Source: Candidatus Nitrosacidococcus sp. I8 (GTDB lineage: Bacteria; Pseudomonadota; Gammaproteobacteria; Nitrosococcales; Nitrosococcaceae). From it: a stretch of DNA of 64,000 nucleotides. Both the position numbers and the translations under genes were made by a program. The stretch is taken from positions 806,001 to 870,000 of the forward strand of contig NZ_OX241534.1 in the NCBI RefSeq assembly GCF_945836005.1. The letters run 5' to 3'. The notes beneath the pieces are model-generated. The model did not search any database, had not been told where the DNA came from, and worked only from the letters and a program-made list of their open reading frames with translations. Of this stretch, positions 1 through 64,000 are shown in pieces. The number at the start of each line of letters is the position of its first letter. The stretch's first letter is position 1.

Positions 1-1
1 T

Positions 2-802
2 TCAGTTATTTTTGGATTACTGCCTTTACTTTCCCAGCAGCTTACCCAATTTGTAAAACAGCTCCCCTCCATGATTATACGAGGTCAAGATCAATTACTT
101 GGCTTATCTGATGGCTACCCTTATTTATTTTCTGAAGAACAAGTTAAGGACTTAATGAGAGCTATTAGATCTGAGATGGCTCGATTAGGACAAAAGGTAC
201 TTTCTTTTTCCTTAGCCTCAGTTGCAAGTTTAGCTGCAGTCGCCCTTTATCTCATAATTGTACCGATTCTCGTATTCTTTTTTTTAAAAGATAAGAGCCG
301 GATTATTCATTGGGTTACAAAATTCTTACCCCTTAAGAGGCAGCTGGCTACCCAAGTTTGGCATGATGTGGATATTCAGATTAGTAATTATATTCGGGGT
401 AAGTTTCTTGAATTTTTAATTGTATGGGCAGTAGTATTTATCACTTTTTATTTAATGGGATTACAGTTTTCTGTTTTACTTAGTTTTTTAGTAGGAATAT
501 CAGTGATTATCCCCTATATTGGTGCCTTAATTGTTACCTTTCCTGTAGCGTTTGTGGCTTATGCTCAATGGGGATTTGGATCTGAATTTACTTATCTATT
601 TACTATCTATGCCCTAATTCACGCTTTAGATGGTAACGTGCTTGTACCTTTATTATTCTCTGAAGTAGTCAATTTACACCCAGTAGCGATTATTATTGCT
701 ATTCTAGTATTTGGTAGTTTTTGGGGGTTTTGGGGAGTATTTTTTGCTATCCCCTTAGCAACCCTAGTTCAAACATTACTTAAACTTTGGCCTACAACCT
801 AG
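2..802 (+). CDS. AI-2E/PerM family transporter, 5' end missing
   Basis: This is an inner-membrane protein of the AI-2E/PerM permease family, whose members export small molecules or ions; the substrate here is unknown. The frame is open to the window edge, so the N-terminal part lies upstream and the internal ATG at 71 is not the real start. Hydrophobic segments, counted from that ATG, lie near residues 50-73, 112-165 and 178-235. The family-typical C-terminal stretch has a DGNVLVPLLF motif followed by a long hydrophobic hairpin. It ends 67 bases before a rhodanese gene on the same strand. Confidence 0.85.
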   Translation, partial: SVIFGLLPLLSQQLTQFVKQLPSMIIRGQDQLLGLSDGYPYLFSEEQVKDLMRAIRSEMARLGQKVLSFSLASVASLAAVALYLIIVPILVFFFLKDKSRIIHWVTKFLPLKRQLATQVWHDVDIQISNYIRGKFLEFLIVWAVVFITFYLMGLQFSVLLSFLVGISVIIPYIGALIVTFPVAFVAYAQWGFGSEFTYLFTIYALIHALDGNVLVPLLFSEVVNLHPVAIIIAILVFGSFWGFWGVFFAIPLATLVQTLLKLWPTT

Positions 803-869
803 ATTAAGATAGTCAAAAAATAAGTAATTCTTTCATTAATAGCTGTAGAATGAATGATGGAGTAGTTTT

Positions 870-1670
870 ATGCTTTTACAACCTAAAGAACTAGCTCAGC
901 GTTTAGATGATCCTAATTTACTTATCGTAGATCTTTGTGGTAAGGAATCCTACCTTTCTGGGCATATACCTGGAGCAGTCCATTTAGAATATGATGAAAT
1001 ATCTGTTGCTCGATTACCTGCCCAAGGGCTGATGCCTGAAATATCTCAGTTAAATGTAAGTTTATCAAGGATTGGTTATACCCCTGAAAAGCAAGTAATT
1101 GCTTACGACTCAGTAGGGAATAATCAAGCTGCCCGCCTTCTTTGGGTTTTATCCGAATTAGGACACGATGGAGCATTGCTACTCGATGGGGGTTTAAAAG
1201 CTTGGCTTGCGGAAAATTTACCAACAGAAAATTTAGAATCTTCTATTACATCAAGCAATTTTCAAGGGAAGTATCAGGGCAGAGCAGAAGTAGATAAAGC
1301 CTATGTCTTAAATCACCTCAATGATCCTAATACAATCTTTTTAGATGTGCGTACCTTAGGTGAGTATCAGGGGACTGACGCTCGAGCAAGCCGAGTAGGG
1401 CGTATTCCTGGTGCAGTACATTTTGAATGGACTCAAGTGCTTGATAAAGATCATCATCTACGCTTTAAACCTAAGAAAGAAATACAAGCTATGCTAGAGG
1501 CATTAAAAGTAACGCCCGATAAAGAAATTGTTTGTTACTGTCAAAAATATCTACGAGCGTCACATACTTCTATGATGCTGAAATATATGCTGGGTTACCC
1601 CAAGGTCAAAGGATATGTAGCTTCTTGGTCTGAATGGGGAAATGATCCAGAAACTCCTATTGAAATATAA
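870..1670 (+). CDS. Sulfurtransferase with two rhodanese domains
   Basis: This 266-residue protein has two rhodanese domains, about residues 5-130 and 140-262, as in thiosulfate and 3-mercaptopyruvate sulfurtransferases. These enzymes move sulfane sulfur through a persulfide on one cysteine. The C-terminal domain holds the likely catalytic Cys224 in the loop CQKYLRASH, close to the family CxxGxRAS form but with Tyr in place of Gly. The N-terminal domain has no cysteine in the matching place, as usual for the inactive half. Donor specificity cannot be read from the loop. The gene converges on the YqeC-like gene, with only 5 bases between the stops. Confidence 0.85.
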   Translation: MLLQPKELAQRLDDPNLLIVDLCGKESYLSGHIPGAVHLEYDEISVARLPAQGLMPEISQLNVSLSRIGYTPEKQVIAYDSVGNNQAARLLWVLSELGHDGALLLDGGLKAWLAENLPTENLESSITSSNFQGKYQGRAEVDKAYVLNHLNDPNTIFLDVRTLGEYQGTDARASRVGRIPGAVHFEWTQVLDKDHHLRFKPKKEIQAMLEALKVTPDKEIVCYCQKYLRASHTSMMLKYMLGYPKVKGYVASWSEWGNDPETPIEI

Positions 1671-1675
1671 ATAAT

Positions 1676-2467
1676 TTAATATCGGGAAACTACCGTAGCA
1701 AAAGGTGTATTACGGTCAGTGTAGGTAATGACTACCTGATCAAATTGATGGGTAATACTTAATGCGAGATCTGCGGTAGTAATTCCATTTTGCTCTTCCT
1801 GGGTAAAATAGCTTTTATTAATATTAATTAGTGGGATTATTTTTATACTATTTCCCCCTTCTATACTTTCTAGTAATCTAACCATAGATTTTGCTAAGTG
1901 GATAGGTTTTATTGGGTTACCTATCCCTATTTTAGAAATGAGTCTCATGCCTTTCCCGTGACGAGCGGGTAATATTGTTTTTGCTAAAAGGGATTGCTCC
2001 ATTTCTGCTATTGAAATAATTGGTATTATCTTAGTAGTTCCTATGGGTAGAGAAAATATTTCTTTATCTATTGAATTATTTATATCAAGGTTATGAAAAG
2101 GGAGATCTACCCTAACTACACTTAAATTAAATTGGGCTTGAGTATGAATGATTTCAATTAATCCAGAAGGTATCCCAAGTAAAGTTCCTTTTTTTTCTGA
2201 GGATTGGGCATAAGCAATGATACGGTAGGTTTTAGTAGCAGTATTAATAAGCATCATTTGCTGTTTCTTATCAGCAATAATCTGATAAGCAGGTATATCT
2301 GCAGGAAAAGATGTGGTGGGGGTAATAGAAGTAATTCCCATTCTTCCTGAATATAGAGATGCTAGCCGGTGAATGAGCGTATCTTTTTCTGCTGTCCCAA
2401 CTAGGCAAACAATTCCTTTTTTAATATCTAAGGCCTCTAGTAACGGGATCAATTTACGAATAATCAT
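1676..2467 (-). CDS. YqeC-like protein with degenerate P-loop
   Basis: This 263-residue protein resembles the YqeC family, known as accessory proteins of selenium-dependent molybdenum hydroxylases. The layout fits: an N-terminal P-loop region (VGTAEKDTLIHRLA, residues 23-36), a following SITPTTSFP stretch where the family has a TTTT motif, and a C-terminal PIKPIHLAKSMVRLL segment where family members have ItpeeLA. The usual GAGGKTT loop has become GTAEKDT, so it keeps the lysine but loses glycines and may not bind nucleotide. No molybdenum-enzyme gene is nearby. The assignment rests on pattern similarity only, so an unrelated small NTPase-like protein remains possible. Confidence 0.45.
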   Translation of the reverse strand: MIIRKLIPLLEALDIKKGIVCLVGTAEKDTLIHRLASLYSGRMGITSITPTTSFPADIPAYQIIADKKQQMMLINTATKTYRIIAYAQSSEKKGTLLGIPSGLIEIIHTQAQFNLSVVRVDLPFHNLDINNSIDKEIFSLPIGTTKIIPIISIAEMEQSLLAKTILPARHGKGMRLISKIGIGNPIKPIHLAKSMVRLLESIEGGNSIKIIPLININKSYFTQEEQNGITTADLALSITHQFDQVVITYTDRNTPFATVVSRY

Positions 2468-2533
2468 CGCTTTTTTATGCTACATTTTATCTTTTTATTC
2501 CTAAAACCCTAAAGAAAGAGAGGTTACATTTTA

Positions 2534-2728
2534 ATGGAAGAACACAATACTTGGGAGATGATTTTAGCTGGACTCATTGCACTTATTGTAATTTTATGGT
2601 TTAGCCCTGGAATTAAAACTGCATTTCAGCACTCAAAACAAGTAGAAAATAAAGATTGGAAAGGATTTTTATTTCCTATCGGATTAGTCATTCTTTTTGT
2701 GTTTTTTTTAATTCTAGTAAGAAGCTAG
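2534..2728 (+). CDS. Small two-helix membrane protein, unknown
   Basis: This 64-residue protein has two hydrophobic helices, about residues 8-26 and 45-62, joined by a polar loop rich in Lys and Gln. A purine-rich AAAGAGAGG lies 12-20 bases before the ATG, which supports translation, and the frame is free of rare features. It is divergent from the YqeC-like gene and converges on the ferredoxin reductase gene with 7 bases between. I do not recognise the family and assign no function. Confidence 0.6.
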   Translation: MEEHNTWEMILAGLIALIVILWFSPGIKTAFQHSKQVENKDWKGFLFPIGLVILFVFFLILVRS

Positions 2729-2735
2729 TAATCAT

Positions 2736-3500
2736 TTACCAATATTTTTCAATAGAAATTTCTCCTGGAATGCGTCGTTTATTTTCTTTTAGCCCATAAT
2801 TTTTAAGAATTGCAGTGACATCCTTAACCATATCTGGATTACCGCAAATCATTACTTGAGATAACTCTGATTTGATTTCAAGTCCAGTAAATTGGGACAT
2901 ACGCCCATCTTCAATTGCTGTAGTAATACGCCCATGAATCGTGTTTTCGTGTTCTTCTCGGCTTACTAAGGGAACATAGATAAATTGATCAGAGTGTTTT
3001 TCTTGGATACTCTGAATTAGAGGTCTATAAGAGAGTTCTTTGAAACTACGAACTGAGTGGGCTAATATAATTTTAGAAAACTTTTTCCATACCTCATCTG
3101 CCTTTAATACCGCTAAAAAAGGACCAATGGCTGTTCCTGTTGATAGCATCCATAAATCATGGGCAGCCTGAACTTGAGGCATTGTTAAAAATCCCGATCC
3201 TTTGCGAAAAACCCAAACAGAATCACCGGGTTTCAGCTCAGCTAAGCGAGGGGAAAGTAATCCTTCAGAAACAATAATAGAGTAAAATTCTAAATATTTC
3301 TCTTCTGGCATATTTACAAACGAATAGGATCTCGCAATAAATTCTTCATTAATCACCAATCCTAAGCGACCGAATTGTCCTGCTTCAAAAGGATTAATAG
3401 GTGCCTCTACTTGCAGTGAATAAAGACTCTCTGTCCAGAAATGATTAGAAATAACTTTTCCTTCAACCCATTTATCTATATCTACGATTGACGCTGTCAT
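2736..3500 (-). CDS. fpr: Ferredoxin/flavodoxin-NADP reductase
   Basis: The enzyme moves electrons between NADPH and ferredoxin or flavodoxin through FAD. At 254 residues it has the usual length. The FAD motif RSYSFVN lies near residue 58, the NADP region LSTGTAIGPFLAVL near residue 119, and ICGNPDMVKDV near residue 218. The chain ends in an aromatic EKYW, typical of bacterial Fpr proteins. It may supply or drain electrons for the many Fe-S enzymes in this genome, but no partner ferredoxin is adjacent. Confidence 0.9.
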   Translation of the reverse strand: MTASIVDIDKWVEGKVISNHFWTESLYSLQVEAPINPFEAGQFGRLGLVINEEFIARSYSFVNMPEEKYLEFYSIIVSEGLLSPRLAELKPGDSVWVFRKGSGFLTMPQVQAAHDLWMLSTGTAIGPFLAVLKADEVWKKFSKIILAHSVRSFKELSYRPLIQSIQEKHSDQFIYVPLVSREEHENTIHGRITTAIEDGRMSQFTGLEIKSELSQVMICGNPDMVKDVTAILKNYGLKENKRRIPGEISIEKYW

Positions 3501-3573
3501 AAAATAATAGTTACCTTTACTATTTTTTAAAAATCAGTATATAGTTAAAAAACTAAAATAATTAGCGCTTATT

Positions 3574-4797
3574 TTATATCTCATCTGTAGGATCCAATAA
3601 ATTAATCCAATGCTTTACAGGCATAGAAGATTTACTTTTCAGGTGTGTTAAACATCCAATATTAGCAGTGGCAACGAGTTTAGGGTGCTCTTTTTCTAGT
3701 GCTTGTAATTTATTTTTCAAAAGATTTTGAGAGATCTCTTTCTGCAAAATAGAATAAGTACCTGCAGAGCCACAACAAAGATGAGAATTAGCTACTTTTG
3801 TTAAGTTAAACCCAGCCTTTTCTAATATTTTCTCTACTACTCCCACAAGTTTTTGTCCATGCTGTAACGTACAAGGAGATTGAAAAGCGATATTTCTAGG
3901 AGTATGAGGGGGAATAGTAAGTTTTGTGATATCCTCTTGAGCAATAACTTCACTAATATCCTTAGTTATTTCCGCTACTTTAGCTGCTTTTCTTGCATAG
4001 GTAGGATCTGCTTTAAGTAACGTACCATAATCTTTTACCATGACACCGCAACCACTGGCAGTCATCACAATAGCTTCAATACCTTCCTCTATATAGGGCC
4101 ACCAAGCATCAATATTCTTTTTAATAAAATACAACGCACCATAAGGATCCGATAGATGTTGATTAACTGCTCCACAACAACCGCTGCTAGGTGCTGATAC
4201 TAAGCTAATTCCTAATTGATCTAATACCCAAGCGGTGCTGGTATTAATATTAGGAGCAAGTACAGGCTGCACACACCCATCTAAAATTAGCATTCTTCGA
4301 GAATGATTGGCTTTAGGTCTTAGTTTATCTTTTTCTTGTGTTGGTATCTGTTCTTTAAGTGCTTTAGGAAGAAAAGGAGAAAAAAATTGACCAATTTTAA
4401 GCAAAATTTTAAATCGCCATGGGTAGGGCAAAACAAAACATAATCCCTTCCGTAGTATTTGATCTAAAAATGATCGGGATACTGTATTCTCTACAACCTC
4501 TCGCCCAATATCTAATAACCGTCCATAGCGTACCCCTGAAGGGCAAGTGGTTTCACAGGCACGGCAAGTAAGGCAGCGATCTAAGTGTTGTTGAGTTTTA
4601 TGGCTAACCTCTTTTCCTTCAAGGACATTTTTTATTAAATAAATTCTTCCTCTCGGACTATCTAGCTCATCACCAATGAGTTGATACGTAGGGCAAGTAG
4701 CAGTACAAAATCCACAATGCACACAAGCTTCTATGATTTTTTGTGCCTCTTTTCCCTGATTAGTATCTTTAATAAAATCTGCAAGTTTAGTTTGCAT
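3574..4797 (-). CDS. glcF: Glycolate oxidase iron-sulfur subunit GlcF
   Basis: GlcF is the Fe-S subunit of the membrane-associated glycolate oxidase, which oxidises glycolate to glyoxylate. Two 4Fe-4S motifs are visible near the N-terminus, CVHCGFCTATCP (residues 25-36) and CLTCRACETTCP (about 75-86). Two CCG-type modules follow, with SGCCGAVNQH near residue 207 and HLCCGSAGTY near residue 345. The gene follows glcE with 11 bases between them, so the two are probably cotranscribed. In an autotroph the enzyme would clear phosphoglycolate-derived glycolate. The FAD/catalytic subunit GlcD is not in this window. Confidence 0.92.
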   Translation of the reverse strand: MQTKLADFIKDTNQGKEAQKIIEACVHCGFCTATCPTYQLIGDELDSPRGRIYLIKNVLEGKEVSHKTQQHLDRCLTCRACETTCPSGVRYGRLLDIGREVVENTVSRSFLDQILRKGLCFVLPYPWRFKILLKIGQFFSPFLPKALKEQIPTQEKDKLRPKANHSRRMLILDGCVQPVLAPNINTSTAWVLDQLGISLVSAPSSGCCGAVNQHLSDPYGALYFIKKNIDAWWPYIEEGIEAIVMTASGCGVMVKDYGTLLKADPTYARKAAKVAEITKDISEVIAQEDITKLTIPPHTPRNIAFQSPCTLQHGQKLVGVVEKILEKAGFNLTKVANSHLCCGSAGTYSILQKEISQNLLKNKLQALEKEHPKLVATANIGCLTHLKSKSSMPVKHWINLLDPTDEI

Positions 4798-4808
4798 AAA
4801 ATAATTAT

Positions 4809-5876
4809 TTAAAGTTCATCATACATGCGCCCAGGATTTAGAATAAAGTGAGGATCAAATGCTTGCTTTAATCGGTAGTGTAAATTCATCAAAGCATTAG
4901 ATAGAGGGTGGAAGATATCCCCATTTCTGTCCCCCCCCCGAAAGACAGTAACATGACCACCTATACGGTCTGCCCCAATTCGCATTAGTGTCGGATCTAA
5001 ATTTGAGTGATACCACCGTTGTGATCCTGCCCAATCCACAAACCAAGTACCTGGTAAATCAATAGGTGGAGTCACAGTGGGAATAGACCAACGCCATAGG
5101 GGTTGTTGTTGTTTTTTAAAGAAAGGATGAGTATGATCTCTCACCGCTGTCCAAAACCCTTGGGAATCATCTATCTGATTACCACCTATTTTTTGCTGGG
5201 CAAGACGTATGGTTTCTTCAAATCCAGACAAGCGAACATATACACACTCTCCATCAAAAACACATCCAGATATAGGCAAATGATCAGTTGCCCAAGTATT
5301 AAATAAATTAAGAGCACTTTGAGGTGTTTGTGGTTGAGCAAGGGTAATTTCCATAAGTGGGTGAGGCAGTACTTTTAAGGAAATTTCTAATAATACGCCA
5401 AGGGTGCCAAGACTTCCTACCATTAGTCTAGAAACATCATAGCCAGCTACATTTTTAACCACCTGACCACCAAATCGGAGTTTTTCTCCCTTACCGTTTA
5501 AGATAGTAACACCGAGGATAGAATCTCGGATTGCACCCCCATAAGGGCGGCGAGGACCAGAAAGACCTGTTGCTATTACACCGCCTAAAGTAGATTCTTG
5601 CCCAAAATGAGGCGGTTCAAAACCAAGCATCTGGTTTTGTCCAGCAAGTAGTGCTTCTATTTCAGAGAGGGAGGTTCCAGATCGAGCAGAAATGACTAAT
5701 TCTTCAGGTTCATAGCTAATAATACCTTGGTGCCGAGTAATACTCAGCGGTGTGCCTAAAGGTTGGCGACCATAAAATTTCTTTGTATTTCCGCCTATAA
5801 TACATAGAGAAGTTTTTTTATTATATGCTGCATAAACAGTTTCTTGTAGTTCCTTGCTATAGTCAGTAGAATCCAT
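4809..5876 (-). CDS. glcE: Glycolate oxidase FAD-binding subunit GlcE
   Basis: GlcE is the second FAD-domain subunit of glycolate oxidase. The PCMH-type FAD-binding domain fills the N-terminal half, with ATGLSGPRRPYGGAIRDSIL (about residues 101-120) and the GGQVVKNVAGYD motif (about 137-148) of the GlcD/GlcE family. The C-terminus ends in a typical HFILNPGRMYDEL. The 355-residue length is normal. A run of nine G (C on the plus strand, 4931-4939) lies inside the reading frame, an unusual homopolymer in AT-rich DNA. The gene is divergent from dnaE and leads a glcEF pair. Confidence 0.92.
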   Translation of the reverse strand: MDSTDYSKELQETVYAAYNKKTSLCIIGGNTKKFYGRQPLGTPLSITRHQGIISYEPEELVISARSGTSLSEIEALLAGQNQMLGFEPPHFGQESTLGGVIATGLSGPRRPYGGAIRDSILGVTILNGKGEKLRFGGQVVKNVAGYDVSRLMVGSLGTLGVLLEISLKVLPHPLMEITLAQPQTPQSALNLFNTWATDHLPISGCVFDGECVYVRLSGFEETIRLAQQKIGGNQIDDSQGFWTAVRDHTHPFFKKQQQPLWRWSIPTVTPPIDLPGTWFVDWAGSQRWYHSNLDPTLMRIGADRIGGHVTVFRGGDRNGDIFHPLSNALMNLHYRLKQAFDPHFILNPGRMYDEL

Positions 5877-6003
5877 TGCTCTTAATTAGTGATTTAATCT
5901 GTAAATCATAGAGTAGATATACTTAGGTATAATTCTATAAGGTGATTGAAATGGCTTAAAATTCATCTCATTCTCTGGCTAAAATATCTGTTAATTAAAC
6001 ATA

Positions 6004-9000
6004 ATGTCTTTTGTACACCTTCGGCTTCATACTGAATACTCTATGGTGGATGGCTTGGTGCGAATTAAGCCATTAATTCAGGCTGCGATTACAGCAAAAA
6101 TGCCTGCACTTGCTATTACCGATCAAAATAATATATTTGGAATAGTAAAATTCTACCAATCAGCATATACCGCAGGAATAAAACCTATTATCGGGGCTGA
6201 TTTGCTCTTAGATAGCCAAGAGGAAAACCATCACTTTAGTCGTTTTACTGTATTATGCCAAAATCATATTGGTTACCAAAACTTATCTTACTTACTCTCT
6301 CGTGCTTATCGTGAAGGGCAAGTACAAGGAACACCTTATATCCAATGGGATTGGATAAAAAATCATAATGGAGGATTAATTGTATTATCTGGAGGTCATG
6401 AAGGAAATATAGGTCAAGCATTATTATCGAATAACAGTCATAAAAGCAAGAAATTGCTTGCAAATTGGAGTCAGCAATTTCCTGATCGTTTTTATTTAGA
6501 ACTCCATCGCACTGGCAGAGAAAATGAAGAGCAATATCTTCATGCAGCAGTAGATCTTGCTTTAGCTTCAGATACTCCCGTAGTAGCTACTAATAATGTT
6601 AGGTTTTTACATCAGGACGATTTTGAAGCTCATGAAGCAAGGATTTGTATTCATGAGGGATGGACACTCAATGATCCTCGCCGCACCTATTCCTGTAGCA
6701 ATCAGCAATACTTTCGCACACCATTAGAGATGGAGGCGTTATTTTCTGATCTTCCAGAAGCAATAGAAAATACGATAGGGATTGCTAAACGATGTAATCT
6801 TGAGATTACGCTAGGCGAAAACTATCTTCCAGATTTTCCTATTCCTGAAGAAGCAGAAACTACTGAAGCGTTTCTTCAATCTGAAGCAAAAAATGGCTTA
6901 ACAAAACGACTTAATCAACTCTATCCTAAGCAAGAAGATCAAAAAACTCATCAAGATCGCTACGAATCTAGGCTTATAAAGGAGCTAGCCGTAATTGAGC
7001 AGATGGGTTTTGCAGGCTACTTTTTAATAGTAGCTGATTTTATTCGCTGGGCCAAAGAGAACAAAATCCCTGTAGGACCGGGTAGGGGATCGGGGGCAGG
7101 ATCTTTAGTGGCTTATGCTCTAGAAATTACCGATCTAGATCCTTTAGCTTTTGATCTACTCTTTGAGCGATTTCTCAATCCAGAACGAGTTTCCTTGCCT
7201 GATTTTGATGTTGATTTTTGTATGGAACGACGAGATAAAGTCATTGATTATGTGAGTCAACGCTATGGTCAAGATCGAGTCTCTCAAATCATTACCTATG
7301 GCAGTATGGCAGCTAAAGCGGTAGTACGGGATGTTGGGAGAGTACTTGGTCATCCCTACGGTTTTGTAGATCAAATTGCAAAACTAATTCCCTTTGATCC
7401 AAGAATGACTTTGGAAAAAGCATTGAAAGAATCTGAGGAACTAGCAGCTCGCTATCAAGCAGAAGAGGAGGTTAATTTCCTGATTAATTTAGCTAAGAAG
7501 CTAGAGGGAATTACTCGCAATGCAGGAAAGCATGCTGGAGGGATTGTGATTGCTCCAAAAAAGATTATTGAATATGTACCTGATTACTGTGAACAAGGGG
7601 CAAGTAGTGGAGTCACTCAATTTGATAAGGATGATCTAGAGGCAATTGGATTAGTAAAATTTGACTTTCTTGGACTGCGTACCTTAACGATTCTTGATTG
7701 GGCACTTATCGCTATTAATCGGCAACGAAGCATTGAAAAACTACCTTTGCTAGATCTTACTGCTTTACCTAGGGATGATAAAAAAACTTATGGGTTACTT
7801 AAAAGTTGTGCAACCACAGCTATTTTTCAGTTAGAGTCAAGAGGCATCAAAGATCTTATTAAAAGATTACAGCCCGATTGTTTCGAAGATATTATTGCGT
7901 TAGTTGCATTATTTCGCCCAGGACCGCTTCAATCTGGGATGGTGGATGATTATATTAATCGTAAACATGGGCGAGCAAAAGTGAGTTACCCTCACACAGA
8001 TTTAGCTCCAATTCTTAAACCTACCTATGGAGTCATTGTTTATCAAGAACAGGTGATGCAAATTGCCCAAATCCTAGCAGGATATACCCTAGGTAATGCA
8101 GATTTGCTACGTCGAGCGATGGGTAAGAAAAAGCCTGAAGAAATGGCAAAGCAACGAGAAATTTTTATTGCTGGGGCAAAATTACAAAATGTAGATGAAC
8201 AGATTGCAACAGATATTTTTGATTTAATGGAAAAATTTGCTGAATATGGGTTCAATAAATCCCACTCAGCTGCCTATGCGTTGATTGCATATCAAACTGC
8301 TTACTTAAAAACCCATTATCCAGCATTCTATATGGCAGCAGTGCTCTCCTCCGATATGGATAATACAGAAAAAGTAGTAGGCTTTATAGAAGAGAGCAAG
8401 AGTATGGGGTTAAATATTCTTCCCCCGAACATTAATACTAGTTATTATTATTTTGAAGCACAAAATCAAGCAGAGATTCTCTATGGACTCGGAGCAATTA
8501 AAGGAGTGGGTAAAGCTGCTCTAGAAGGAATTATAAAAAATAGAGAACAACACGGAGCTTATAGGGATTTATTTGATTTTTGCTCCCACATTGATCTCAG
8601 AAAAACAAATCGACGGGTATTAGAGATATTAATTCAAGCAGGTGCTTTAGATACTTTTGGAAAAAATAGAGCTACTTTAGAAGCATCTTTAACCCATGCT
8701 TTATCGTTGGCAGAACAAGTATCCTATAATAAGGCTGTCGGGCAAAATGATTTATTTGGATTAAATACCATTTCTGATAAGAAAGAGATTAATAGCTATC
8801 TAGAGAAAGCGTCATGGGATCAGGAAAAACAACTTACTTTAGAGAAAGCCGCTTTAGGGTATTACTTAAGTGGAAGTCCTATAGATAACTACCTCCCTGA
8901 ATTAAAAGAAATAACTACTGTTACGCTTAGGAATATCATTGAGCAATCTAATTTAAAACGAGCTCGACAGCAAGTTATAATTGGTGGATTGATAGAATCT

Positions 9001-9477
9001 ATCCGTCTTAGTAAAGCAAACCAAAAAGGGAGAAATGGATTTATCACCTTAAATGATCAAAGTGCTAGACTAGAAGTAAAAGTATTTGCTGATATATACA
9101 ATGACAATCAAAAGCTAATACAGCCTGATCAAATTGTGGTAATTGAAGGAAAATCTGGATGGGATTCTTATTCAGATCAAATTTCAGTCACTGCCGAGTG
9201 TATTTATACGTTAGAGCAAGCTCGTGAAGTATTCTCGAAGTGGTTAGAAATTAATATAAATGGTACTAAACTGGAAAGAGAATCTATTAAGAAATTAGCA
9301 CAGATACTAACTCCTTTTCAGAAACAAGAGGGGTGTCAAATTCGTATTTCCTATCATAATAAGCAAGCTACTGTACCGATTATTTTCAGTAAGCAATGGT
9401 GCATTCGTCCAGCAAAAGATCTATTGTCAAGTCTCAATTTACTTTCAGGAATTGAATATACTAAAGTGCATTATTAA
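6004..9477 (+). CDS. dnaE: DNA polymerase III alpha subunit
   Basis: This is the replicative DNA polymerase catalytic subunit. The 1157 residues follow the normal order: a PHP domain beginning FVHLRLHTEYSMVDG, the polymerase palm with the catalytic PDFDVDFC motif (about residues 399-406), a fingers region with GRGSGAGSLVAYA (about 360), a tandem helix-hairpin-helix near 830, and a C-terminal OB domain with QSARLEVKVF. The start ATG gives the conserved N-terminus. The gene is divergent from glcE across 127 bases, where a TATAAT-like box sits at 5928-5933. accA follows on the same strand. Confidence 0.97.
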   Translation: MSFVHLRLHTEYSMVDGLVRIKPLIQAAITAKMPALAITDQNNIFGIVKFYQSAYTAGIKPIIGADLLLDSQEENHHFSRFTVLCQNHIGYQNLSYLLSRAYREGQVQGTPYIQWDWIKNHNGGLIVLSGGHEGNIGQALLSNNSHKSKKLLANWSQQFPDRFYLELHRTGRENEEQYLHAAVDLALASDTPVVATNNVRFLHQDDFEAHEARICIHEGWTLNDPRRTYSCSNQQYFRTPLEMEALFSDLPEAIENTIGIAKRCNLEITLGENYLPDFPIPEEAETTEAFLQSEAKNGLTKRLNQLYPKQEDQKTHQDRYESRLIKELAVIEQMGFAGYFLIVADFIRWAKENKIPVGPGRGSGAGSLVAYALEITDLDPLAFDLLFERFLNPERVSLPDFDVDFCMERRDKVIDYVSQRYGQDRVSQIITYGSMAAKAVVRDVGRVLGHPYGFVDQIAKLIPFDPRMTLEKALKESEELAARYQAEEEVNFLINLAKKLEGITRNAGKHAGGIVIAPKKIIEYVPDYCEQGASSGVTQFDKDDLEAIGLVKFDFLGLRTLTILDWALIAINRQRSIEKLPLLDLTALPRDDKKTYGLLKSCATTAIFQLESRGIKDLIKRLQPDCFEDIIALVALFRPGPLQSGMVDDYINRKHGRAKVSYPHTDLAPILKPTYGVIVYQEQVMQIAQILAGYTLGNADLLRRAMGKKKPEEMAKQREIFIAGAKLQNVDEQIATDIFDLMEKFAEYGFNKSHSAAYALIAYQTAYLKTHYPAFYMAAVLSSDMDNTEKVVGFIEESKSMGLNILPPNINTSYYYFEAQNQAEILYGLGAIKGVGKAALEGIIKNREQHGAYRDLFDFCSHIDLRKTNRRVLEILIQAGALDTFGKNRATLEASLTHALSLAEQVSYNKAVGQNDLFGLNTISDKKEINSYLEKASWDQEKQLTLEKAALGYYLSGSPIDNYLPELKEITTVTLRNIIEQSNLKRARQQVIIGGLIESIRLSKANQKGRNGFITLNDQSARLEVKVFADIYNDNQKLIQPDQIVVIEGKSGWDSYSDQISVTAECIYTLEQAREVFSKWLEININGTKLERESIKKLAQILTPFQKQEGCQIRISYHNKQATVPIIFSKQWCIRPAKDLLSSLNLLSGIEYTKVHY

Positions 9478-9536
9478 TTACAATTTACAAAAAAGATATA
9501 ATCTCCATTTACTCCATAAATAGCTATTAGAATATT

Positions 9537-10490
9537 ATGAAAATAAGCTTTTTAGATTTTGAGCAGCCTATTGCAGAGCTTGAAGCTAAAATCGAAGAGT
9601 TAAGTTTTATTGATGATGATAAAGTAAATATCTCTGAGGAAATTAGTAAGCTAAAACATAAAAATATAGAGCTTACCCAATCCATATTCAGTAATCTTAC
9701 TGACTGGCAAATTGTCCAGCTTGCAAGACATCCCCAACGTCCTTATACCTTAGACTATATTCATCATATTTTTACCGATTTTGAAGAGCTTCATGGAGAT
9801 CGTACTTTTTCTGATGATAAAGCTATTGTAGGTGGGGTTGCTCGATTAGAAGGAGAACCTGTTGTAGTGATAGGTCACCAAAAGGGACGAGACACTAAGG
9901 ATAAGATTGCTCGTAATTTTGCCATGCCAAGACCTGAGGGGTACCGAAAAGCATTACGTTTAATGCTATTAGCAGATCAATTTAAATTACCTATCCTTAC
10001 TTTTATCGATACTCCGGGTGCATATCCTGGTATTGATGCAGAAGAGCGGGGACAAAGTGAAGCCATTGCTCGTAATCTATACGTTATGGCAGGGTTAAAA
10101 ACACCAATTATTGCTACAATTATTGGAGAAGGTGGCTCAGGGGGCGCCCTTGCTATTGGCGTAGGGGATCGTATATGTATGCTTGAATATAGTATCTATT
10201 CTGTTATCTCTCCAGAGGGGTGCGCTTCTATTCTTTGGAAAAGTGCGGAAAAAGCACCAGATGCAGCAGAGACTTTAGGGGTAACTTCAAAACGACTTAA
10301 AGATTTAAATCTAGTAGATTGCATTATCCCTGAACCCTTAGGTGGGGCACATCGGGATATAAAAACAATGGTGGCGCACTTAAAAACTACACTAAGTGAG
10401 CAACTAGCCGAACTAAAAATATTATCCGTTGACCAGTTACTTACTCAAAGACAGGAGCGACTAAGGAATTACGGTCAGTTTCAAGGGTAA
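9537..10490 (+). CDS. accA: Acetyl-CoA carboxylase carboxyltransferase subunit alpha
   Basis: AccA forms the carboxyltransferase of acetyl-CoA carboxylase together with AccD and makes malonyl-CoA for fatty acid synthesis. The 317-residue length is standard. Signature stretches include [13 protein letters not shown], the [11 protein letters not shown] loop, [14 protein letters not shown] and [15 protein letters not shown], which line the CoA and biotin site. The dnaE-accA-tilS order is conserved in gammaproteobacteria. tilS starts 5 bases after the stop, which suggests translational coupling. Confidence 0.97.
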
Positions 10491-10495
10491 GTATT

Positions 10496-11821
10496 GTGGG
10501 ATTTTCCTCGTGTCAGTTATTTAAAATCTTACAAGAAACTGTGCCCTCCAATGTTTATAAGGTCGCTTATAGCGGTGGGCTTGATTCCCATGTATTGCTT
10601 TACGCTTTAGCACAACTACAAAAGAAATTTTCTTATATTACGGTAACTGCTTTATATATAGATCACGGATTACATCTCCACTCTAACGTATGGGGAGAGC
10701 ACTGCCATCAAATTTGTCATGATCTTAGAATTTCTTGTAAAACAATAAAAGTTAATGTGCAACCTGCTAAAGGACAAAGCCTAGAAGCGGTAGCTCGAGA
10801 GGTACGCTATCAGGCACTTAAAGATGAATTACAAGAAAATGAATGTTTGCTTACTGCTCAACATCAAGATGATCAAATAGAAACTGTATTATTACAATTA
10901 TTTCGAGGCACTGGGGTTTCAGGCTTAGCGGCAATGGCACTAAATCAATCATTTGGTAAGGGTTATTTAATTCGTCCACTCCTAAACTTTACTCAGCAGG
11001 ATCTAAAAAACTATGCTTACCAAAAAAACTTAAATTGGATTGAAGATCCTAGTAATAAAAACACTGACTTTGATCGTAACTATTTACGCCATCAGGTTAT
11101 TCCAACTTTAAAGGAACGCTGGCCTGGATTAGGTCAAACCTTATCTCGGGTAGCGCTGAATCAAAGAGATGCTAGCTACATTTTAGAGAATCATGCTGAT
11201 AAGTATTTAAAGAGAATTAAAGATAATCAATGTGGTCTTTCAGTTCATAAATTAAGAGCTTTATCTCCACCCATCTGCCGTAATGTATTACGACATTGGT
11301 TAAAGCAGCTAAATCTGCCTCTACCAGATTATATTCATTTACAACGTATTTTAAATGAAATACTACCTGCCATAGAAGATTCTCAGCCTTTAATAGCATG
11401 GCCTGGAGTAGAAATAAGACGTTATCGGGATAGAATCTATGCCCAGCCTCCTATGCCTTATCATAATTCAGAAACAAGGCTTTCTTGGGATGGAATAAGC
11501 TCACTTATACTACCTTCAAGTGTTGGTGGAAAATTATCCCCAGAAGTTACCTACGGGGATGGGTTAGGAATGAAGTTCCTACAGGAAAATAAAGTAGTAG
11601 TTGCTTTTCGCCAAGGAGGAGAGAAGATTTATTTAAAAAATCATCATCATAGTATTAAAAAGCTTTTTCAACAGCAGGGCGTTCCTCCTTGGCAAAGGGG
11701 AAGGGTGCCTATGATATTTTTCAATGAAAAACTAGTTTTTATAGCTGGTATAGGAATGGATCAGGCATTTCTTTCTAAACCTCAGGAGAAGGGAGTAGTT
11801 ATTCATTGGCTTCCTCACTAA
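10496..11821 (+). CDS. tilS: tRNA(Ile)-lysidine synthetase
   Basis: TilS attaches lysine to C34 of the CAU-anticodon tRNA(Ile), so that it reads AUA and carries isoleucine. The PP-loop ATP-binding motif YSGGLDSHVLL lies near residues 24-34, and TAQHQDDQIETVLLQLFRG follows near residue 119. The C-terminal substrate-binding domain ends with KPQEKGVVIHW. The start is GTG, with AAGGG about eight bases upstream inside the end of accA. The length of 441 residues is normal. Confidence 0.95.
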   Translation: MGFSSCQLFKILQETVPSNVYKVAYSGGLDSHVLLYALAQLQKKFSYITVTALYIDHGLHLHSNVWGEHCHQICHDLRISCKTIKVNVQPAKGQSLEAVAREVRYQALKDELQENECLLTAQHQDDQIETVLLQLFRGTGVSGLAAMALNQSFGKGYLIRPLLNFTQQDLKNYAYQKNLNWIEDPSNKNTDFDRNYLRHQVIPTLKERWPGLGQTLSRVALNQRDASYILENHADKYLKRIKDNQCGLSVHKLRALSPPICRNVLRHWLKQLNLPLPDYIHLQRILNEILPAIEDSQPLIAWPGVEIRRYRDRIYAQPPMPYHNSETRLSWDGISSLILPSSVGGKLSPEVTYGDGLGMKFLQENKVVVAFRQGGEKIYLKNHHHSIKKLFQQQGVPPWQRGRVPMIFFNEKLVFIAGIGMDQAFLSKPQEKGVVIHWLPH

Positions 11822-13468
<1,647 letters not shown>

Positions 13469-13470
13469 CT

Positions 13471-14289
13471 ATGGATCTTTGCGGATTTAAAGTAGGATTA
13501 GCTTATCCTTTATTTTTGATTGCAGGTCCTTGTGTGGTTGAAAGCGAAGAGCTTGCGTTGGAAACTGCAGGAAAACTTAAAGAAATTACTACTCGGTTAG
13601 GAATTCCTTTTATTTATAAATCTTCTTTTGATAAAGCAAACCGGACTGGAATCAATAGTTTTAGAGGATTAGGGTTTGATCAAGGTTTAGCTATTTTAGA
13701 GAAGGTAAAAAAAAATTTACAAGTACCTATATTAACCGATGTTCATGAAGATACTCCATTATCAGAAGTGGCAGCAGTAGTTGATGTATTACAAACACCA
13801 GCTTTTCTTTGTCGACAAACAAACTTTATCCAAAATGTAGCGTGCCAAGGGTTGCCCGTTAATATTAAAAAGGGACAATTTTTAGCCCCTTGGGATATGG
13901 AACATGTGGTAGAAAAAGCAAAAGTTGTAGGTAATCAGCAAATTATGGTCTGTGAGCGTGGTGTTTCTTTTGGTTATAATAATTTAATCTCCGATATGCG
14001 TAGCTTAGTGATTATGCGAAATACAGGCTGTCCAGTAATATTTGATGCTACCCATTCAGTACAACAACCCGGAGGATTGGGAGGAAGATCTGGTGGGCAA
14101 AGTGAGTTTGTACCTCCATTAGCTCGAGCTGCTACTGCGGTCGGAATTTCGGGTATCTTTATGGAAACTCACCCAAATCCTAGTAAGGCACTAAGCGATG
14201 GTCCTAATTCTGTGCCTCTACAAGAGATAGAAGTGTTATTAATAACTTTACAGATTATTGATAGAGCAATAAAAAATAATAATCAATAG
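13471..14289 (+). CDS. kdsA: 3-deoxy-8-phosphooctulonate (KDO-8-P) synthase
   Basis: KdsA condenses phosphoenolpyruvate with arabinose-5-phosphate to make KDO-8-phosphate for the lipopolysaccharide core, so the cell is Gram-negative. The protein shows [32 protein letters not shown] and the [16 protein letters not shown] segment. The length of 272 residues is normal for a DAHP-synthase class I fold enzyme. The gene lies between pyrG and eno, a common gammaproteobacterial arrangement. Confidence 0.96.
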
Positions 14290-14326
14290 TATCTATATAT
14301 TTTTTATATTAGGGAGATAGGCTTAA

Positions 14327-15601
<1,275 letters not shown>

Positions 15602-15626
15602 CTCATATGAATTCTTCTATTATCTT

Positions 15627-15902
15627 GTGCGATTTATTGTATTACTTATTTTATTCGGGTTATTAATATCACTTCAATATAGTATATGGATAAAGCCTAA
15701 TGGTCTTAGTGAATTACAGCACCTAAATCGAATTATTGTGCAGCAACAGGAAGAAAATCAGAAGCTTGCAGAACGTAATCAATTTCTAAATGCTGAAGTG
15801 CAAGATTTAAAAGATGGGCTAGAAGCGATAGAAGAGCGAGCAAGAAGTGAGCTGGGAATGATTAAAAAAAATGAAACATTTTTTCAAGTTATTGAGAAAT
15901 GA
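15627..15902 (+). CDS. ftsB: Cell division protein FtsB
   Basis: FtsB is a bitopic inner-membrane protein that joins FtsQ and FtsL in the divisome. The 91 residues show a short cytoplasmic start, one membrane helix (about residues 3-19), then a periplasmic coiled coil from about residue 28 to 62 rich in Glu, Gln and Leu, and the conserved [19 protein letters not shown] end. The start is GTG. The ATG at 15607 is in another frame. The stop overlaps the ispD start by 4 bases. Confidence 0.93.
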
Positions 15903-16591
15903 TCTCTCCTAATTATTGGGTAGTTATCCCTGCTGCAGGAGTGGGAAAGCGAATGGGGAGCCAAATCCCTAAGCAATACCTCCCTCTGTTAGGGAAAACT
16001 GTACTTGAGCACACTATCAACATCTTTCTGGATTACCCGGCTATTCAAGGAATTATAGTGGCTACTTCTGATGAAGATTATTGGTGGTCCCAGTATTTCC
16101 CTATACAACACCCTAAAATTATGAGGGTTGCAGGAGGTAAAGAACGCTGCCACTCCGTACTTAATAGTTTGGTATATTTACAGACATTAGCGAACTCAGA
16201 AGATTGGGTTTTAGTTCATGATGCAGCTAGGCCTTGCTTACAGCAAATGGATTTAAATTTATTGATTAAGACTCTAAACAACCATTCCGTAGGCGGGTTA
16301 CTCGCATTACCTGTAAGTGATACCTTAAAACGAGGTAGCGATCAAAGAGAAGTAGTGGTTACTGTAAGTCGGGAAAATTTATGGCGAGCACTCACCCCCC
16401 AAATGTTCCGATTCAAAAAGCTCCATGATGCACTAGCCAGCGCTATTCGTTATGGTAACTACGTTACTGATGAAGCTAGCGCTATGGAGCAAGCGGGATA
16501 TGCTCCTTATCTGGTGGAGGGTCATGGGAGTAATATTAAAATTACGCACCCTCAAGATCTTGCCCAAGCAGAATTATTTTTATCCCTATAG
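15899..16591 (+). CDS. ispD: 2-C-methyl-D-erythritol 4-phosphate cytidylyltransferase
   Basis: IspD makes CDP-methylerythritol in the MEP pathway to isoprenoids. The N-terminal [20 protein letters not shown] loop binds CTP, and [11 protein letters not shown] and the [10 protein letters not shown] segment are family hallmarks. The length of 230 residues is usual. The ATG overlaps the ftsB stop, which suggests coupled translation, and ispF follows after 12 bases. The isoprenoid output also feeds the polyprenyl carriers needed by the glycan operon further along. Confidence 0.96.
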
Positions 16592-16603
16592 GAGTAGTTA
16601 GAA

Positions 16604-17074
16604 ATGCGGGTAGGTCATGGTTTTGATGTTCATCGCTTTGGCATTGGAAAAGATCTGGTTATCGGTGGAGTAAAAATTCCTTTTGAACAGGGTATCATTG
16701 CTCATTCAGATGGAGATGTGGCAATTCATGCCTTATGTGATGCTTTACTGGGTGCTGCTGCATTAGGGGATATTGGTCAGCACTTTCCAGACACAGATCT
16801 TGCCTTTGAAAATGCAGATAGCCAGAAATTACTTCAACATGTGATGAATTTAGTGCATCAGCAGAACTTAACCCTAAGTAATGGGGATATTACTATCGTT
16901 GCTCAAAAACCAAAGCTTGCTGCCTATATTCCAAGTATGAAAGAAACATTAGCCCCCATTCTTGGCATTCCCAGCAATCGATTAAATATTAAAGCTACGA
17001 CTACAGAAAAGATGGGTTATATCGGTAGGGTTGAGGGTATTGCTGCCCATGCAGTCGTCTTATTGAAAGAATAA
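16604..17074 (+). CDS. ispF: 2-C-methyl-D-erythritol 2,4-cyclodiphosphate synthase
   Basis: IspF closes the cyclic diphosphate in the MEP pathway. The metal-binding GFDVHRF motif (residues 5-11), [19 protein letters not shown] (about 33-51) and the C-terminal [21 protein letters not shown] stretch are all present (the last is described, not quoted in full, elsewhere). The length of 156 residues is standard. The gene ends the housekeeping run, and the next gene is on the opposite strand. Confidence 0.97.
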
Positions 17075-17080
17075 AGATAT

Positions 17081-17938
17081 TTAATTAAAAAAGGTGAACA
17101 ATAGCTCGTTTACTGCTTGAGGGCAATCCACCTGAATCCAATGGCTACAGGAATCTAAATATATTACTTCATACCTAGCATTCATTACCTTATCCAATTT
17201 TTTATTAAGGTCAGTAGTTAAAGCTTTATCGTTTTTGCCCCAAATAATTCTTGTGGGAACCACTACTTTTTTATTACGTAAATCTCTATTTACTCCATAA
17301 CGAAATCCAGCACGATAATAGTTTATAGAAGCAGTTAATGAATCTCTTTCCTTAAACGCATTAACATAGAGGTTAATATCTCTACCATTAATATACTCTT
17401 TATTAAAGAGCCAGCCTTGCATATTAGATTCAAAAAATTTTTTTAGAGTCTTACTCAGAATTAGCTCTGGAATCACTGGAATCTGAAAGGCAATCATATA
17501 CCAACTTTTTATCAACTGACGGGGGTTTGTAAGGAGATTTTCCATCATTAATTTAGGGTGAGGGCAATTGAGGATAGTTAACTTTTCAGTTTGCTTTGGA
17601 AAGCAAGTAGCAAAATGCCAAGCAACTGCACTCCCCCAATCATGACCTACAATAAAGGCTTGATGAAACCTAAGCTGTTCTATAAGTGTATGGATATCTT
17701 ATATAACATATTTAGTTTGGTAACACGCTACTCTATTAGGTTTATCTGAAAGGTTAAACCCTCTTAAATCTGGAGCTATAACAGTAAATTTTTTAGCTAG
17801 CTCTGATAATTGATATCGCCAGCTATACCAGAATTCAGGCCATCCATGCAATAAAATTACTAATTTTTTGCCATATCCTTGGCGAACATAATGTAAGTTA
17901 ATGCCATTTACTTTTATAAAGTGATGTTTTAACCTCAT
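17081..17938 (-). pseudogene. Epoxide-hydrolase-like alpha/beta hydrolase, one nonsense codon
   Basis: Reading back from the ATG at 17938, the frame encodes an alpha/beta hydrolase of the epoxide hydrolase/haloalkane dehalogenase type. It has the oxyanion motif HGWPEFWYSW near residue 30 and then a single in-frame TAA at 17699-17701 (codon 80). Beyond it the same frame continues without shift: VGHDWGSAVAW carries the nucleophile Asp, WGKNDKAL an acidic residue and CSHWIQVD the His. Without the stop it would be a normal 285-residue enzyme. A restart at 17548 would lack the nucleophile, so the gene is probably inactive. A recent mutation or a base-call error would look the same. Confidence 0.85.
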
Positions 17939-18050
17939 AAAAGTATATCTATTTCAATTGAAAAACATTTTTGAATTCATTTGTTTTATCTAAGATTTAG
18001 ACTATAGAAGTGTTCTATATTTTAATTTATTACTATAAATTTCTATTTTT

Positions 18051-19448
18051 TTGAAATATTTACCTATTTTTTTAAATCTACAGGGAAAAAAATGCTTAGT
18101 AGTAGGGGGTGGGGTAGTGGCTACCCGAAAAGTAGGGTTGCTTTATCAGGCAGGAGCGATCGTTACGATTGTTGCTTTAGAAATATGCGAGCAATTACAA
18201 ATACTTACCAAAGAAGTGGGATCTATCCAAATACAACAAAAACCATTCCAGAAAAGTGATATTCAAGAAGACTATCACTTGGTGATTGCAGCAACTAGTG
18301 ATCAAGATCTAAATAAGCAGGTTAGCCGATTAGCACAAGTACGTCATATATTAGTGAATGTAGTAGATAGTCCCCAGCTTTGTACTTTTATTTTCCCTGC
18401 CATTGTGGATCGCTCTCCTGTAGTGATTGCTTTATCTACTGGAGGGGCATCTCCAACCCTTGCTCGACTATTACGTACTAAGCTAGAATCTTTAATTCCC
18501 CATCGTTATGGTCGTCTTGCTCGTTTTGCGGTTTATTACCGCAGCAAAGTAAAACTCTATATTACTGATCCTAAAGCTCGCAGAATATTTTGGGAAAAAG
18601 TGTTACAAGGAAAAATTGGAGAACAAGTATTAGCTGGTCAAGAACAGGAAGCGAGCAATGCACTAGATCAAGCATTAATTACTCATCAAGATCCTTCTCA
18701 AGGAGAAGTATATTTAGTAGGGGCAGGTCCTGGAGATCCAGATTTACTCACTTTTCGCGCCTTACGATTAATGCAGCAAGCCGATATGGTGCTTTATGAT
18801 CGTTTAGTCAGCCCAGAAATTCTAAATTTAGTTAGAAGAGAAGCTGAACAGATTTACGTGGGGAAAAAAAGAAACTGGCATAGCCTGCGACAAGAGGAAA
18901 TTAATGATTTATTAGTGACTCATGCTAAAGAAGGTAAGCGGGTACTACGGTTAAAAGGCGGAGATCCTTTCATTTTTGGCAGAGGTGGGGAAGAAATTGC
19001 CCACTTAGTGACTGAGCAGATTCCTTTTCAAATTGTTCCCGGTATTAGTGCAGCTTCAGGTTGTGCTTGTTATGGCGGAATTCCTCTCACCCATCGAGAT
19101 TATGCCCATAGCTGTATTTTTATCACTGGGCAGCTTAAAGATGGGAAATTAGATTTAAATTGGCAGGCATTAGTACAGCCACAACAAACTATTGTGGTAT
19201 ATATGGGGCTAACAGGATTTCCTTTACTATGCCAAAAATTAATAGAACATGGAATGGTAGCTACTATGTCAGTGGCTTTGATTCAACAAGGCACTACCGT
19301 AAACCAAAAAGTGTTTACAGGTACATTAGCTACCTTGCCTAGTCTCATTACTAAGGAAGAAATTCAGGCACCTACCTTAATTATCATTGGTGAGGTAGTA
19401 AAACTTCATGATCAATTTTTGTGGTTTAATCCATCGAGCCTAGCCTAA
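18051..19448 (+). CDS. cysG: Siroheme synthase (CysG, trifunctional)
   Basis: CysG converts uroporphyrinogen III to siroheme, the cofactor of sulfite and nitrite reductases. The N-terminal dehydrogenase/ferrochelatase half has the NAD-binding GGGVVATRKVGLL (about residues 19-31) and FIFPAIVDRSPVVIALSTGG. The C-terminal methyltransferase half begins VYLVGAGPGDPDLLTFRAL near residue 218. The length of 465 residues is standard. The start is TTG, giving MKYLPIFLNLQGKKC, which matches the family N-terminus; no upstream ATG is available in frame. Its stop overlaps the convergent nadC by 4 bases. Confidence 0.95.
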   Translation: MKYLPIFLNLQGKKCLVVGGGVVATRKVGLLYQAGAIVTIVALEICEQLQILTKEVGSIQIQQKPFQKSDIQEDYHLVIAATSDQDLNKQVSRLAQVRHILVNVVDSPQLCTFIFPAIVDRSPVVIALSTGGASPTLARLLRTKLESLIPHRYGRLARFAVYYRSKVKLYITDPKARRIFWEKVLQGKIGEQVLAGQEQEASNALDQALITHQDPSQGEVYLVGAGPGDPDLLTFRALRLMQQADMVLYDRLVSPEILNLVRREAEQIYVGKKRNWHSLRQEEINDLLVTHAKEGKRVLRLKGGDPFIFGRGGEEIAHLVTEQIPFQIVPGISAASGCACYGGIPLTHRDYAHSCIFITGQLKDGKLDLNWQALVQPQQTIVVYMGLTGFPLLCQKLIEHGMVATMSVALIQQGTTVNQKVFTGTLATLPSLITKEEIQAPTLIIIGEVVKLHDQFLWFNPSSLA

Positions 19449-20287
19449 GTATATTGAAACCGCATGGATAAATCTATGGCTTTAATGTCCTTAGTTAATG
19501 CACCAATAGAGATATAATCCACTCCAGTTTCTGCAACTTGGCGGATATTTGCTAAATTAATACTGCCAGAGGCCTCTAGTTTTACTCTTTTCTGATTTAG
19601 CTCAACTGCTTTAATAAGATCTGAAATTTTAAAATCATCCAATAAAATAATATCTGCTCCTGCATCCAATGCTTCTTGAAATTCAATAAGATTTTCTACT
19701 TCCGTTTCTATTGATAGATTTTTAGGGTTATTTCTTTTTGCTTGTTGAATAGCTTGGGTAATAGAACCTGCCGCTAAAATATGATTCTCTTTAATTAAAA
19801 TCCCATCGTATAATCCGTAGCGATGATTATGGCAACCACCACAGCGTACCGCATATTTTTGAGCATTACGTAGTCCCGGAATCGTTTTGCGGGTATCTAA
19901 AACTTTAGTCGATAATCCTGAAATAGCTGTAGCATAGCGATGAGCACTCATTGCAGTAGCAGATAAAGTTTGCAAAAAATTTAAGCCAGTACGCTCTCCT
20001 ATTAAGATGGGAACAGCAGATCCCATAAGGGTGCAGATAATTTGATTAGGGGTAATAAAATCTCCATCCTGTAATGCCCAATTAATCTTAATATGAGAAT
20101 CTAATTGACGAAACACTTCTGAAAACCAAGGGATACCACAAAGAATTGCATCTTCTCGACTAATTACAGTTGCTTTTACCGTAGCGGTATCCTTAATTAA
20201 GGAAGCGGTGATATCGCCACTGCCTATATCCTCTGCAAGTGCTTGGCGAACTTCTGCTTCAATATTATGATTCTGATGATTATTCAT
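19445..20287 (-). CDS. nadC: Nicotinate-nucleotide pyrophosphorylase (carboxylating)
   Basis: NadC converts quinolinate and PRPP to nicotinate mononucleotide in NAD synthesis. The protein has GDITASLI near the start, the PRPP/quinolinate site DTRKTIPGLRNAQKYAVRCG (about residues 136-155) followed by GGCHNHRYGLYDG, and the C-terminal barrel segment LEASGSINLANIRQVAETGV. The length of 280 residues is normal. The gene is divergent from ampD, with 13 bases between the start codons. Confidence 0.96.
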   Translation of the reverse strand: MNNHQNHNIEAEVRQALAEDIGSGDITASLIKDTATVKATVISREDAILCGIPWFSEVFRQLDSHIKINWALQDGDFITPNQIICTLMGSAVPILIGERTGLNFLQTLSATAMSAHRYATAISGLSTKVLDTRKTIPGLRNAQKYAVRCGGCHNHRYGLYDGILIKENHILAAGSITQAIQQAKRNNPKNLSIETEVENLIEFQEALDAGADIILLDDFKISDLIKAVELNQKRVKLEASGSINLANIRQVAETGVDYISIGALTKDIKAIDLSMRFQYT

Positions 20288-20300
20288 AGATATTTAGAAA

Positions 20301-20882
20301 ATGATCGTGTCTTTAATTCCTTTAAATAAGTTTTCTATAGATTCTCAAGGCTGGCTTGCTCATATACGCCATCTTATTTCCCCTAATTATGATGAAAGAC
20401 CTGCTGACACTATAGTAGATTGGCTGGTGATTCATTGTATTAGTTTACCACCGGGAACATATGGTGACTCTTGGATTGATAGACTATTTACCAATACTCT
20501 TGATTCCAATGCTCATCCCTATTTTCAAGAAATTCATCATTTGAAAGTATCTGCCCATGCATTGATTACCCGTCAAGGGTTGCTTACTCAATATGTGTCT
20601 TTTCATAAACGGGCATGGCATGCAGGGGTATCTTCCCTTCAAGGCCGAACAAACTGTAATGATTTTACCATTGGGATAGAACTTGAAGGTACAGATACTA
20701 CTCTTTATGAGCAAATCCAATATCAAACCCTTGCCCAACTAATTCAAGCACTCATAGTTACCTACCCTAGTTTATCTATTGATCGAATTGTAGGCCATGA
20801 ACAGATTGCTCCAGGGCGTAAAACTGATCCGGGCGTAGGTTTTGATTGGGGCTATTTAAAAAAATTACTTGCTGATAAGTAA
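20301..20882 (+). CDS. ampD: 1,6-anhydro-N-acetylmuramyl-L-alanine amidase
   Basis: AmpD is the cytoplasmic amidase that trims anhydro-muropeptides during peptidoglycan recycling. The 193 residues show the N-acetylmuramoyl-L-alanine amidase type 2 fold: LVIHCISLPPGTYG with a zinc-ligand His near residue 49, the AWHAGVSSLQGRTNCND segment with another His, and GHEQIAPGRKTDPGVGFDW near residue 160 with further active-site residues. Its last bases overlap the convergent 488-residue membrane protein gene by 18 bases. Confidence 0.93.
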   Translation: MIVSLIPLNKFSIDSQGWLAHIRHLISPNYDERPADTIVDWLVIHCISLPPGTYGDSWIDRLFTNTLDSNAHPYFQEIHHLKVSAHALITRQGLLTQYVSFHKRAWHAGVSSLQGRTNCNDFTIGIELEGTDTTLYEQIQYQTLAQLIQALIVTYPSLSIDRIVGHEQIAPGRKTDPGVGFDWGYLKKLLADK

Positions 20883-22331
20883 TTTTTTATAGTTTATACA
20901 AGGTAATAAAAAAATAAACCCTGTAAGGCTAAAATTCATCCCCAATAAAAATCCTATCCCATGTCTTTGAAGCTCAATATAGCCATCGCCAAATACGGAG
21001 GAAAACACAGAATAAAATAGGACAAAACTACCTAAGCTATTTATGGATATAAATAACTTCAGATAGGAATTTTGATCAGTTGATTTTACTAACAGTAAAC
21101 AAACTATCAAACTCGCTGTGATTAAAAATAAGGTAAATAAGGACAATACACTTTGCGGGATAGTTTTAGAAAATACATAGGATAGGGAAGAAGTCTTTAG
21201 TAACTCATATTGATTAGAGTACTGAAAGTTATGATTTTGAAATTCTAGATGCCCTAAATAAGTAGGATAATAGGGGTATGTTCCGGCAATCCCCTTACTC
21301 ATAGGAATAAAAAATATCCTAGGATCAGTGATAAATAAATCAATAATCTGAAATCTATTGAGGCTCTCAACCTCTGGGCATGGATGATGATCTGGATTTT
21401 CTATGCCGTACCAACTTATCCCTATTCCTTTTAAGCAAGATTGAGGTAACCTAAGCTTTTCTATTGCTTGTTTTTTATTGGTAGCTGCAGCTAATACGGC
21501 TTGGAGAAAAGTATCAGTTTTATTAACTAAGCTGGTACTTTGCATATTTTCTGAATTAGGTTGATTTAACTGGTCGTACGCTAAGGGGAGCCCTAAAGAA
21601 AGTAGTAGTATTCCTATACAGCTCTTTTTATACCCTTTCAAAAATAAAGTAATACTGCCTATTAACCCTAGAAGTACTGCTAAAGGCATGTATTGCTGTT
21701 TACTTAATCCAAGCCATATTAAGGAACATAGAGTAAAGAGAATTAGGGATAGGCTTAGCTCTGTTCTCTTTACCGAAATAAGATAAATTATGCTGAATAA
21801 AGCAAAAAATAGTCCTAAAAGAGCAGAAAAATCAGCATATAATGTATTAATATAGAGCAAATTACTGAGATCGCTGAAAACTAAAAAAAAGAGCCAAGCA
21901 AGAATAAGCCTATTTATTTCCCCTCTAATAATAAAAAGTAAGCTACTCAGTAAGATCGATAAAAAAGCAACTTTCCAAAAAGCAATTTCCCTAAAATCAA
22001 TCTTATCCCCAAAAGTATGAAAAACAGTGGTTATCCAAGGAAATGCATTATCAATAGATTTTAGACAGGCTTGTTTTCTCTGATCTCCGTCAAAAATCAA
22101 AGTATTAACAGCGTAGAGCCGATTCGCTTCTGTTTTAGGTTTATCTGAATAAGACTGCCAAATCCCGATACAGCTGGATTGTCTTGTAAAATCATAGCTA
22201 TTGGCATAACCCATAAAAGGGTCAATAAAAACGACTAAAATTATCTTAAGGAAAGTGACAGCAATCAGTAAGTAGGTAAGGATTGAAATATGATGTTTTT
22301 TAACGTGAGATGCCAGTGATCTAAAATACAA
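20865..22331 (-). CDS. Polytopic membrane protein of the glycan operon, unknown
   Basis: This 488-residue protein has about ten hydrophobic helices and a soluble, cysteine-containing loop (about residues 255-375) between them. The helix-rich layout resembles GT-C-type membrane glycosyltransferases or glycan-modifying enzymes, but I do not recognise a signature, and the usual acidic residue in the first loop is uncertain (a DPFMGYANSYDF stretch near residue 37 is the only candidate). It is the last gene of the minus-strand operon, 7 bases after the HAD phosphatase gene. A role in transferring or exporting the lipid-linked sugar is inference. Confidence 0.55.
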   Translation of the reverse strand: MYFRSLASHVKKHHISILTYLLIAVTFLKIILVVFIDPFMGYANSYDFTRQSSCIGIWQSYSDKPKTEANRLYAVNTLIFDGDQRKQACLKSIDNAFPWITTVFHTFGDKIDFREIAFWKVAFLSILLSSLLFIIRGEINRLILAWLFFLVFSDLSNLLYINTLYADFSALLGLFFALFSIIYLISVKRTELSLSLILFTLCSLIWLGLSKQQYMPLAVLLGLIGSITLFLKGYKKSCIGILLLSLGLPLAYDQLNQPNSENMQSTSLVNKTDTFLQAVLAAATNKKQAIEKLRLPQSCLKGIGISWYGIENPDHHPCPEVESLNRFQIIDLFITDPRIFFIPMSKGIAGTYPYYPTYLGHLEFQNHNFQYSNQYELLKTSSLSYVFSKTIPQSVLSLFTLFLITASLIVCLLLVKSTDQNSYLKLFISINSLGSFVLFYSVFSSVFGDGYIELQRHGIGFLLGMNFSLTGFIFLLPCINYKKLLISK

Positions 22332-22338
22332 TAGAAAT

Positions 22339-22932
22339 CTATTTAAATGGGCGATAGAAAGGAAAATGAGCTAAAGCAAGCATGGGTTTATCGCCGGGGG
22401 TATCTCCGTAGGCATAGATTTCTGAATAATTATCTAAATCATAGGCCGCTTTAATTCTTCGTACTTTCTCCTCTCCGTAGCAATTCTCACCTACATATTG
22501 TCCTGTAATTAGCCCATTAACCGTTTCTAATTGAGTAGCAATTAAATCCATATCAAGGCTCTCAGTCCAACCTTGAAGCCAAAGATCAATAGAGGCACTA
22601 ACAATCACTACTTTATGATTTTGCTCTTGATGCCAGCGTATCTTTTCTAATCCCGCAGGTTTTAATATTTGCGGGATTCTCTGTGTAGCATACTGATGCC
22701 CTTTGCATATCAACTCACTCTCAGCCATACCACCAAAAAAATAGGTGAGTGCCTTTCCCTTCGCAAGGCTATTGTTTTGTAGTTTTAAACCATAGGCAAG
22801 TAAGGTGGGAGAAAGTATAATTCCCCCTAATAAGGCTTGAGGCCAACTTTTTGAAAACAAAATAAAATCGGCAATACTGTCCCGATAGGTAAGAGTCCCA
22901 TCAAAGTCAAAAAAAGCAATACCATTATTCAT
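22339..22932 (-). CDS. HAD-IB phosphatase of the arabinose-lipid pathway
   Basis: This 197-residue HAD subfamily IB hydrolase has motif I DFDGTLTYRDS (residues 9-19), motif II VIVSASIDLW near residue 110, and motif IV AYGDTPGDKPML near residue 174. It is the phosphoserine-phosphatase-like type that often sits beside UbiA and DprE-like genes. In such clusters it is thought to remove the 5-phosphate from polyprenyl-phosphoribose before oxidation. The neighbouring DprE2-like gene ends 8 bases upstream. The substrate is inferred from context only. Confidence 0.75.
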   Translation of the reverse strand: MNNGIAFFDFDGTLTYRDSIADFILFSKSWPQALLGGIILSPTLLAYGLKLQNNSLAKGKALTYFFGGMAESELICKGHQYATQRIPQILKPAGLEKIRWHQEQNHKVVIVSASIDLWLQGWTESLDMDLIATQLETVNGLITGQYVGENCYGEEKVRRIKAAYDLDNYSEIYAYGDTPGDKPMLALAHFPFYRPFK

Positions 22933-22940
22933 AATAAAAA

Positions 22941-23681
22941 TTAAAGTTTTGTTTTATGAAAGATAAAATTAGGTAAATGGATGATGATGAGCATAATCCA
23001 ACGCCAAATAGATTTAACGTAAATCACTGATTTCTTCTTGATTACCCCATCAAAAATAGCGTCTGCTACTTCTTCTGGCTGTGCAGTGAGGCGAGCAGGT
23101 AAATTTAAACCCGCAGTCATTTTAGTATTCACAAAGCCTGGTTTTACCGTCAGTAAGGTAACACCAGAGAAACTTAATCGATGACAAAGACCTGATAGAT
23201 AAGCAGTTAAGGCTGTTTTGGTAGAGCCATAAATATAGTTACTTTGCCGTCCTCGATCTCCTGCCACTGAACTAATGACGGCAATGAATCCTGATTTACG
23301 TTGCTCAAAATCTTGAGCAATGATTTCTAAAATGCTTACTGCACCTGCATAATTAGTATTAATCATCGCTTTTGCTTGATTAAAATCCTGCTGTGCTAAT
23401 TGTTGATCAGTCATTAAACCAGCTGCAAAAACAACGCCTATCGGTTTGATAGACAACCCTTTATAAAAGCTTTGATGGCTAGTAAAATCTATTACATCAA
23501 AAGCTAATATTTGGGTAGCAACTTTAAAGCGTACTTGAATATCAGTGGCTATTTTCTCACACGTCTCTGTGTTACGAGAGGCTAAATATAAATTATATCC
23601 AGCTTTTCCGTAGCGTCTAGCACAAGCAATTGCTATATTGCTACTTGCTCCTAAAATTAATACCCATTGTCCTTGATTCAT
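22941..23681 (-). CDS. DprE2-like short-chain dehydrogenase
   Basis: This SDR-family reductase of 246 residues has an NAD(P)-binding LILGASSNIA near residue 8, the NAG-equivalent VFAAGLM near residue 84, and the catalytic Ser/Tyr/Lys set in ISSVAGDRGRQSNYIYGSTK (about 135-154). A hydrophobic C-terminal segment (WRWIMLIIIHLPNFIF) may tether it to the membrane. DprE2 reduces the 2-keto intermediate made by DprE1, giving polyprenyl-phospho-arabinose. The start overlaps the DprE1-like stop by 4 bases, so the two are probably translated together, matching the known two-step epimerase. Confidence 0.78.
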   Translation of the reverse strand: MNQGQWVLILGASSNIAIACARRYGKAGYNLYLASRNTETCEKIATDIQVRFKVATQILAFDVIDFTSHQSFYKGLSIKPIGVVFAAGLMTDQQLAQQDFNQAKAMINTNYAGAVSILEIIAQDFEQRKSGFIAVISSVAGDRGRQSNYIYGSTKTALTAYLSGLCHRLSFSGVTLLTVKPGFVNTKMTAGLNLPARLTAQPEEVADAIFDGVIKKKSVIYVKSIWRWIMLIIIHLPNFIFHKTKL

Positions 23682-24952
23682 AATGCAAGCCTTTTTGAGA
23701 GTAAAGATTGAAAGTATAAATCTAGTTCTAATTCTTGTCGTAACTTACGGAAACGATCTACATTTGGGTAGCTTTGTTCAAATTGCTCTTTGGTGAGCAG
23801 TGCATCTTTAGCTAAATAAATACGCCCACCTAGTGCAACTACTTGATTAGTCACTTCTTGAATAAGCTTTACTGTAGTAGGATTTGCTTTGAAATCTAAA
23901 GCAAGACTATAGCCTTCCATAGGAAAAGAGAGCCAATTTTTATTTTCTTTTCCATACAATTTAAGTACTGCTAAAAAACTCTCCAAATTTTTAAGTCGCT
24001 GTAAAATAGTAGTCAATCCATCAAAACTCACCGTTTTAGGTAAAATAAACTGAAATTGGACGAATCCTTTTTTACCATAGATTCGATTCCATTGAGAAAT
24101 CACATCTAAAGGATAGAAAAAAGAATCTATATGTGGTTTCTGCTGAGAAACCCCTTGAAGAGCTTTACCATAATAAAGCGTGTTAAATGCTTTAACACTC
24201 CACCTATTTAAGGTAAATGTAGGAAAATCAAAGGGAATGGTAAGCTTAGTTTTTGGGGGCTGGTAAGCCAAATCACCATCTGTTGCAAAATCGCCCACCA
24301 TAAGTAAGGATCGCCCCAGTTTTTCTCCTTGGGCAAGACAATCAATCCAGGCCACAGAATAAGGAGCACTCTGATGAGCTTCAAAAGCTTCAAAAGTGCC
24401 TGCAAGATTACTAGTTTTAATCGTAGTTTGACTAATCCATTGAGAGGATACTGGCTTTAAGTAAAAAGAGGCTTGTGTAATAATTCCAGTTAAGCCCATT
24501 CCACCACAAGTTGCGTGAAATAAATCTGCATTTTCTGTAGGAGAGCAGATAAAGTACTGATGATTAGGAAGCAATAGGACAAAAGATTTTAAGTATTGGC
24601 TAAAGCAACCCTGAGCATGGTGATTCTTACCATGAACGTCGGAGGCAATAGCACCACCTACCGTAATATATTTGGTTCCTGGGGTGACAGGTAAAAACCA
24701 GCCACGAGGTAAAAAGGCTTCTATAATTTCTGAAAATAAAACCCCAGCCTCACAGGTAAGCAATCCGTTTTGCTCATCAAAAGAGAGCATATGGTTTTGG
24801 CGATGCTGGGGTAAATAGTGCTGAGCTAAAGCTGCATCACCATAGCTACGAAAATTCCCTGAAGCTACAAAAGGATTTTTCCAGATTTGGTAGTTATTTG
24901 ATAATGGTTCTGCATCAATAACTGGGTAACGCCCCCATCCTGAGATTTTCAT
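23678..24952 (-). CDS. DprE1-like FAD-dependent oxidase
   Basis: This 424-residue FAD-binding oxidoreductase resembles DprE1, which oxidises C2 of polyprenyl-phospho-ribose. The N-terminal PCMH domain has SGNFRSYGDAAL (about residues 31-42), VTPGTKYITVGGAIASDVHG (about 93-112) and HATCGGMGLTGIITQA (about 147-162), typical of VAO-family flavoproteins. The C-terminal DYLYFQSLLSKRL-like end (the actual letters are LDLYFQSLLSKRL) matches the family. It pairs with the DprE2-like reductase. I could not judge whether the cysteine targeted by benzothiazinones in mycobacteria is conserved. Confidence 0.8.
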   Translation of the reverse strand: MKISGWGRYPVIDAEPLSNNYQIWKNPFVASGNFRSYGDAALAQHYLPQHRQNHMLSFDEQNGLLTCEAGVLFSEIIEAFLPRGWFLPVTPGTKYITVGGAIASDVHGKNHHAQGCFSQYLKSFVLLLPNHQYFICSPTENADLFHATCGGMGLTGIITQASFYLKPVSSQWISQTTIKTSNLAGTFEAFEAHQSAPYSVAWIDCLAQGEKLGRSLLMVGDFATDGDLAYQPPKTKLTIPFDFPTFTLNRWSVKAFNTLYYGKALQGVSQQKPHIDSFFYPLDVISQWNRIYGKKGFVQFQFILPKTVSFDGLTTILQRLKNLESFLAVLKLYGKENKNWLSFPMEGYSLALDFKANPTTVKLIQEVTNQVVALGGRIYLAKDALLTKEQFEQSYPNVDRFRKLRQELELDLYFQSLLSKRLAL

Positions 24953-24961
24953 AATATAATT

Positions 24962-25348
24962 TTAGACAAATACAAATCGGCGATCTAATAAATACTTCAC
25001 CATATAGCCCACAGTAAGACCAATCGCACCACCTATATATTGAGCCCCTTCAAAAGAAAAAAAATAAAAAAATAACATTTCTGTACCCCAGAAAATAAAA
25101 GTTGTAAATACACCCATCAAAGAATAAAGCCCAAATTTTTGTAGATTATCTTTTTTATTTTTCGTTTCATAACGAAAAATCCATTTTTTATCCAAAATAT
25201 ACTTAGTTACTAGACCTGCTAAGGTCCCTACCATTAGTGCCCCATACAAAACCCATTTACCTTCAAAAAAATGAAAGATGGGCCACTGGAATAAAAGATT
25301 AATGCCGGTAGCAATAAATGCAAAAAGGGTATATAGAATTATAAACAT
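24962..25348 (-). CDS. GtrA family membrane protein
   Basis: GtrA proteins have four membrane helices and are thought to help move or present lipid-linked sugars across the membrane. The Rv3789-type members sit with dprE1/dprE2 in mycobacteria. Four helices are clear, with LDKKWIFRYE after helix 2 and the typical YLLDRRFVFV end. The frame is open from 25387, but the ATG at 25348 gives a protein that starts directly in helix 1 and reduces the overlap with the upstream gene from 49 to 10 bases, so I prefer it (128 residues). Confidence 0.82.
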   Translation of the reverse strand: MFIILYTLFAFIATGINLLFQWPIFHFFEGKWVLYGALMVGTLAGLVTKYILDKKWIFRYETKNKKDNLQKFGLYSLMGVFTTFIFWGTEMLFFYFFSFEGAQYIGGAIGLTVGYMVKYLLDRRFVFV

Positions 25349-26952
25349 TGGATAAAGTGATGACCACGGGAAGTAGTGATTTGGCAAGGTGGATTGGGTT
25401 GATATGCCAAGAATTGTTTAAATCTTGTGTCATCTAATATGGCAATGTAGCTATGGTGAATAATATTTTCGTAACTTTGTTCATCTAAGAAATACTTTGA
25501 ATGATAAATCAGTTGATGCTCAATCTCATGATTATCCTTTAGTAACAAATGCAATTCATGAGATACTGCTCTGTAGCCTATAAGTTGATATTTATCAAAA
25601 TTTCTGTCTCGATAAAGCACTACTCTAGCTATATCTCGCCTTACAAAATTCTCCTCTGTATAGAAGTAATCTGCAAACAGATAGAGATCAGTTACTGAAC
25701 GGTTTTGAGCAAGGATTTTAGAGAACCATGTTTGAGTATCTTTAAATAAACTAGAATCGTAGTAGCCAAGTTCAGTATAAATATAAGGATCGTATTTTTT
25801 AAATATAAAATCCTTAAAGCTATTCGCTTCTACGGCCAGTGCTTGGAACCCAAGAGCAATAAACCCAACAATAAATACTTTTTTAATTACCCTTGAGTGC
25901 GTTAAACATAATATAAAACCTATTGCCCAAAAAAGGAAAATAATTAAAAACGGATAGATAGGTGCAAAAAACCTTGTATCTAGTGGATCAAAATAAGATA
26001 CCGTTGCACTATAAATTGTGAGCCCAACATAAATGCATACAGAAAACAGCGGAATACATATAGGAATATATTGCTTAAGATCCCTATATTGTTTTTTTAT
26101 AAATACTTTACATAAAAAAAATAAAAAAAGAAAAGTAGCCAGCAGGTATAGAGATGAAATTGCTTGGTTATCAGTTGTAATTGTATCTACAAATCTTTCA
26201 ATATTTATTGATATATTCCAAGGAGAGGGGATTCTTAGTCCATGGGTAGTTTGATCTTTTAAATAATTCCTAACTACCCATAATATAGATGGAACAGCTG
26301 ATAATACTATTAATAGATAATATTTAAGTGAGCTAAAAGCGAATAATTTTTTATCAATTAGTCTTATAAAAAAAACATATAAAGCAAATAAAAAAATAGC
26401 ATAATACCCAAGATATCGAGTAAGTGCCGTCAGTGATACAAGTATGGAAACAAAAATTAAATTTTTAAAATGCCTTGTCTTATAGTGCTTCATTAAAAAA
26501 TAAACAACCGCTAGGGAGAAAGCTGTAAAAAGGTTCTCGCTCCATGCGTATTGATATACATATATAAACTTAATATTAAGGATGAGTAGGGCTACTGCGA
26601 AAATCTTAAGATAGATCTCATACTCAAATTCAAAAAAATCTAAGATTTTATTTACGAAATAAATAGCAAAAAATAATGAGATAGCTGCAATTAATGTTGC
26701 AGAAACCGCAGGAGAGGGGTGTATACACTCCATAGCCGCAATAAATAGTGGATACCCGGGCGACCATTGAGTTCTAAAACCAGAGAGATCAAAATGGTTA
26801 AATAAAAATAGCGAGGAATAAAGATAACCGCCTGAATCAGGGCTAAGAGCAATTCCTTTTTTGATCAGCCAAATATACCAAAAAACTGCAGGTATTAAGG
26901 AGATTAAAAAGGTAACATAATCTTCTAAGTTTAGTTTTTTAGTTTTTATCAT
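25339..26952 (-). CDS. GT-C type membrane glycosyltransferase (ArnT/PMT-like)
   Basis: This 537-residue protein has about eleven helices in its first 390 residues and a soluble C-terminal tail. Its first large loop has SPDSGGYLYSSLF (about residues 36-48), with an acidic residue where GT-C enzymes keep the catalytic Asp, followed by QWSPGYPLFIAAM near 62 and a SENLFTAFSLAVVYFLMK helix. These are features of polyprenyl-phosphate-sugar-dependent glycosyltransferases such as ArnT and PMT. In this operon the likely donor is polyprenyl-phospho-arabinose, and the acceptor is unknown. Confidence 0.65.
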   Translation of the reverse strand: MIKTKKLNLEDYVTFLISLIPAVFWYIWLIKKGIALSPDSGGYLYSSLFLFNHFDLSGFRTQWSPGYPLFIAAMECIHPSPAVSATLIAAISLFFAIYFVNKILDFFEFEYEIYLKIFAVALLILNIKFIYVYQYAWSENLFTAFSLAVVYFLMKHYKTRHFKNLIFVSILVSLTALTRYLGYYAIFLFALYVFFIRLIDKKLFAFSSLKYYLLIVLSAVPSILWVVRNYLKDQTTHGLRIPSPWNISINIERFVDTITTDNQAISSLYLLATFLFLFFLCKVFIKKQYRDLKQYIPICIPLFSVCIYVGLTIYSATVSYFDPLDTRFFAPIYPFLIIFLFWAIGFILCLTHSRVIKKVFIVGFIALGFQALAVEANSFKDFIFKKYDPYIYTELGYYDSSLFKDTQTWFSKILAQNRSVTDLYLFADYFYTEENFVRRDIARVVLYRDRNFDKYQLIGYRAVSHELHLLLKDNHEIEHQLIYHSKYFLDEQSYENIIHHSYIAILDDTRFKQFLAYQPNPPCQITTSRGHHFIQCL

Positions 26953-26966
26953 CTAATTATCTGTTT

Positions 26967-28106
26967 TTAGCTAACACCAATATCTCCTTGAAGAAGGGAA
27001 AACGAAATAGCTACTAAGACTAATACTTGATGCCGATAGAAAAAAGAAATCAGTAATTTTCGAAATTGACTATCTAGGCCTGAAATTAAAGCAAAAGCAA
27101 TAAACAAGTTAGTTAAAGCTAATGCCCACCATCTAAAAAAATCAGCTCCTAAAAAATACAAGGCAAGGGGGCTTAAAGCAGCAATAAATAAAAGTAGTTT
27201 TTTGCTATAGCCATTTTTATAAATATCTTCAAATATCAGACTAGCAATTAACAGCAGCGTAGGAATCAACACAAAAAATCTCTTAAAGTGCTTTGTTTTT
27301 GTTTTCTCTGTTTTTAACTGCACTACTGTAAAATTGAAATTTTCTTTAATTTCTCGGTTATGGACTACTGCCAATGAATCTTGCTGTACCCGATCTCCGT
27401 AAATACTAACAAGCTTTTCATAGTGCTGATTTAAAGTGCTATTTTGAGCTAATCCATAGGTAGAGACTATATAGGTAGTACACAAGAAGAGATTGGCTAA
27501 AACACTCAGTGTTATTTTAGCCTCTTTAGAGGAACTCAAATAAAAACCAAAAACAAGAACTAAAGGTATATAGATAAAAAAAGTAGCCTCATGAATAAGA
27601 ATGGCTATGGTCATTAATAAATAAGCAAAGAAATAGGCAAATAGATTACTATTTTTATAAATGATCAATATAGAGAGTAAAGTAAGTATTAACCCAATCC
27701 CATCGGTTCGACCAAAATCATGATAAAAGTGTTGAATAGTCCCTGAATGAGAAAAAATAAACAGGAAAAACAGCAAATAACCGGTGGACTGCCAATAATC
27801 TTTAAAAGGTAGAATAAACACTAGTAATAGAGTAAGAAAAACCCCTAAGAAAATCCCATAAGCTAGCGTATTGGCTATTTCATAGCTCATTTGAAAGCCT
27901 AATTGGCGAAGGATTTCCCCTAATAATCCTCGTTTTAAAAATTCATCTTGATAATCAAATAAGAATTGCGTGTAACTCCAATTATCTATATAAGTTAACC
28001 CGGTATGACCATGACTATGAAACAGATGAGCAAGCAGGGCTAAGAATATAAAAACACCCAGCCAGTAGATTTTTTTTGCATCGTCTGTTTCTTTAAAGAA
28101 CATCAT
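26967..28106 (-). CDS. Paralogous GT-C-like membrane protein, array copy 1
   Basis: This 379-residue polytopic membrane protein has about nine helices. Motifs shared with the three genes upstream are FLFDYQDEFLKRGLLGEILRQ (about residues 47-67, described in part), GYWQSTGYLLFFLFIFSHSGT near 105, ILIHEATFFIYIP near 170, LNQHYEKLVSIYGD near 235 and FFRWWALALTNLF near 330. The acidic YQDEF loop after helix 1 could be a GT-C catalytic loop, but that is inference. It begins 2 bases after the stop of the decayed copy 2. I know no described function for the family. Confidence 0.6.
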   Translation of the reverse strand: MMFFKETDDAKKIYWLGVFIFLALLAHLFHSHGHTGLTYIDNWSYTQFLFDYQDEFLKRGLLGEILRQLGFQMSYEIANTLAYGIFLGVFLTLLLVFILPFKDYWQSTGYLLFFLFIFSHSGTIQHFYHDFGRTDGIGLILTLLSILIIYKNSNLFAYFFAYLLMTIAILIHEATFFIYIPLVLVFGFYLSSSKEAKITLSVLANLFLCTTYIVSTYGLAQNSTLNQHYEKLVSIYGDRVQQDSLAVVHNREIKENFNFTVVQLKTEKTKTKHFKRFFVLIPTLLLIASLIFEDIYKNGYSKKLLLFIAALSPLALYFLGADFFRWWALALTNLFIAFALISGLDSQFRKLLISFFYRHQVLVLVAISFSLLQGDIGVS

Positions 28107-28108
28107 AT

Positions 28109-29176
28109 TTAGTACATTGAATGAATTAAAGCACCTTTAATCAGACAAAAAGCAATGACAATTAACGCTAAATATTGATTTTGATAAAAAAAGGAGATCA
28201 ATAAATCTCGAAATTGGTTATCAATGCTAGCAATAATTCCAGTTACTAAAAATAAATTGGTTAGTGCTAATGCCCACCATCTAAAAAAATCATACCCTAA
28301 AGGATATAGGATAAGAGGGCTAAGCGCAGAAGCGAGAAATAACAGTTTTTTACTGATACTATTTTCCCTAATATCTTTATAAATCAAACCTGCATAAATT
28401 AAAAAAGTAGGTAATAAAGCAATAAACAGTGTAATATGCCCTGATATTATTTCTCTACTTCTCCGCTCACTGGTGATGTTTTCTATTATTATATTTATAT
28501 TTTCCTGAATATACCGATTGTGAAGCACAGCCACTGCATTTTTATGTACTTGATCGCCATACATATGGACTAATTTTTCATAGTGCTGTTCTAAAGTACT
28601 GTTTTGTGCTAATCCGTAAGTAAAAACCATATATGTAATCAATAACAAAGCAGTTCCCAGTAGTAGGAGTCGTAGAATATTTTTCTTACTGCTGTCTAAA
28701 TAAAAACTAAAAGCTAATACTAAGCAGTTGCCATGACTAGATAAACTAAGATATAAATCAATGGCTTTCTGATTTCATAAATCAGAAATAGACATAGCAA
28801 AGCTAAAATTAAATTGATACCATCAAAGTGTTCAAAGTCGTGATAAAAATGCAAAATAGTCCCAGAATGGGAAAAAACAAAAAGAAAAAATAGTAAAAAC
28901 CCTGTAGATTGCCAATATCCTTTAAACGGATAAGTCATTACAATTAATAATGCAGCACAAACTGCAAAGAAAATACCATAGGCAATATAAGTGGCTAACT
29001 CATAGCTCATGGTAAATCCTAGCTGGCGAACTATCTCCCCAAATAATTAAATAAGAAGTGTGTATACTCCCAATAGCGTAGTTCTCCCCCTGTATAGCTA
29101 TTAATTATTAGAAGTAAAAGGATAAATAATCCGAGCCAGAAAATCTTTTTAAGATCGCCAGTTTCTTTAAAGAGCA
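28109..29176 (-). pseudogene. Decayed array copy 2, two deletions
   Basis: The gene starts at the ATG at 29176 (MLFKETGDLKKIFWLG) and follows its paralogs until about residue 45 (YTHFLFNY). There a 28-base segment present in copy 3 is missing (QDEFVKRGL region), shifting the frame. The second frame runs as MSYELATYIAYG... until 28720, where a 40-base segment seen in copy 4 (ILIHEA...IP region) is missing, shifting it again. The third frame gives the C-terminal 179 residues to 28109. The losses total 68 bases and leave three frames. Both deletions remove motifs strongly conserved in the other copies, so the gene is dead. Confidence 0.88.
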
Positions 29177-29179
29177 TTT

Positions 29180-30367
29180 TTAGTTGTAAAGCTCAAGATC
29201 TTTAAAAAAGAGATTACCACCCATAGATACACCTAATTCTCCTTTAATCAGGCAAAAAATAATGGCAACCAATACTAAGTACTGGTATCGATGAAAAAAG
29301 GAAATAAGTAAATCTCGAAATCGATCATCAATCCCTGCAATGATTGCCGTAACTAGAAATAAATTAGTGAGGCTCAAAGACCACCATCGGTAAAAATCAT
29401 AGCCTAAAGGATATAGGGCAAGTGGGCTTAATGCGGAGGCAAAGAGTAGTAATTTTTTAGTGTAACCGTTTTTCTTAATATCCTCTGAAATCAAGTCTGC
29501 ATAGATAAGAAAGGTAGGAAATAGGGTAATAAAAAGTATAAGATGCTCTTTTTTGATCTCAGAGCCATATTTTTTTATATCTAACGCAACAAGGCGCATA
29601 TTTTCTTTAATACCTCGATCATGAAGTACTGCTATTGCTCCTTTAGCGATGGTTACCTCATTACTATCATCTCCATAGATATTGATCAGTTTTTTGTAAT
29701 GCTGATCTAAGGTGGAATGCTTGGCTGTACCATAGTAGAAAATGGCAGTAGTCATGAGTAATAAAGCTATTCCGAATAACAGTAATTGCAGAATATTTTT
29801 TTTACTGCTATTTAAATAAAGGCTAAAAGCAAAAATTAAGGGAATATAGGTAAAAAAAGTACCTTCATGGACAAGAAGAGCAGCTGCCATAAATGGGTAG
29901 GCTAAAAAATAAGCCCATGGCTTTTTTATTTTATATATGACAAGTAAAGCACATAAAGAAAGAACCAAACAAACTCCATCTAAGGCACCAAAATTATCAT
30001 AAAAATGTTGAACCGTACCTGAGTGGGAGAGAACAAAAAGAAAAAATAATACGCAACCAGTCGATTGCCAATAGCCTTTAAAAGGTATAATGATAGTAAT
30101 CAATAATGCAGCACAGACTGAGAGAAAAATACCATAAGCGATGTAAAGAGCTGAATCATAGCTCATGGCAACCCCTAGCTGGCGAATAATCTCTCCAACT
30201 AATCCCCGTTTAACAAATTCATCTTGGTAATTAAATAATAGATGGGTATATAACCAATCTGATGGAAAGGGAGTGTAGTAACTCTTAAGGGTAATAAGCG
30301 TTAGAAGGACAAATAATCCTATCCAATAGAGTTTTCTAAACTCATTTGTTTCTTTTAAAAAGAGCAT
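29180..30367 (-). CDS. Paralogous GT-C-like membrane protein, array copy 3
   Basis: This paralog has the same motifs as copy 1: LLFNYQDEFVKRGLVGEII near residue 48, GYWQSTGCVLFFLFVLSHSGT, LLVHEGTFFTYIPLIF, LDQHYKKLINIYGDDS and FYRWWSLSLTNLF. The frame is open from 30415, but the ATG at 30367 (MLFLKETNEFRKLYW) matches the starts of the other copies and leaves 4 bases after copy 4 rather than a 44-base overlap, so I choose it (395 residues). The loop after LNIYGDD is longer than in the other copies. The function is unknown, and a glycosyltransferase role is inferred from operon context. Confidence 0.6.
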   Translation of the reverse strand: MLFLKETNEFRKLYWIGLFVLLTLITLKSYYTPFPSDWLYTHLLFNYQDEFVKRGLVGEIIRQLGVAMSYDSALYIAYGIFLSVCAALLITIIIPFKGYWQSTGCVLFFLFVLSHSGTVQHFYDNFGALDGVCLVLSLCALLVIYKIKKPWAYFLAYPFMAAALLVHEGTFFTYIPLIFAFSLYLNSSKKNILQLLLFGIALLLMTTAIFYYGTAKHSTLDQHYKKLINIYGDDSNEVTIAKGAIAVLHDRGIKENMRLVALDIKKYGSEIKKEHLILFITLFPTFLIYADLISEDIKKNGYTKKLLLFASALSPLALYPLGYDFYRWWSLSLTNLFLVTAIIAGIDDRFRDLLISFFHRYQYLVLVAIIFCLIKGELGVSMGGNLFFKDLELYN

Positions 30368-30371
30368 TTTT

Positions 30372-31508
30372 TTAATATCTAAGACTTCCACCAATAGTAC
30401 AAAATACGATGGCAATTAAGGTTAAATTTTGGTGTCGGTAAAAGAAAGAGACTAAAAATTCACGAAAACTCTTATCCGTAGCTGCGATCAAAGCCATAGC
30501 TACAAAAAAATTGGTGATAGACATCCCCCACCACCTATAAAAACTAGCAGCAATAGGATATAAAGCAAGGGGGCTAAATGCAGAGGCAAGCAATATTAAT
30601 TTCTTACTATAACCATCTCTTTTGATTTCTTCGTAGCAGAAAAGAAGGTAAATTAATAAAGTAGGCAGTAAAAGAATGAGTATTCGTTTGTTTTCCTTAG
30701 CCTTATAAGCACTCTTTTTATTTTTTACATACAGATAATTTTCCTCTAATCCTCGATCATGGAGTACTTCAACTGCCTCGTAATATACATGATCCCCATA
30801 GGTATTGACTAACTCTGAATAGTGCTCATCTAGGGTAGAATTTTTAGTCATGCCGTTGTAAAAAACAGCAGTAGTCGTCAATAATAATGCACCCGAGAGA
30901 AGTAGTAGCTGTAATATATTTTTTTTACTGCTATCTAAATAGAAGCTAAATGCTAATACTAACGGTATAAACATGAGTAGTGCTGCTTCATGAATTAAAA
31001 TAGCTATAACCATTAGGGCATAGGCAAGAATATAAACAGGTGGCTTTTTAATTTTATAGATAAGAAAAATACATAGTAGAGATAGGATAAAATTGATGTT
31101 ATCAAAATGCCCTAAAGTCCTATAAAAACCTTGAAAAGTGCCTGAATTTGAAAGTGCAAAAAGAAAAAATAGTAAAAACCCTGTAGATTGCCAATAGCCT
31201 TTAAAGGGACAAATAATAGCTATAAGTAGGGAAAAAGAGGCAATAATGAAAACGCAGTAGCCAATTACATGAGCTAATTTATAGCTCATTTGAAAATCAA
31301 GTTGCCTAAAGATTTCCCCTACTAACCCTCGTTTTATAAAACCATCTTGATAGTTAAATAGATAATGAGTATAAGCACTATCATCCATAATGGCCCAGTT
31401 AATATGGATATGATATTTATAAAAAGTATGGATAAGTAAAATTAAAAAAATACCTAGTCCGAGCCATGCAATCTTTTTAAGATCTCTATTTTCTTTTAAA
31501 AAACTCAT
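30372..31508 (-). CDS. Paralogous GT-C-like membrane protein, array copy 4
   Basis: This 378-residue copy is the first of the array in transcription order, 14 bases after the UbiA-type gene. It shares LFNYQDGFIKRGLVGEIFRQL (here DGF replaces DEF), GYWQSTGFLLFFLFALSNSGT, ILIHEAALLMFIPLVLAFSFY and FYRWWGMSITNFF. The acidic loop after helix 1 therefore differs at the second acidic position. Patches of near-identical DNA are shared with copy 2 (for example around 28860 and 31155), which points to gene duplication with later exchange. Function unknown, as for the others. Confidence 0.6.
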   Translation of the reverse strand: MSFLKENRDLKKIAWLGLGIFLILLIHTFYKYHIHINWAIMDDSAYTHYLFNYQDGFIKRGLVGEIFRQLDFQMSYKLAHVIGYCVFIIASFSLLIAIICPFKGYWQSTGFLLFFLFALSNSGTFQGFYRTLGHFDNINFILSLLCIFLIYKIKKPPVYILAYALMVIAILIHEAALLMFIPLVLAFSFYLDSSKKNILQLLLLSGALLLTTTAVFYNGMTKNSTLDEHYSELVNTYGDHVYYEAVEVLHDRGLEENYLYVKNKKSAYKAKENKRILILLLPTLLIYLLFCYEEIKRDGYSKKLILLASAFSPLALYPIAASFYRWWGMSITNFFVAMALIAATDKSFREFLVSFFYRHQNLTLIAIVFCTIGGSLRY

Positions 31509-31522
31509 CTACTTTTCTCTTT

Positions 31523-32392
31523 TTATATATATAAAATCCAAATAAATGCACCTATCCACCCTATTAAAGTAAGCTGGATGAATAAATCACGCAGTAGTAT
31601 TTTGGAGGGATTACCACTTCTTTCTTCTACAAAAGTAATTTGCATATAGCGAAGCACACCAAGCAACACAAAAACAGAGGTTAGATATAAATTATCGGTA
31701 TGTAATCTCAGTGCAACTTCAGCAGAAATAGACCATAAGATATAGGCTAGAATTACAATTGAAGCACACATGATCATGGATAAATCAAGAAATTGTAAAT
31801 TGTACCCATCAATCACTTTACGGAGTTTTTGATCCGTATTTAGGTAAATGAGGACATCATCTCGCCGTTTTGCCAGAGATAAAAAAAGTGCTAGTAAAAA
31901 AGTCATCACAATGATCCAGTGAGATAGCATCACTTGAGTAGCCTCTGCACCTATAAAAAGACGAATTACAAAACCCGAAGCGATAATGATTACGTCAATA
32001 ATGGCAATGTGTTTTAGTTTAAGGCTATAAGTAAGATTTAAAATTAAGTAGATAAATGTGATTAATAAAGTATTTAAGGATAGTGACCATAAAATATATC
32101 CACCGCTTAATAAAAGTAGGCCCAAAAAACCAAAAGCAGTAGAAATCGTTATTTGTCCTGATGCAAGGGGGCGGGTATATTTTTGTGGATGACGGGCATC
32201 TTCTTCTCTATCTATCCAGTCGTTAAATATATATATAGCGCTGGCAATGAGGGAAAAACCAATAAAAGCAATCGCTGCTTTTGTGAAGGTTTCTATATTA
32301 GTGATTTGGAATCCAAAAAAAGCAGGTAGAAAAATAAATAGATTTTTCGTGTACTGGTAGGGTCTAGCAAGTTTTATAAGATGGTTAATCAT
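31523..32392 (-). CDS. UbiA-type polyprenyl-phosphate phosphoribosyltransferase
   Basis: This 289-residue UbiA-superfamily protein has nine likely helices, the first aspartate motif NDWIDREEDARHPQK (residues 57-71, NDxxDxxxD) and the second-loop YSLKLKHIAIIDVIIIASGF near residue 127. It most resembles decaprenyl-phosphate 5-phosphoribosyltransferase (Rv3806c type), which joins PRPP to a polyprenyl phosphate as the first step to lipid-linked arabinose. The DprE1-, DprE2- and HAD-like genes downstream support this over a quinone-synthesis role. It is the first gene of the operon, after a 77-base gap. Confidence 0.78.
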   Translation of the reverse strand: MINHLIKLARPYQYTKNLFIFLPAFFGFQITNIETFTKAAIAFIGFSLIASAIYIFNDWIDREEDARHPQKYTRPLASGQITISTAFGFLGLLLLSGGYILWSLSLNTLLITFIYLILNLTYSLKLKHIAIIDVIIIASGFVIRLFIGAEATQVMLSHWIIVMTFLLALFLSLAKRRDDVLIYLNTDQKLRKVIDGYNLQFLDLSMIMCASIVILAYILWSISAEVALRLHTDNLYLTSVFVLLGVLRYMQITFVEERSGNPSKILLRDLFIQLTLIGWIGAFIWILYI

Positions 32393-32469
32393 ATTCTATA
32401 TTTTTATATATCTATCAGTAGAGTAAAGAAATAATACTTTTCTCCAAGGAAGAATGCAGTATAGATAGT

Positions 32470-32865
32470 TTATTCGCTTTTTCGAATAAAACGAATAATT
32501 TGCCGCCGATCTTTCTTAGAGGGTCGCCCTTGGGTAGATATTCCTAAATGGGCTCGTTCTTCTTTAAGCTGAGTTGCAAGTGCTTGTCTTTTAGCTTGGC
32601 TTTGCTCCGTTTCTTGATATAAAGTTGCAGCATCAAGTGCAGATCGTCGCTGTTTAGAAAGATTAAGAACTTCAATTTCATACTCAAACTGCTCACGGCG
32701 AATTAAGAGATGATCCCCAATGTTTACTCTATGACTAGATTTAGCTCGCTGATGATTAAGGTGTACTTTACCACCACTGACTGCTTCTGAGGCAAGGCTA
32801 CGGGTTTTAAAAAATCTTGCTGCCCAGAGCCATTTATCAATACGGATTTTTTCATCTTCAGCCAT
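32470..32865 (-). CDS. hslR: Heat shock protein 15 (Hsp15), S4 RNA-binding
   Basis: Hsp15 binds 50S subunits that carry a stalled nascent chain and helps recycle them. The 131 residues begin with an S4 domain, IRIDKWLWAARFFKTRSLAS (residues 7-26), followed by AVSGGKVHLNHQRAKSS. The basic C-terminal tail (about residue 84 on) with RPSKKDRRQIIRF is typical. It follows yheT with 10 bases between, and the two are probably cotranscribed. Confidence 0.9.
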   Translation of the reverse strand: MAEDEKIRIDKWLWAARFFKTRSLASEAVSGGKVHLNHQRAKSSHRVNIGDHLLIRREQFEYEIEVLNLSKQRRSALDAATLYQETEQSQAKRQALATQLKEERAHLGISTQGRPSKKDRRQIIRFIRKSE

Positions 32866-32875
32866 ACATTGAAAG

Positions 32876-33838
32876 TTATCCCAAATAAGTTTGTAAAAAA
32901 CGGATAATTCTCTGATCTAGCCAATATTCCATATTCCATGGAAAGCTACCACTGACAAACCCTACATGCCCCCCTTGTTGGCTTAGCTCTAATTGTACTG
33001 AATCGGAAAGATCTGCCTCTGAAGGAATAGCTGTTTGAGGCAAGAAAGGATCGTCTTTACTATGAAGGATAAGGGTAGGTGTTTTTATTTTAGCTAAAAA
33101 TTGTTTGCAGCTAGATTGTTGCCAATAATCATAGGCATCTCTAAATCCATGAAGTGGGGCAGTTACTAAGTTATCAAACTCTTCAAATGTCTGTACTTTT
33201 CTTAAAGCCTTTAGGTTGAAGGGACAATTTTTATTAGAAAATTTACGATGCATAGAGTGCTTGAGTACTCTAATTAAAGAAATTTGATATATTTTTGAAT
33301 CTTTTTGAGCAAGCTGCTGTGCAGCTTGCTGCAGATCAAAAGGAACTGAAATCCCAACCGCACTTTTTAAATAATTTTGTTTAATTTGAGTGCCCAACCA
33401 TTTCAGGAGTACATTTCCACCCAAAGAATAACCAATAGCGGCAAGTGGGGTATTAGGCTCTCTTTCTTGCAGAATATTAAGTACGGTTTGAAAATCTGCC
33501 GTATCTCCTGAATGATAGCCCCGATTTAGGCGATTAGGCTCTCCACTGCACCCCCGAAAGTGCATTAATACACCTCGCCATCCTTGATGAGCAATGGCTG
33601 CTAAAATTCCAGAAGCATATCGAGAACGATAGGATCCCTCTAATCCATGAAGAATCACAACAATAGGGCTCTTTCCTTGCCCGCTCCAAGTGAGATCTAA
33701 AAAATCTCCATCAGGGAGCTCTAAACGCTCCCATAAAAGTAAAGTTTTCGGACGAGTACGAAACCGTGCCCCCCAAATAGTTTGTAAATGCGAATTTGAA
33801 AGCCACCAAGGAGCTTGAAAATCACTTGAAATAATCAT
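32876..33838 (-). CDS. yheT: YheT family alpha/beta hydrolase
   Basis: This is a hydrolase of the YheT/ABHD family with unknown natural substrate. The nucleophile elbow GYSLGGNVLLKWL lies near residue 139, an acidic residue sits in LHSKDDPFLP near 265, and the GGHVGFVSG histidine near 291, so the triad is complete. The N-terminal FQAPWWLSNSHLQTIWGA and VVILHGLEGSYRSRYA are family signatures. The length of 320 residues is normal. It lies 3 bases after acs in the same direction. Confidence 0.88.
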   Translation of the reverse strand: MIISSDFQAPWWLSNSHLQTIWGARFRTRPKTLLLWERLELPDGDFLDLTWSGQGKSPIVVILHGLEGSYRSRYASGILAAIAHQGWRGVLMHFRGCSGEPNRLNRGYHSGDTADFQTVLNILQEREPNTPLAAIGYSLGGNVLLKWLGTQIKQNYLKSAVGISVPFDLQQAAQQLAQKDSKIYQISLIRVLKHSMHRKFSNKNCPFNLKALRKVQTFEEFDNLVTAPLHGFRDAYDYWQQSSCKQFLAKIKTPTLILHSKDDPFLPQTAIPSEADLSDSVQLELSQQGGHVGFVSGSFPWNMEYWLDQRIIRFLQTYLG

Positions 33839-33841
33839 GAA

Positions 33842-35815
33842 CTAAGACTTTGGCTGAGAACTTTGAGCAAGCGTACTCTCGCTCTCTAAAGTAGAAATAT
33901 CTTGGGTAATCGTCTCTCCTCGACTGATAGAGCGTAATAAGCGGCGCATAATTTTCCCTGATCGGGTTTTAGGTAGGTTATCGACAAACTTAATTTCATC
34001 TGGTCGAGCAATAGAACCTATTTGGTGAGAAACCCAAGTTTTTAACTCTTGTGTTAAAAGGTTTTGTTTTTCCTCATCCAAGTTTTCAATACTTTTTAAG
34101 GTAATATAAGCAAGAATAGCCTCCCCTTTAATCTTATCAGGACGACCAATAACAGCCGCTTCTGCCACTTGAGGGTGAGCAACTAGTGCTGATTCAATTT
34201 CCATCGTACCCAAACGATGACCTGCCACATTTAAGATGTCATCATCTCTGCCTAGAATCCAAAAATACCCATCTTCATCTAAATGAGCACTATCTCCAGC
34301 AAGATAGTATTTACCTTTAAATTTACCCCAGTAAATATCATAGTAACTTTGGTTATCTCCCCAAATAGTACGCACCATAGAGGGCCATGGTTGAGTAATC
34401 ACCAAATGTCCCCCTTCATGGGAAGAAGTTACTAGATTGCCTTCTTCATCCATAATAGCAGCACAAATACCTGGTAAGGGCAGGGTGCAGGAACCCGGTT
34501 TTGTAGGTACAGCCCCCGGCACAGGTGCAATCATATGAACCCCTGTTTCTGTTTGCCACCAGGTATCTACAATGGGGCAGCGTCCTTGACCAATCACTTG
34601 GTGATACCATATCCAAGCTTCTGGATTAATAGGCTCTCCTACCGATCCGAGTAATCTTAATCGTGAAAGATCATAAGATTCGGGTATTTCCTTACCCATT
34701 TTCATAAATAACCGAATAGCAGTAGGGGCAGTATAGAAAATACTTACCCCATGATTTTGGCAAATTTTCCAGAATCTCCCCCCATCAGGAAAAGAGGGTG
34801 CCCCCTCATAAATCACCATAGTTGCACCTACCGCAAGGGGACCATAGGCAACATAACTATGACCTGTAATCCAGCCTACATCTGCAGTGCACCAAAAAAT
34901 ATCCTCATGGCGAATATCAAATACCCACTTCATGGTGGTAATAGTGCCTAATAAATAACCTGCACTGCTATGTTGAATCCCTTTAGGTTTACCTGTAGAT
35001 CCGGAAGTATAGAGGATAAAAAGAGGATGTTCTGCATTCACCCAAGTAGGCGTACATTGATCATGAACATTTGCCTCAGCCTCATGCCACCAAATATCTC
35101 GCCCCTGTTCTATAGTAATACTTTGATTCGTACACTTGAGCACAATCACTTGCTCAATAGTAGTGCATCCCTTAGCTAAGGCTTTATCAGCAGCTGTTTT
35201 TAAGGGAATAATTTTGCCACCTCGATAACCACTATCGGCAGTAATGAGTAGTTTAGCGCCGGTATTTTCAATCCGATCTTTTAAAGCTTCGGCAGAAAAT
35301 CCTCCGAATACTACAGAATGAATGGCACCAATTCGGGCACAAGCCTGCATAGCGATAATGGCTTCAGATATCATGGGTAGGTAAATGACTACCCGATCTC
35401 CTATACCTATTCCTTGATTTTTAAGCACATTAGCAAAGCGGCAAACTCGTTGATATAATTGACGGTAAGTTAGAGTAGTGACTTCCCCAGATTCTCTCTC
35501 AGAGATAATGGCAATTTTCCCTCCATTTGTTTCAAGATGGCGATCTATACAGTTAAAAGAAACATTTAAAGTACCTTCTATAAACCAGCCATAAAAAGGA
35601 GGATTACTTCTATCTAGGACCGTATCAAACTCTTGGTGCCAAGTCAGCTCTGTTTTCGCTTGAGTTGCCCAAAAACTTTCAAAATCCCTATTTGCAGTGC
35701 TACGAATTGCATGTAAAGCATCTTTGCTCGAGATATGCGCAGCTGCCGAAAATTCTGAGGAGGGGAAAAAAATGCGTTTTTCGTGTAAGATGGATTCAAT
35801 ATTTTCTTTGTTCAT
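33842..35815 (-). CDS. acs: Acetyl-CoA synthetase
   Basis: This AMP-forming ligase activates acetate to acetyl-CoA. The 657 residues include the P-loop-like [15 protein letters not shown] (about 270-284), WWQTETG near residue 422, the hinge-region [20 protein letters not shown], and the C-terminal [15 protein letters not shown] with the catalytic, acetylation-prone lysine. The length and the DTWWQTETG block fit acetyl- rather than medium-chain ligases. Propionyl-CoA synthetase activity is a weaker alternative. The gene is divergent from the peroxiredoxin gene. Confidence 0.92.
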
Positions 35816-35844
35816 AAATCCAAGTTTATTCTAAATTTAAACTA

Positions 35845-35877
35845 GATAAAAACGGTGATTCTTTAACTGTTTTTATC
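35845..35877. promoter_or_regulatory. Inverted repeat in the acs/peroxiredoxin divergent region
   Basis: Arms GATAAAAACGGT and ACTGTTTTTATC match at 11 of 12 positions around a 9-base spacer. The repeat lies between two divergent genes, 30 bases from the acs start and about 78 from the peroxiredoxin ATG, where a terminator for neither is expected. It could be an operator for a dimeric regulator or a hairpin in the acs leader. The regulator is unknown. A TATAAT box for the peroxiredoxin gene lies at 35896-35901. Confidence 0.5.
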
Positions 35878-35954
35878 TTAGAAATGGATGAAGAGTATAA
35901 TCACGCTATTTTAGCAAATTCCTTATTGATAATCTTTTAAATCAAGGAGAATAT

Positions 35955-36554
35955 ATGAGCGTACTTGTAACCCAAAGTGCCCCTAACTTTACTGCCCCGG
36001 CAGTGATGGCAGATGGAACCATTAAAGAAAATTTTCATCTTTCCGATTTTCGTGGTAAATACGTAGTCCTGTTTTTCTATCCCTTAGATTTTACTTTTGT
36101 GTGCCCTTCAGAAGTACTTGCCCATAATAGTCGTTTAGGTGAATTTAAAAAGCGCAATGTGGAAGTCATTGGTGTATCCATTGATTCTCAGTTTAGCCAT
36201 CACGCATGGCGTAATACCCCAGTGGCTCAAGGTGGAATTGGAAAAGTTGGGTTTCCTTTAGTGGCTGATGTAACCCATGAAATCACTAGAACTTATGGGA
36301 TAGAACATCCTGATGGGGTTGCACTAAGAGCTTCTTTCCTAATTGATGGAGATGGTGTTGTACAACACCAAGTTGTAAATAATTTACCTTTAGGTCGCTC
36401 TGTTGACGAAATGCTTCGCTTGATTGACGCACTTCAATTTACCGAAGAACATGGAGAGGTATGTCCTGCTGGCTGGCATAAGGGTGATGAAGCAATTACT
36501 CCTACTGCAGAAGGAGTGGCTCAGTATTTAGCTAAGAACGCCGCTAATTTATAA
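35955..36554 (+). CDS. 2-Cys peroxiredoxin (AhpC/Prx1 type)
   Basis: This 199-residue typical 2-Cys peroxiredoxin reduces hydrogen peroxide and organic peroxides. The peroxidatic cysteine lies in FYPLDFTFVCPSE (about residue 51) and the resolving cysteine in GEVCPAGW (about residue 172). AAGGAG precedes the ATG. The C-terminal region after the resolving cysteine continues for about 27 residues, as in the Prx1/AhpC class sensitive to over-oxidation. No ahpF-like reductase is adjacent. Confidence 0.93.
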   Translation: MSVLVTQSAPNFTAPAVMADGTIKENFHLSDFRGKYVVLFFYPLDFTFVCPSEVLAHNSRLGEFKKRNVEVIGVSIDSQFSHHAWRNTPVAQGGIGKVGFPLVADVTHEITRTYGIEHPDGVALRASFLIDGDGVVQHQVVNNLPLGRSVDEMLRLIDALQFTEEHGEVCPAGWHKGDEAITPTAEGVAQYLAKNAANL

Positions 36555-36565
36555 AGTAGTAATTG

Positions 36566-36593
36566 GCAGCCGCCTAGCGTATTGAGCGGCTGC
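36566..36593. terminator. Hairpin between peroxiredoxin and dksA
   Basis: A perfect 8-bp stem GCAGCCGC / GCGGCTGC encloses a 12-base loop between the convergent ends of the peroxiredoxin gene and dksA. There is no long T run on either side, so it may be a weak bidirectional terminator or an mRNA-end stabilising hairpin. Confidence 0.5.
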
Positions 36594-36610
36594 TACTCTA
36601 CTTATAAATA

Positions 36611-37051
36611 TTAATACTGTTGTTTTTCTCTGATTTCATCTAAAGTTTTACAATCGATACATAGAGTTGCGGTAGGCCTTGCCTCTAAGCGCTTAATTCC
36701 TATTTCTGCACCGCAGGTTTCACAGTAGCCATATTCACCATGATCTAAATGTTTTAAACACTGATTTATTTTTGTGATGAGTTTACGTTCTCTATCTCGT
36801 GCTCGTAGCTCTAGAGTAAACTCCTCCTCTTGAGAGGCTCTATCGTTTGGATCTGGAAAATTCATTGCTTCATCTTGCATATGATGCACTGTACGACTGA
36901 CCTCTTCTATAAGCTGTTGTTTCCAGTCTTGCAACACTTGGCGAAAATAGTTCATTTGATTTTTGCCCATATACTCTTCACCCGGGCTCCGCTTATAGGG
37001 AGCGCGCTTAATATCAGGCTGATCTGAGCTCTTTTTTTTACTTACGGCCAT
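36611..37051 (-). CDS. dksA: RNA polymerase-binding transcription factor DksA
   Basis: DksA binds the secondary channel of RNA polymerase and works with ppGpp in the stringent response. The 146 residues include a coiled-coil with [20 protein letters not shown] (about 71-90), whose acidic tip acts in the channel, and a four-cysteine zinc finger (CETCGAEIG near 117 and CIDCKT near 135). The N-terminus is longer and more basic than in E. coli. It is divergent from cbbY. Confidence 0.93.
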
Positions 37052-37212
37052 ATCTTTGGATCCTACTACTATGGGATAAAATTATTGTGAATGATATATA
37101 ATAAAAACACAACAAAACCTACTATTCTAAATAAATTATTTTTATAAAGAAAGTAATTTCAAAGTGATTTTATAGTTAATATTTTCATCTACCCTAAAGT
37201 ATATAGACCATA

Positions 37213-37965
37213 ATGAAACTGAGAGGATTAATTTTTGATGTAGATGGTACCCTAGCAGAAACAGAACGAGAGGGACACCGAGTTGCATTTAATCAAGCAT
37301 TTAAGGAATCGGGCTTAGATTGGTATTGGGGCACTAGACTTTATGGCACGCTTTTAAGAATAAGTGGAGGAAAAGAACGTATTCTTCATTATGTAAATCA
37401 GTATCAGCCTAATTTTATTCCCCCTATTGCCATTGATGAATTTATTACTCAGCTTCATCAGATCAAAAATCAATATTATCTTCAATTACTTAAAGAGGGA
37501 AAAATTCCTTTTCGTCCTGGCATTGCTCGCTTGATTTCCGAAACTAAAACAAAGGGCTTAAAACTTGGGATTGCAACCACGACTACTGAAGAAAATGTAA
37601 TAGGCTTACTACAAGCTCATTTTGGAGACGAAGGACCTAAATGGTTTGATTGTATTGCTGCAGGAGATATGGTGAGAAATAAAAAACCTGCCTCTGATAT
37701 TTATTATTACTGCTTACAAAAATTAGGGCTGAATGCAAACCAATGTATTGCTTTTGAAGATTCAGAAAATGGTGTTAAAGCAGCGATAGGTGCTCAAATT
37801 AAAACTATTGTGACTGTGAATGACTATACCAAAAATGAAAATTTTTCTGGAGCAACTTTAATACTAGATCATTTAGGCGATCCTCAATTTCCTACAAAGA
37901 TACCCAATGAAGAAAATCTCGACTATGTAGCTACTGATTTTTTAATGAGACTATTTACAGAATAA
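37213..37965 (+). CDS. cbbY: CbbY-like HAD phosphatase
   Basis: This 250-residue HAD hydrolase has motif I DVDGTLAETEREGHRVAFNQ (residues 9-28), the lid segment ISGGKERI near residue 50, motif II GIATTTT near 120 and motif IV AFEDSENGVKAA near 186. The AETEREGHRVAFN and GGKERI signatures are those of CbbY, which removes xylulose-1,5-bisphosphate, an inhibitor of Rubisco. This suggests a Calvin cycle in the organism, though no other cbb gene is in view. It stands alone, with about 350 bases of regulatory DNA after it. Confidence 0.82.
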   Translation: MKLRGLIFDVDGTLAETEREGHRVAFNQAFKESGLDWYWGTRLYGTLLRISGGKERILHYVNQYQPNFIPPIAIDEFITQLHQIKNQYYLQLLKEGKIPFRPGIARLISETKTKGLKLGIATTTTEENVIGLLQAHFGDEGPKWFDCIAAGDMVRNKKPASDIYYYCLQKLGLNANQCIAFEDSENGVKAAIGAQIKTIVTVNDYTKNENFSGATLILDHLGDPQFPTKIPNEENLDYVATDFLMRLFTE

Positions 37966-38063
37966 TAAAAATCACAAGTAAAGCTTTTTGTATGATGAAG
38001 GCTCTATAGGAAATTGCATTTCAATATAGTCTGTGTATCCATTTTGATCTTAACTCAGTATTG

Positions 38064-38102
38064 GTGACAAAAAATGGATTTTAAACGTACTAAATTTATC
38101 AC
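38064..38102 (+). promoter_or_regulatory. Candidate activator site upstream of PEP-CTERM copy 1
   Basis: GTGACAAA and TTTATCAC form an inverted repeat (7 of 8 matching) with a 23-base spacer, 133 bases upstream of the sigma-54 promoter. The same pair, with a 22-base spacer, precedes copy 2, while the DNA between differs. This is where an enhancer-binding protein would act, and the PrsR regulator known in PEP-CTERM organisms is a candidate by inference. Confidence 0.5.
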
Positions 38103-38234
38103 ATTTGTTAATAGATTTAGCTAATTATAGAGTTATAACTAGAGATATTATTTTTATTTTATAAAAATATTATTCAATATAATGAATTTATTTAATCCAA
38201 AGTTAGAGAATCAAACTTTAATATTTAGATAATT

Positions 38235-38250
38235 TGGCATGATCGTTGCT
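38235..38250 (+). promoter_or_regulatory. Sigma-54 promoter of PEP-CTERM copy 1
   Basis: TGGCATGATCGTTGCT carries the -24 GG and -12 GC elements with exactly 10 bases between them, matching the sigma-54 consensus. The start site should fall near 38261, leaving a leader of about 55 bases before the ATG at 38317. An identical arrangement precedes copy 2. The 350-base gap from 37966 also holds the inverted repeat at 38064 and AT-rich DNA. Confidence 0.8.
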
Positions 38251-38269
38251 CCTTTATAGCGTGAAGACT

Positions 38270-38289
38270 GCGTAATTTAAGAATTACGC
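38270..38289 (+). promoter_or_regulatory. Leader hairpin of PEP-CTERM copy 1
   Basis: GCGTAATT and AATTACGC form a perfect 8-bp stem around a TAAG loop in the predicted 5' leader, 15 bases before the GAGGAG ribosome-binding site. In copy 2 the same stem carries base changes that keep pairing through G-U wobble, which argues for a conserved RNA structure. Confidence 0.55.
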
Positions 38290-38316
38290 TTTTTAACAAA
38301 ACAGAGGAGATTAACA

Positions 38317-39101
38317 ATGACTTACCGTACTTGTACTGCACTATTAATTACTGGCTCTTTATTTGCCTTAACTGCAAATGCAACACCACTCACTGTGAGC
38401 TCTTCTATTGGAGGCGCACCTACTGAAAGTGGTATTTTTTATGAGAATTTTGATTCGCTTCCTGGATTAGGAGTACCTACTAATACTTCCACTACTGGTA
38501 CCTATAATCTAGTACTTCCACTACTGGTACCTATAATCTAGATAACAGTCTTTCCGTAGATTTTAATGGTGGTATGGTTTTCCAAGGTTCACAATCTGAG
38601 GTAGCTGCTGCTCCCTATTTATCCGGTGATAATGGTAATAACTTTGGTAATAACCCATCCACTGGTCAAGATAATTCACCTTATCTCGTTGCAGGTGCCG
38701 GTGGTGCTGGAAATACGATTACTTTTAATTTTAGCCAAGGGCAAATGTATTTAGGATTATTATGGGGATCGGTAGATAATAGTAACGTACTAAAGTTTTA
38801 TGATGGAAGCACTTATATTGGTGAGGTTACAGGATCTGAGTTAAATTCAATTACTAAAAATTCAGACAACCAAGGATTAAATGGTACTGTCTATGCCAAT
38901 ATTAATTCAGATACCGCATTTAATAGGGTGGTAGCAATAGGTAATTCACCTTCCTTTGAATTTGATAATATGGCTTTTAGTCAACATAATGTAGATATAC
39001 CAGAACCCGGTGTTTTAGGGTTATTAGGGTTAGGGTTGCTTTTAATGAGTTTAACTCCTTCTAATCGGAGAAATTCTATGAGTAATAGTATGATTGCTTA
39101 A
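38317..39101 (+). pseudogene. PEP-CTERM protein, frame broken by a 29-bp duplication
   Basis: The frame starts with a signal peptide (TALLITGSLFALTANA) and follows its neighbour copy until about residue 55. There an exact 29-base tandem duplication (38484-38541) shifts the frame, so it stops after 74 residues. Removing one unit gives a 251-residue protein that aligns with copy 2 throughout, including FNFSQGQMYLGLLWGSVD and the C-terminal PEP-CTERM signal (PEPGVLGLLGLGLLLM followed by a basic tail). PEP-CTERM proteins are exported and processed by exosortase. GAGGAG precedes the ATG. No other lesion is visible, so the change could be reversible. Confidence 0.88.
38484..38541 (+). repeat. Exact 29-bp tandem duplication inside PEP-CTERM copy 1
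   Basis: Two identical 29-base units (38484-38512 and 38513-38541), starting TACTTCCACTACTGG, lie end to end. Twenty-nine is not a multiple of three, so one unit keeps the gene open and two close it. Confidence 0.97.
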
Positions 39102-39146
39102 TCATTGCTCGATTAGCATTTATATCTCTCCAGTTACTTTTTATAT

Positions 39147-39176
39147 ATCCCCCTAGTGAATAGGGGGATTTTTTTA
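39147..39176 (+). terminator. Rho-independent terminator after PEP-CTERM copy 1
   Basis: ATCCCCCTA and TAGGGGGAT form a stem around a GTGAA loop, followed by seven T. It lies 46 bases after the stop codon. The matching site after copy 2 keeps only the TAGGGGG arm, so copy 2 seems to lack a full terminator. Confidence 0.8.
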
Positions 39177-39226
39177 TGTAAGGTTTTGAAAACTTATACA
39201 TGAATAAATTTCAGTTCAGGAATTGA

Positions 39227-39290
39227 TTAAATCAGATCCAGTAACTCTTCCAAATTACTTACCTTTACTAGCGAAGCCAGCAGAAAGAGA
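39227..39290 (-). pseudogene. Remnant of a Type III res gene 3' end
   Basis: Read on the minus strand, this piece encodes a tail ending VSNLEELLDLI and stop. It resembles the end of the complete res gene beyond copy 2 (VSKLEELFEQT). At DNA level about 18 of 23 bases match around CTTCCAAATTACTTACCTTT. It sits at the same place relative to PEP-CTERM copy 1 as the res end does to copy 2. It is best explained as the edge of a tandem duplication. The rest of 39102-39660 holds the terminator and the copy 2 control region. Confidence 0.45.
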
Positions 39291-39430
39291 AAAATAAAAC
39301 TTCTTTATTCATTTCAGAGGCAGCTATACTTTAGGTTATCTACTTCATAGTACAAAACTCTACTTTTTCTCTTCTATTGGTATTTAATGCTCCTCATTCA
39401 TCTACCTATTATTAGTTTTACCAAGTATTA

Positions 39431-39468
39431 GTGACAAAAATGAATGATAGATGTACCAAATTTATCAC
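39431..39468 (+). promoter_or_regulatory. Candidate activator site upstream of PEP-CTERM copy 2
   Basis: GTGACAAA and TTTATCAC are repeated here with a 22-base spacer, 122 bases upstream of the second sigma-54 promoter. The arms are identical to those of copy 1 while the surrounding bases differ, so the arms appear to be under selection. Confidence 0.5.
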
Positions 39469-39590
39469 TTTTATTAATGAATTGAGCTATTCTTAAAGGC
39501 AATATTTTTATATTTTAAAAAAACATTACTTAATATAATTAATCTATTTCATCTAAATAGAGAGAATTAAACTTTAATATTTAGATAATT

Positions 39591-39606
39591 TGGCATGATT
39601 GTTGCT
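39591..39606 (+). promoter_or_regulatory. Sigma-54 promoter of PEP-CTERM copy 2
   Basis: TGGCATGATTGTTGCT keeps GG-N10-GC, with one base changed from the copy 1 promoter outside the key positions. The expected start is near 39617, which would place the leader hairpin at the very 5' end of the transcript. Confidence 0.8.
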
Positions 39607-39615
39607 CCTTTAATA

Positions 39616-39635
39616 GCGTAGTTTAAGAATTACGT
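39616..39635 (+). promoter_or_regulatory. Leader hairpin of PEP-CTERM copy 2
   Basis: GCGTAGTT and AATTACGT can pair over 8 positions around TAAG if two G-U pairs are allowed. Both changes from copy 1 preserve pairing. It lies 15 bases before the ribosome-binding site GAGGAG at 39650-39655. Confidence 0.5.
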
Positions 39636-39660
39636 CTTAGCAAAATAGAGGAGATTAACA

Positions 39661-40407
39661 ATGACTTACCGTGCTTGCACTGCATTATTGATGATTACTG
39701 GATCTTTATTTGCATTCACTGTAAATGCGACACCACTCACTGTAAGTTCTTCTATTGGAGGCGCACCTACTGAAAGTGGTATTTTTTATGAGAACTTTGA
39801 TTCACTCCCTATTGGTACCTATGGCACCCCTACTAATACTGTTGCCTATAACTTAAGTAATGGTCTTTCCGTAGATTTTAATGGTGGTATGGTTTTCCAA
39901 GGTTCACAATCTGGGGTAGCTGCTGCTCCTTATTTATCAGGTAATAATAGTGATAACTTTGAAAATATCGCATCAACCGGTCAAGATAATTCACCTTATC
40001 TAGTTGCAGGTGCTGGCGGATCTCAAAATACGATTACTTTTAATTTTAGCCAAGGGCAGATGTATTTGGGCTTATTATGGGGATCTGTAGATCATGATAA
40101 TACATTAAGTTTTTACGACTCAAATAATAATTTGATCGGTACAGTGACTGGATCAGCTGTATTAACATCAGCCAATGGGAATCAGGGTATAAATGGTACT
40201 ACTTATGTCAATATTAGCTCAAATATTGCATTTAATAAGGTTGTAGCATCGAGCACAAGCCCTTCCTTTGAGCTTGATAATATGGCTTTCAAAGCTAGTA
40301 CAACTGTGCCAGAACCAACTATTCTAGGATTATTTGGATTAGGATTACTCTTAATGGGTGTGGCTCCTTTTAATCAGAGAAATGCTATAAGTAGTATGAT
40401 TGCTTAG
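39661..40407 (+). CDS. PEP-CTERM sorting-domain protein, intact copy 2
   Basis: This 248-residue exported protein starts with a signal peptide (residues 1-23, ending VNATP) and ends with the PEP-CTERM signal: PEP, a hydrophobic helix ILGLFGLGLLLMGVA and a polar tail with QRN. Such proteins are recognised by exosortase and are often linked to exopolysaccharide or floc matrix. The middle is beta-rich with many Asn, Ser and Gly and one conserved FNFSQGQMYLGLLWGS block. The tail has only one Arg, weaker than the usual cluster. The exosortase gene is not in the window. Confidence 0.82.
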   Translation: MTYRACTALLMITGSLFAFTVNATPLTVSSSIGGAPTESGIFYENFDSLPIGTYGTPTNTVAYNLSNGLSVDFNGGMVFQGSQSGVAAAPYLSGNNSDNFENIASTGQDNSPYLVAGAGGSQNTITFNFSQGQMYLGLLWGSVDHDNTLSFYDSNNNLIGTVTGSAVLTSANGNQGINGTTYVNISSNIAFNKVVASSTSPSFELDNMAFKASTTVPEPTILGLFGLGLLLMGVAPFNQRNAISSMIA

Positions 40408-40483
40408 TTGTTAGCCAGTTATTTTTCATAAGCTCTCTAATAAATAGGGGGTATTATACAAATAACTACTTTAGAGGTTTGTG

Positions 40484-43444
40484 CTAAGTCTGCTCGAATA
40501 ATTCTTCCAGCTTACTTACCTTTTCAAATCGCAACCCCTTATCTAGGGCTAAAAAATGGGCTTTTCCGCATTTAATCTTATCTATTTCTGATTGCCGTAG
40601 ATCTTCAGCAAAAAGACTTCCTTTAGTTTCTACCACAAAATAGAGTTTTTCTTGATCAGCGATGTTTAAAAAAATTGCCCAATCAGGATTGTAGCTACCA
40701 AGTGAAGTATCAATTTTAAACCAGCTAGGAAGCTTAGCATATAGTTTCACCGCTTCATTTTTTTCTAAATCTTGGGCAAAGGCTGATTCAACACTTGAAT
40801 CGTAGACAACATGGCTATAAATTCCTTTTTTTACTTCAAGCATATTTTGCTCAAGATAACCTTTTAACTCTTCTTCCATAAAAAGCTGCTGCTCATAGCA
40901 AGCACTTTCTCCAATTTTCTCGTATTTAATCCCATCTACTAACCCATGGGCTTTTTTCCGCTGAATAATGTGCAAAATATTTTCAGTAAATTTCTGAGGA
41001 TTTTTCTTAAAATCAGCTAATTTTTCACTTTTAATTAAAATATTGACTAAGGTTTTACGGGTTAGCTGAGTTTCATTTTGCAAATAACTTAATATATCAG
41101 GTAGATTTTCGTATTGAATATCATAGGTTTGTAGATCCTCTCTAATTCCTTTACCATGGACACCGCTACGTTTTATTTCAATTTCACTTAGCTGAGTAGT
41201 GAGTTTAGGCTTACTGATTACCCTCTGTTGTAGCTCGGTTGCACAATCTATAATCAGCTTACTGAGATCAAAATCCACTTGGTAAGTCGTTTTATACTTA
41301 ATCCGATCCCAAAGTTGAGTAAAATCCTCACCAAGAATCACCTCTTTTTTAGGTGTAGCGGTAAAGTATTTGCGAGCATCTTTAATTTCTAATCCGCCAG
41401 CAATTTTTTGCAGTAGGGTAGTGATCTCGGGGGCAAATTTTTGTAAATCCTCAGGTAACTCATGGCACAAAGTATTGTCCCTTAACCTTATTTTTAAAGA
41501 ATCTTGGATTTTACCCTCAGCATTAATTAATCCTTTCTTTTTAAAGTGATCCCATAGTTGTTCAGAGCGTTCTGTGCCTAAGTAATCAATTTCCTCTCCA
41601 TCAGCACTGATTGCTAGATTGGCAAAAGTATGAGACTCTATTATCCCAAATTTAATACTGCCTTCTTCTTCAATTTCCTTTTGAAGTTGCTCAGCAAACG
41701 ATTCATAGGACTCATTGGCAATCACGGTCAGGGTATTAATATTAAAATTATTATCTGATACCCTTAAACCACTCTGATCTACTGCTAACCGTAGCCCACG
41801 ACCAATTTCTTGGCGTTTTTTGATGGTGGAGCCCGTTTCATTTAAGGTGCAGATTTGAAATACATTAGGATTATCCCATCCTTCTCGTAGAGCGGAATGG
41901 GAGAAAATAAACCGCAAAGGTTCTTCCATACTCAATAGCCGTTCCTTATCTTTCATGATTAAGTCATATGCTGATTCGTCGTCCTGAGTATTCCCTTTGG
42001 TATCTTTTGCTTTCTTTTTTTTATCGATAGCAAAATAACCATCATGGATTTGGTTTATAGCTATTTCTTTAAATAAGGATTGATATTTAAGGTGCTGGCT
42101 TATTTTTAAATATTCTTCCTCAAATATTTTCCCATAGCTCCCTAAGCAAAGATTACCTGCTGGATCATAAGCACGGTAATTGACAACTTTATCAATAAAA
42201 AATAGGGACAGTACTTTAATACCTTTAGGATTAAGCTGTAATTCCCGATCCAGATGGGTTTCGATAGTACTGCGAATTTGTAGTCGCTTTAAAGCTAAAT
42301 CATCACTACTGCCAATACTTTGACCTAAGGTGATTATCTCTGGTTTTGAGGTAAAATCAATCCATTCATCGCCGGGCTGTACGTTTATATCTTTAATAAT
42401 ATAGCCTTCATATAAATCTCGTTTGGTCAGTTCATATAAATCAGCACCTTGTTTGAGCCACTTTTTGTCTCGCTTTACTTTTCCTGTTTTTGTTGCACTA
42501 TCATATTCCACTTGAGCTTCGCAAACGCCACGACTATTACGAGTATCAAGTAGCTTAATATAGGCACGATTATGATCGTCTTGAGATAACACGGACAGCA
42601 CTGCAATTTGTTTTACTAACTTTTTTTGATATGCATCCACTGCATCAAGTTTATATATAGGTAAATGCTGATCCCGATGGGTAGCTGAATAACGCAGGGT
42701 AAAAAGAGGATGTAAAGAGCCAATAGCTTCTGCTGATTTTGGGGTGGTATCTACTATAATGACCACTGGATGAGTTTGAGCAATCAGATCAATGGGTTTT
42801 AATCCCTCTAACCGATCATGAGTACGGTGAATAATATTAGCTTTCGTTTCTTCTTGGCTAGGATCGGTAAAGCTTTTACGAAAAGCATCAATATTAATCA
42901 CCATGATTTGAATATGGCTAGATTCGGCAAAATTACGAACTTGCTCTAAATTACCTGAGTCATAAATAAAAGCATCACAGCGAGTTTCTTTATAAAGGCT
43001 TATGAAATGCTCCCGAGTTATTTCAATGGTTTTCTTTACTCCCTCCTTAATCGCAATAGAAGGCACCACAATAATAAACTTGGTCATGCCATAGGTGGCA
43101 TATAATTCGTAAATAGTCCGTAAATATACATAGGTTTTACCGGTACCTGTTTCCATTTCAACGGTATAGTGGAGGCTATTTTTATTGAGATTTTCAGTGG
43201 GCTTTAATCCATATTTTTGTTGGGCTTGCTGTAAGCTAGCTAATAATTCATCTGCTGTTAAAGTGAGGCGATTTGCCAAACCTTGAGAACTAAAATCAAA
43301 TCTTTGCCTACCAAAAGAGTCATAAGTAGATGCTTGAGGCATGGTAAAAGAAGAAGTGCAACGCTCCATTCCTTTAAATAAATCAATCACCGCTTCCCAA
43401 GCGGCTTTTTAATGGGGAAGATTTTGATCAAATTGCAGTTTCAT
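40484..43444 (-). pseudogene. Type III restriction endonuclease Res, damaged
   Basis: From the ATG at 43444 the frame reads MKLQFDQNLPH, the normal Res start, then meets an in-frame TAA at 43409-43411 (codon 12, where Gln is expected). After it the same frame runs open for over 970 codons. The helicase Walker A METGTGKT is intact and the PD-ExK nuclease motif (NPDWA and VVETKG) is present near the C-terminus. Motif II, normally DEPQ, is missing: the chain goes from VVIIVD directly to TTPKS, as if six residues were deleted. A start at GTG 43390 could bypass the stop, but ATP hydrolysis should still fail. Confidence 0.8.
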
Positions 43445-43465
43445 GAATTATGAGGAAGAATAAAA

Positions 43466-44638
43466 TTAATTACCCTTAAAGTAACTAGGCACTAACTGTT
43501 TATTTTCAATGAATACAAGATTTAATGCCTTCAGTTTAGCAATGTCTCGCTGTTTTGTTTTATCGGATAACTTATCATAGAGGGCAATAAACCAAGGCAT
43601 TTGCTTTAATTGGGTTAGGGTTAATAATTTTTCGTGATTATGTATTCCATTCATAATGGCATATTGACGATTGTTTATCTTTTTCTCATCTCTAAGATTT
43701 TTTAATTTTGCTTCAAATAATAAGATTTTAGTAAATCGATCGACACGATCGTATAAATGATGAATAGTTTCAAGCATTCCAGCCAAAAAGAAGTCTACAA
43801 AAGGCTGATTAGGAAAATCATATTTTTTTCTGCATTTTTACGGCATTGATTGAATAGAGCAAAGTATTGATGAATGTTATTTAGGTAATACTTAGCTTGA
43901 GCAAAAGGTGCATAGCGAAATCCATCTGCATACAAAATCCCTGCCTCGAGTACTCTCCCGACTCGACCATTACCATCACAAAATGGATGAATCAGCTCAA
44001 AATAAAAATGCACTAAAGGAGCACGAATCAGTGCCGGTATCCCTACTTTAGCTAGATCCTGATTCCAATTTAGTAATGCTAAGAGTAGTAATTCAATATC
44101 CTTACCTAGTCGAGGTGGTTTATAAATACCACCATGATCAGAATTACCTACTCGAGTCACTATCTCTTTTGGGTTATTACGTAACTGACCGGGTATATTT
44201 TTAGGATTCTCAGTCTCTAATTCATAGGCAATTAATTTATGAATATGGCGTACTTCTTCAAATTTTGGTTGCCAATCTATTTTAGATGCTCTTTCCTTGA
44301 TAAAATCATAGGCATCTTTAATATTCATAATCCGGCGTTGATGGATAGTTTGAATTTCCTTTGGTGATAAGGTAAGCGTCTGTTGGGTTTCCTCTTCGCT
44401 TAAGGTTCCCCCCTCAATACTATCTATTGGTGCCAAAAATAGAAGATACGATAACTTCCTTTTCTAACTCATTTGCAAAATTTGCCAAGGGAGAGGATTT
44501 AAAGCGTGTTTGTACATCTTCTACCCGTTGTAATGGTAGTTTAATTTCATCACTTGCTAATCCTAGTTGAAATTTAAATACGCCTGATCTTAAGGTTTCA
44601 ACCCGTTTTTCATGATTTTCGTCTAATAAAATGTCCAC
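43466..44638 (-). pseudogene. Fic family protein, two frameshifts
   Basis: The three frames together spell a Fic protein of about 390 residues. The Fic motif HPFCDGNGRVGR is intact and a winged-helix-like C-terminus follows. The first break is a 4-bp duplication (ATAG twice, 44420-44427). Restoring one copy gives TNSIEGG, the TxxxEG inhibitory motif of Fic proteins. The second break is at a run of seven A (43823-43829), where eight would rejoin the frames (KKYDFPNQPF). The homopolymer change could be a base-call error, but the 4-bp duplication is less likely to be one. It lies between res and the zeta-like pair. Confidence 0.82.
44420..44427 (-). repeat. 4-bp tandem duplication in fic
   Basis: CTAT occurs twice in a row on the plus strand (ATAGATAG in the coding sense). 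One copy would restore the frame through the inhibitory motif of the Fic protein. Confidence 0.85.
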
Positions 44639-44717
44639 TTAAAATAGTAATTAATATGTAGAATAATTAAAGTAGGGAGGTAATCAGAAAAAGTAGGCTT
44701 TTATTAAAAACTATTTT

Positions 44718-44918
44718 TTATTCTGCTGTTTGATTATATTTTGCTTGTTTTTTTAATTCAGCTGCAGAAATCTCTATAATTTTCCCCTCTTGCTCAATCA
44801 CAATCCCAGTATTGGTCCTAATGGCTTCTTCTCGAGCAAGTTGGGCAGCACATTGTAGGGCAAAATGAATTTCTTGCTCAAAACTATCTTGAAAAACTGC
44901 TTGTTCTTCAGTGATCAT
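44718..44918 (-). CDS. Small protein paired with the zeta-like kinase
   Basis: This 66-residue acidic, Gln/Glu-rich protein contains LAREEAIRTNTGIVIEQEGK, which looks like a short helix-strand fold. Its start overlaps the stop of the kinase gene by 4 bases, so the two are coupled. Small proteins of this kind often accompany zeta-like kinases and may be antitoxins, but I cannot assign that here. No promoter of its own is visible. Confidence 0.55.
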   Translation of the reverse strand: MITEEQAVFQDSFEQEIHFALQCAAQLAREEAIRTNTGIVIEQEGKIIEISAAELKKQAKYNQTAE

Positions 44919-45454
44919 GAGTTTTTTCCTCGTTCAAGCATCATTGTTTTATGACCTGAATTATCATACAAAAACCACTCATTTACCGCATTCTTATAAT
45001 ACGTATTAAACAAAATTAGACCTGCTTTAAATCTTCTTTTAATAACAGGGATAGGAATATCATGCCCCCCTTGAGTGGTGCGTTTGGCTACTCGCTCAAT
45101 TGCAATTTGTACGTTATTGAGGGATAAAAATAATAAACTCACTCGATAACCTGCACTACGCCAGCGTTGAATATATTTTAAATAGCCTTTTCCTGATAAG
45201 GTCGTTTCTATGGCAAAGCTTTCATGACGCTGAAAGCAGAGGGCTATTTCCTCTAACATAATTTTACCTGCTCGAACGGATACTAATTCAGGTGCAAAGG
45301 GGGATAAACCAGCGGCAATACAGTCTGCGTTAATAAAGCGGATAGCATTCTTGTAAGGAGCTAAAAAAGTACGGGCAAAGGTGGTTTTTCCTGCTCCATT
45401 AGGACCTGCAATTATAATGACTCGCTTGGTTGCCAGCCAATGGGGATGCTCCAT
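44915..45454 (-). CDS. Zeta-toxin-like P-loop kinase
   Basis: This 179-residue P-loop protein has VIIIAGPNGAGKTTFARTFL (residues 12-31), FINADCIAAGLSPF near residue 39, an acidic FAIETTLSG near residue 82 and a RRFKAGLILF arginine segment near 142. These are features of the zeta toxin/UDP-GlcNAc kinase group, which phosphorylates nucleotide sugars and poisons cell-wall synthesis. The protein is shorter than epsilon-zeta toxins and may instead be a harmless small kinase. It lies inside the Type III restriction-modification operon, 9 bases after mod. Confidence 0.7.
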   Translation of the reverse strand: MEHPHWLATKRVIIIAGPNGAGKTTFARTFLAPYKNAIRFINADCIAAGLSPFAPELVSVRAGKIMLEEIALCFQRHESFAIETTLSGKGYLKYIQRWRSAGYRVSLLFLSLNNVQIAIERVAKRTTQGGHDIPIPVIKRRFKAGLILFNTYYKNAVNEWFLYDNSGHKTMMLERGKNS

Positions 45455-46831
45455 AAAGATAGGTTAAATACTGAGCACTTCTTCAATTCCGGCTTGTTTG
45501 AGTCGTTGGATACTATTGAGCTTAACCACATCATTAGCAAAGCTATGATCACGAAATACCGCCCGTAAAATGGGATTATCAGGAGTAGCTAACCCAATAA
45601 TGGCTTGTATCGTTTCTAAATTAATATGAAGATCAAAGCAGGCAATCAGGCTATTGTGTGCCACATTGAATGCTTGATGTTGTCCTACTGAAATGGTTTC
45701 AATGGGTAAGGTGAGGGGCAAACCATATTTAAGTAATACTTCATAGAGTAAATCTAATGGGTTGCGATCCGGCAGGATATTATCTACCGCATCTAGTAAA
45801 CTCAGTTCTAATTGCTTTGAATCTGGCTGCCATTTTTTAATGTTAGAGGTATCTAGTTTGAGGACTTTAAAACCAACATCAATGTTCGCTTCTGGATGCT
45901 CTTGTTTAATCTTTTCAGTGGCTCGGCGAATCCGTTCTTTGCCAATCTCCGCAATAGTTTTATAACCTGCTTTTTTAGCTTTAGATTCTGCATTGAGCTG
46001 CATTACTGCATGGGCAGTGGTGGCAGATCCGGAGAAGAAATCGAGGATGGTAGATTGTTGTGGCGTAAAGTGAAAGATTAGTTTTTGAATTAATTCTTTA
46101 GGTTTAACAGTTTCAAATGCTATTTCACTATCTAATAAAGTATCTAATTCAGCACGCCCACTTTCGCTAGTTCCAACATTAGAAAAATGAGACCAAAGCG
46201 GTGCATATTTCTCATTAACCTCATTGCTTTTAAATAGTTTTCTATAAGCTTTTTTATCTTTAATTATTAGTTCATTATTTGCAATTAACTCTTGGCTTGT
46301 TTGATTACTTATAGTCCATCTATAACCATCTTTTAGAGTAGCTTTTGGAATTTCATACACCATTGCTAGTGTTCGTTTCACGCCAATATTTTTTCGTTGC
46401 TGAATCTCCTCTAATCTATATTTACCTTTAGTTAAATCACTATATGGATATTTTTTCTCTGCTATTTTTTCTAAATTAAATGGAAAATGTTCTCTCATAG
46501 CTATTTTTCCATATACAAGAACATATTCTAAGCAGTTCTGTATTTTGAATTTGGCATCACCCGAATTCATTGCTTTTGTTGTAGCAATCCATTCTATATG
46601 TGCATAAAAATTCCCCTCTCCAAAAATCTCATCACAGATTTTCCGCAGATTATGGGCTTCATGATCGTCAATGGAAATAAAAATCATCCCATCTTCTCGT
46701 AATAAATTACGAGCTAGCTTTAACCGAGGGTACATCATATTGAGCCAGTTGGAATGGTAACGACCAGAGGTTTCTGTATTGGTGGTTAAGGGATTACCTG
46801 CTTCATCTTTTTGTCCGGTTAATCGTTGGTA

Positions 46832-46852
46832 ATTGGCAATTGGCAATTGGCA
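46832..46852 (-). repeat. Heptamer repeat in mod (three units)
   Basis: ATTGGCA on the plus strand (TGCCAAT in the coding sense) occurs three times in a row. One or four units would keep the Mod frame; three shift it. Confidence 0.92.
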
Positions 46853-47058
46853 AGGTTATCCTTGAAATTATCCTGATAAATAAAATCTTTGCCTGTGTTA
46901 TAGGGAGGATCAATATAAATCATTTTCACTTTGCCAAAGTAGCTTTTTTGCAACAGCTTGAGCACTTCCAAGTTATCCCCTTCAATATAGAGATTCTCTG
47001 TAGAATCCCAATTGACTGATTCTTCTTTGGCAGGGCGGAGGGTACCTAAGCTAGGCGT

Positions 47059-47108
47059 GGTAGCAATTCGCTTGGCAGCTTCTTTTCTTGCCTAAGTGAA
47101 TTGCTACC
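47059..47108. repeat. Quasi-palindrome at the mod stop codons
   Basis: The arm at 47059-47075 (GGTAGCAATTCGCTTGG) and the arm at 47091-47108 (CCTAAGTGAATTGCTACC) are inverted, with 11 bases matching perfectly and the rest nearly so. Both mod stop codons fall in the second arm. Confidence 0.85.
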
Positions 47109-47293
47109 GTTCATTTTCTGTTTCTATTGTTTCGCCCAATTCTGCCTTAAGTGCTTCAAAATCAATTTTTCCTTCTCGAAAAACACTGGGGAACAATGCT
47201 TTTAACTGTTCAATGTGATACTGAGTTAAATCCATAGACTTTTTAGAAATGGGCGTGGTTTGATCGGTCATGGTAGTTTCTCTTTTTGTTTTT

Positions 47294-47620
47294 TTATCTA
47301 AATGTTGTTAGCTGTTTCTTTAATTTCTGTAGTTCTATATTTAATGCTACTTTCTGGTTAAATTGAGCACAGGCATTTCTCTGTTTTTCTAACATATAGA
47401 TACGTTGTTTTAAAGTAGTAATTTCCTTTAGCTTATTCTGTTGATCTGTAGTATCAGAGGCATTTATTTCTGTAGGTAAAGCGGTTCTTCACCTATCTCA
47501 TAGGCAAGCCGCTTGGCTAAGGGCTGATCATTAGTGGCTAGCAGGAGGCGAGTATGGTTTTTTTCTAAGTGTTTTTGTAATGTAGCAAATCCATGTAAGC
47601 TGAATTAAAGTAAGTCATCA
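47294..47620 (-). pseudogene. Remnant resembling a DUF4391 restriction-system accessory
   Basis: One frame gives a tail rich in Lys, Gln and Glu: LKQRIYMLEKQRNACAQFN then KVALNIELQKLKKQL and a stop at 47294. This coiled-coil ending looks like that of DUF4391 proteins, which often sit directly upstream of Type III-like mod genes. A second frame before it gives HLEKNHTRLLLATNDQPLAK, joined to the first by one frameshift. No start or N-terminal part is visible. The remainder of 47272-47730 shows nothing else I can name. Confidence 0.4.
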
Positions 47621-47730
47621 TTTATTGTTTTTATAGGTAAGAGAATATGGGATAGTGTATAACATAAGAAATTTCTTCTATAAATGCGCTTGCCCTAATT
47701 TAGATTTCTCTATAACAATTATTATTTTCC

Positions 47731-48558
47731 ATGCTTAGTTACTTACACTCATTTCATGCAGGTAATCGTGCCGATTTACATAAACATGGAATGGTTTATT
47801 GGCTGCTACAACAACTACTAAAAAAAGATAAGCCTTTTACTTATCTTGATTTTTATGCAGGTCGTGGATTTTATGATTTGACTACAGCAGATTCCCTAAA
47901 AACCATGGAAGCCAAAGAGGGAGTAAAGCAAGTGATTGATCAACCTTGGCTCGATGAGTTACAAGGCTGGCGAGATTTACTGAAAACACTTAATCCTGCA
48001 GGGGGAGTACGCTACTATCCCGGATCACCTTGGCTTGCCAGCCAATATTTAAGGTCAGAGGATAAAGGACAGTTCTGTGAGTTACATCCTACAGAGTATC
48101 AAGGGTTGAAAAGAAATTTTGCTTTTAAACTTAATCTCCATACTCATCAAAGAAATGCCCATGAAGCATTGCTTGGACTTCTGCCTCCTAGCCCGAAACG
48201 AGGGCTCGCATTTATTGATCCTAGCTATGAAGTAAAAGAAGAGTGTCGTACATTAGCAGATCTTATTACTAAATCTTATGAAAGATGGCCTGTCGGTCGT
48301 TATATGCTATGGTATCCGCTGTTAGTTAAGATTGACTATCATCAAGCCATGTTAAAGAAACTCGCAAAGTTACCTCATTGGTGTCAAAGTGAATGGCAGT
48401 GGGCAAATCCTAATGATGCCACTGGGCTTTATGGTAGTGGTATCTTGTTGATTAATCCCCCATGGGATATATCTGCTTTTTGCCACGCATGGCACGATCA
48501 ATTAAAGCGTTGGTTTCCTCCTCATAGCCAAACTCGATTTAGAGAACAAAATCCTTAA
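47731..48558 (+). CDS. rlmJ: 23S rRNA (adenine2030-N6)-methyltransferase
   Basis: RlmJ methylates A2030 of 23S rRNA. The 275 residues begin with the family start MLSYLHSFHAGNRADLHKH, followed by YLDFYAGRGFYDL (SAM site, about 38-50) and the catalytic LAFIDPSYEVKEE near residue 158 (DPPY-type motif, here DPSY). The C-terminal GSGILLINPPW is also conserved. It is the first gene past the restriction island, on the other strand. Confidence 0.93.
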   Translation: MLSYLHSFHAGNRADLHKHGMVYWLLQQLLKKDKPFTYLDFYAGRGFYDLTTADSLKTMEAKEGVKQVIDQPWLDELQGWRDLLKTLNPAGGVRYYPGSPWLASQYLRSEDKGQFCELHPTEYQGLKRNFAFKLNLHTHQRNAHEALLGLLPPSPKRGLAFIDPSYEVKEECRTLADLITKSYERWPVGRYMLWYPLLVKIDYHQAMLKKLAKLPHWCQSEWQWANPNDATGLYGSGILLINPPWDISAFCHAWHDQLKRWFPPHSQTRFREQNP

Positions 48559-48666
48559 GCTTATTTTGATAATCAATCTAGAGAATTGCTTACTTATTTT
48601 GAATCATTATAAAAGTATCTTTAATACCTACTCGCAGAAATTAGTATTTATTCAAAAGTATAAAGT

Positions 48667-48696
48667 ATAGGGAAAGTTTTATCTAACTTTCCCTAT
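48667..48696. terminator. Bidirectional terminator between rlmJ and the unknown gene
   Basis: A perfect 12-bp stem, ATAGGGAAAGTT / AACTTTCCCTAT, encloses a six-base loop between two convergent genes. Flanking AT-rich DNA lets it act in both directions. Confidence 0.75.
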
Positions 48697-48742
48697 GATA
48701 AATAAAAAACTGCTATTTCTGATGTCTGTAAAGGTATTTATT

Positions 48743-49858
48743 TTATTTATTAGAAGAACAAATAGATATTCTGCTAGCAGTAGCAGCAGCAAGTAAGGCT
48801 GATATTGCGGCTATAGATTTGGGTCCTGAATAAGTAAAAGAAAATTTAGTCTTACCTAAAATATTGGAGATTCTAAATTTGGTTCCGGCCACAAGTACAA
48901 TAGCACCTATACCTACACCTCCTAAAATATTCTTAACAATCATTGTCCCAGTGATTTTATTATCTCCTTTTAAAGCAGAATTTTCTGAATCAATGTTAAC
49001 GGTAGCACTTTCTAAGATATTATCGAAACACTCTTCTTCTGTCCCACCATTAAATGTTTTTAATAGATTATGATCACTACTCGTACCAGTGATCTTTATA
49101 AACTCTTCGTGTGCTCGGCACATCGCTAAATGGCTCTGGTAGAGATAAAAGAGTTGATTATTTTTAGCAGCTAATGCGAGATCAGGTTTACCTGGGTGAA
49201 CGCTCCAACTACCGTCATTTTTTAAGATTACAGTAGCTTCTCTAGTAGATCCAGAGCTAAAATCTTTAGTAGTGACTTTCTGGCTATTACTAGATACATT
49301 AGTCCAATCAGCCAAAACATTTTCACCAAAATTACCAGTGGCTATATAGAACTCAAGTTTTGGCACTAAGGTTCTAGTTTCGTTTGGTTCTGGAGACCAA
49401 GTCATACCGGCAAATCCAGATGAAGTTTTAATCCCAAAACTTTGACTACCATACCACCCATCTGCCTCATACTTATCCTTTTCGTAAGACAAAGTACTTA
49501 TGCCTACAGAATTTTTTTCGTTAGTGCTACCTGACTTGACTAAATCTGGTCCTCTATTAGGAGCATAGTATGTTGCTTGCCATTGTTCCCCTAACTCAAT
49601 ATTTCTAGGGGTTGATGAATCTATTCTAGTATTTAAGGCAACTGCTTTATTTGATGCACCAACCTCAAAACTATATTGGACAGGGATTGTAAAAGAATTT
49701 GTCGAATCTCCACTATTGCCTCTAATCGTCATCTGTGTGTTGCTGTTAGCATAAACCCTATTATCCCCTTCTAACTGCTCCGGGGGAGCTAGAAATAAAA
49801 AAAAGTCTTTTTCTACAGAACGATTATTTACAAGATATATTTTATATTCATCTGCCAT
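48743..49858 (-). CDS. Unknown protein, beta-rich with hydrophobic C-terminus
   Basis: The frame is open from 49951, but the ATG at 49858 (MADEYKIYLVNNRSVEKDF) starts a sensible beta-rich domain and leaves a purine-rich TTAGAGAA upstream, so I choose it (371 residues). The N-terminal 200 residues are rich in Ser, Asn, Thr and aromatic residues, with SFGIKTSSGFAGMTWSPEP near residue 140. The C-terminal part has two hydrophobic stretches, IVKNILGGVGIGAIVLVAG and SIAAISALLAAATAS. There is no signal peptide with the chosen start. I do not recognise the family; it stands alone between rlmJ and nth. Confidence 0.55.
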   Translation of the reverse strand: MADEYKIYLVNNRSVEKDFFLFLAPPEQLEGDNRVYANSNTQMTIRGNSGDSTNSFTIPVQYSFEVGASNKAVALNTRIDSSTPRNIELGEQWQATYYAPNRGPDLVKSGSTNEKNSVGISTLSYEKDKYEADGWYGSQSFGIKTSSGFAGMTWSPEPNETRTLVPKLEFYIATGNFGENVLADWTNVSSNSQKVTTKDFSSGSTREATVILKNDGSWSVHPGKPDLALAAKNNQLFYLYQSHLAMCRAHEEFIKITGTSSDHNLLKTFNGGTEEECFDNILESATVNIDSENSALKGDNKITGTMIVKNILGGVGIGAIVLVAGTKFRISNILGKTKFSFTYSGPKSIAAISALLAAATASRISICSSNK

Positions 49859-49951
49859 AATTATATTCTCTAATATTTCAAAGTAAGATGATTTACATAT
49901 TAAAAACAAATATGCATAGAGATATTCTATATCTATATAAGTTATTGTCAA

Positions 49952-50605
49952 TTAATTATTTGATATATATAGATTTTTATTTATATAATCATCACATAAA
50001 TCTTTAACCAAGCATGTTTGGCAATGAGGTTTTCGAGCGATACAAGTATAGCGACCATGAAGTAATAGCCAGTGATGAGCATAATATTTAAATTCATCTG
50101 GAATTACTTGTACTAAAATATCTTCCACTTCTCGAGGGGTTTTACCGGGGGCTAACCCTAGGCGATTGGAAACTCTAAAAATATGGGTATCTACCGCAAT
50201 AATGGGTTCTTTAAAGACGGTATTTAAAATTACATTTGCGGTTTTACGACCTACCCCTGATAGGGCTTCTAATTCTTTTCTATTGTTAGGGATTTCCCCT
50301 TGATGCTGATCTAAGAGGATTTGGCAGGTTTGTAAGATATTTCTAGTTTTATTGTGATAAAGATTAATGGTTTTTGTGTACTCTTTTAATCCTTCTTCCC
50401 CTAAATCAAGAAGGGCTTGAGGAGTATTGGCTACAGGAAAAAGTAGGGCAGTAGCTTTATTCACTCCTTTATCAGTAGCTTGGGCTGATAGGATCACTGC
50501 CACTAACAGTTCAAAAGGGGTTTGATAGTTTAGCTCTGTAGTAGGTTCTGGATTTGCAGCTTGAAATTGAGAAAATAGATGATGGATTTCTGCAGAGGTT
50601 TTCAT
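49952..50605 (-). CDS. nth: Endonuclease III
   Basis: Nth is a base-excision-repair glycosylase/AP lyase for oxidised pyrimidines. The 217 residues contain the helix-hairpin-helix LSGVGRKTANVILN with the catalytic Lys (about residue 121), the VDTHIFRVSNRLG stretch with the catalytic Asp (about 139), and the Fe-S cysteines CIARKPHCQTCLVKDLC near the C-terminus (C-X6-C-X2-C-X5-C). The rsx operon runs into it with 9 bases between rsxE and nth, as in other gammaproteobacteria. Confidence 0.96.
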   Translation of the reverse strand: MKTSAEIHHLFSQFQAANPEPTTELNYQTPFELLVAVILSAQATDKGVNKATALLFPVANTPQALLDLGEEGLKEYTKTINLYHNKTRNILQTCQILLDQHQGEIPNNRKELEALSGVGRKTANVILNTVFKEPIIAVDTHIFRVSNRLGLAPGKTPREVEDILVQVIPDEFKYYAHHWLLLHGRYTCIARKPHCQTCLVKDLCDDYINKNLYISNN

Positions 50606-50614
50606 ATTCTATCT

Positions 50615-51334
50615 CTATGAAACCCGATCTACAGAGGTTTGGATAGTTTGAGGTATGTTAGATGGACTTTGAGCTTTTAATTTTCTTTGAACAATCCAAT
50701 GATCCACGCTATTTTTTAATGCAACTAATAGTCCTAGCCCAATAAATGCTCCAGGTGGAAGGGCAGCTAGCAAGAACCCTCCATAATCCTTGGCAAGGGT
50801 AATTTTTAACTGGGTAGTCGCTGATCCAAAAAGTAGTTGAGCATCTGCAAAGAGAGTACCTTGGCTCACAATTTCCCGTAATCCACCAAGAAGCACTAAA
50901 ACTAAAGTAAATCCTAACCCCATAGTGATTCCATCTATGAGAGCAAAACCTACCTTTTGCTTAGAAGCAAAGGATTCTGCCCGGCCAATAATGGCACAGT
51001 TCGTTACAATTAATGGAATAAATATTCCTAAAATTCGATGTAACTCTGGAAAATAAGCATGCATGATCAGCTCTACTATGGTAACTACTGATGCAATAAT
51101 CAGCACAAAAATAGGGAGTCTAATTTCATTAGGAATCCAATGGCGTAGGACAGAAATTAAAAGATTAGAAACGATCAAGGTAAATAGGGTGGCTAGCCCT
51201 AATCCTAAACTATTGACCACCGTAGCGGATACTGCTAGCAGAGGGCATAAACCAAGAAGTTGTTTTAAAGCCACATTACTACTCCATAGCCCTTCTTGGC
51301 TAATTTGACAACACTGGCGAATGGGAAATGGCAT
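50615..51334 (-). CDS. rsxE: Electron transport complex subunit RsxE
   Basis: RsxE is an inner-membrane subunit of the Rsx/Rnf complex, which couples electron flow between NADH and ferredoxin to ion movement and keeps SoxR reduced. The 239 residues contain six hydrophobic helices, with QLLGLCPLLAVSATVVNSLG near residue 24 and IVTNCAIIGRAESFASK near 107. The gene starts at the stop codon of rsxG. Confidence 0.94.
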   Translation of the reverse strand: MPFPIRQCCQISQEGLWSSNVALKQLLGLCPLLAVSATVVNSLGLGLATLFTLIVSNLLISVLRHWIPNEIRLPIFVLIIASVVTIVELIMHAYFPELHRILGIFIPLIVTNCAIIGRAESFASKQKVGFALIDGITMGLGFTLVLVLLGGLREIVSQGTLFADAQLLFGSATTQLKITLAKDYGGFLLAALPPGAFIGLGLLVALKNSVDHWIVQRKLKAQSPSNIPQTIQTSVDRVS

Positions 51335-51987
51335 TATTCCTCCAAAGGGGTAGTAAAAATATCTTGTTGGTGTAAGTCAAAATACTCAAGACAGCGATAC
51401 ACTGCTTGAACAATTGCTCTTGGGGTAATGGTGGCCCCAGTGAATTGATCAAAATCTCCTCCGTCTTTTTTCACTGCCCAACGATCTGGACTAGGATAGC
51501 TAAAGGAGTGATTATTAAAGCTTAAAACCCAAGGTGATTTTTCTAGTTCAATTTTATCCCCTAAACCAGGGGTTTCATGATGATCTATCACTCTTACTCC
51601 AGTTATCATCCCTTGATGATTGATACCTACTAATAGTCGAATAGCTCCATTATAGCCATTGGGGGCAATGGGGGTAAAAACAGCAGCAATAGGCAGGTTG
51701 TCTTGACGGGCACGGTAAACAGTCACAAGTTGTTTAGATCCCAATAATTCCGGATCAAACACTTGAATTTTATCTTCTAAAATCGAATTATTATAGGAAT
51801 ATGGAGCAAGCACCGATTCAATTTGCTGTTGGAGCATGGCTTGATCATTAGCCGCAATTTTTTCTTGAGTTAGTAGGGAAGTCATAGCAATAAGACTGAC
51901 TCCAATAGCAGTAAATAGGCTAAGTATAACCCCAGTACGTAGCATATTATTTATGACCGAAAGCTCGAGGCTGGGTATATTGATCAA
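51334..51987 (-). CDS. rsxG: Electron transport complex subunit RsxG
   Basis: RsxG is the periplasmic FMN-binding subunit of the Rsx complex, anchored by one N-terminal helix (about residues 15-36). The FMN is attached to a Thr in the conserved SGAT-type motif, here FDQFTGATITPRAI near residue 178. VIDHHETPGLGDKIE precedes it. The 217-residue length is usual. Its start overlaps the rsxD stop region by about 40 bases. Confidence 0.93.
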   Translation of the reverse strand: MINIPSLELSVINNMLRTGVILSLFTAIGVSLIAMTSLLTQEKIAANDQAMLQQQIESVLAPYSYNNSILEDKIQVFDPELLGSKQLVTVYRARQDNLPIAAVFTPIAPNGYNGAIRLLVGINHQGMITGVRVIDHHETPGLGDKIELEKSPWVLSFNNHSFSYPSPDRWAVKKDGGDFDQFTGATITPRAIVQAVYRCLEYFDLHQQDIFTTPLEE

Positions 51988-52942
51988 TAATGGGCACAGT
52001 CATATTCATTAGTAATACCGCAAAGGCAATACCGTCTGGATAACCACCCCAAGTACGAATTATATAAGTAAGACACCCAATCCCTATGCCATAAATTAAT
52101 CGGCCTTTAGGGGAAGCAGGGCCTGTTACTGGATCAGTGGCAATAAAAAAAGCACCAAGCAACGTGCCACCATTCATTACATGAAACAGTACGGTAGGAT
52201 AATGATCAGGAGTCAAGAAATGGATAACTGCACTAAATAAAGTTAAACTGGCAATAAATCCAGCAGGAATCTGCCAATAAATTACTTTTTTATAAAGTAA
52301 CCATAGTCCACCTAAAAGAAAGCTTAAATTTAATTGCCACCAGCCTTCGCTTGACTCTTGAATTTCTGAGAGTATTTTTCCCTGATTTAATTGGGTTTTG
52401 GTTTGATCTAAAATCGTGGCACTAGAAAAAGAATCAACCCCCAGATTTTGGTGAGTTATTCCATAGAATACTAAGTTTAAGCTTTCGTGAAAATTTAATT
52501 CTTGATGAGGAAGCAACCATTGAGTCATTTCTAAAGGGAAAGAAATCAACAATAATACGTAACCTACCATGGCTGGATTAAAAGGATTGTAGCCTAATCC
52601 CCCATAGAGATGCTTAGCAAAGATAAGGGCAAAGCTAGTGCCAATGAGAGGCAGCCACCAAGGGACTAGAGGAGGAAGAGAAAAAGCTAATAAAACACTG
52701 GTGACTAAGGCACTGCCATCTAATAGAAAATTGCTTAAAGGCTGTTTTCTGACGAGCAACATTAGCCCTTCAACCATTAATCCAGTAACACCGGCTAAAA
52801 TGATATTAATGAGGATTCCATAGCCGAAATACCATACATAGACAAGGAGTGCAGGAAGTAATCCATAAATGACTTGATACATTATTTGAGAGACACGGCT
52901 ACCCCCATAGATATAGGGAGCAGGGTTTTTAGAGAATCTCAT
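51947..52942 (-). CDS. rsxD: Electron transport complex subunit RsxD
   Basis: RsxD is a polytopic subunit that carries a covalently linked FMN. The 331 residues hold about nine helices, FAKHLYGGLGYNPFNPAMVGY near residue 108 and the FMN-attachment region LDGSALVTSVLLAFSLPP near residue 75, followed by IATDPVTGPASPKGRLIYG near 271. The gene overlaps the start of rsxG by 41 bases, a tight operon arrangement. Confidence 0.93.
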   Translation of the reverse strand: MRFSKNPAPYIYGGSRVSQIMYQVIYGLLPALLVYVWYFGYGILINIILAGVTGLMVEGLMLLVRKQPLSNFLLDGSALVTSVLLAFSLPPLVPWWLPLIGTSFALIFAKHLYGGLGYNPFNPAMVGYVLLLISFPLEMTQWLLPHQELNFHESLNLVFYGITHQNLGVDSFSSATILDQTKTQLNQGKILSEIQESSEGWWQLNLSFLLGGLWLLYKKVIYWQIPAGFIASLTLFSAVIHFLTPDHYPTVLFHVMNGGTLLGAFFIATDPVTGPASPKGRLIYGIGIGCLTYIIRTWGGYPDGIAFAVLLMNMTVPIIDQYTQPRAFGHK

Positions 52943-52953
52943 AACAGAATAAA

Positions 52954-54450
52954 TTAAGAGGAGTCTTTTTTCTTAGCTTTTGCCCGTGCAATGGCAGCTT
53001 GAATCGCCGCTTTTTTATCTTCCGTTGAAGTGGCTATTTTTTTAGCTTGTTGTCGTGTTTGCCATTCTTGTTGCTCTCGATCTAATCGCTGTTGGCGAAA
53101 TTCGTATCGTTCTTTTGCCTTATCAGCAGTTGCCTTTTCTTGTACTTGTAAATACACCTCACTTTTTGCTTGGCGGTAATATTGAACAAGAGGAATATGG
53201 CTAGGACAGACATAGGCACAGTTACCACATTCAATGCAGTCAAATAGATGGTGCTCTTGAGCTTTAGTTAAATCTTTAGCTTTAACGTACCAATAAAGTT
53301 GTTGCGGAAGAAGCTGAGATGGGCAGACCTCTACACAGGCACCACAGCGAATACAGGGTAATTCGGGTAGTTGTTTTTGTTCAGGAATTCCAACAATGAT
53401 ACATTGGGTGGTTTTAGTAATAGGCAAATCAATATCATCAATAATAAATCCCATCATAGGACCGCCAATAATTAAACGATTAGCTTGAGTTAAATCTACA
53501 TTAACCTGATTTAATACCTGAGAAATAGGGGTGCCTATCAATACCTCCATATTTTGTGGCTGATCAATCCCAATACCTGTAACGGTAACGATTCTGGAGA
53601 TCAGCGGTTTTCCCTTGTAGATAGCTTGATATACGGCTGCAGCCGTACTCACATTATGGCAAATGACCCCTATATCTTGAGGTAACTTACCACTTGGTAC
53701 TTCTTTACCTGTTAGGGTTTTAATAAGCTGTTTTTCTCCTCCAACAGGATAATAGCTGGGTACTTTAATAATTTTAATTTCAGGAGGAACTGTTGCTTTT
53801 AAAGCATGGTGGGCTTCAGGCTTATTATCTTCTATTCCTATGATGCACTGTTGTGCTTTAAGAATATAAGCCATAATGTTAAGTCCTTCAAGAATTTCAC
53901 TCGCTCGCTCTTGCATCAGAGCATCATCACAACAAATATAAGGCTCGCATTCTGCTCCGTTCAAAATAAGAGTATTTACTGGTATGTTTAAAGCAAGTTT
54001 CCTATGGGTAGGAAATCCAGCCCCTCCTAGTCCAGAAATACCTGCTTGTTCAATTAGTTGGAGTAATTTTTCTGGACTCTGTTGATAAGAATCTTCAGTT
54101 TGCTGAATATCTATCCACTTTTCCTCCCCATCAGTTTCGATTTGAATACAAGGAACATGAATTCCTGCCTGATGGGGAATAGGAAAGGGCTTAATGTTTA
54201 CTATTTTTCCTGAGCTAGAAGCATGAACAGATACCCCATCTTTGCCTTGGGGTTGAGCAATAATTTGCCCTTTCAGTACAGATTCACCAACAGACACTAC
54301 AGGATCAGCAGGTTGGTTTTTATATTGAGATAAAGAAATAGTTAAATACTGAGGTAGCGTGGATTGAATAATAGGTACTTTAGCGGTTTCTTCTTTAAAG
54401 CTGGGCAGTTTGATTCCACCAAAAAATGACCAAAGAGAAGATATTGTCAT
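52954..54450 (-). CDS. rsxC: Electron transport complex subunit RsxC
   Basis: RsxC is the NADH- and FMN-binding peripheral subunit. The 498 residues include GGIKLPSFKEET near the start, GISGLGGAGFPTHRKL (about 133-148) and two 4Fe-4S motifs, CIRCGACVEVCPSQ (about 377) and CIECGNCAYVCPSH (about 416). The long Ala/Lys-rich C-terminal repeats found in enteric RsxC are reduced here to a short charged tail. It lies 5 bases after rsxB. Confidence 0.94.
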   Translation of the reverse strand: MTISSLWSFFGGIKLPSFKEETAKVPIIQSTLPQYLTISLSQYKNQPADPVVSVGESVLKGQIIAQPQGKDGVSVHASSSGKIVNIKPFPIPHQAGIHVPCIQIETDGEEKWIDIQQTEDSYQQSPEKLLQLIEQAGISGLGGAGFPTHRKLALNIPVNTLILNGAECEPYICCDDALMQERASEILEGLNIMAYILKAQQCIIGIEDNKPEAHHALKATVPPEIKIIKVPSYYPVGGEKQLIKTLTGKEVPSGKLPQDIGVICHNVSTAAAVYQAIYKGKPLISRIVTVTGIGIDQPQNMEVLIGTPISQVLNQVNVDLTQANRLIIGGPMMGFIIDDIDLPITKTTQCIIVGIPEQKQLPELPCIRCGACVEVCPSQLLPQQLYWYVKAKDLTKAQEHHLFDCIECGNCAYVCPSHIPLVQYYRQAKSEVYLQVQEKATADKAKERYEFRQQRLDREQQEWQTRQQAKKIATSTEDKKAAIQAAIARAKAKKKDSS

Positions 54451-54455
54451 GAAAA

Positions 54456-54977
54456 TTAAATAGTTCTAGGAATATCTTGGCGATTATTTTCTAAAGAAAT
54501 CATTTCAATGCAATCTACCGGACAAGGGGTAACACAGAGCTCACAGCCCGTACATTCCTCTGGTATCACTACATGAAGATATCTAGGGGCACCAATAATG
54601 GCATCTACTGGGCAAGCTTGAATACATAAGGTACAGCCAATACATTGATTAGGGTTAATTACTGCTAAGGATTTAGGCTTTTGTACTAAATTTGAGTCTA
54701 AGGGGTTAACTTCTCGATCAAGTAATTGGGCTAAGGCTTTAATCGTAGTTTCTCCCCCGGGGGGGCAAAGATTAATCTCCGCTTCTCCTTGGGCAATCGC
54801 TTGGGCATAGGGGCGACATCCGGGATAACCGCATTGGGCACATTGGGTTTGAGGTAGCAATGCTTCAATTTTGGTAACTATGGAATCTTCTTTTGGTGCA
54901 AGGCGAGTGTGGGCATAACCTAGTACCAGACCACAAAAAAGAGCTAACAGGGATAGAGCAAAGATCCCAAGGAGCAT
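54456..54977 (-). CDS. rsxB: Electron transport complex subunit RsxB
   Basis: RsxB is the multi-cluster iron-sulfur subunit. An upstream open frame reaches 55220, but the ATG at 54977 ([16 protein letters not shown]) gives the normal membrane-anchored 173-residue protein, so I use it. The CAQCGYPGCRPYA cluster motif lies near residue 50, with CIGCTLCIQACPVD and CTGCELCVTPCPVD further on (about 112 and 142). The start overlaps the rsxA stop by one base (TAATG), which indicates translational coupling. Confidence 0.94.
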   Translation of the reverse strand: MLLGIFALSLLALFCGLVLGYAHTRLAPKEDSIVTKIEALLPQTQCAQCGYPGCRPYAQAIAQGEAEINLCPPGGETTIKALAQLLDREVNPLDSNLVQKPKSLAVINPNQCIGCTLCIQACPVDAIIGAPRYLHVVIPEECTGCELCVTPCPVDCIEMISLENNRQDIPRTI

Positions 54978-55564
54978 TACCCTTTTACTAAACCAGTAAA
55001 TCCCATAAATACCATAGACATGATCCCTGCTGTAATTAAACCAATGGGAGATCCTTGAAAAGGACGAGGTACTAGTCCTGCCGCAATTCTTTCTCGCATA
55101 GCTGTAAAGAGAATAAGCACTAAGGAAAATCCTATGGCTGCCCCAAAACCATAAACTCCGGATTCTACTAATCCATGACTTTCTTGCACATTGAGTAAGG
55201 CAACCCCTAAGACAGCGCAATTGGTGGTAATTAAGGGTAAAAAGATACCAAGAGTTCGATACAGTAGAGGACTGATTCTTCTTAATAGAATTTCAGTAAA
55301 TTGCACCACAAAAGCAATGACAAAAATAAAAGTAAGGGTGCGTAAATACTCAATTTTTAAAGGTTGTAGTAGGTAGGTATCAATTAGGTAACTGCTCATA
55401 GCAGATAGGGTTAACACAAAAGTGGTAGCTAGCCCCATCCCTAGGGCGGTTTCTAGTTTTCGAGATACCCCCATAAAAGGGCATAACCCTAAAAATCTAC
55501 TCAATACAAAATTATTAACAAAAATAGTACTGATTAAAATAAAACCATAGGAGTGATCCATCAT
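54977..55564 (-). CDS. rsxA: Electron transport complex subunit RsxA
   Basis: RsxA is a six-helix inner-membrane subunit. The frame is open upstream to 55660, but the ATG at 55564 ([19 protein letters not shown]) matches the family start and leaves the upstream methyltransferase gene clear, so I use it (195 residues). It shows [30 protein letters not shown] (quoted in part: [11 protein letters not shown]) and [14 protein letters not shown]. It is the first gene of rsxABCDGE. Confidence 0.93.
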
Positions 55565-55574
55565 TTTTTTACAT

Positions 55575-56301
55575 TTATATATTCTTTTTGAAAATAAAGA
55601 ATATCTGAGAGTTGAGCCACCATGGTAGTTGTGGGAATGGGGAATAATGCATAGATTCAATTTGGTATTGCCTGCTAATATATTTTTTTAATTCTCTGAA
55701 ATCAAACCCTTTATGAGTAGGTTTTGGATTTGAAGGTCTATCAATAGTAAGACCGAATAATGATTTCAAAAATTCAAAAAAACTATACTCAAATTTTCTA
55801 AACAAAAATATTCGATTTAGTACTTTAGGTAAAAGTGATAATCCATACATGATAGGTACTGAAATTATTAAGATACCATTATCTTGAAGCACTCTATTTG
55901 ATTCTTTAATAAAGCTCTCTAGCTCATATGAATAGAGGTGTTCGCAAACTTCAAATGCAGTAACTATGTTTTGGCTTTTATTGGATAATTCATCAAATGT
56001 ACTAATAAACGTTATTCCACCTAGCTTACTCTCCCTAAGTTTCATGTATGGTTCAATAGCATAGCAATTAAGATCAGGATATTTTTTATATAGTAACTTT
56101 AAAAAATATCCTGTACCTGCACCAAAATCAGTAATATTTCCTAAGAGCTTGGAGCTTGGAGCTTGGAGCTTGGAGCTTGGAGCTTGGAGCGTATTTTAAA
56201 GTAAGCTGTAAGGAATTTTTAATTCGCATACGATGGGTAAACCTAGCAATTAAATTAGGACTATCTATAGTTTGCTTGTTGTAAGGAACTGTCTTATTCA
56301 T
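55575..56301 (-). pseudogene. SAM-dependent methyltransferase interrupted by a heptamer repeat
   Basis: The gene starts at the ATG at 56301 (MNKTVPYNKQTIDSPNLIA) and reads to a GCTCCAA repeat at 56149-56190. Six units put the downstream frame out of register, and the first frame ends within seven codons. Past the repeat the other frame gives ITDFGAGTGYFLKLL (SAM motif I), then FEVCEHLYSYELES and a long C-terminal region ending at 55575. Two, five or eight units would give one continuous protein of about 235-250 residues. No other lesion is visible. It resembles class I methyltransferases seen in glycan and lipid loci. It follows metG by 37 bases. Confidence 0.85.
56149..56190 (-). repeat. Heptamer repeat in a methyltransferase gene (six units)
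   Basis: TTGGAGC on the plus strand (GCTCCAA in the coding sense) occurs six times without interruption. It lies about 37 codons into the gene, between the N-terminal segment and SAM motif I. Losing one unit or gaining two restores the frame. Confidence 0.95.
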
Positions 56302-56338
56302 TATGATTATGATTTCTTATTAAGTTATAGATATAGAG

Positions 56339-58471
56339 TTATTTTACTTGCATCCCCGGGGTTGCCCCTTCATCAGGGGTTAATAGAAAAATGTCCTTTC
56401 CCCCAGGACCAGCGGCGAGTATCATACCCTCTGAATTGCCAAAGCGCATTTTTCGAGGAGCTAAATTAGCCACCATCACCGTCAACCGTCCAATAAGCTG
56501 CTCTGGCTCATAAGCTGATTTGATTCCTGCAAATACTTGCCGTTTTTCTCCACCCAAGTCTAATTCTAAGCGTAAGAGTTTTTCTGCACCTTCTACGTGG
56601 GTAGCATTGATGATTTTAGCAACTCGGAGATCAATTTTTGCAAAATCTTCATAAGAAACCACCTCACTAATTGGATTCTCAGTCAGTGTGTTTTTATCTT
56701 TGGAGGAGTTAGGTATAGGAAGCGATTCAGTAGGTTTTTGAACAGCAATGCTTTCTTGGTTTGTATTATCAATAATAGAATTTTGGTTAGCTATATTAGA
56801 GTGATGAGTAAGGCGATAATGAAGTTTATAGTGCTCCTGAGTATTTGCCATAATTGCATCTATTTTCCCTGAATCTATTCGTACCATTAAGGGCTTAAAA
56901 TCATGGATAGTATGCTTAAGTAGCGGGGTATGGACATCATTCCAAACTAAAGGAGGGATATTTAGAAAATTTCTTGCTTTTTTAACCGTAGTAGGTAATA
57001 CAGGATCTAGATAAATCATGATCTGACGAAATAGATTAAGCCCTAATGTGCATATTTCTTCTACCTCTTTAGCCTTATCTTTATCTTTAATTAATACCCA
57101 AGGCTGCTTTTCATCAATATAGCGGTTTGCCTTATCAGCAAGTATCATAATTTCTCGCATCGCTGCATTATATTCTCGAGCCTCGTAGAGTTGTGCTATT
57201 TTTTCTTCAACTGCAGCAAATTCTTTAAATAGAAACTCATTAGGTAAACGATCAGAGAGCTGATAATTAAAGTGTTTATTAATGAACCCTGCACAACGGC
57301 TAGCAATGTTGACTACCTTACCTACTAAATCAGCATTTACTTTAGCAATAAAATCATCAAAATTTAAATCTAAATCTTCAATGCTACTATTGAGCTTAGA
57401 GGCAAAATAATAGCGTAAATATTCTGGGTTTAGATGATGTAAGTAGGTTCGAGCTGTGATAAAGGTGCCTCTGGATTTAGACATCTTTTTACCATTAATA
57501 GTTAAAAACCCATGGGCAAAAATCCCAGTAGGTAGACGAAATTTCGCTCCATGAAGCATGGCAGGCCAGAATAGAGCATGAAAATATAAAATATCTTTAC
57601 CAATAAAATGGTAGAGCTCTGCTCTGCTCTCTAATTCCATAAAAGAATCAAAACTAAGCTCTTGCCGATCGCATAGCTGTTTGAGGCTTGCTAAGTAACC
57701 AATAGGAGCATCTAGCCATACATAAAAATATTTTCTTATTGTATCAGGGATAGCAAAGCCAAAATAAGGTGCGTCTCGAGAAATATCCCAGTCTTCTAAC
57801 CCTGTTTTAAACCATTCATTGAGTTTATTAACTGCCTCTGGTTGGAAATTTTTGTTCTCTTCTATCCATCTTTTTAGGAAAGACTCAAAGTGGCTGAGCT
57901 TAAAAAAATAATGCTCAGATTCCCGGGTAACTGGTGTAGTCCCAGAAATTACAGATTTGGGATCAATAAGATCGGTTGGTGAATAAGTCGCACCACAAAC
58001 CTCACAGCTATCTCCATATTGATCAAGAGCATGGCAGCGAGGACAAGTCCCTCGAATAAATCGATCAGGGAGAAAGAGCTGTTTTTCCTCGTCATAAGCT
58101 TGTTTAATAATGCGTGTAGTAATATGCCCCTTATCTCGATTACTTAAATAAATTTGCTCAGAGAGAGCTTTATTTTCAGGAGAGTGGGTACTAGCGTAGG
58201 TATCAAAGCTAATGGCAAATTCAGCAAAATCTGCTTGATGCTCTGCACTATAGCGGCGAATTAGAGCCTCTGGAGTAATTCCTTCATTTTGTGCCCGCAG
58301 CATAATCGGTGTACCATGGGCATCATCGGCACAAACATAATAACATTGATGCCCCCGCATTCGTTGGAATCGAACCCAAATATCAGTTTGGATATACTCA
58401 ACTAAGTGACCTAAATGAATAGAACCATTGGCATAGGGAAGTGCACTAGTGACAAGTATTTTACGGGACAT
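56339..58471 (-). CDS. metG: Methionyl-tRNA synthetase
   Basis: MetG charges tRNA(Met). The class I HIGH motif is [19 protein letters not shown] (residues 10-28), the zinc-knuckle cysteines are [19 protein letters not shown] (about 143-161) and the KMSKSRG loop lies near residue 332. A C-terminal tRNA-binding OB domain begins near residue 610 ([20 protein letters not shown]), so this is the dimeric type. A low-complexity linker lies around residues 560-600. Length 710 residues. Confidence 0.97.
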
Positions 58472-58486
58472 ATTAGATTCACCAAT

Positions 58487-59272
58487 TTAAATTTTTGAGT
58501 TTTCTTTAGGGCTGGATTCTTCTTGCTCTTGCACTATTTCTTCTAAACTTTCTTCATTATTTTGTGTATTTGCTTCTATTTTACGTGCCTCAGTTAAAGC
58601 ACTGGCTACTAATCCTGCTGGGATAGTTACAATACCTACTCCAATGAGTAGAATAAAAAAAGTAAAAGCTCTCCCACCAGTAGTAATAGGATAAATATCT
58701 CCATAACCTACCGTAGTTAAAGTCACAATTGCCCACCAAGCACTATGAAAGATAGAAGAGAATACTTTAGGTTGTACTGGATTTTCAAAATAATAAATAC
58801 CAGCAGAAGCAAGAAACAGGAAAATACCAGCTACAGTAAGAAAAAGAATTATCTCCTCTCTTGCTAATTTGTAGGCGATAGCAAATCGATTTAGTGCTTT
58901 ATTATAGCGAACGAGTTTAAATGCTCTAAAAATTCTTAAGGCTCTAAAAGCTCTTAGGGAGAGCAGATGAGTAGAGTTATTAATAAGGAAAGGTAAGATT
59001 GCAAGTAAATCTATGATGCCATAAAAACTCAAAATATATCGGATTGGTTTTTTAGCTACATAGATTCTCAAGATATACTCTATGGTAAAGATGATGACTG
59101 AAATAGCTTCAATTTTTCTTAGGAGGTACTTTGTCTCTGGCGTATTATCGGGCAAAGTATCTATAGCATAGGCAAGGAGTGAAGAGAAAATAAGAAACTG
59201 AATAATGGAGTCAAAAATTCTTCCTCCTTTTGAAGTATGATCTTCTATGATATTACGCAGTTGAGATCTCAT
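58487..59272 (-). CDS. Voltage-gated potassium-channel-like protein
   Basis: This 261-residue protein has six helices in the Kv arrangement. Helix S4 carries repeated arginines (RAFRALRIFRAFKLVRY, about 105-121). The pore helix leads to the selectivity filter TTVGYGDIYP (about residues 188-197). The C-terminal tail is acidic and lacks a nucleotide-binding or RCK domain. It probably conducts K+ across the inner membrane; ion selectivity comes from the filter sequence only. It lies 15 bases after metG on the same strand. Confidence 0.88.
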   Translation of the reverse strand: MRSQLRNIIEDHTSKGGRIFDSIIQFLIFSSLLAYAIDTLPDNTPETKYLLRKIEAISVIIFTIEYILRIYVAKKPIRYILSFYGIIDLLAILPFLINNSTHLLSLRAFRALRIFRAFKLVRYNKALNRFAIAYKLAREEIILFLTVAGIFLFLASAGIYYFENPVQPKVFSSIFHSAWWAIVTLTTVGYGDIYPITTGGRAFTFFILLIGVGIVTIPAGLVASALTEARKIEANTQNNEESLEEIVQEQEESSPKENSKI

Positions 59273-59414
59273 GGCTACACTAATTCGAAACGTAACAGGG
59301 TATTTAGAAGTAATTTATAATTACAAAAGATGTATTTTAAATACGTTTTAATTTTTTGTCTCACTTTACTAGATATATTTATTTTAAATTTGAATATAAA
59401 GAGCACAGTTTATT

Positions 59415-60497
59415 ATGATAACCCAAGCCCAAATTGAAACTGCCCTAAAAAGTTATCAAGACCCCTACCTTAATCAAGATTTAATTTCCGCAGAAGCTAT
59501 TGAAGATATTTTAATTGAATCTCAGAAAATTACGGTAAAAATTAAACTTGGTTTTCCTGCAAAAGGATATATCCCTACTTTAGAGCAAGCAATTAAAGAA
59601 AAACTTATTTCTCTAGCACCTGATTATAAAATTGAAATCATGATTACTTGGGAGATTGCATCTCATCAAGTACAACAGGGTAAGCCATTTCCTGATATAA
59701 AAAATATTGTTGCAGTTGCCTCTGGTAAAGGAGGAGTAGGAAAATCTACGGTAGCTGCTAATCTTGCCCTTGCTCTAGCAGTAGAAGGGGCCAGCGTAGG
59801 AATGTTAGATGCAGATATTTATGGTCCAAGCCAACCAAGGATGCTGGGGATTCAACAACGCCCCCATGTGGTGGACGGTAAATCTATGGATCCCGTTATT
59901 AATTATGGCATTCAGATTATGTCTATAGGATTTTTAATAAATGAAGAAGATCCCATGATTTGGCGCGGGCCTATGGTAACTTCCACATTACAACAGATGC
60001 TGCAAGATACTAATTGGCGGGGGATTGATTATTTAGTTGTAGATCTTCCTCCGGGTACTGGGGATATTCAACTCACCCTATCCCAAAAAGTGCCTGTCAG
60101 TGGGGCAGTGATTGTCACTACCCCACAAGATATTGCTCTTTTGGATGCTCGTAAGGGGCTTAAAATGTTTGAAAAGGTCAATATCCCTGTTTTAGGCATT
60201 GTAGAAAATATGAGCCTTCATATTTGTAGTCAATGTGGTCATGAAGAGGCAATTTTTAGCGAAGGGGGTGGGGCACAAATGGCAGCTCAATATAATGTAC
60301 CTTTATTAGGTGAACTCCCTTTGGATAAGAGAATTAGGGAAGATGCAGATAATGGCTACCCCAGCGTAGTTACTGATCCTGAAGGAAGGATTGCCCAAAC
60401 ATTTAGAGAAGTAGCACGGAGGATAGCAGCGCAACTTTCTCTAAGAAATAAAGATTCTCGGACTCAAGCACCGCAAATATCCATTGAAGATAATTAA
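59415..60497 (+). CDS. apbC: Iron-sulfur cluster carrier ApbC/Mrp
   Basis: This P-loop ATPase carries Fe-S clusters to target proteins. The 360 residues have an N-terminal MIP18-type domain (about 1-85), the deviant Walker A VASGKGGVGKSTVAANLAL (about 96-114), the YLVVDLPPGTGDIQLTL motif near 212 and the metal-binding CSQCGHEEAIFSEGG near 276. Gene partners are not obvious. In many gammaproteobacteria the gene lies near metG, divergently oriented as here. Confidence 0.94.
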   Translation: MITQAQIETALKSYQDPYLNQDLISAEAIEDILIESQKITVKIKLGFPAKGYIPTLEQAIKEKLISLAPDYKIEIMITWEIASHQVQQGKPFPDIKNIVAVASGKGGVGKSTVAANLALALAVEGASVGMLDADIYGPSQPRMLGIQQRPHVVDGKSMDPVINYGIQIMSIGFLINEEDPMIWRGPMVTSTLQQMLQDTNWRGIDYLVVDLPPGTGDIQLTLSQKVPVSGAVIVTTPQDIALLDARKGLKMFEKVNIPVLGIVENMSLHICSQCGHEEAIFSEGGGAQMAAQYNVPLLGELPLDKRIREDADNGYPSVVTDPEGRIAQTFREVARRIAAQLSLRNKDSRTQAPQISIEDN

Positions 60498-60574
60498 TAA
60501 ATAAGTATTTTCATATTCTTGTAAATTACTTATGCTAAGCTAATTTGATTTAGTATAGAAAGAACATAGAATAA

Positions 60575-61378
60575 ATGATTGATTTACATTGTCACATCTT
60601 ACCTGAAATTGATGACGGCGCACCTGACTTAGAAACAGCTCTAGCTATGGCTAAAGTAGCTACTGGAGATGGTATTACCACTACTGCATGTACCCCTCAT
60701 ATTTACCCTGGTCTTTATGACAATACGGTAGAGGGAATTAAAGAGGCAATAGAAAAATTACAGCAACAATTTATATTCGCTGGAATTGAACTCAAATTAG
60801 TGCTTGGGGCAGATATACAAATTACGCCTGATCTAAGGCAAAAACTGCAGGATAAAAGAGTACCTACTTTGAATGGATCTCGTTATTTTCTCTTTGAACC
60901 ACCTCATCATGTACACCCTCCTGGGTTTGCTGATCTAGCATTTAACGTAGCTGCCCATGGTTATGTCCCAATCATTACTCATCCAGAGCGCCTCACTTGG
61001 GTAGGAGATCACTATTCAGTATTTAAGGACTTAGCCTTAAAAGGAACTTGGATTCAAATCACTGCAGGGAGCTTAACCGGTCGATTTGGTAAAAGTGCTC
61101 AGTACTGGGGAGAAAAAATGTTGGATGATGGGCTGGTCCATATCCTAGCTACTGATTCCCATGGAGTAAAAAAACGACCTCCCCTACTAGGGGAAGGAAT
61201 GGTTGCTGCAGAAAAATGGGTGGGCGATCAAGAAGCAAGATATTTAGTAGAAGATCGTCCCCAAGCTATTCTCAACAATCAATCTCCTGATTCTATTCCT
61301 AAAATTCCAGCTCTATTAGGAACAGGTTCCACAAAAATAAAAAAGAAAGGCTTATTTTCATGGCTAAAATCTGGATAA
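60575..61378 (+). CDS. CpsB/YwqE-type tyrosine phosphatase (PHP family)
   Basis: This 267-residue metal-dependent phosphatase has the PHP metal ligands MIDLHCHILPEIDDG (residues 1-15), the ACTPHIYPGLYDN loop, THPERL near 149 and ATDSHG near 199. Enzymes of this family dephosphorylate the tyrosine kinase that controls exopolysaccharide chain length. The gene lies 115 bases upstream of that kinase gene. This CpsB-type partner is better known from Gram-positive bacteria, in place of the small Wzb-type phosphatase of enterics. Confidence 0.88.
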   Translation: MIDLHCHILPEIDDGAPDLETALAMAKVATGDGITTTACTPHIYPGLYDNTVEGIKEAIEKLQQQFIFAGIELKLVLGADIQITPDLRQKLQDKRVPTLNGSRYFLFEPPHHVHPPGFADLAFNVAAHGYVPIITHPERLTWVGDHYSVFKDLALKGTWIQITAGSLTGRFGKSAQYWGEKMLDDGLVHILATDSHGVKKRPPLLGEGMVAAEKWVGDQEARYLVEDRPQAILNNQSPDSIPKIPALLGTGSTKIKKKGLFSWLKSG

Positions 61379-61493
61379 TATTTTATTTGCCTCTATCGTT
61401 TTTTAGATTTTAACTTATCTATACTTAGCTTAATATAATAGGTCAGTTAGAGTTAAGCAGCAATTTTTTATGGCTATTCTAAAAATAATTTAA

Positions 61494-63794
61494 ATGAATC
61501 ACGAGGAACAATCTTCCCACCCCGCCTCTAACGTTTCTTCCTCAGGTAATTTTATTACCGAGCGAGATCTTTCCTCTTTTGCCCTTTCCCATGGAGGAAT
61601 ACACCCACAAGAGGATGAGGATGAAATCCATCTCTTTGAGCTCTGGCATATTTTAGTCCGCCGTAAATGGACCATATTTGTTTTCTTTCTAGTGGTGACT
61701 ATTATTGGCATGACCGCAAGTTTTTTAATGACTCCTATTTATCGATCAGGGGTGACCTTGCTTATTGATCCAGAAGGACAAAACATTACTAATTACCAGG
61801 ATGTCACGCCTACAGAATCGGCTGCCTCTCGTGATGATTTCTATCAAACCCAATATGGACTCTTAAAGAGCTATAGCTTGGCAAAGCGAGTATTTCAAGA
61901 ACTTGAGCTTGCTGATCACCCCTTATTTGCAAAAAAAGAACCTTCTCTAATCGGGCAGTTAAAGGGGTTTATCAAAAACTTAGGAAAAGAAAAAGATGCA
62001 GATGAGGAGAAAGATGAAGATTTAGCCACCGAAAAATTAGTCACAGAGTTTCAAGAAGGATTTACTATTGCCCCAGTTAAAAGCTCTAGATTAGTGGAAG
62101 TTTACTATGATAGCCCTGATCCAAAGCTCTCGACTCAAGTAGCCAGTGCTCTTTCTCAAGCTTTTATTAATACTAGCTTGGAACGACGCTATGAAGCCAG
62201 TGCTTATGCTCGAGATTTTTTAAAAGATCGGCTACTACAAATTAAAGCTCGATTGGAAGAGGCAGAGGAAAAACTGGTGGAATATGGTAATAGCCATGAA
62301 ATTATTGATGTGGGAGAAAACCAATCTCAAGTTGCTAATGAATTACAAAAAATTACCCTATCCCTTGCCCTTGCCAGAGAATCCCGAGCTAAAACGGAAG
62401 CCACTTATCAGCAAATGCTAAAGACCAACGATAAAGGGTTATCTCGTATTTTACAGGATCCAATGATCAGAGATTTACAGGAAAGCTTAGCAAAAATTGA
62501 AAATGAATATGCAGAAAATCTCAATATCTATAAGCCAGATTATCCTAAAATGGTACAACTTAGAAAACAGGCTGATAAATTAAAGGAACAAATCCAAGAG
62601 AGCGTTCAGGACATAAGGTCAGCAATTACTGCTGATCGGGGAGAAGCTATTGTACTAGAGCAAACCTTAGAAGAAAAATCCCAAGAGATCAAAGCAGAAA
62701 TTAAAGATTTAGCACGAAGAAACATTCAATATCAAGTACTAAAAAGAGAAGCGGATACCAGCCGTCAGCTGTATGAAGGACTCCTTCAACGATACAAAGA
62801 AGTAGGAGTTTCTGGTGGAATAGGATCAAATAATATCTCTGTGGTAGATCCGCCTAAGATTCCTATTGATCCCTATAAACCTAAAATCACTTTAAATACC
62901 TTACTTGCCATGTTCCTTGGGCTTTTTGGCGGCATCGGGCTAGCATTTTTATTTGAGCATCTAGATGATACATTGAAACACTCAGAGGAAATTGAAAAGG
63001 CACTTGGGTTACATACTCTAGGTATTATTCCCTTAATTAATACTAAAGAACTTCCTGAAGGACAATCTCTTGCTCTGATTAATATATTGGATAAACGATC
63101 GGCTTTGGCAGAGTCCTACCGATCTTTACGTACTGCATTGCAGTTTGCAACCCCTACAGGGGCACCTAAGAAGTTGCAAATGACCAGTACTAGCCAAGGA
63201 GAGGGAAAAAGTACTTCAGCGGTAAGCCTTGCTATTCATTTTGCTCAAGCAGGACAAAAAACATTGATTATTGATGGGGATTTACGTAATCCTTCGCTAC
63301 ATCGTATTTTTGAAATGGATAATAGTACAGGACTCACCAACTATTTAGCTGGAAACTTTAGCCCAGCAGAGATTAGTCAAGGGACAATTGTACCTAATCT
63401 TTTTGTGATTACCTCAGGTCCTCTTCCTCCTGATCCTGCAGAGTTACTAGGGAGTGCTAAAATGATGTCCTTACTCTCCATTGCTCAAGAAAAATTCGAC
63501 CATATTATTATAGACAGTCCCCCAGTATTAGGATTGGCAGATGCATTAATCATAGGTAATCTAGTGGAGGCTACATTATTTGTCATTGCGGCAGGGCAAA
63601 CACGAAAAGCTTTTGCCCAAGGAGCATTGAAGCGATTAAAGGCTGGAAAAAGTAAAGTAATTGGGAGTATTTTGGATAAATTTGATGGTAAAAACCATGG
63701 TTATGGTTATAGCTATGATTATGGTGGCTATCATTACTCTTATGGTGCAGACAAGACCTATGATTATTTACCTGCTGATCATAAATTCGAATAA
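61494..63794 (+). CDS. Wzc-like polysaccharide chain-length tyrosine autokinase
   Basis: This 766-residue inner-membrane protein joins a Wzz chain-length domain (from residue 50; helices near 58-80 and 463-485) with a cytoplasmic tyrosine kinase. Between them is a long coiled-coil region (about 245-430). The kinase has Walker A TSTSQGEGKSTSAVSLAIHF near 562, IDGDLRNPSLHRI and the Walker B FDHIIIDSPPVLG near 662. The C-terminal tail is packed with nine tyrosines in about 25 residues (GYGYSYDYGGYHYSYG), the autophosphorylation cluster. It controls exopolysaccharide length and export together with the CpsB-type phosphatase. Confidence 0.93.
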   Translation: MNHEEQSSHPASNVSSSGNFITERDLSSFALSHGGIHPQEDEDEIHLFELWHILVRRKWTIFVFFLVVTIIGMTASFLMTPIYRSGVTLLIDPEGQNITNYQDVTPTESAASRDDFYQTQYGLLKSYSLAKRVFQELELADHPLFAKKEPSLIGQLKGFIKNLGKEKDADEEKDEDLATEKLVTEFQEGFTIAPVKSSRLVEVYYDSPDPKLSTQVASALSQAFINTSLERRYEASAYARDFLKDRLLQIKARLEEAEEKLVEYGNSHEIIDVGENQSQVANELQKITLSLALARESRAKTEATYQQMLKTNDKGLSRILQDPMIRDLQESLAKIENEYAENLNIYKPDYPKMVQLRKQADKLKEQIQESVQDIRSAITADRGEAIVLEQTLEEKSQEIKAEIKDLARRNIQYQVLKREADTSRQLYEGLLQRYKEVGVSGGIGSNNISVVDPPKIPIDPYKPKITLNTLLAMFLGLFGGIGLAFLFEHLDDTLKHSEEIEKALGLHTLGIIPLINTKELPEGQSLALINILDKRSALAESYRSLRTALQFATPTGAPKKLQMTSTSQGEGKSTSAVSLAIHFAQAGQKTLIIDGDLRNPSLHRIFEMDNSTGLTNYLAGNFSPAEISQGTIVPNLFVITSGPLPPDPAELLGSAKMMSLLSIAQEKFDHIIIDSPPVLGLADALIIGNLVEATLFVIAAGQTRKAFAQGALKRLKAGKSKVIGSILDKFDGKNHGYGYSYDYGGYHYSYGADKTYDYLPADHKFE

Positions 63795-63811
63795 ATTACA
63801 TCGTATTTTAA

Positions 63812-64000
63812 ATGCCTAAAAAACGGCATACTATTGCCGATTTACTGCTTGCAGTTTATCAAAACCCACTTCAATATCAGGATCAATTAAAAAAAGGTTC
63901 TTTGCCAGAGCCTTTTATTGATGTGTTGCGCTTGGGAGCAAATAAGGAAATTCAACTAGATTCTCGTAAAACTGTTAGTTTAGAAACCATTCAAAAAGCA
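63812..64000 (+). CDS. Start of an exopolysaccharide-locus gene, cut by the window
   Basis: An ATG at 63812 opens a frame that runs to the window end (63 codons), beginning MPKKRHTIADLLLAVYQNP. It starts 17 bases after the kinase gene and lies on the same strand, so it is probably cotranscribed. The visible part is mostly polar and helical with no signal peptide. I do not recognise it. Confidence 0.6.
   Translation, partial: MPKKRHTIADLLLAVYQNPLQYQDQLKKGSLPEPFIDVLRLGANKEIQLDSRKTVSLETIQKA

Follow-up and report, generated by a model that had tools for sequence, protein, structure and literature searches.

A heptamer array breaks the reading frame of a probably acquired methyltransferase gene in a putative Nitrosacidococcus-like ammonia oxidiser: most likely a young, possibly reversible knock-out

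The window (the whole 64,000-nucleotide stretch of DNA that was analysed) holds a small methyltransferase gene whose frame is interrupted by a perfect heptamer repeat, and the question raised by this locus is whether the repeat is a switch kept by selection or a recent knock-out. The genome encodes AMO (PF02461), as do its relatives, and the results suggest that the host is a Nitrosacidococcus-like ammonia oxidiser. The features discussed below are collected in Table 1.

Table 1. Coordinates of the methyltransferase locus and of the heptamer arrays found in the genome
Feature	Position	Strand	Remark
metG	56339..58471	-	upstream neighbour
Class I SAM-dependent methyltransferase gene	55575..56301	-	OFF at n = 6; ATG 56301, stop 55575
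Methyltransferase 5' part	56191..56301	-	37 codons, MNKTVPYNKQTIDSPNLIARFTHRMRIKNSLQLTLKY; aligns with the N-terminus of homologues
Heptamer array (GCTCCAA)6.6	56145..56190	-	TRF; 21-nt cycle APSSKLQ stop-free
Methyltransferase 3' part	55575..56148	-	190 codons, LLGNITDFGAGTGYF...; intact from motif I to the C-terminus
rnfA	54980..55564	-	first of the rnf genes
Decayed type III restriction-modification mod gene	~45464-47250	-	frame-breaking array and two TAGs
Heptamer array TTGCCAA	46826..46853	-	~3.3 copies + variant unit; in the decayed mod gene
Heptamer array GATCATA x7.1	L051:11086-11135 (G000:C1:1061086-1061135)		in PEtN-transferase-like (sulfatase family) gene
Heptamer array TAGCCAT x9	L066:7721-7783 (G000:C1:697721-697783)		in PhyH-family dioxygenase gene

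The array was called by TRF with period 7, 6.6 copies, 100% matches and a length of 46 bp, so the six exact GCTCCAA units claimed in the preliminary description are real; the span given there, 56149-56190, is exact for these units, but the array itself reaches 4 bases past 56149 with a partial seventh unit. The chance expectation for a three-unit GCTCCAA pattern in the window is 0, the pattern has no other occurrence in the 1,848,551-bp genome, and a chance product is excluded. The frames on the two sides of the array, of 37 and 190 codons, are both open and are joined only by 2, 5 or 8 units, giving predicted products of 232, 239 and 246 aa, respectively; the frame arithmetic proposed earlier is therefore right, as is the statement that a single slippage step, from 6 to 5 units, would open the frame. 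In the six-unit allele, the upstream frame terminates at a TGA just behind the array, within motif I. Since the downstream frame has no ATG, GTG or TTG start before motif I, the first being found only at 56045 after this motif, no alternative start rescues the six-unit allele. The locus thus combines a pure tandem repeat within an ORF, with a unit that is not a multiple of three, and certain unit counts that restore one open frame without any other lesion, and these are among the features by which an SSR contingency locus is recognised.

The assignment as a SAM-dependent methyltransferase held up: the downstream part matched PF13489 (Methyltransf_23) with 35.7 bits and PF08241 (Methyltransf_11) with 31.7 bits, above the curated cut-offs of 27 and 21.2, respectively, motif I is DFGAGTG, and a homologue model with its PDB matches, which are generic class I methyltransferases, indicates a Rossmann fold. 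No DNA-methylase family was matched in Pfam or NCBIfam, and a phasevarion, that is a phase-variable DNA methyltransferase, was rejected on this ground. About 25 homologues were compared; their alignment covers the whole protein, also the N-terminal part that precedes the array, and their length and motifs agree with those of the window gene, which retains 37 of the 46 invariant residues of the family. This comparison revealed no second lesion, so the gene is OFF by the repeat only, as had been claimed, and was not classed as a pseudogene, for which more than one inactivating lesion was required. The nearest homologues (~40-46% identity) are from Burkholderiales together with a few Streptomyces records, and a search of plasmids and of 369 genomes from the class gave none closer than ~46%; the plasmid collection yielded one full-length relative, in Cupriavidus. 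At the array position, the repeat is missing from the distant homologues, whose linker is constant. In the AlphaFold model of one homologue (L012; mean pLDDT 88.7) this position is a 4-residue loop (37-40) that links the first long helix (16-36) to strand 1 (41-46) directly ahead of motif I, and from this model lengths of five or eight units could be tolerated, the array being in a surface loop. Gene neighbours vary in Burkholderiales, and L012 lies among apparent exopolysaccharide genes; this neighbourhood was considered too weak for assigning a function.

In five other family genomes, metG and rnfA lie directly side by side, with a gap of ~24-34 bp, whereas in the window they are separated by ~775 bp containing just the methyltransferase gene. 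The gene is absent from these five family members, and at a threshold of E<=1e-20 none of 368 other genomes from the class gave a match. The GC content of its core is ~28%, compared with 37% for the window. Given the direct adjacency in the five relatives and the low core GC, the gene is most simply explained as an acquired orphan single gene inserted between metG and rnfA, and, absent as it is from the genomes compared, it looks dispensable. The same array was not found in relatives. Because rnfA begins ~10 bp behind the methyltransferase gene, an OFF allele could have a polar effect on rnf. Scans for promoters and terminators found no signal beyond the shuffled expectation.

Repeats were surveyed in 864 kb, 47% of the genome, sampled in stretches. 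Four perfect heptamer arrays were found, compared with 0 in shuffled sequence of the same composition, and all four (a small number) lie inside frame-broken, patchily distributed genes. The other repeats of at least 18 bp in this sample have periods of 6, 9, 12 or 15, all divisible by three; one array, ATGGGTGGCGGT x10.2 (L059:10474-10596), has a 12-bp unit. A 378-kb sample, mostly of the sister genus, contained one heptamer array, located between listed ORFs.

The genes that host the other three arrays all carry further lesions. In the mod gene, two in-frame TAG codons lie in the 5' part, ahead of the array. The frame of the PEtN-transferase-like gene is broken in at least two more places, and each 21-nt cycle of its array includes a TAG; in the PhyH gene a TAG in the array unit is unavoidable and the C-terminus is truncated. 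No intact homologues of the latter two genes were found in the class at the thresholds used, so that their lesions are read from the reading frames alone; to go by these frames, neither locus can be opened by slippage. With further lesions in all three genes and unavoidable stops in two of the arrays, the three loci would not be able to act as switches, which suggests that heptamer slippage is general and builds up in dispensable genes. As the arrays are perfect although their hosts carry other lesions, expansion or turnover of heptamers appears to have continued in dead genes, and in this genome a frame-breaking array alone is no evidence of a switch.

Several further sequences were noted in the genome. 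A separate mod-like gene (G000:C1:1105877-1106950) lies in a 660-codon open frame. A C10/G10 tract (L070:16468-16477; G000:C1:1111468) precedes a 186-aa gene by ~95 bp in this genome of 37% GC and is a possible promoter-type repeat, and a (GATA)4 tract (L048:15250-15265) lies inside an intact 267-aa gene and is a possible tetranucleotide switch.

How the six-unit state is to be read was weighed against these results. The locus may be a true contingency locus of the Haemophilus kind, in which slippage toggles the gene at high frequency between ON (5 or 8 units) and OFF (6 or 7 units) and the switch is kept by selection. The clean frames without any other lesion, the stop-free unit, the position of the array in a tolerant loop and the ORF-breaking heptamer arrays that H. 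influenzae is reported to carry in hmw1A and the HI1369 homologue (PMC2651432) all agree with it; however, none of the three sister arrays sits in a gene free of further lesions and two of them cannot be reopened, and five units would lengthen the constant linker of the homologues by 10 residues, so we regard selected toggling as possible but doubtful. A broader proposal, that an acidophilic free-living ammonia oxidiser runs a genome-wide ON/OFF generator by heptamer slippage in acquired surface- and DNA-modifying genes, with the methyltransferase, which directly precedes the rnf genes, also modulating rnf expression through polarity, is in our opinion unlikely.

The cell could also really have five units and an intact gene, the sixth being a miscount of the assembly. 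Removal of one unit opens the frame, and the units of a tandem array of 46 bp may be miscounted in what was probably a long-read assembly (PMC9574496). Against this, single reads span an array of 46 bp, the nonsense codons of the mod sister gene are clear and are not count errors, and 0 of 54 orthologues (21,411 residues) were frame-broken, a result by which a general base-level error of the assembly was rejected as well; we therefore judge a miscount to be very unlikely. That translation bypasses the break by re-initiation or frameshifting is hardly to be expected at all. A perfect inverted repeat (arms of 14 bp, loop of 11 nt; 56075-56113; RNA z = -3.4) lies ~30 nt behind the array and its hairpin might help such a bypass, but it is coding sequence (around GYFLKLLYKKYPD) and may be incidental, no recognised slippery site is present, and the lack of a start codon before motif I speaks against re-initiation.

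We therefore hold, with moderate confidence, that the methyltransferase array is most likely a young, possibly reversible knock-out and probably not a switch maintained by selection. In this reading a native GCTCCAAGCTCC sequence (codons APSS), located in the loop that precedes motif I of the acquired orphan gene, would have served as the seed from which slipped-strand replication built up the array, and the six-unit state would be a null (OFF) allele. The genome would have a general tendency to expand 7-bp repeats, which would persist only in dispensable genes. A slippage of one unit, to five, would reopen the frame and make the allele potentially reversible, and of the four frame-broken array genes, only the methyltransferase could still revert. 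Some points count against the knock-out: the lack of a second lesion and the retained invariant residues are as expected if the gene is sometimes ON, and the unit contains no stop, although the same holds for 56% of random heptamers with this composition. The description of the locus as a classic phase-variable gene can accordingly be kept for its clean frames and single break, but not for the switch, of which an array is no proof when the genes of the sister arrays are lesioned. Loss of mismatch repair was rejected as the cause, since a MutS gene is present; loops of 7 nt are poor substrates of MutS.

Breakage of a frame by heptamers within an ORF is already known in H. influenzae, where hmw1A of strain PittAA contains (AATTTTG)14 and the HI1369 homologue contains AACAACC (PMC2651432). 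As here, a perfect 7-bp array sets the frame by its count and the loss of frame fits slippage; in H. influenzae, however, strains differ in their AACAACC count and the genes encode surface proteins of a pathogen (PMC2651432), whereas the present case is an orphan methyltransferase in a single genome. The phase-variable type III mod genes of phasevarions, such as modA (PMC4525171), are similar in having a tandem repeat in a methyltransferase ORF, and the decayed mod gene of the same window has a heptamer array of its own; the gene studied here differs in being of the small class I Methyltransf_23/11 type and not a DNA methyltransferase by domain, and the mod copy in the window is a pseudogene with two nonsense codons. 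According to PMC4692102 and PMC4679880, which cite Mrazek 2007, heptamers are the commonest class of long SSRs in many bacteria and polymerase slippage has been proposed for them, with sets described in Xanthomonas (GGGAATC), Nostoc and Beggiatoaceae (TAACTGA). The likeness lies in heptamers being the main class of long repeats with a period not divisible by three; those described sets are mostly intergenic and share one unit, while the units of the present arrays all differ and each array lies inside a broken gene.

A narrow search of the literature found no paper that combines phase variation, tandem repeats and ammonia-oxidizing bacteria. If the unit count does not vary in culture, the genome would be a clear example of frame-breaking heptamer arrays accumulating in dying genes and would caution against inferring phase variation from one genome; if it does vary, a free-living nitrifier would possess a gene switched by heptamers.
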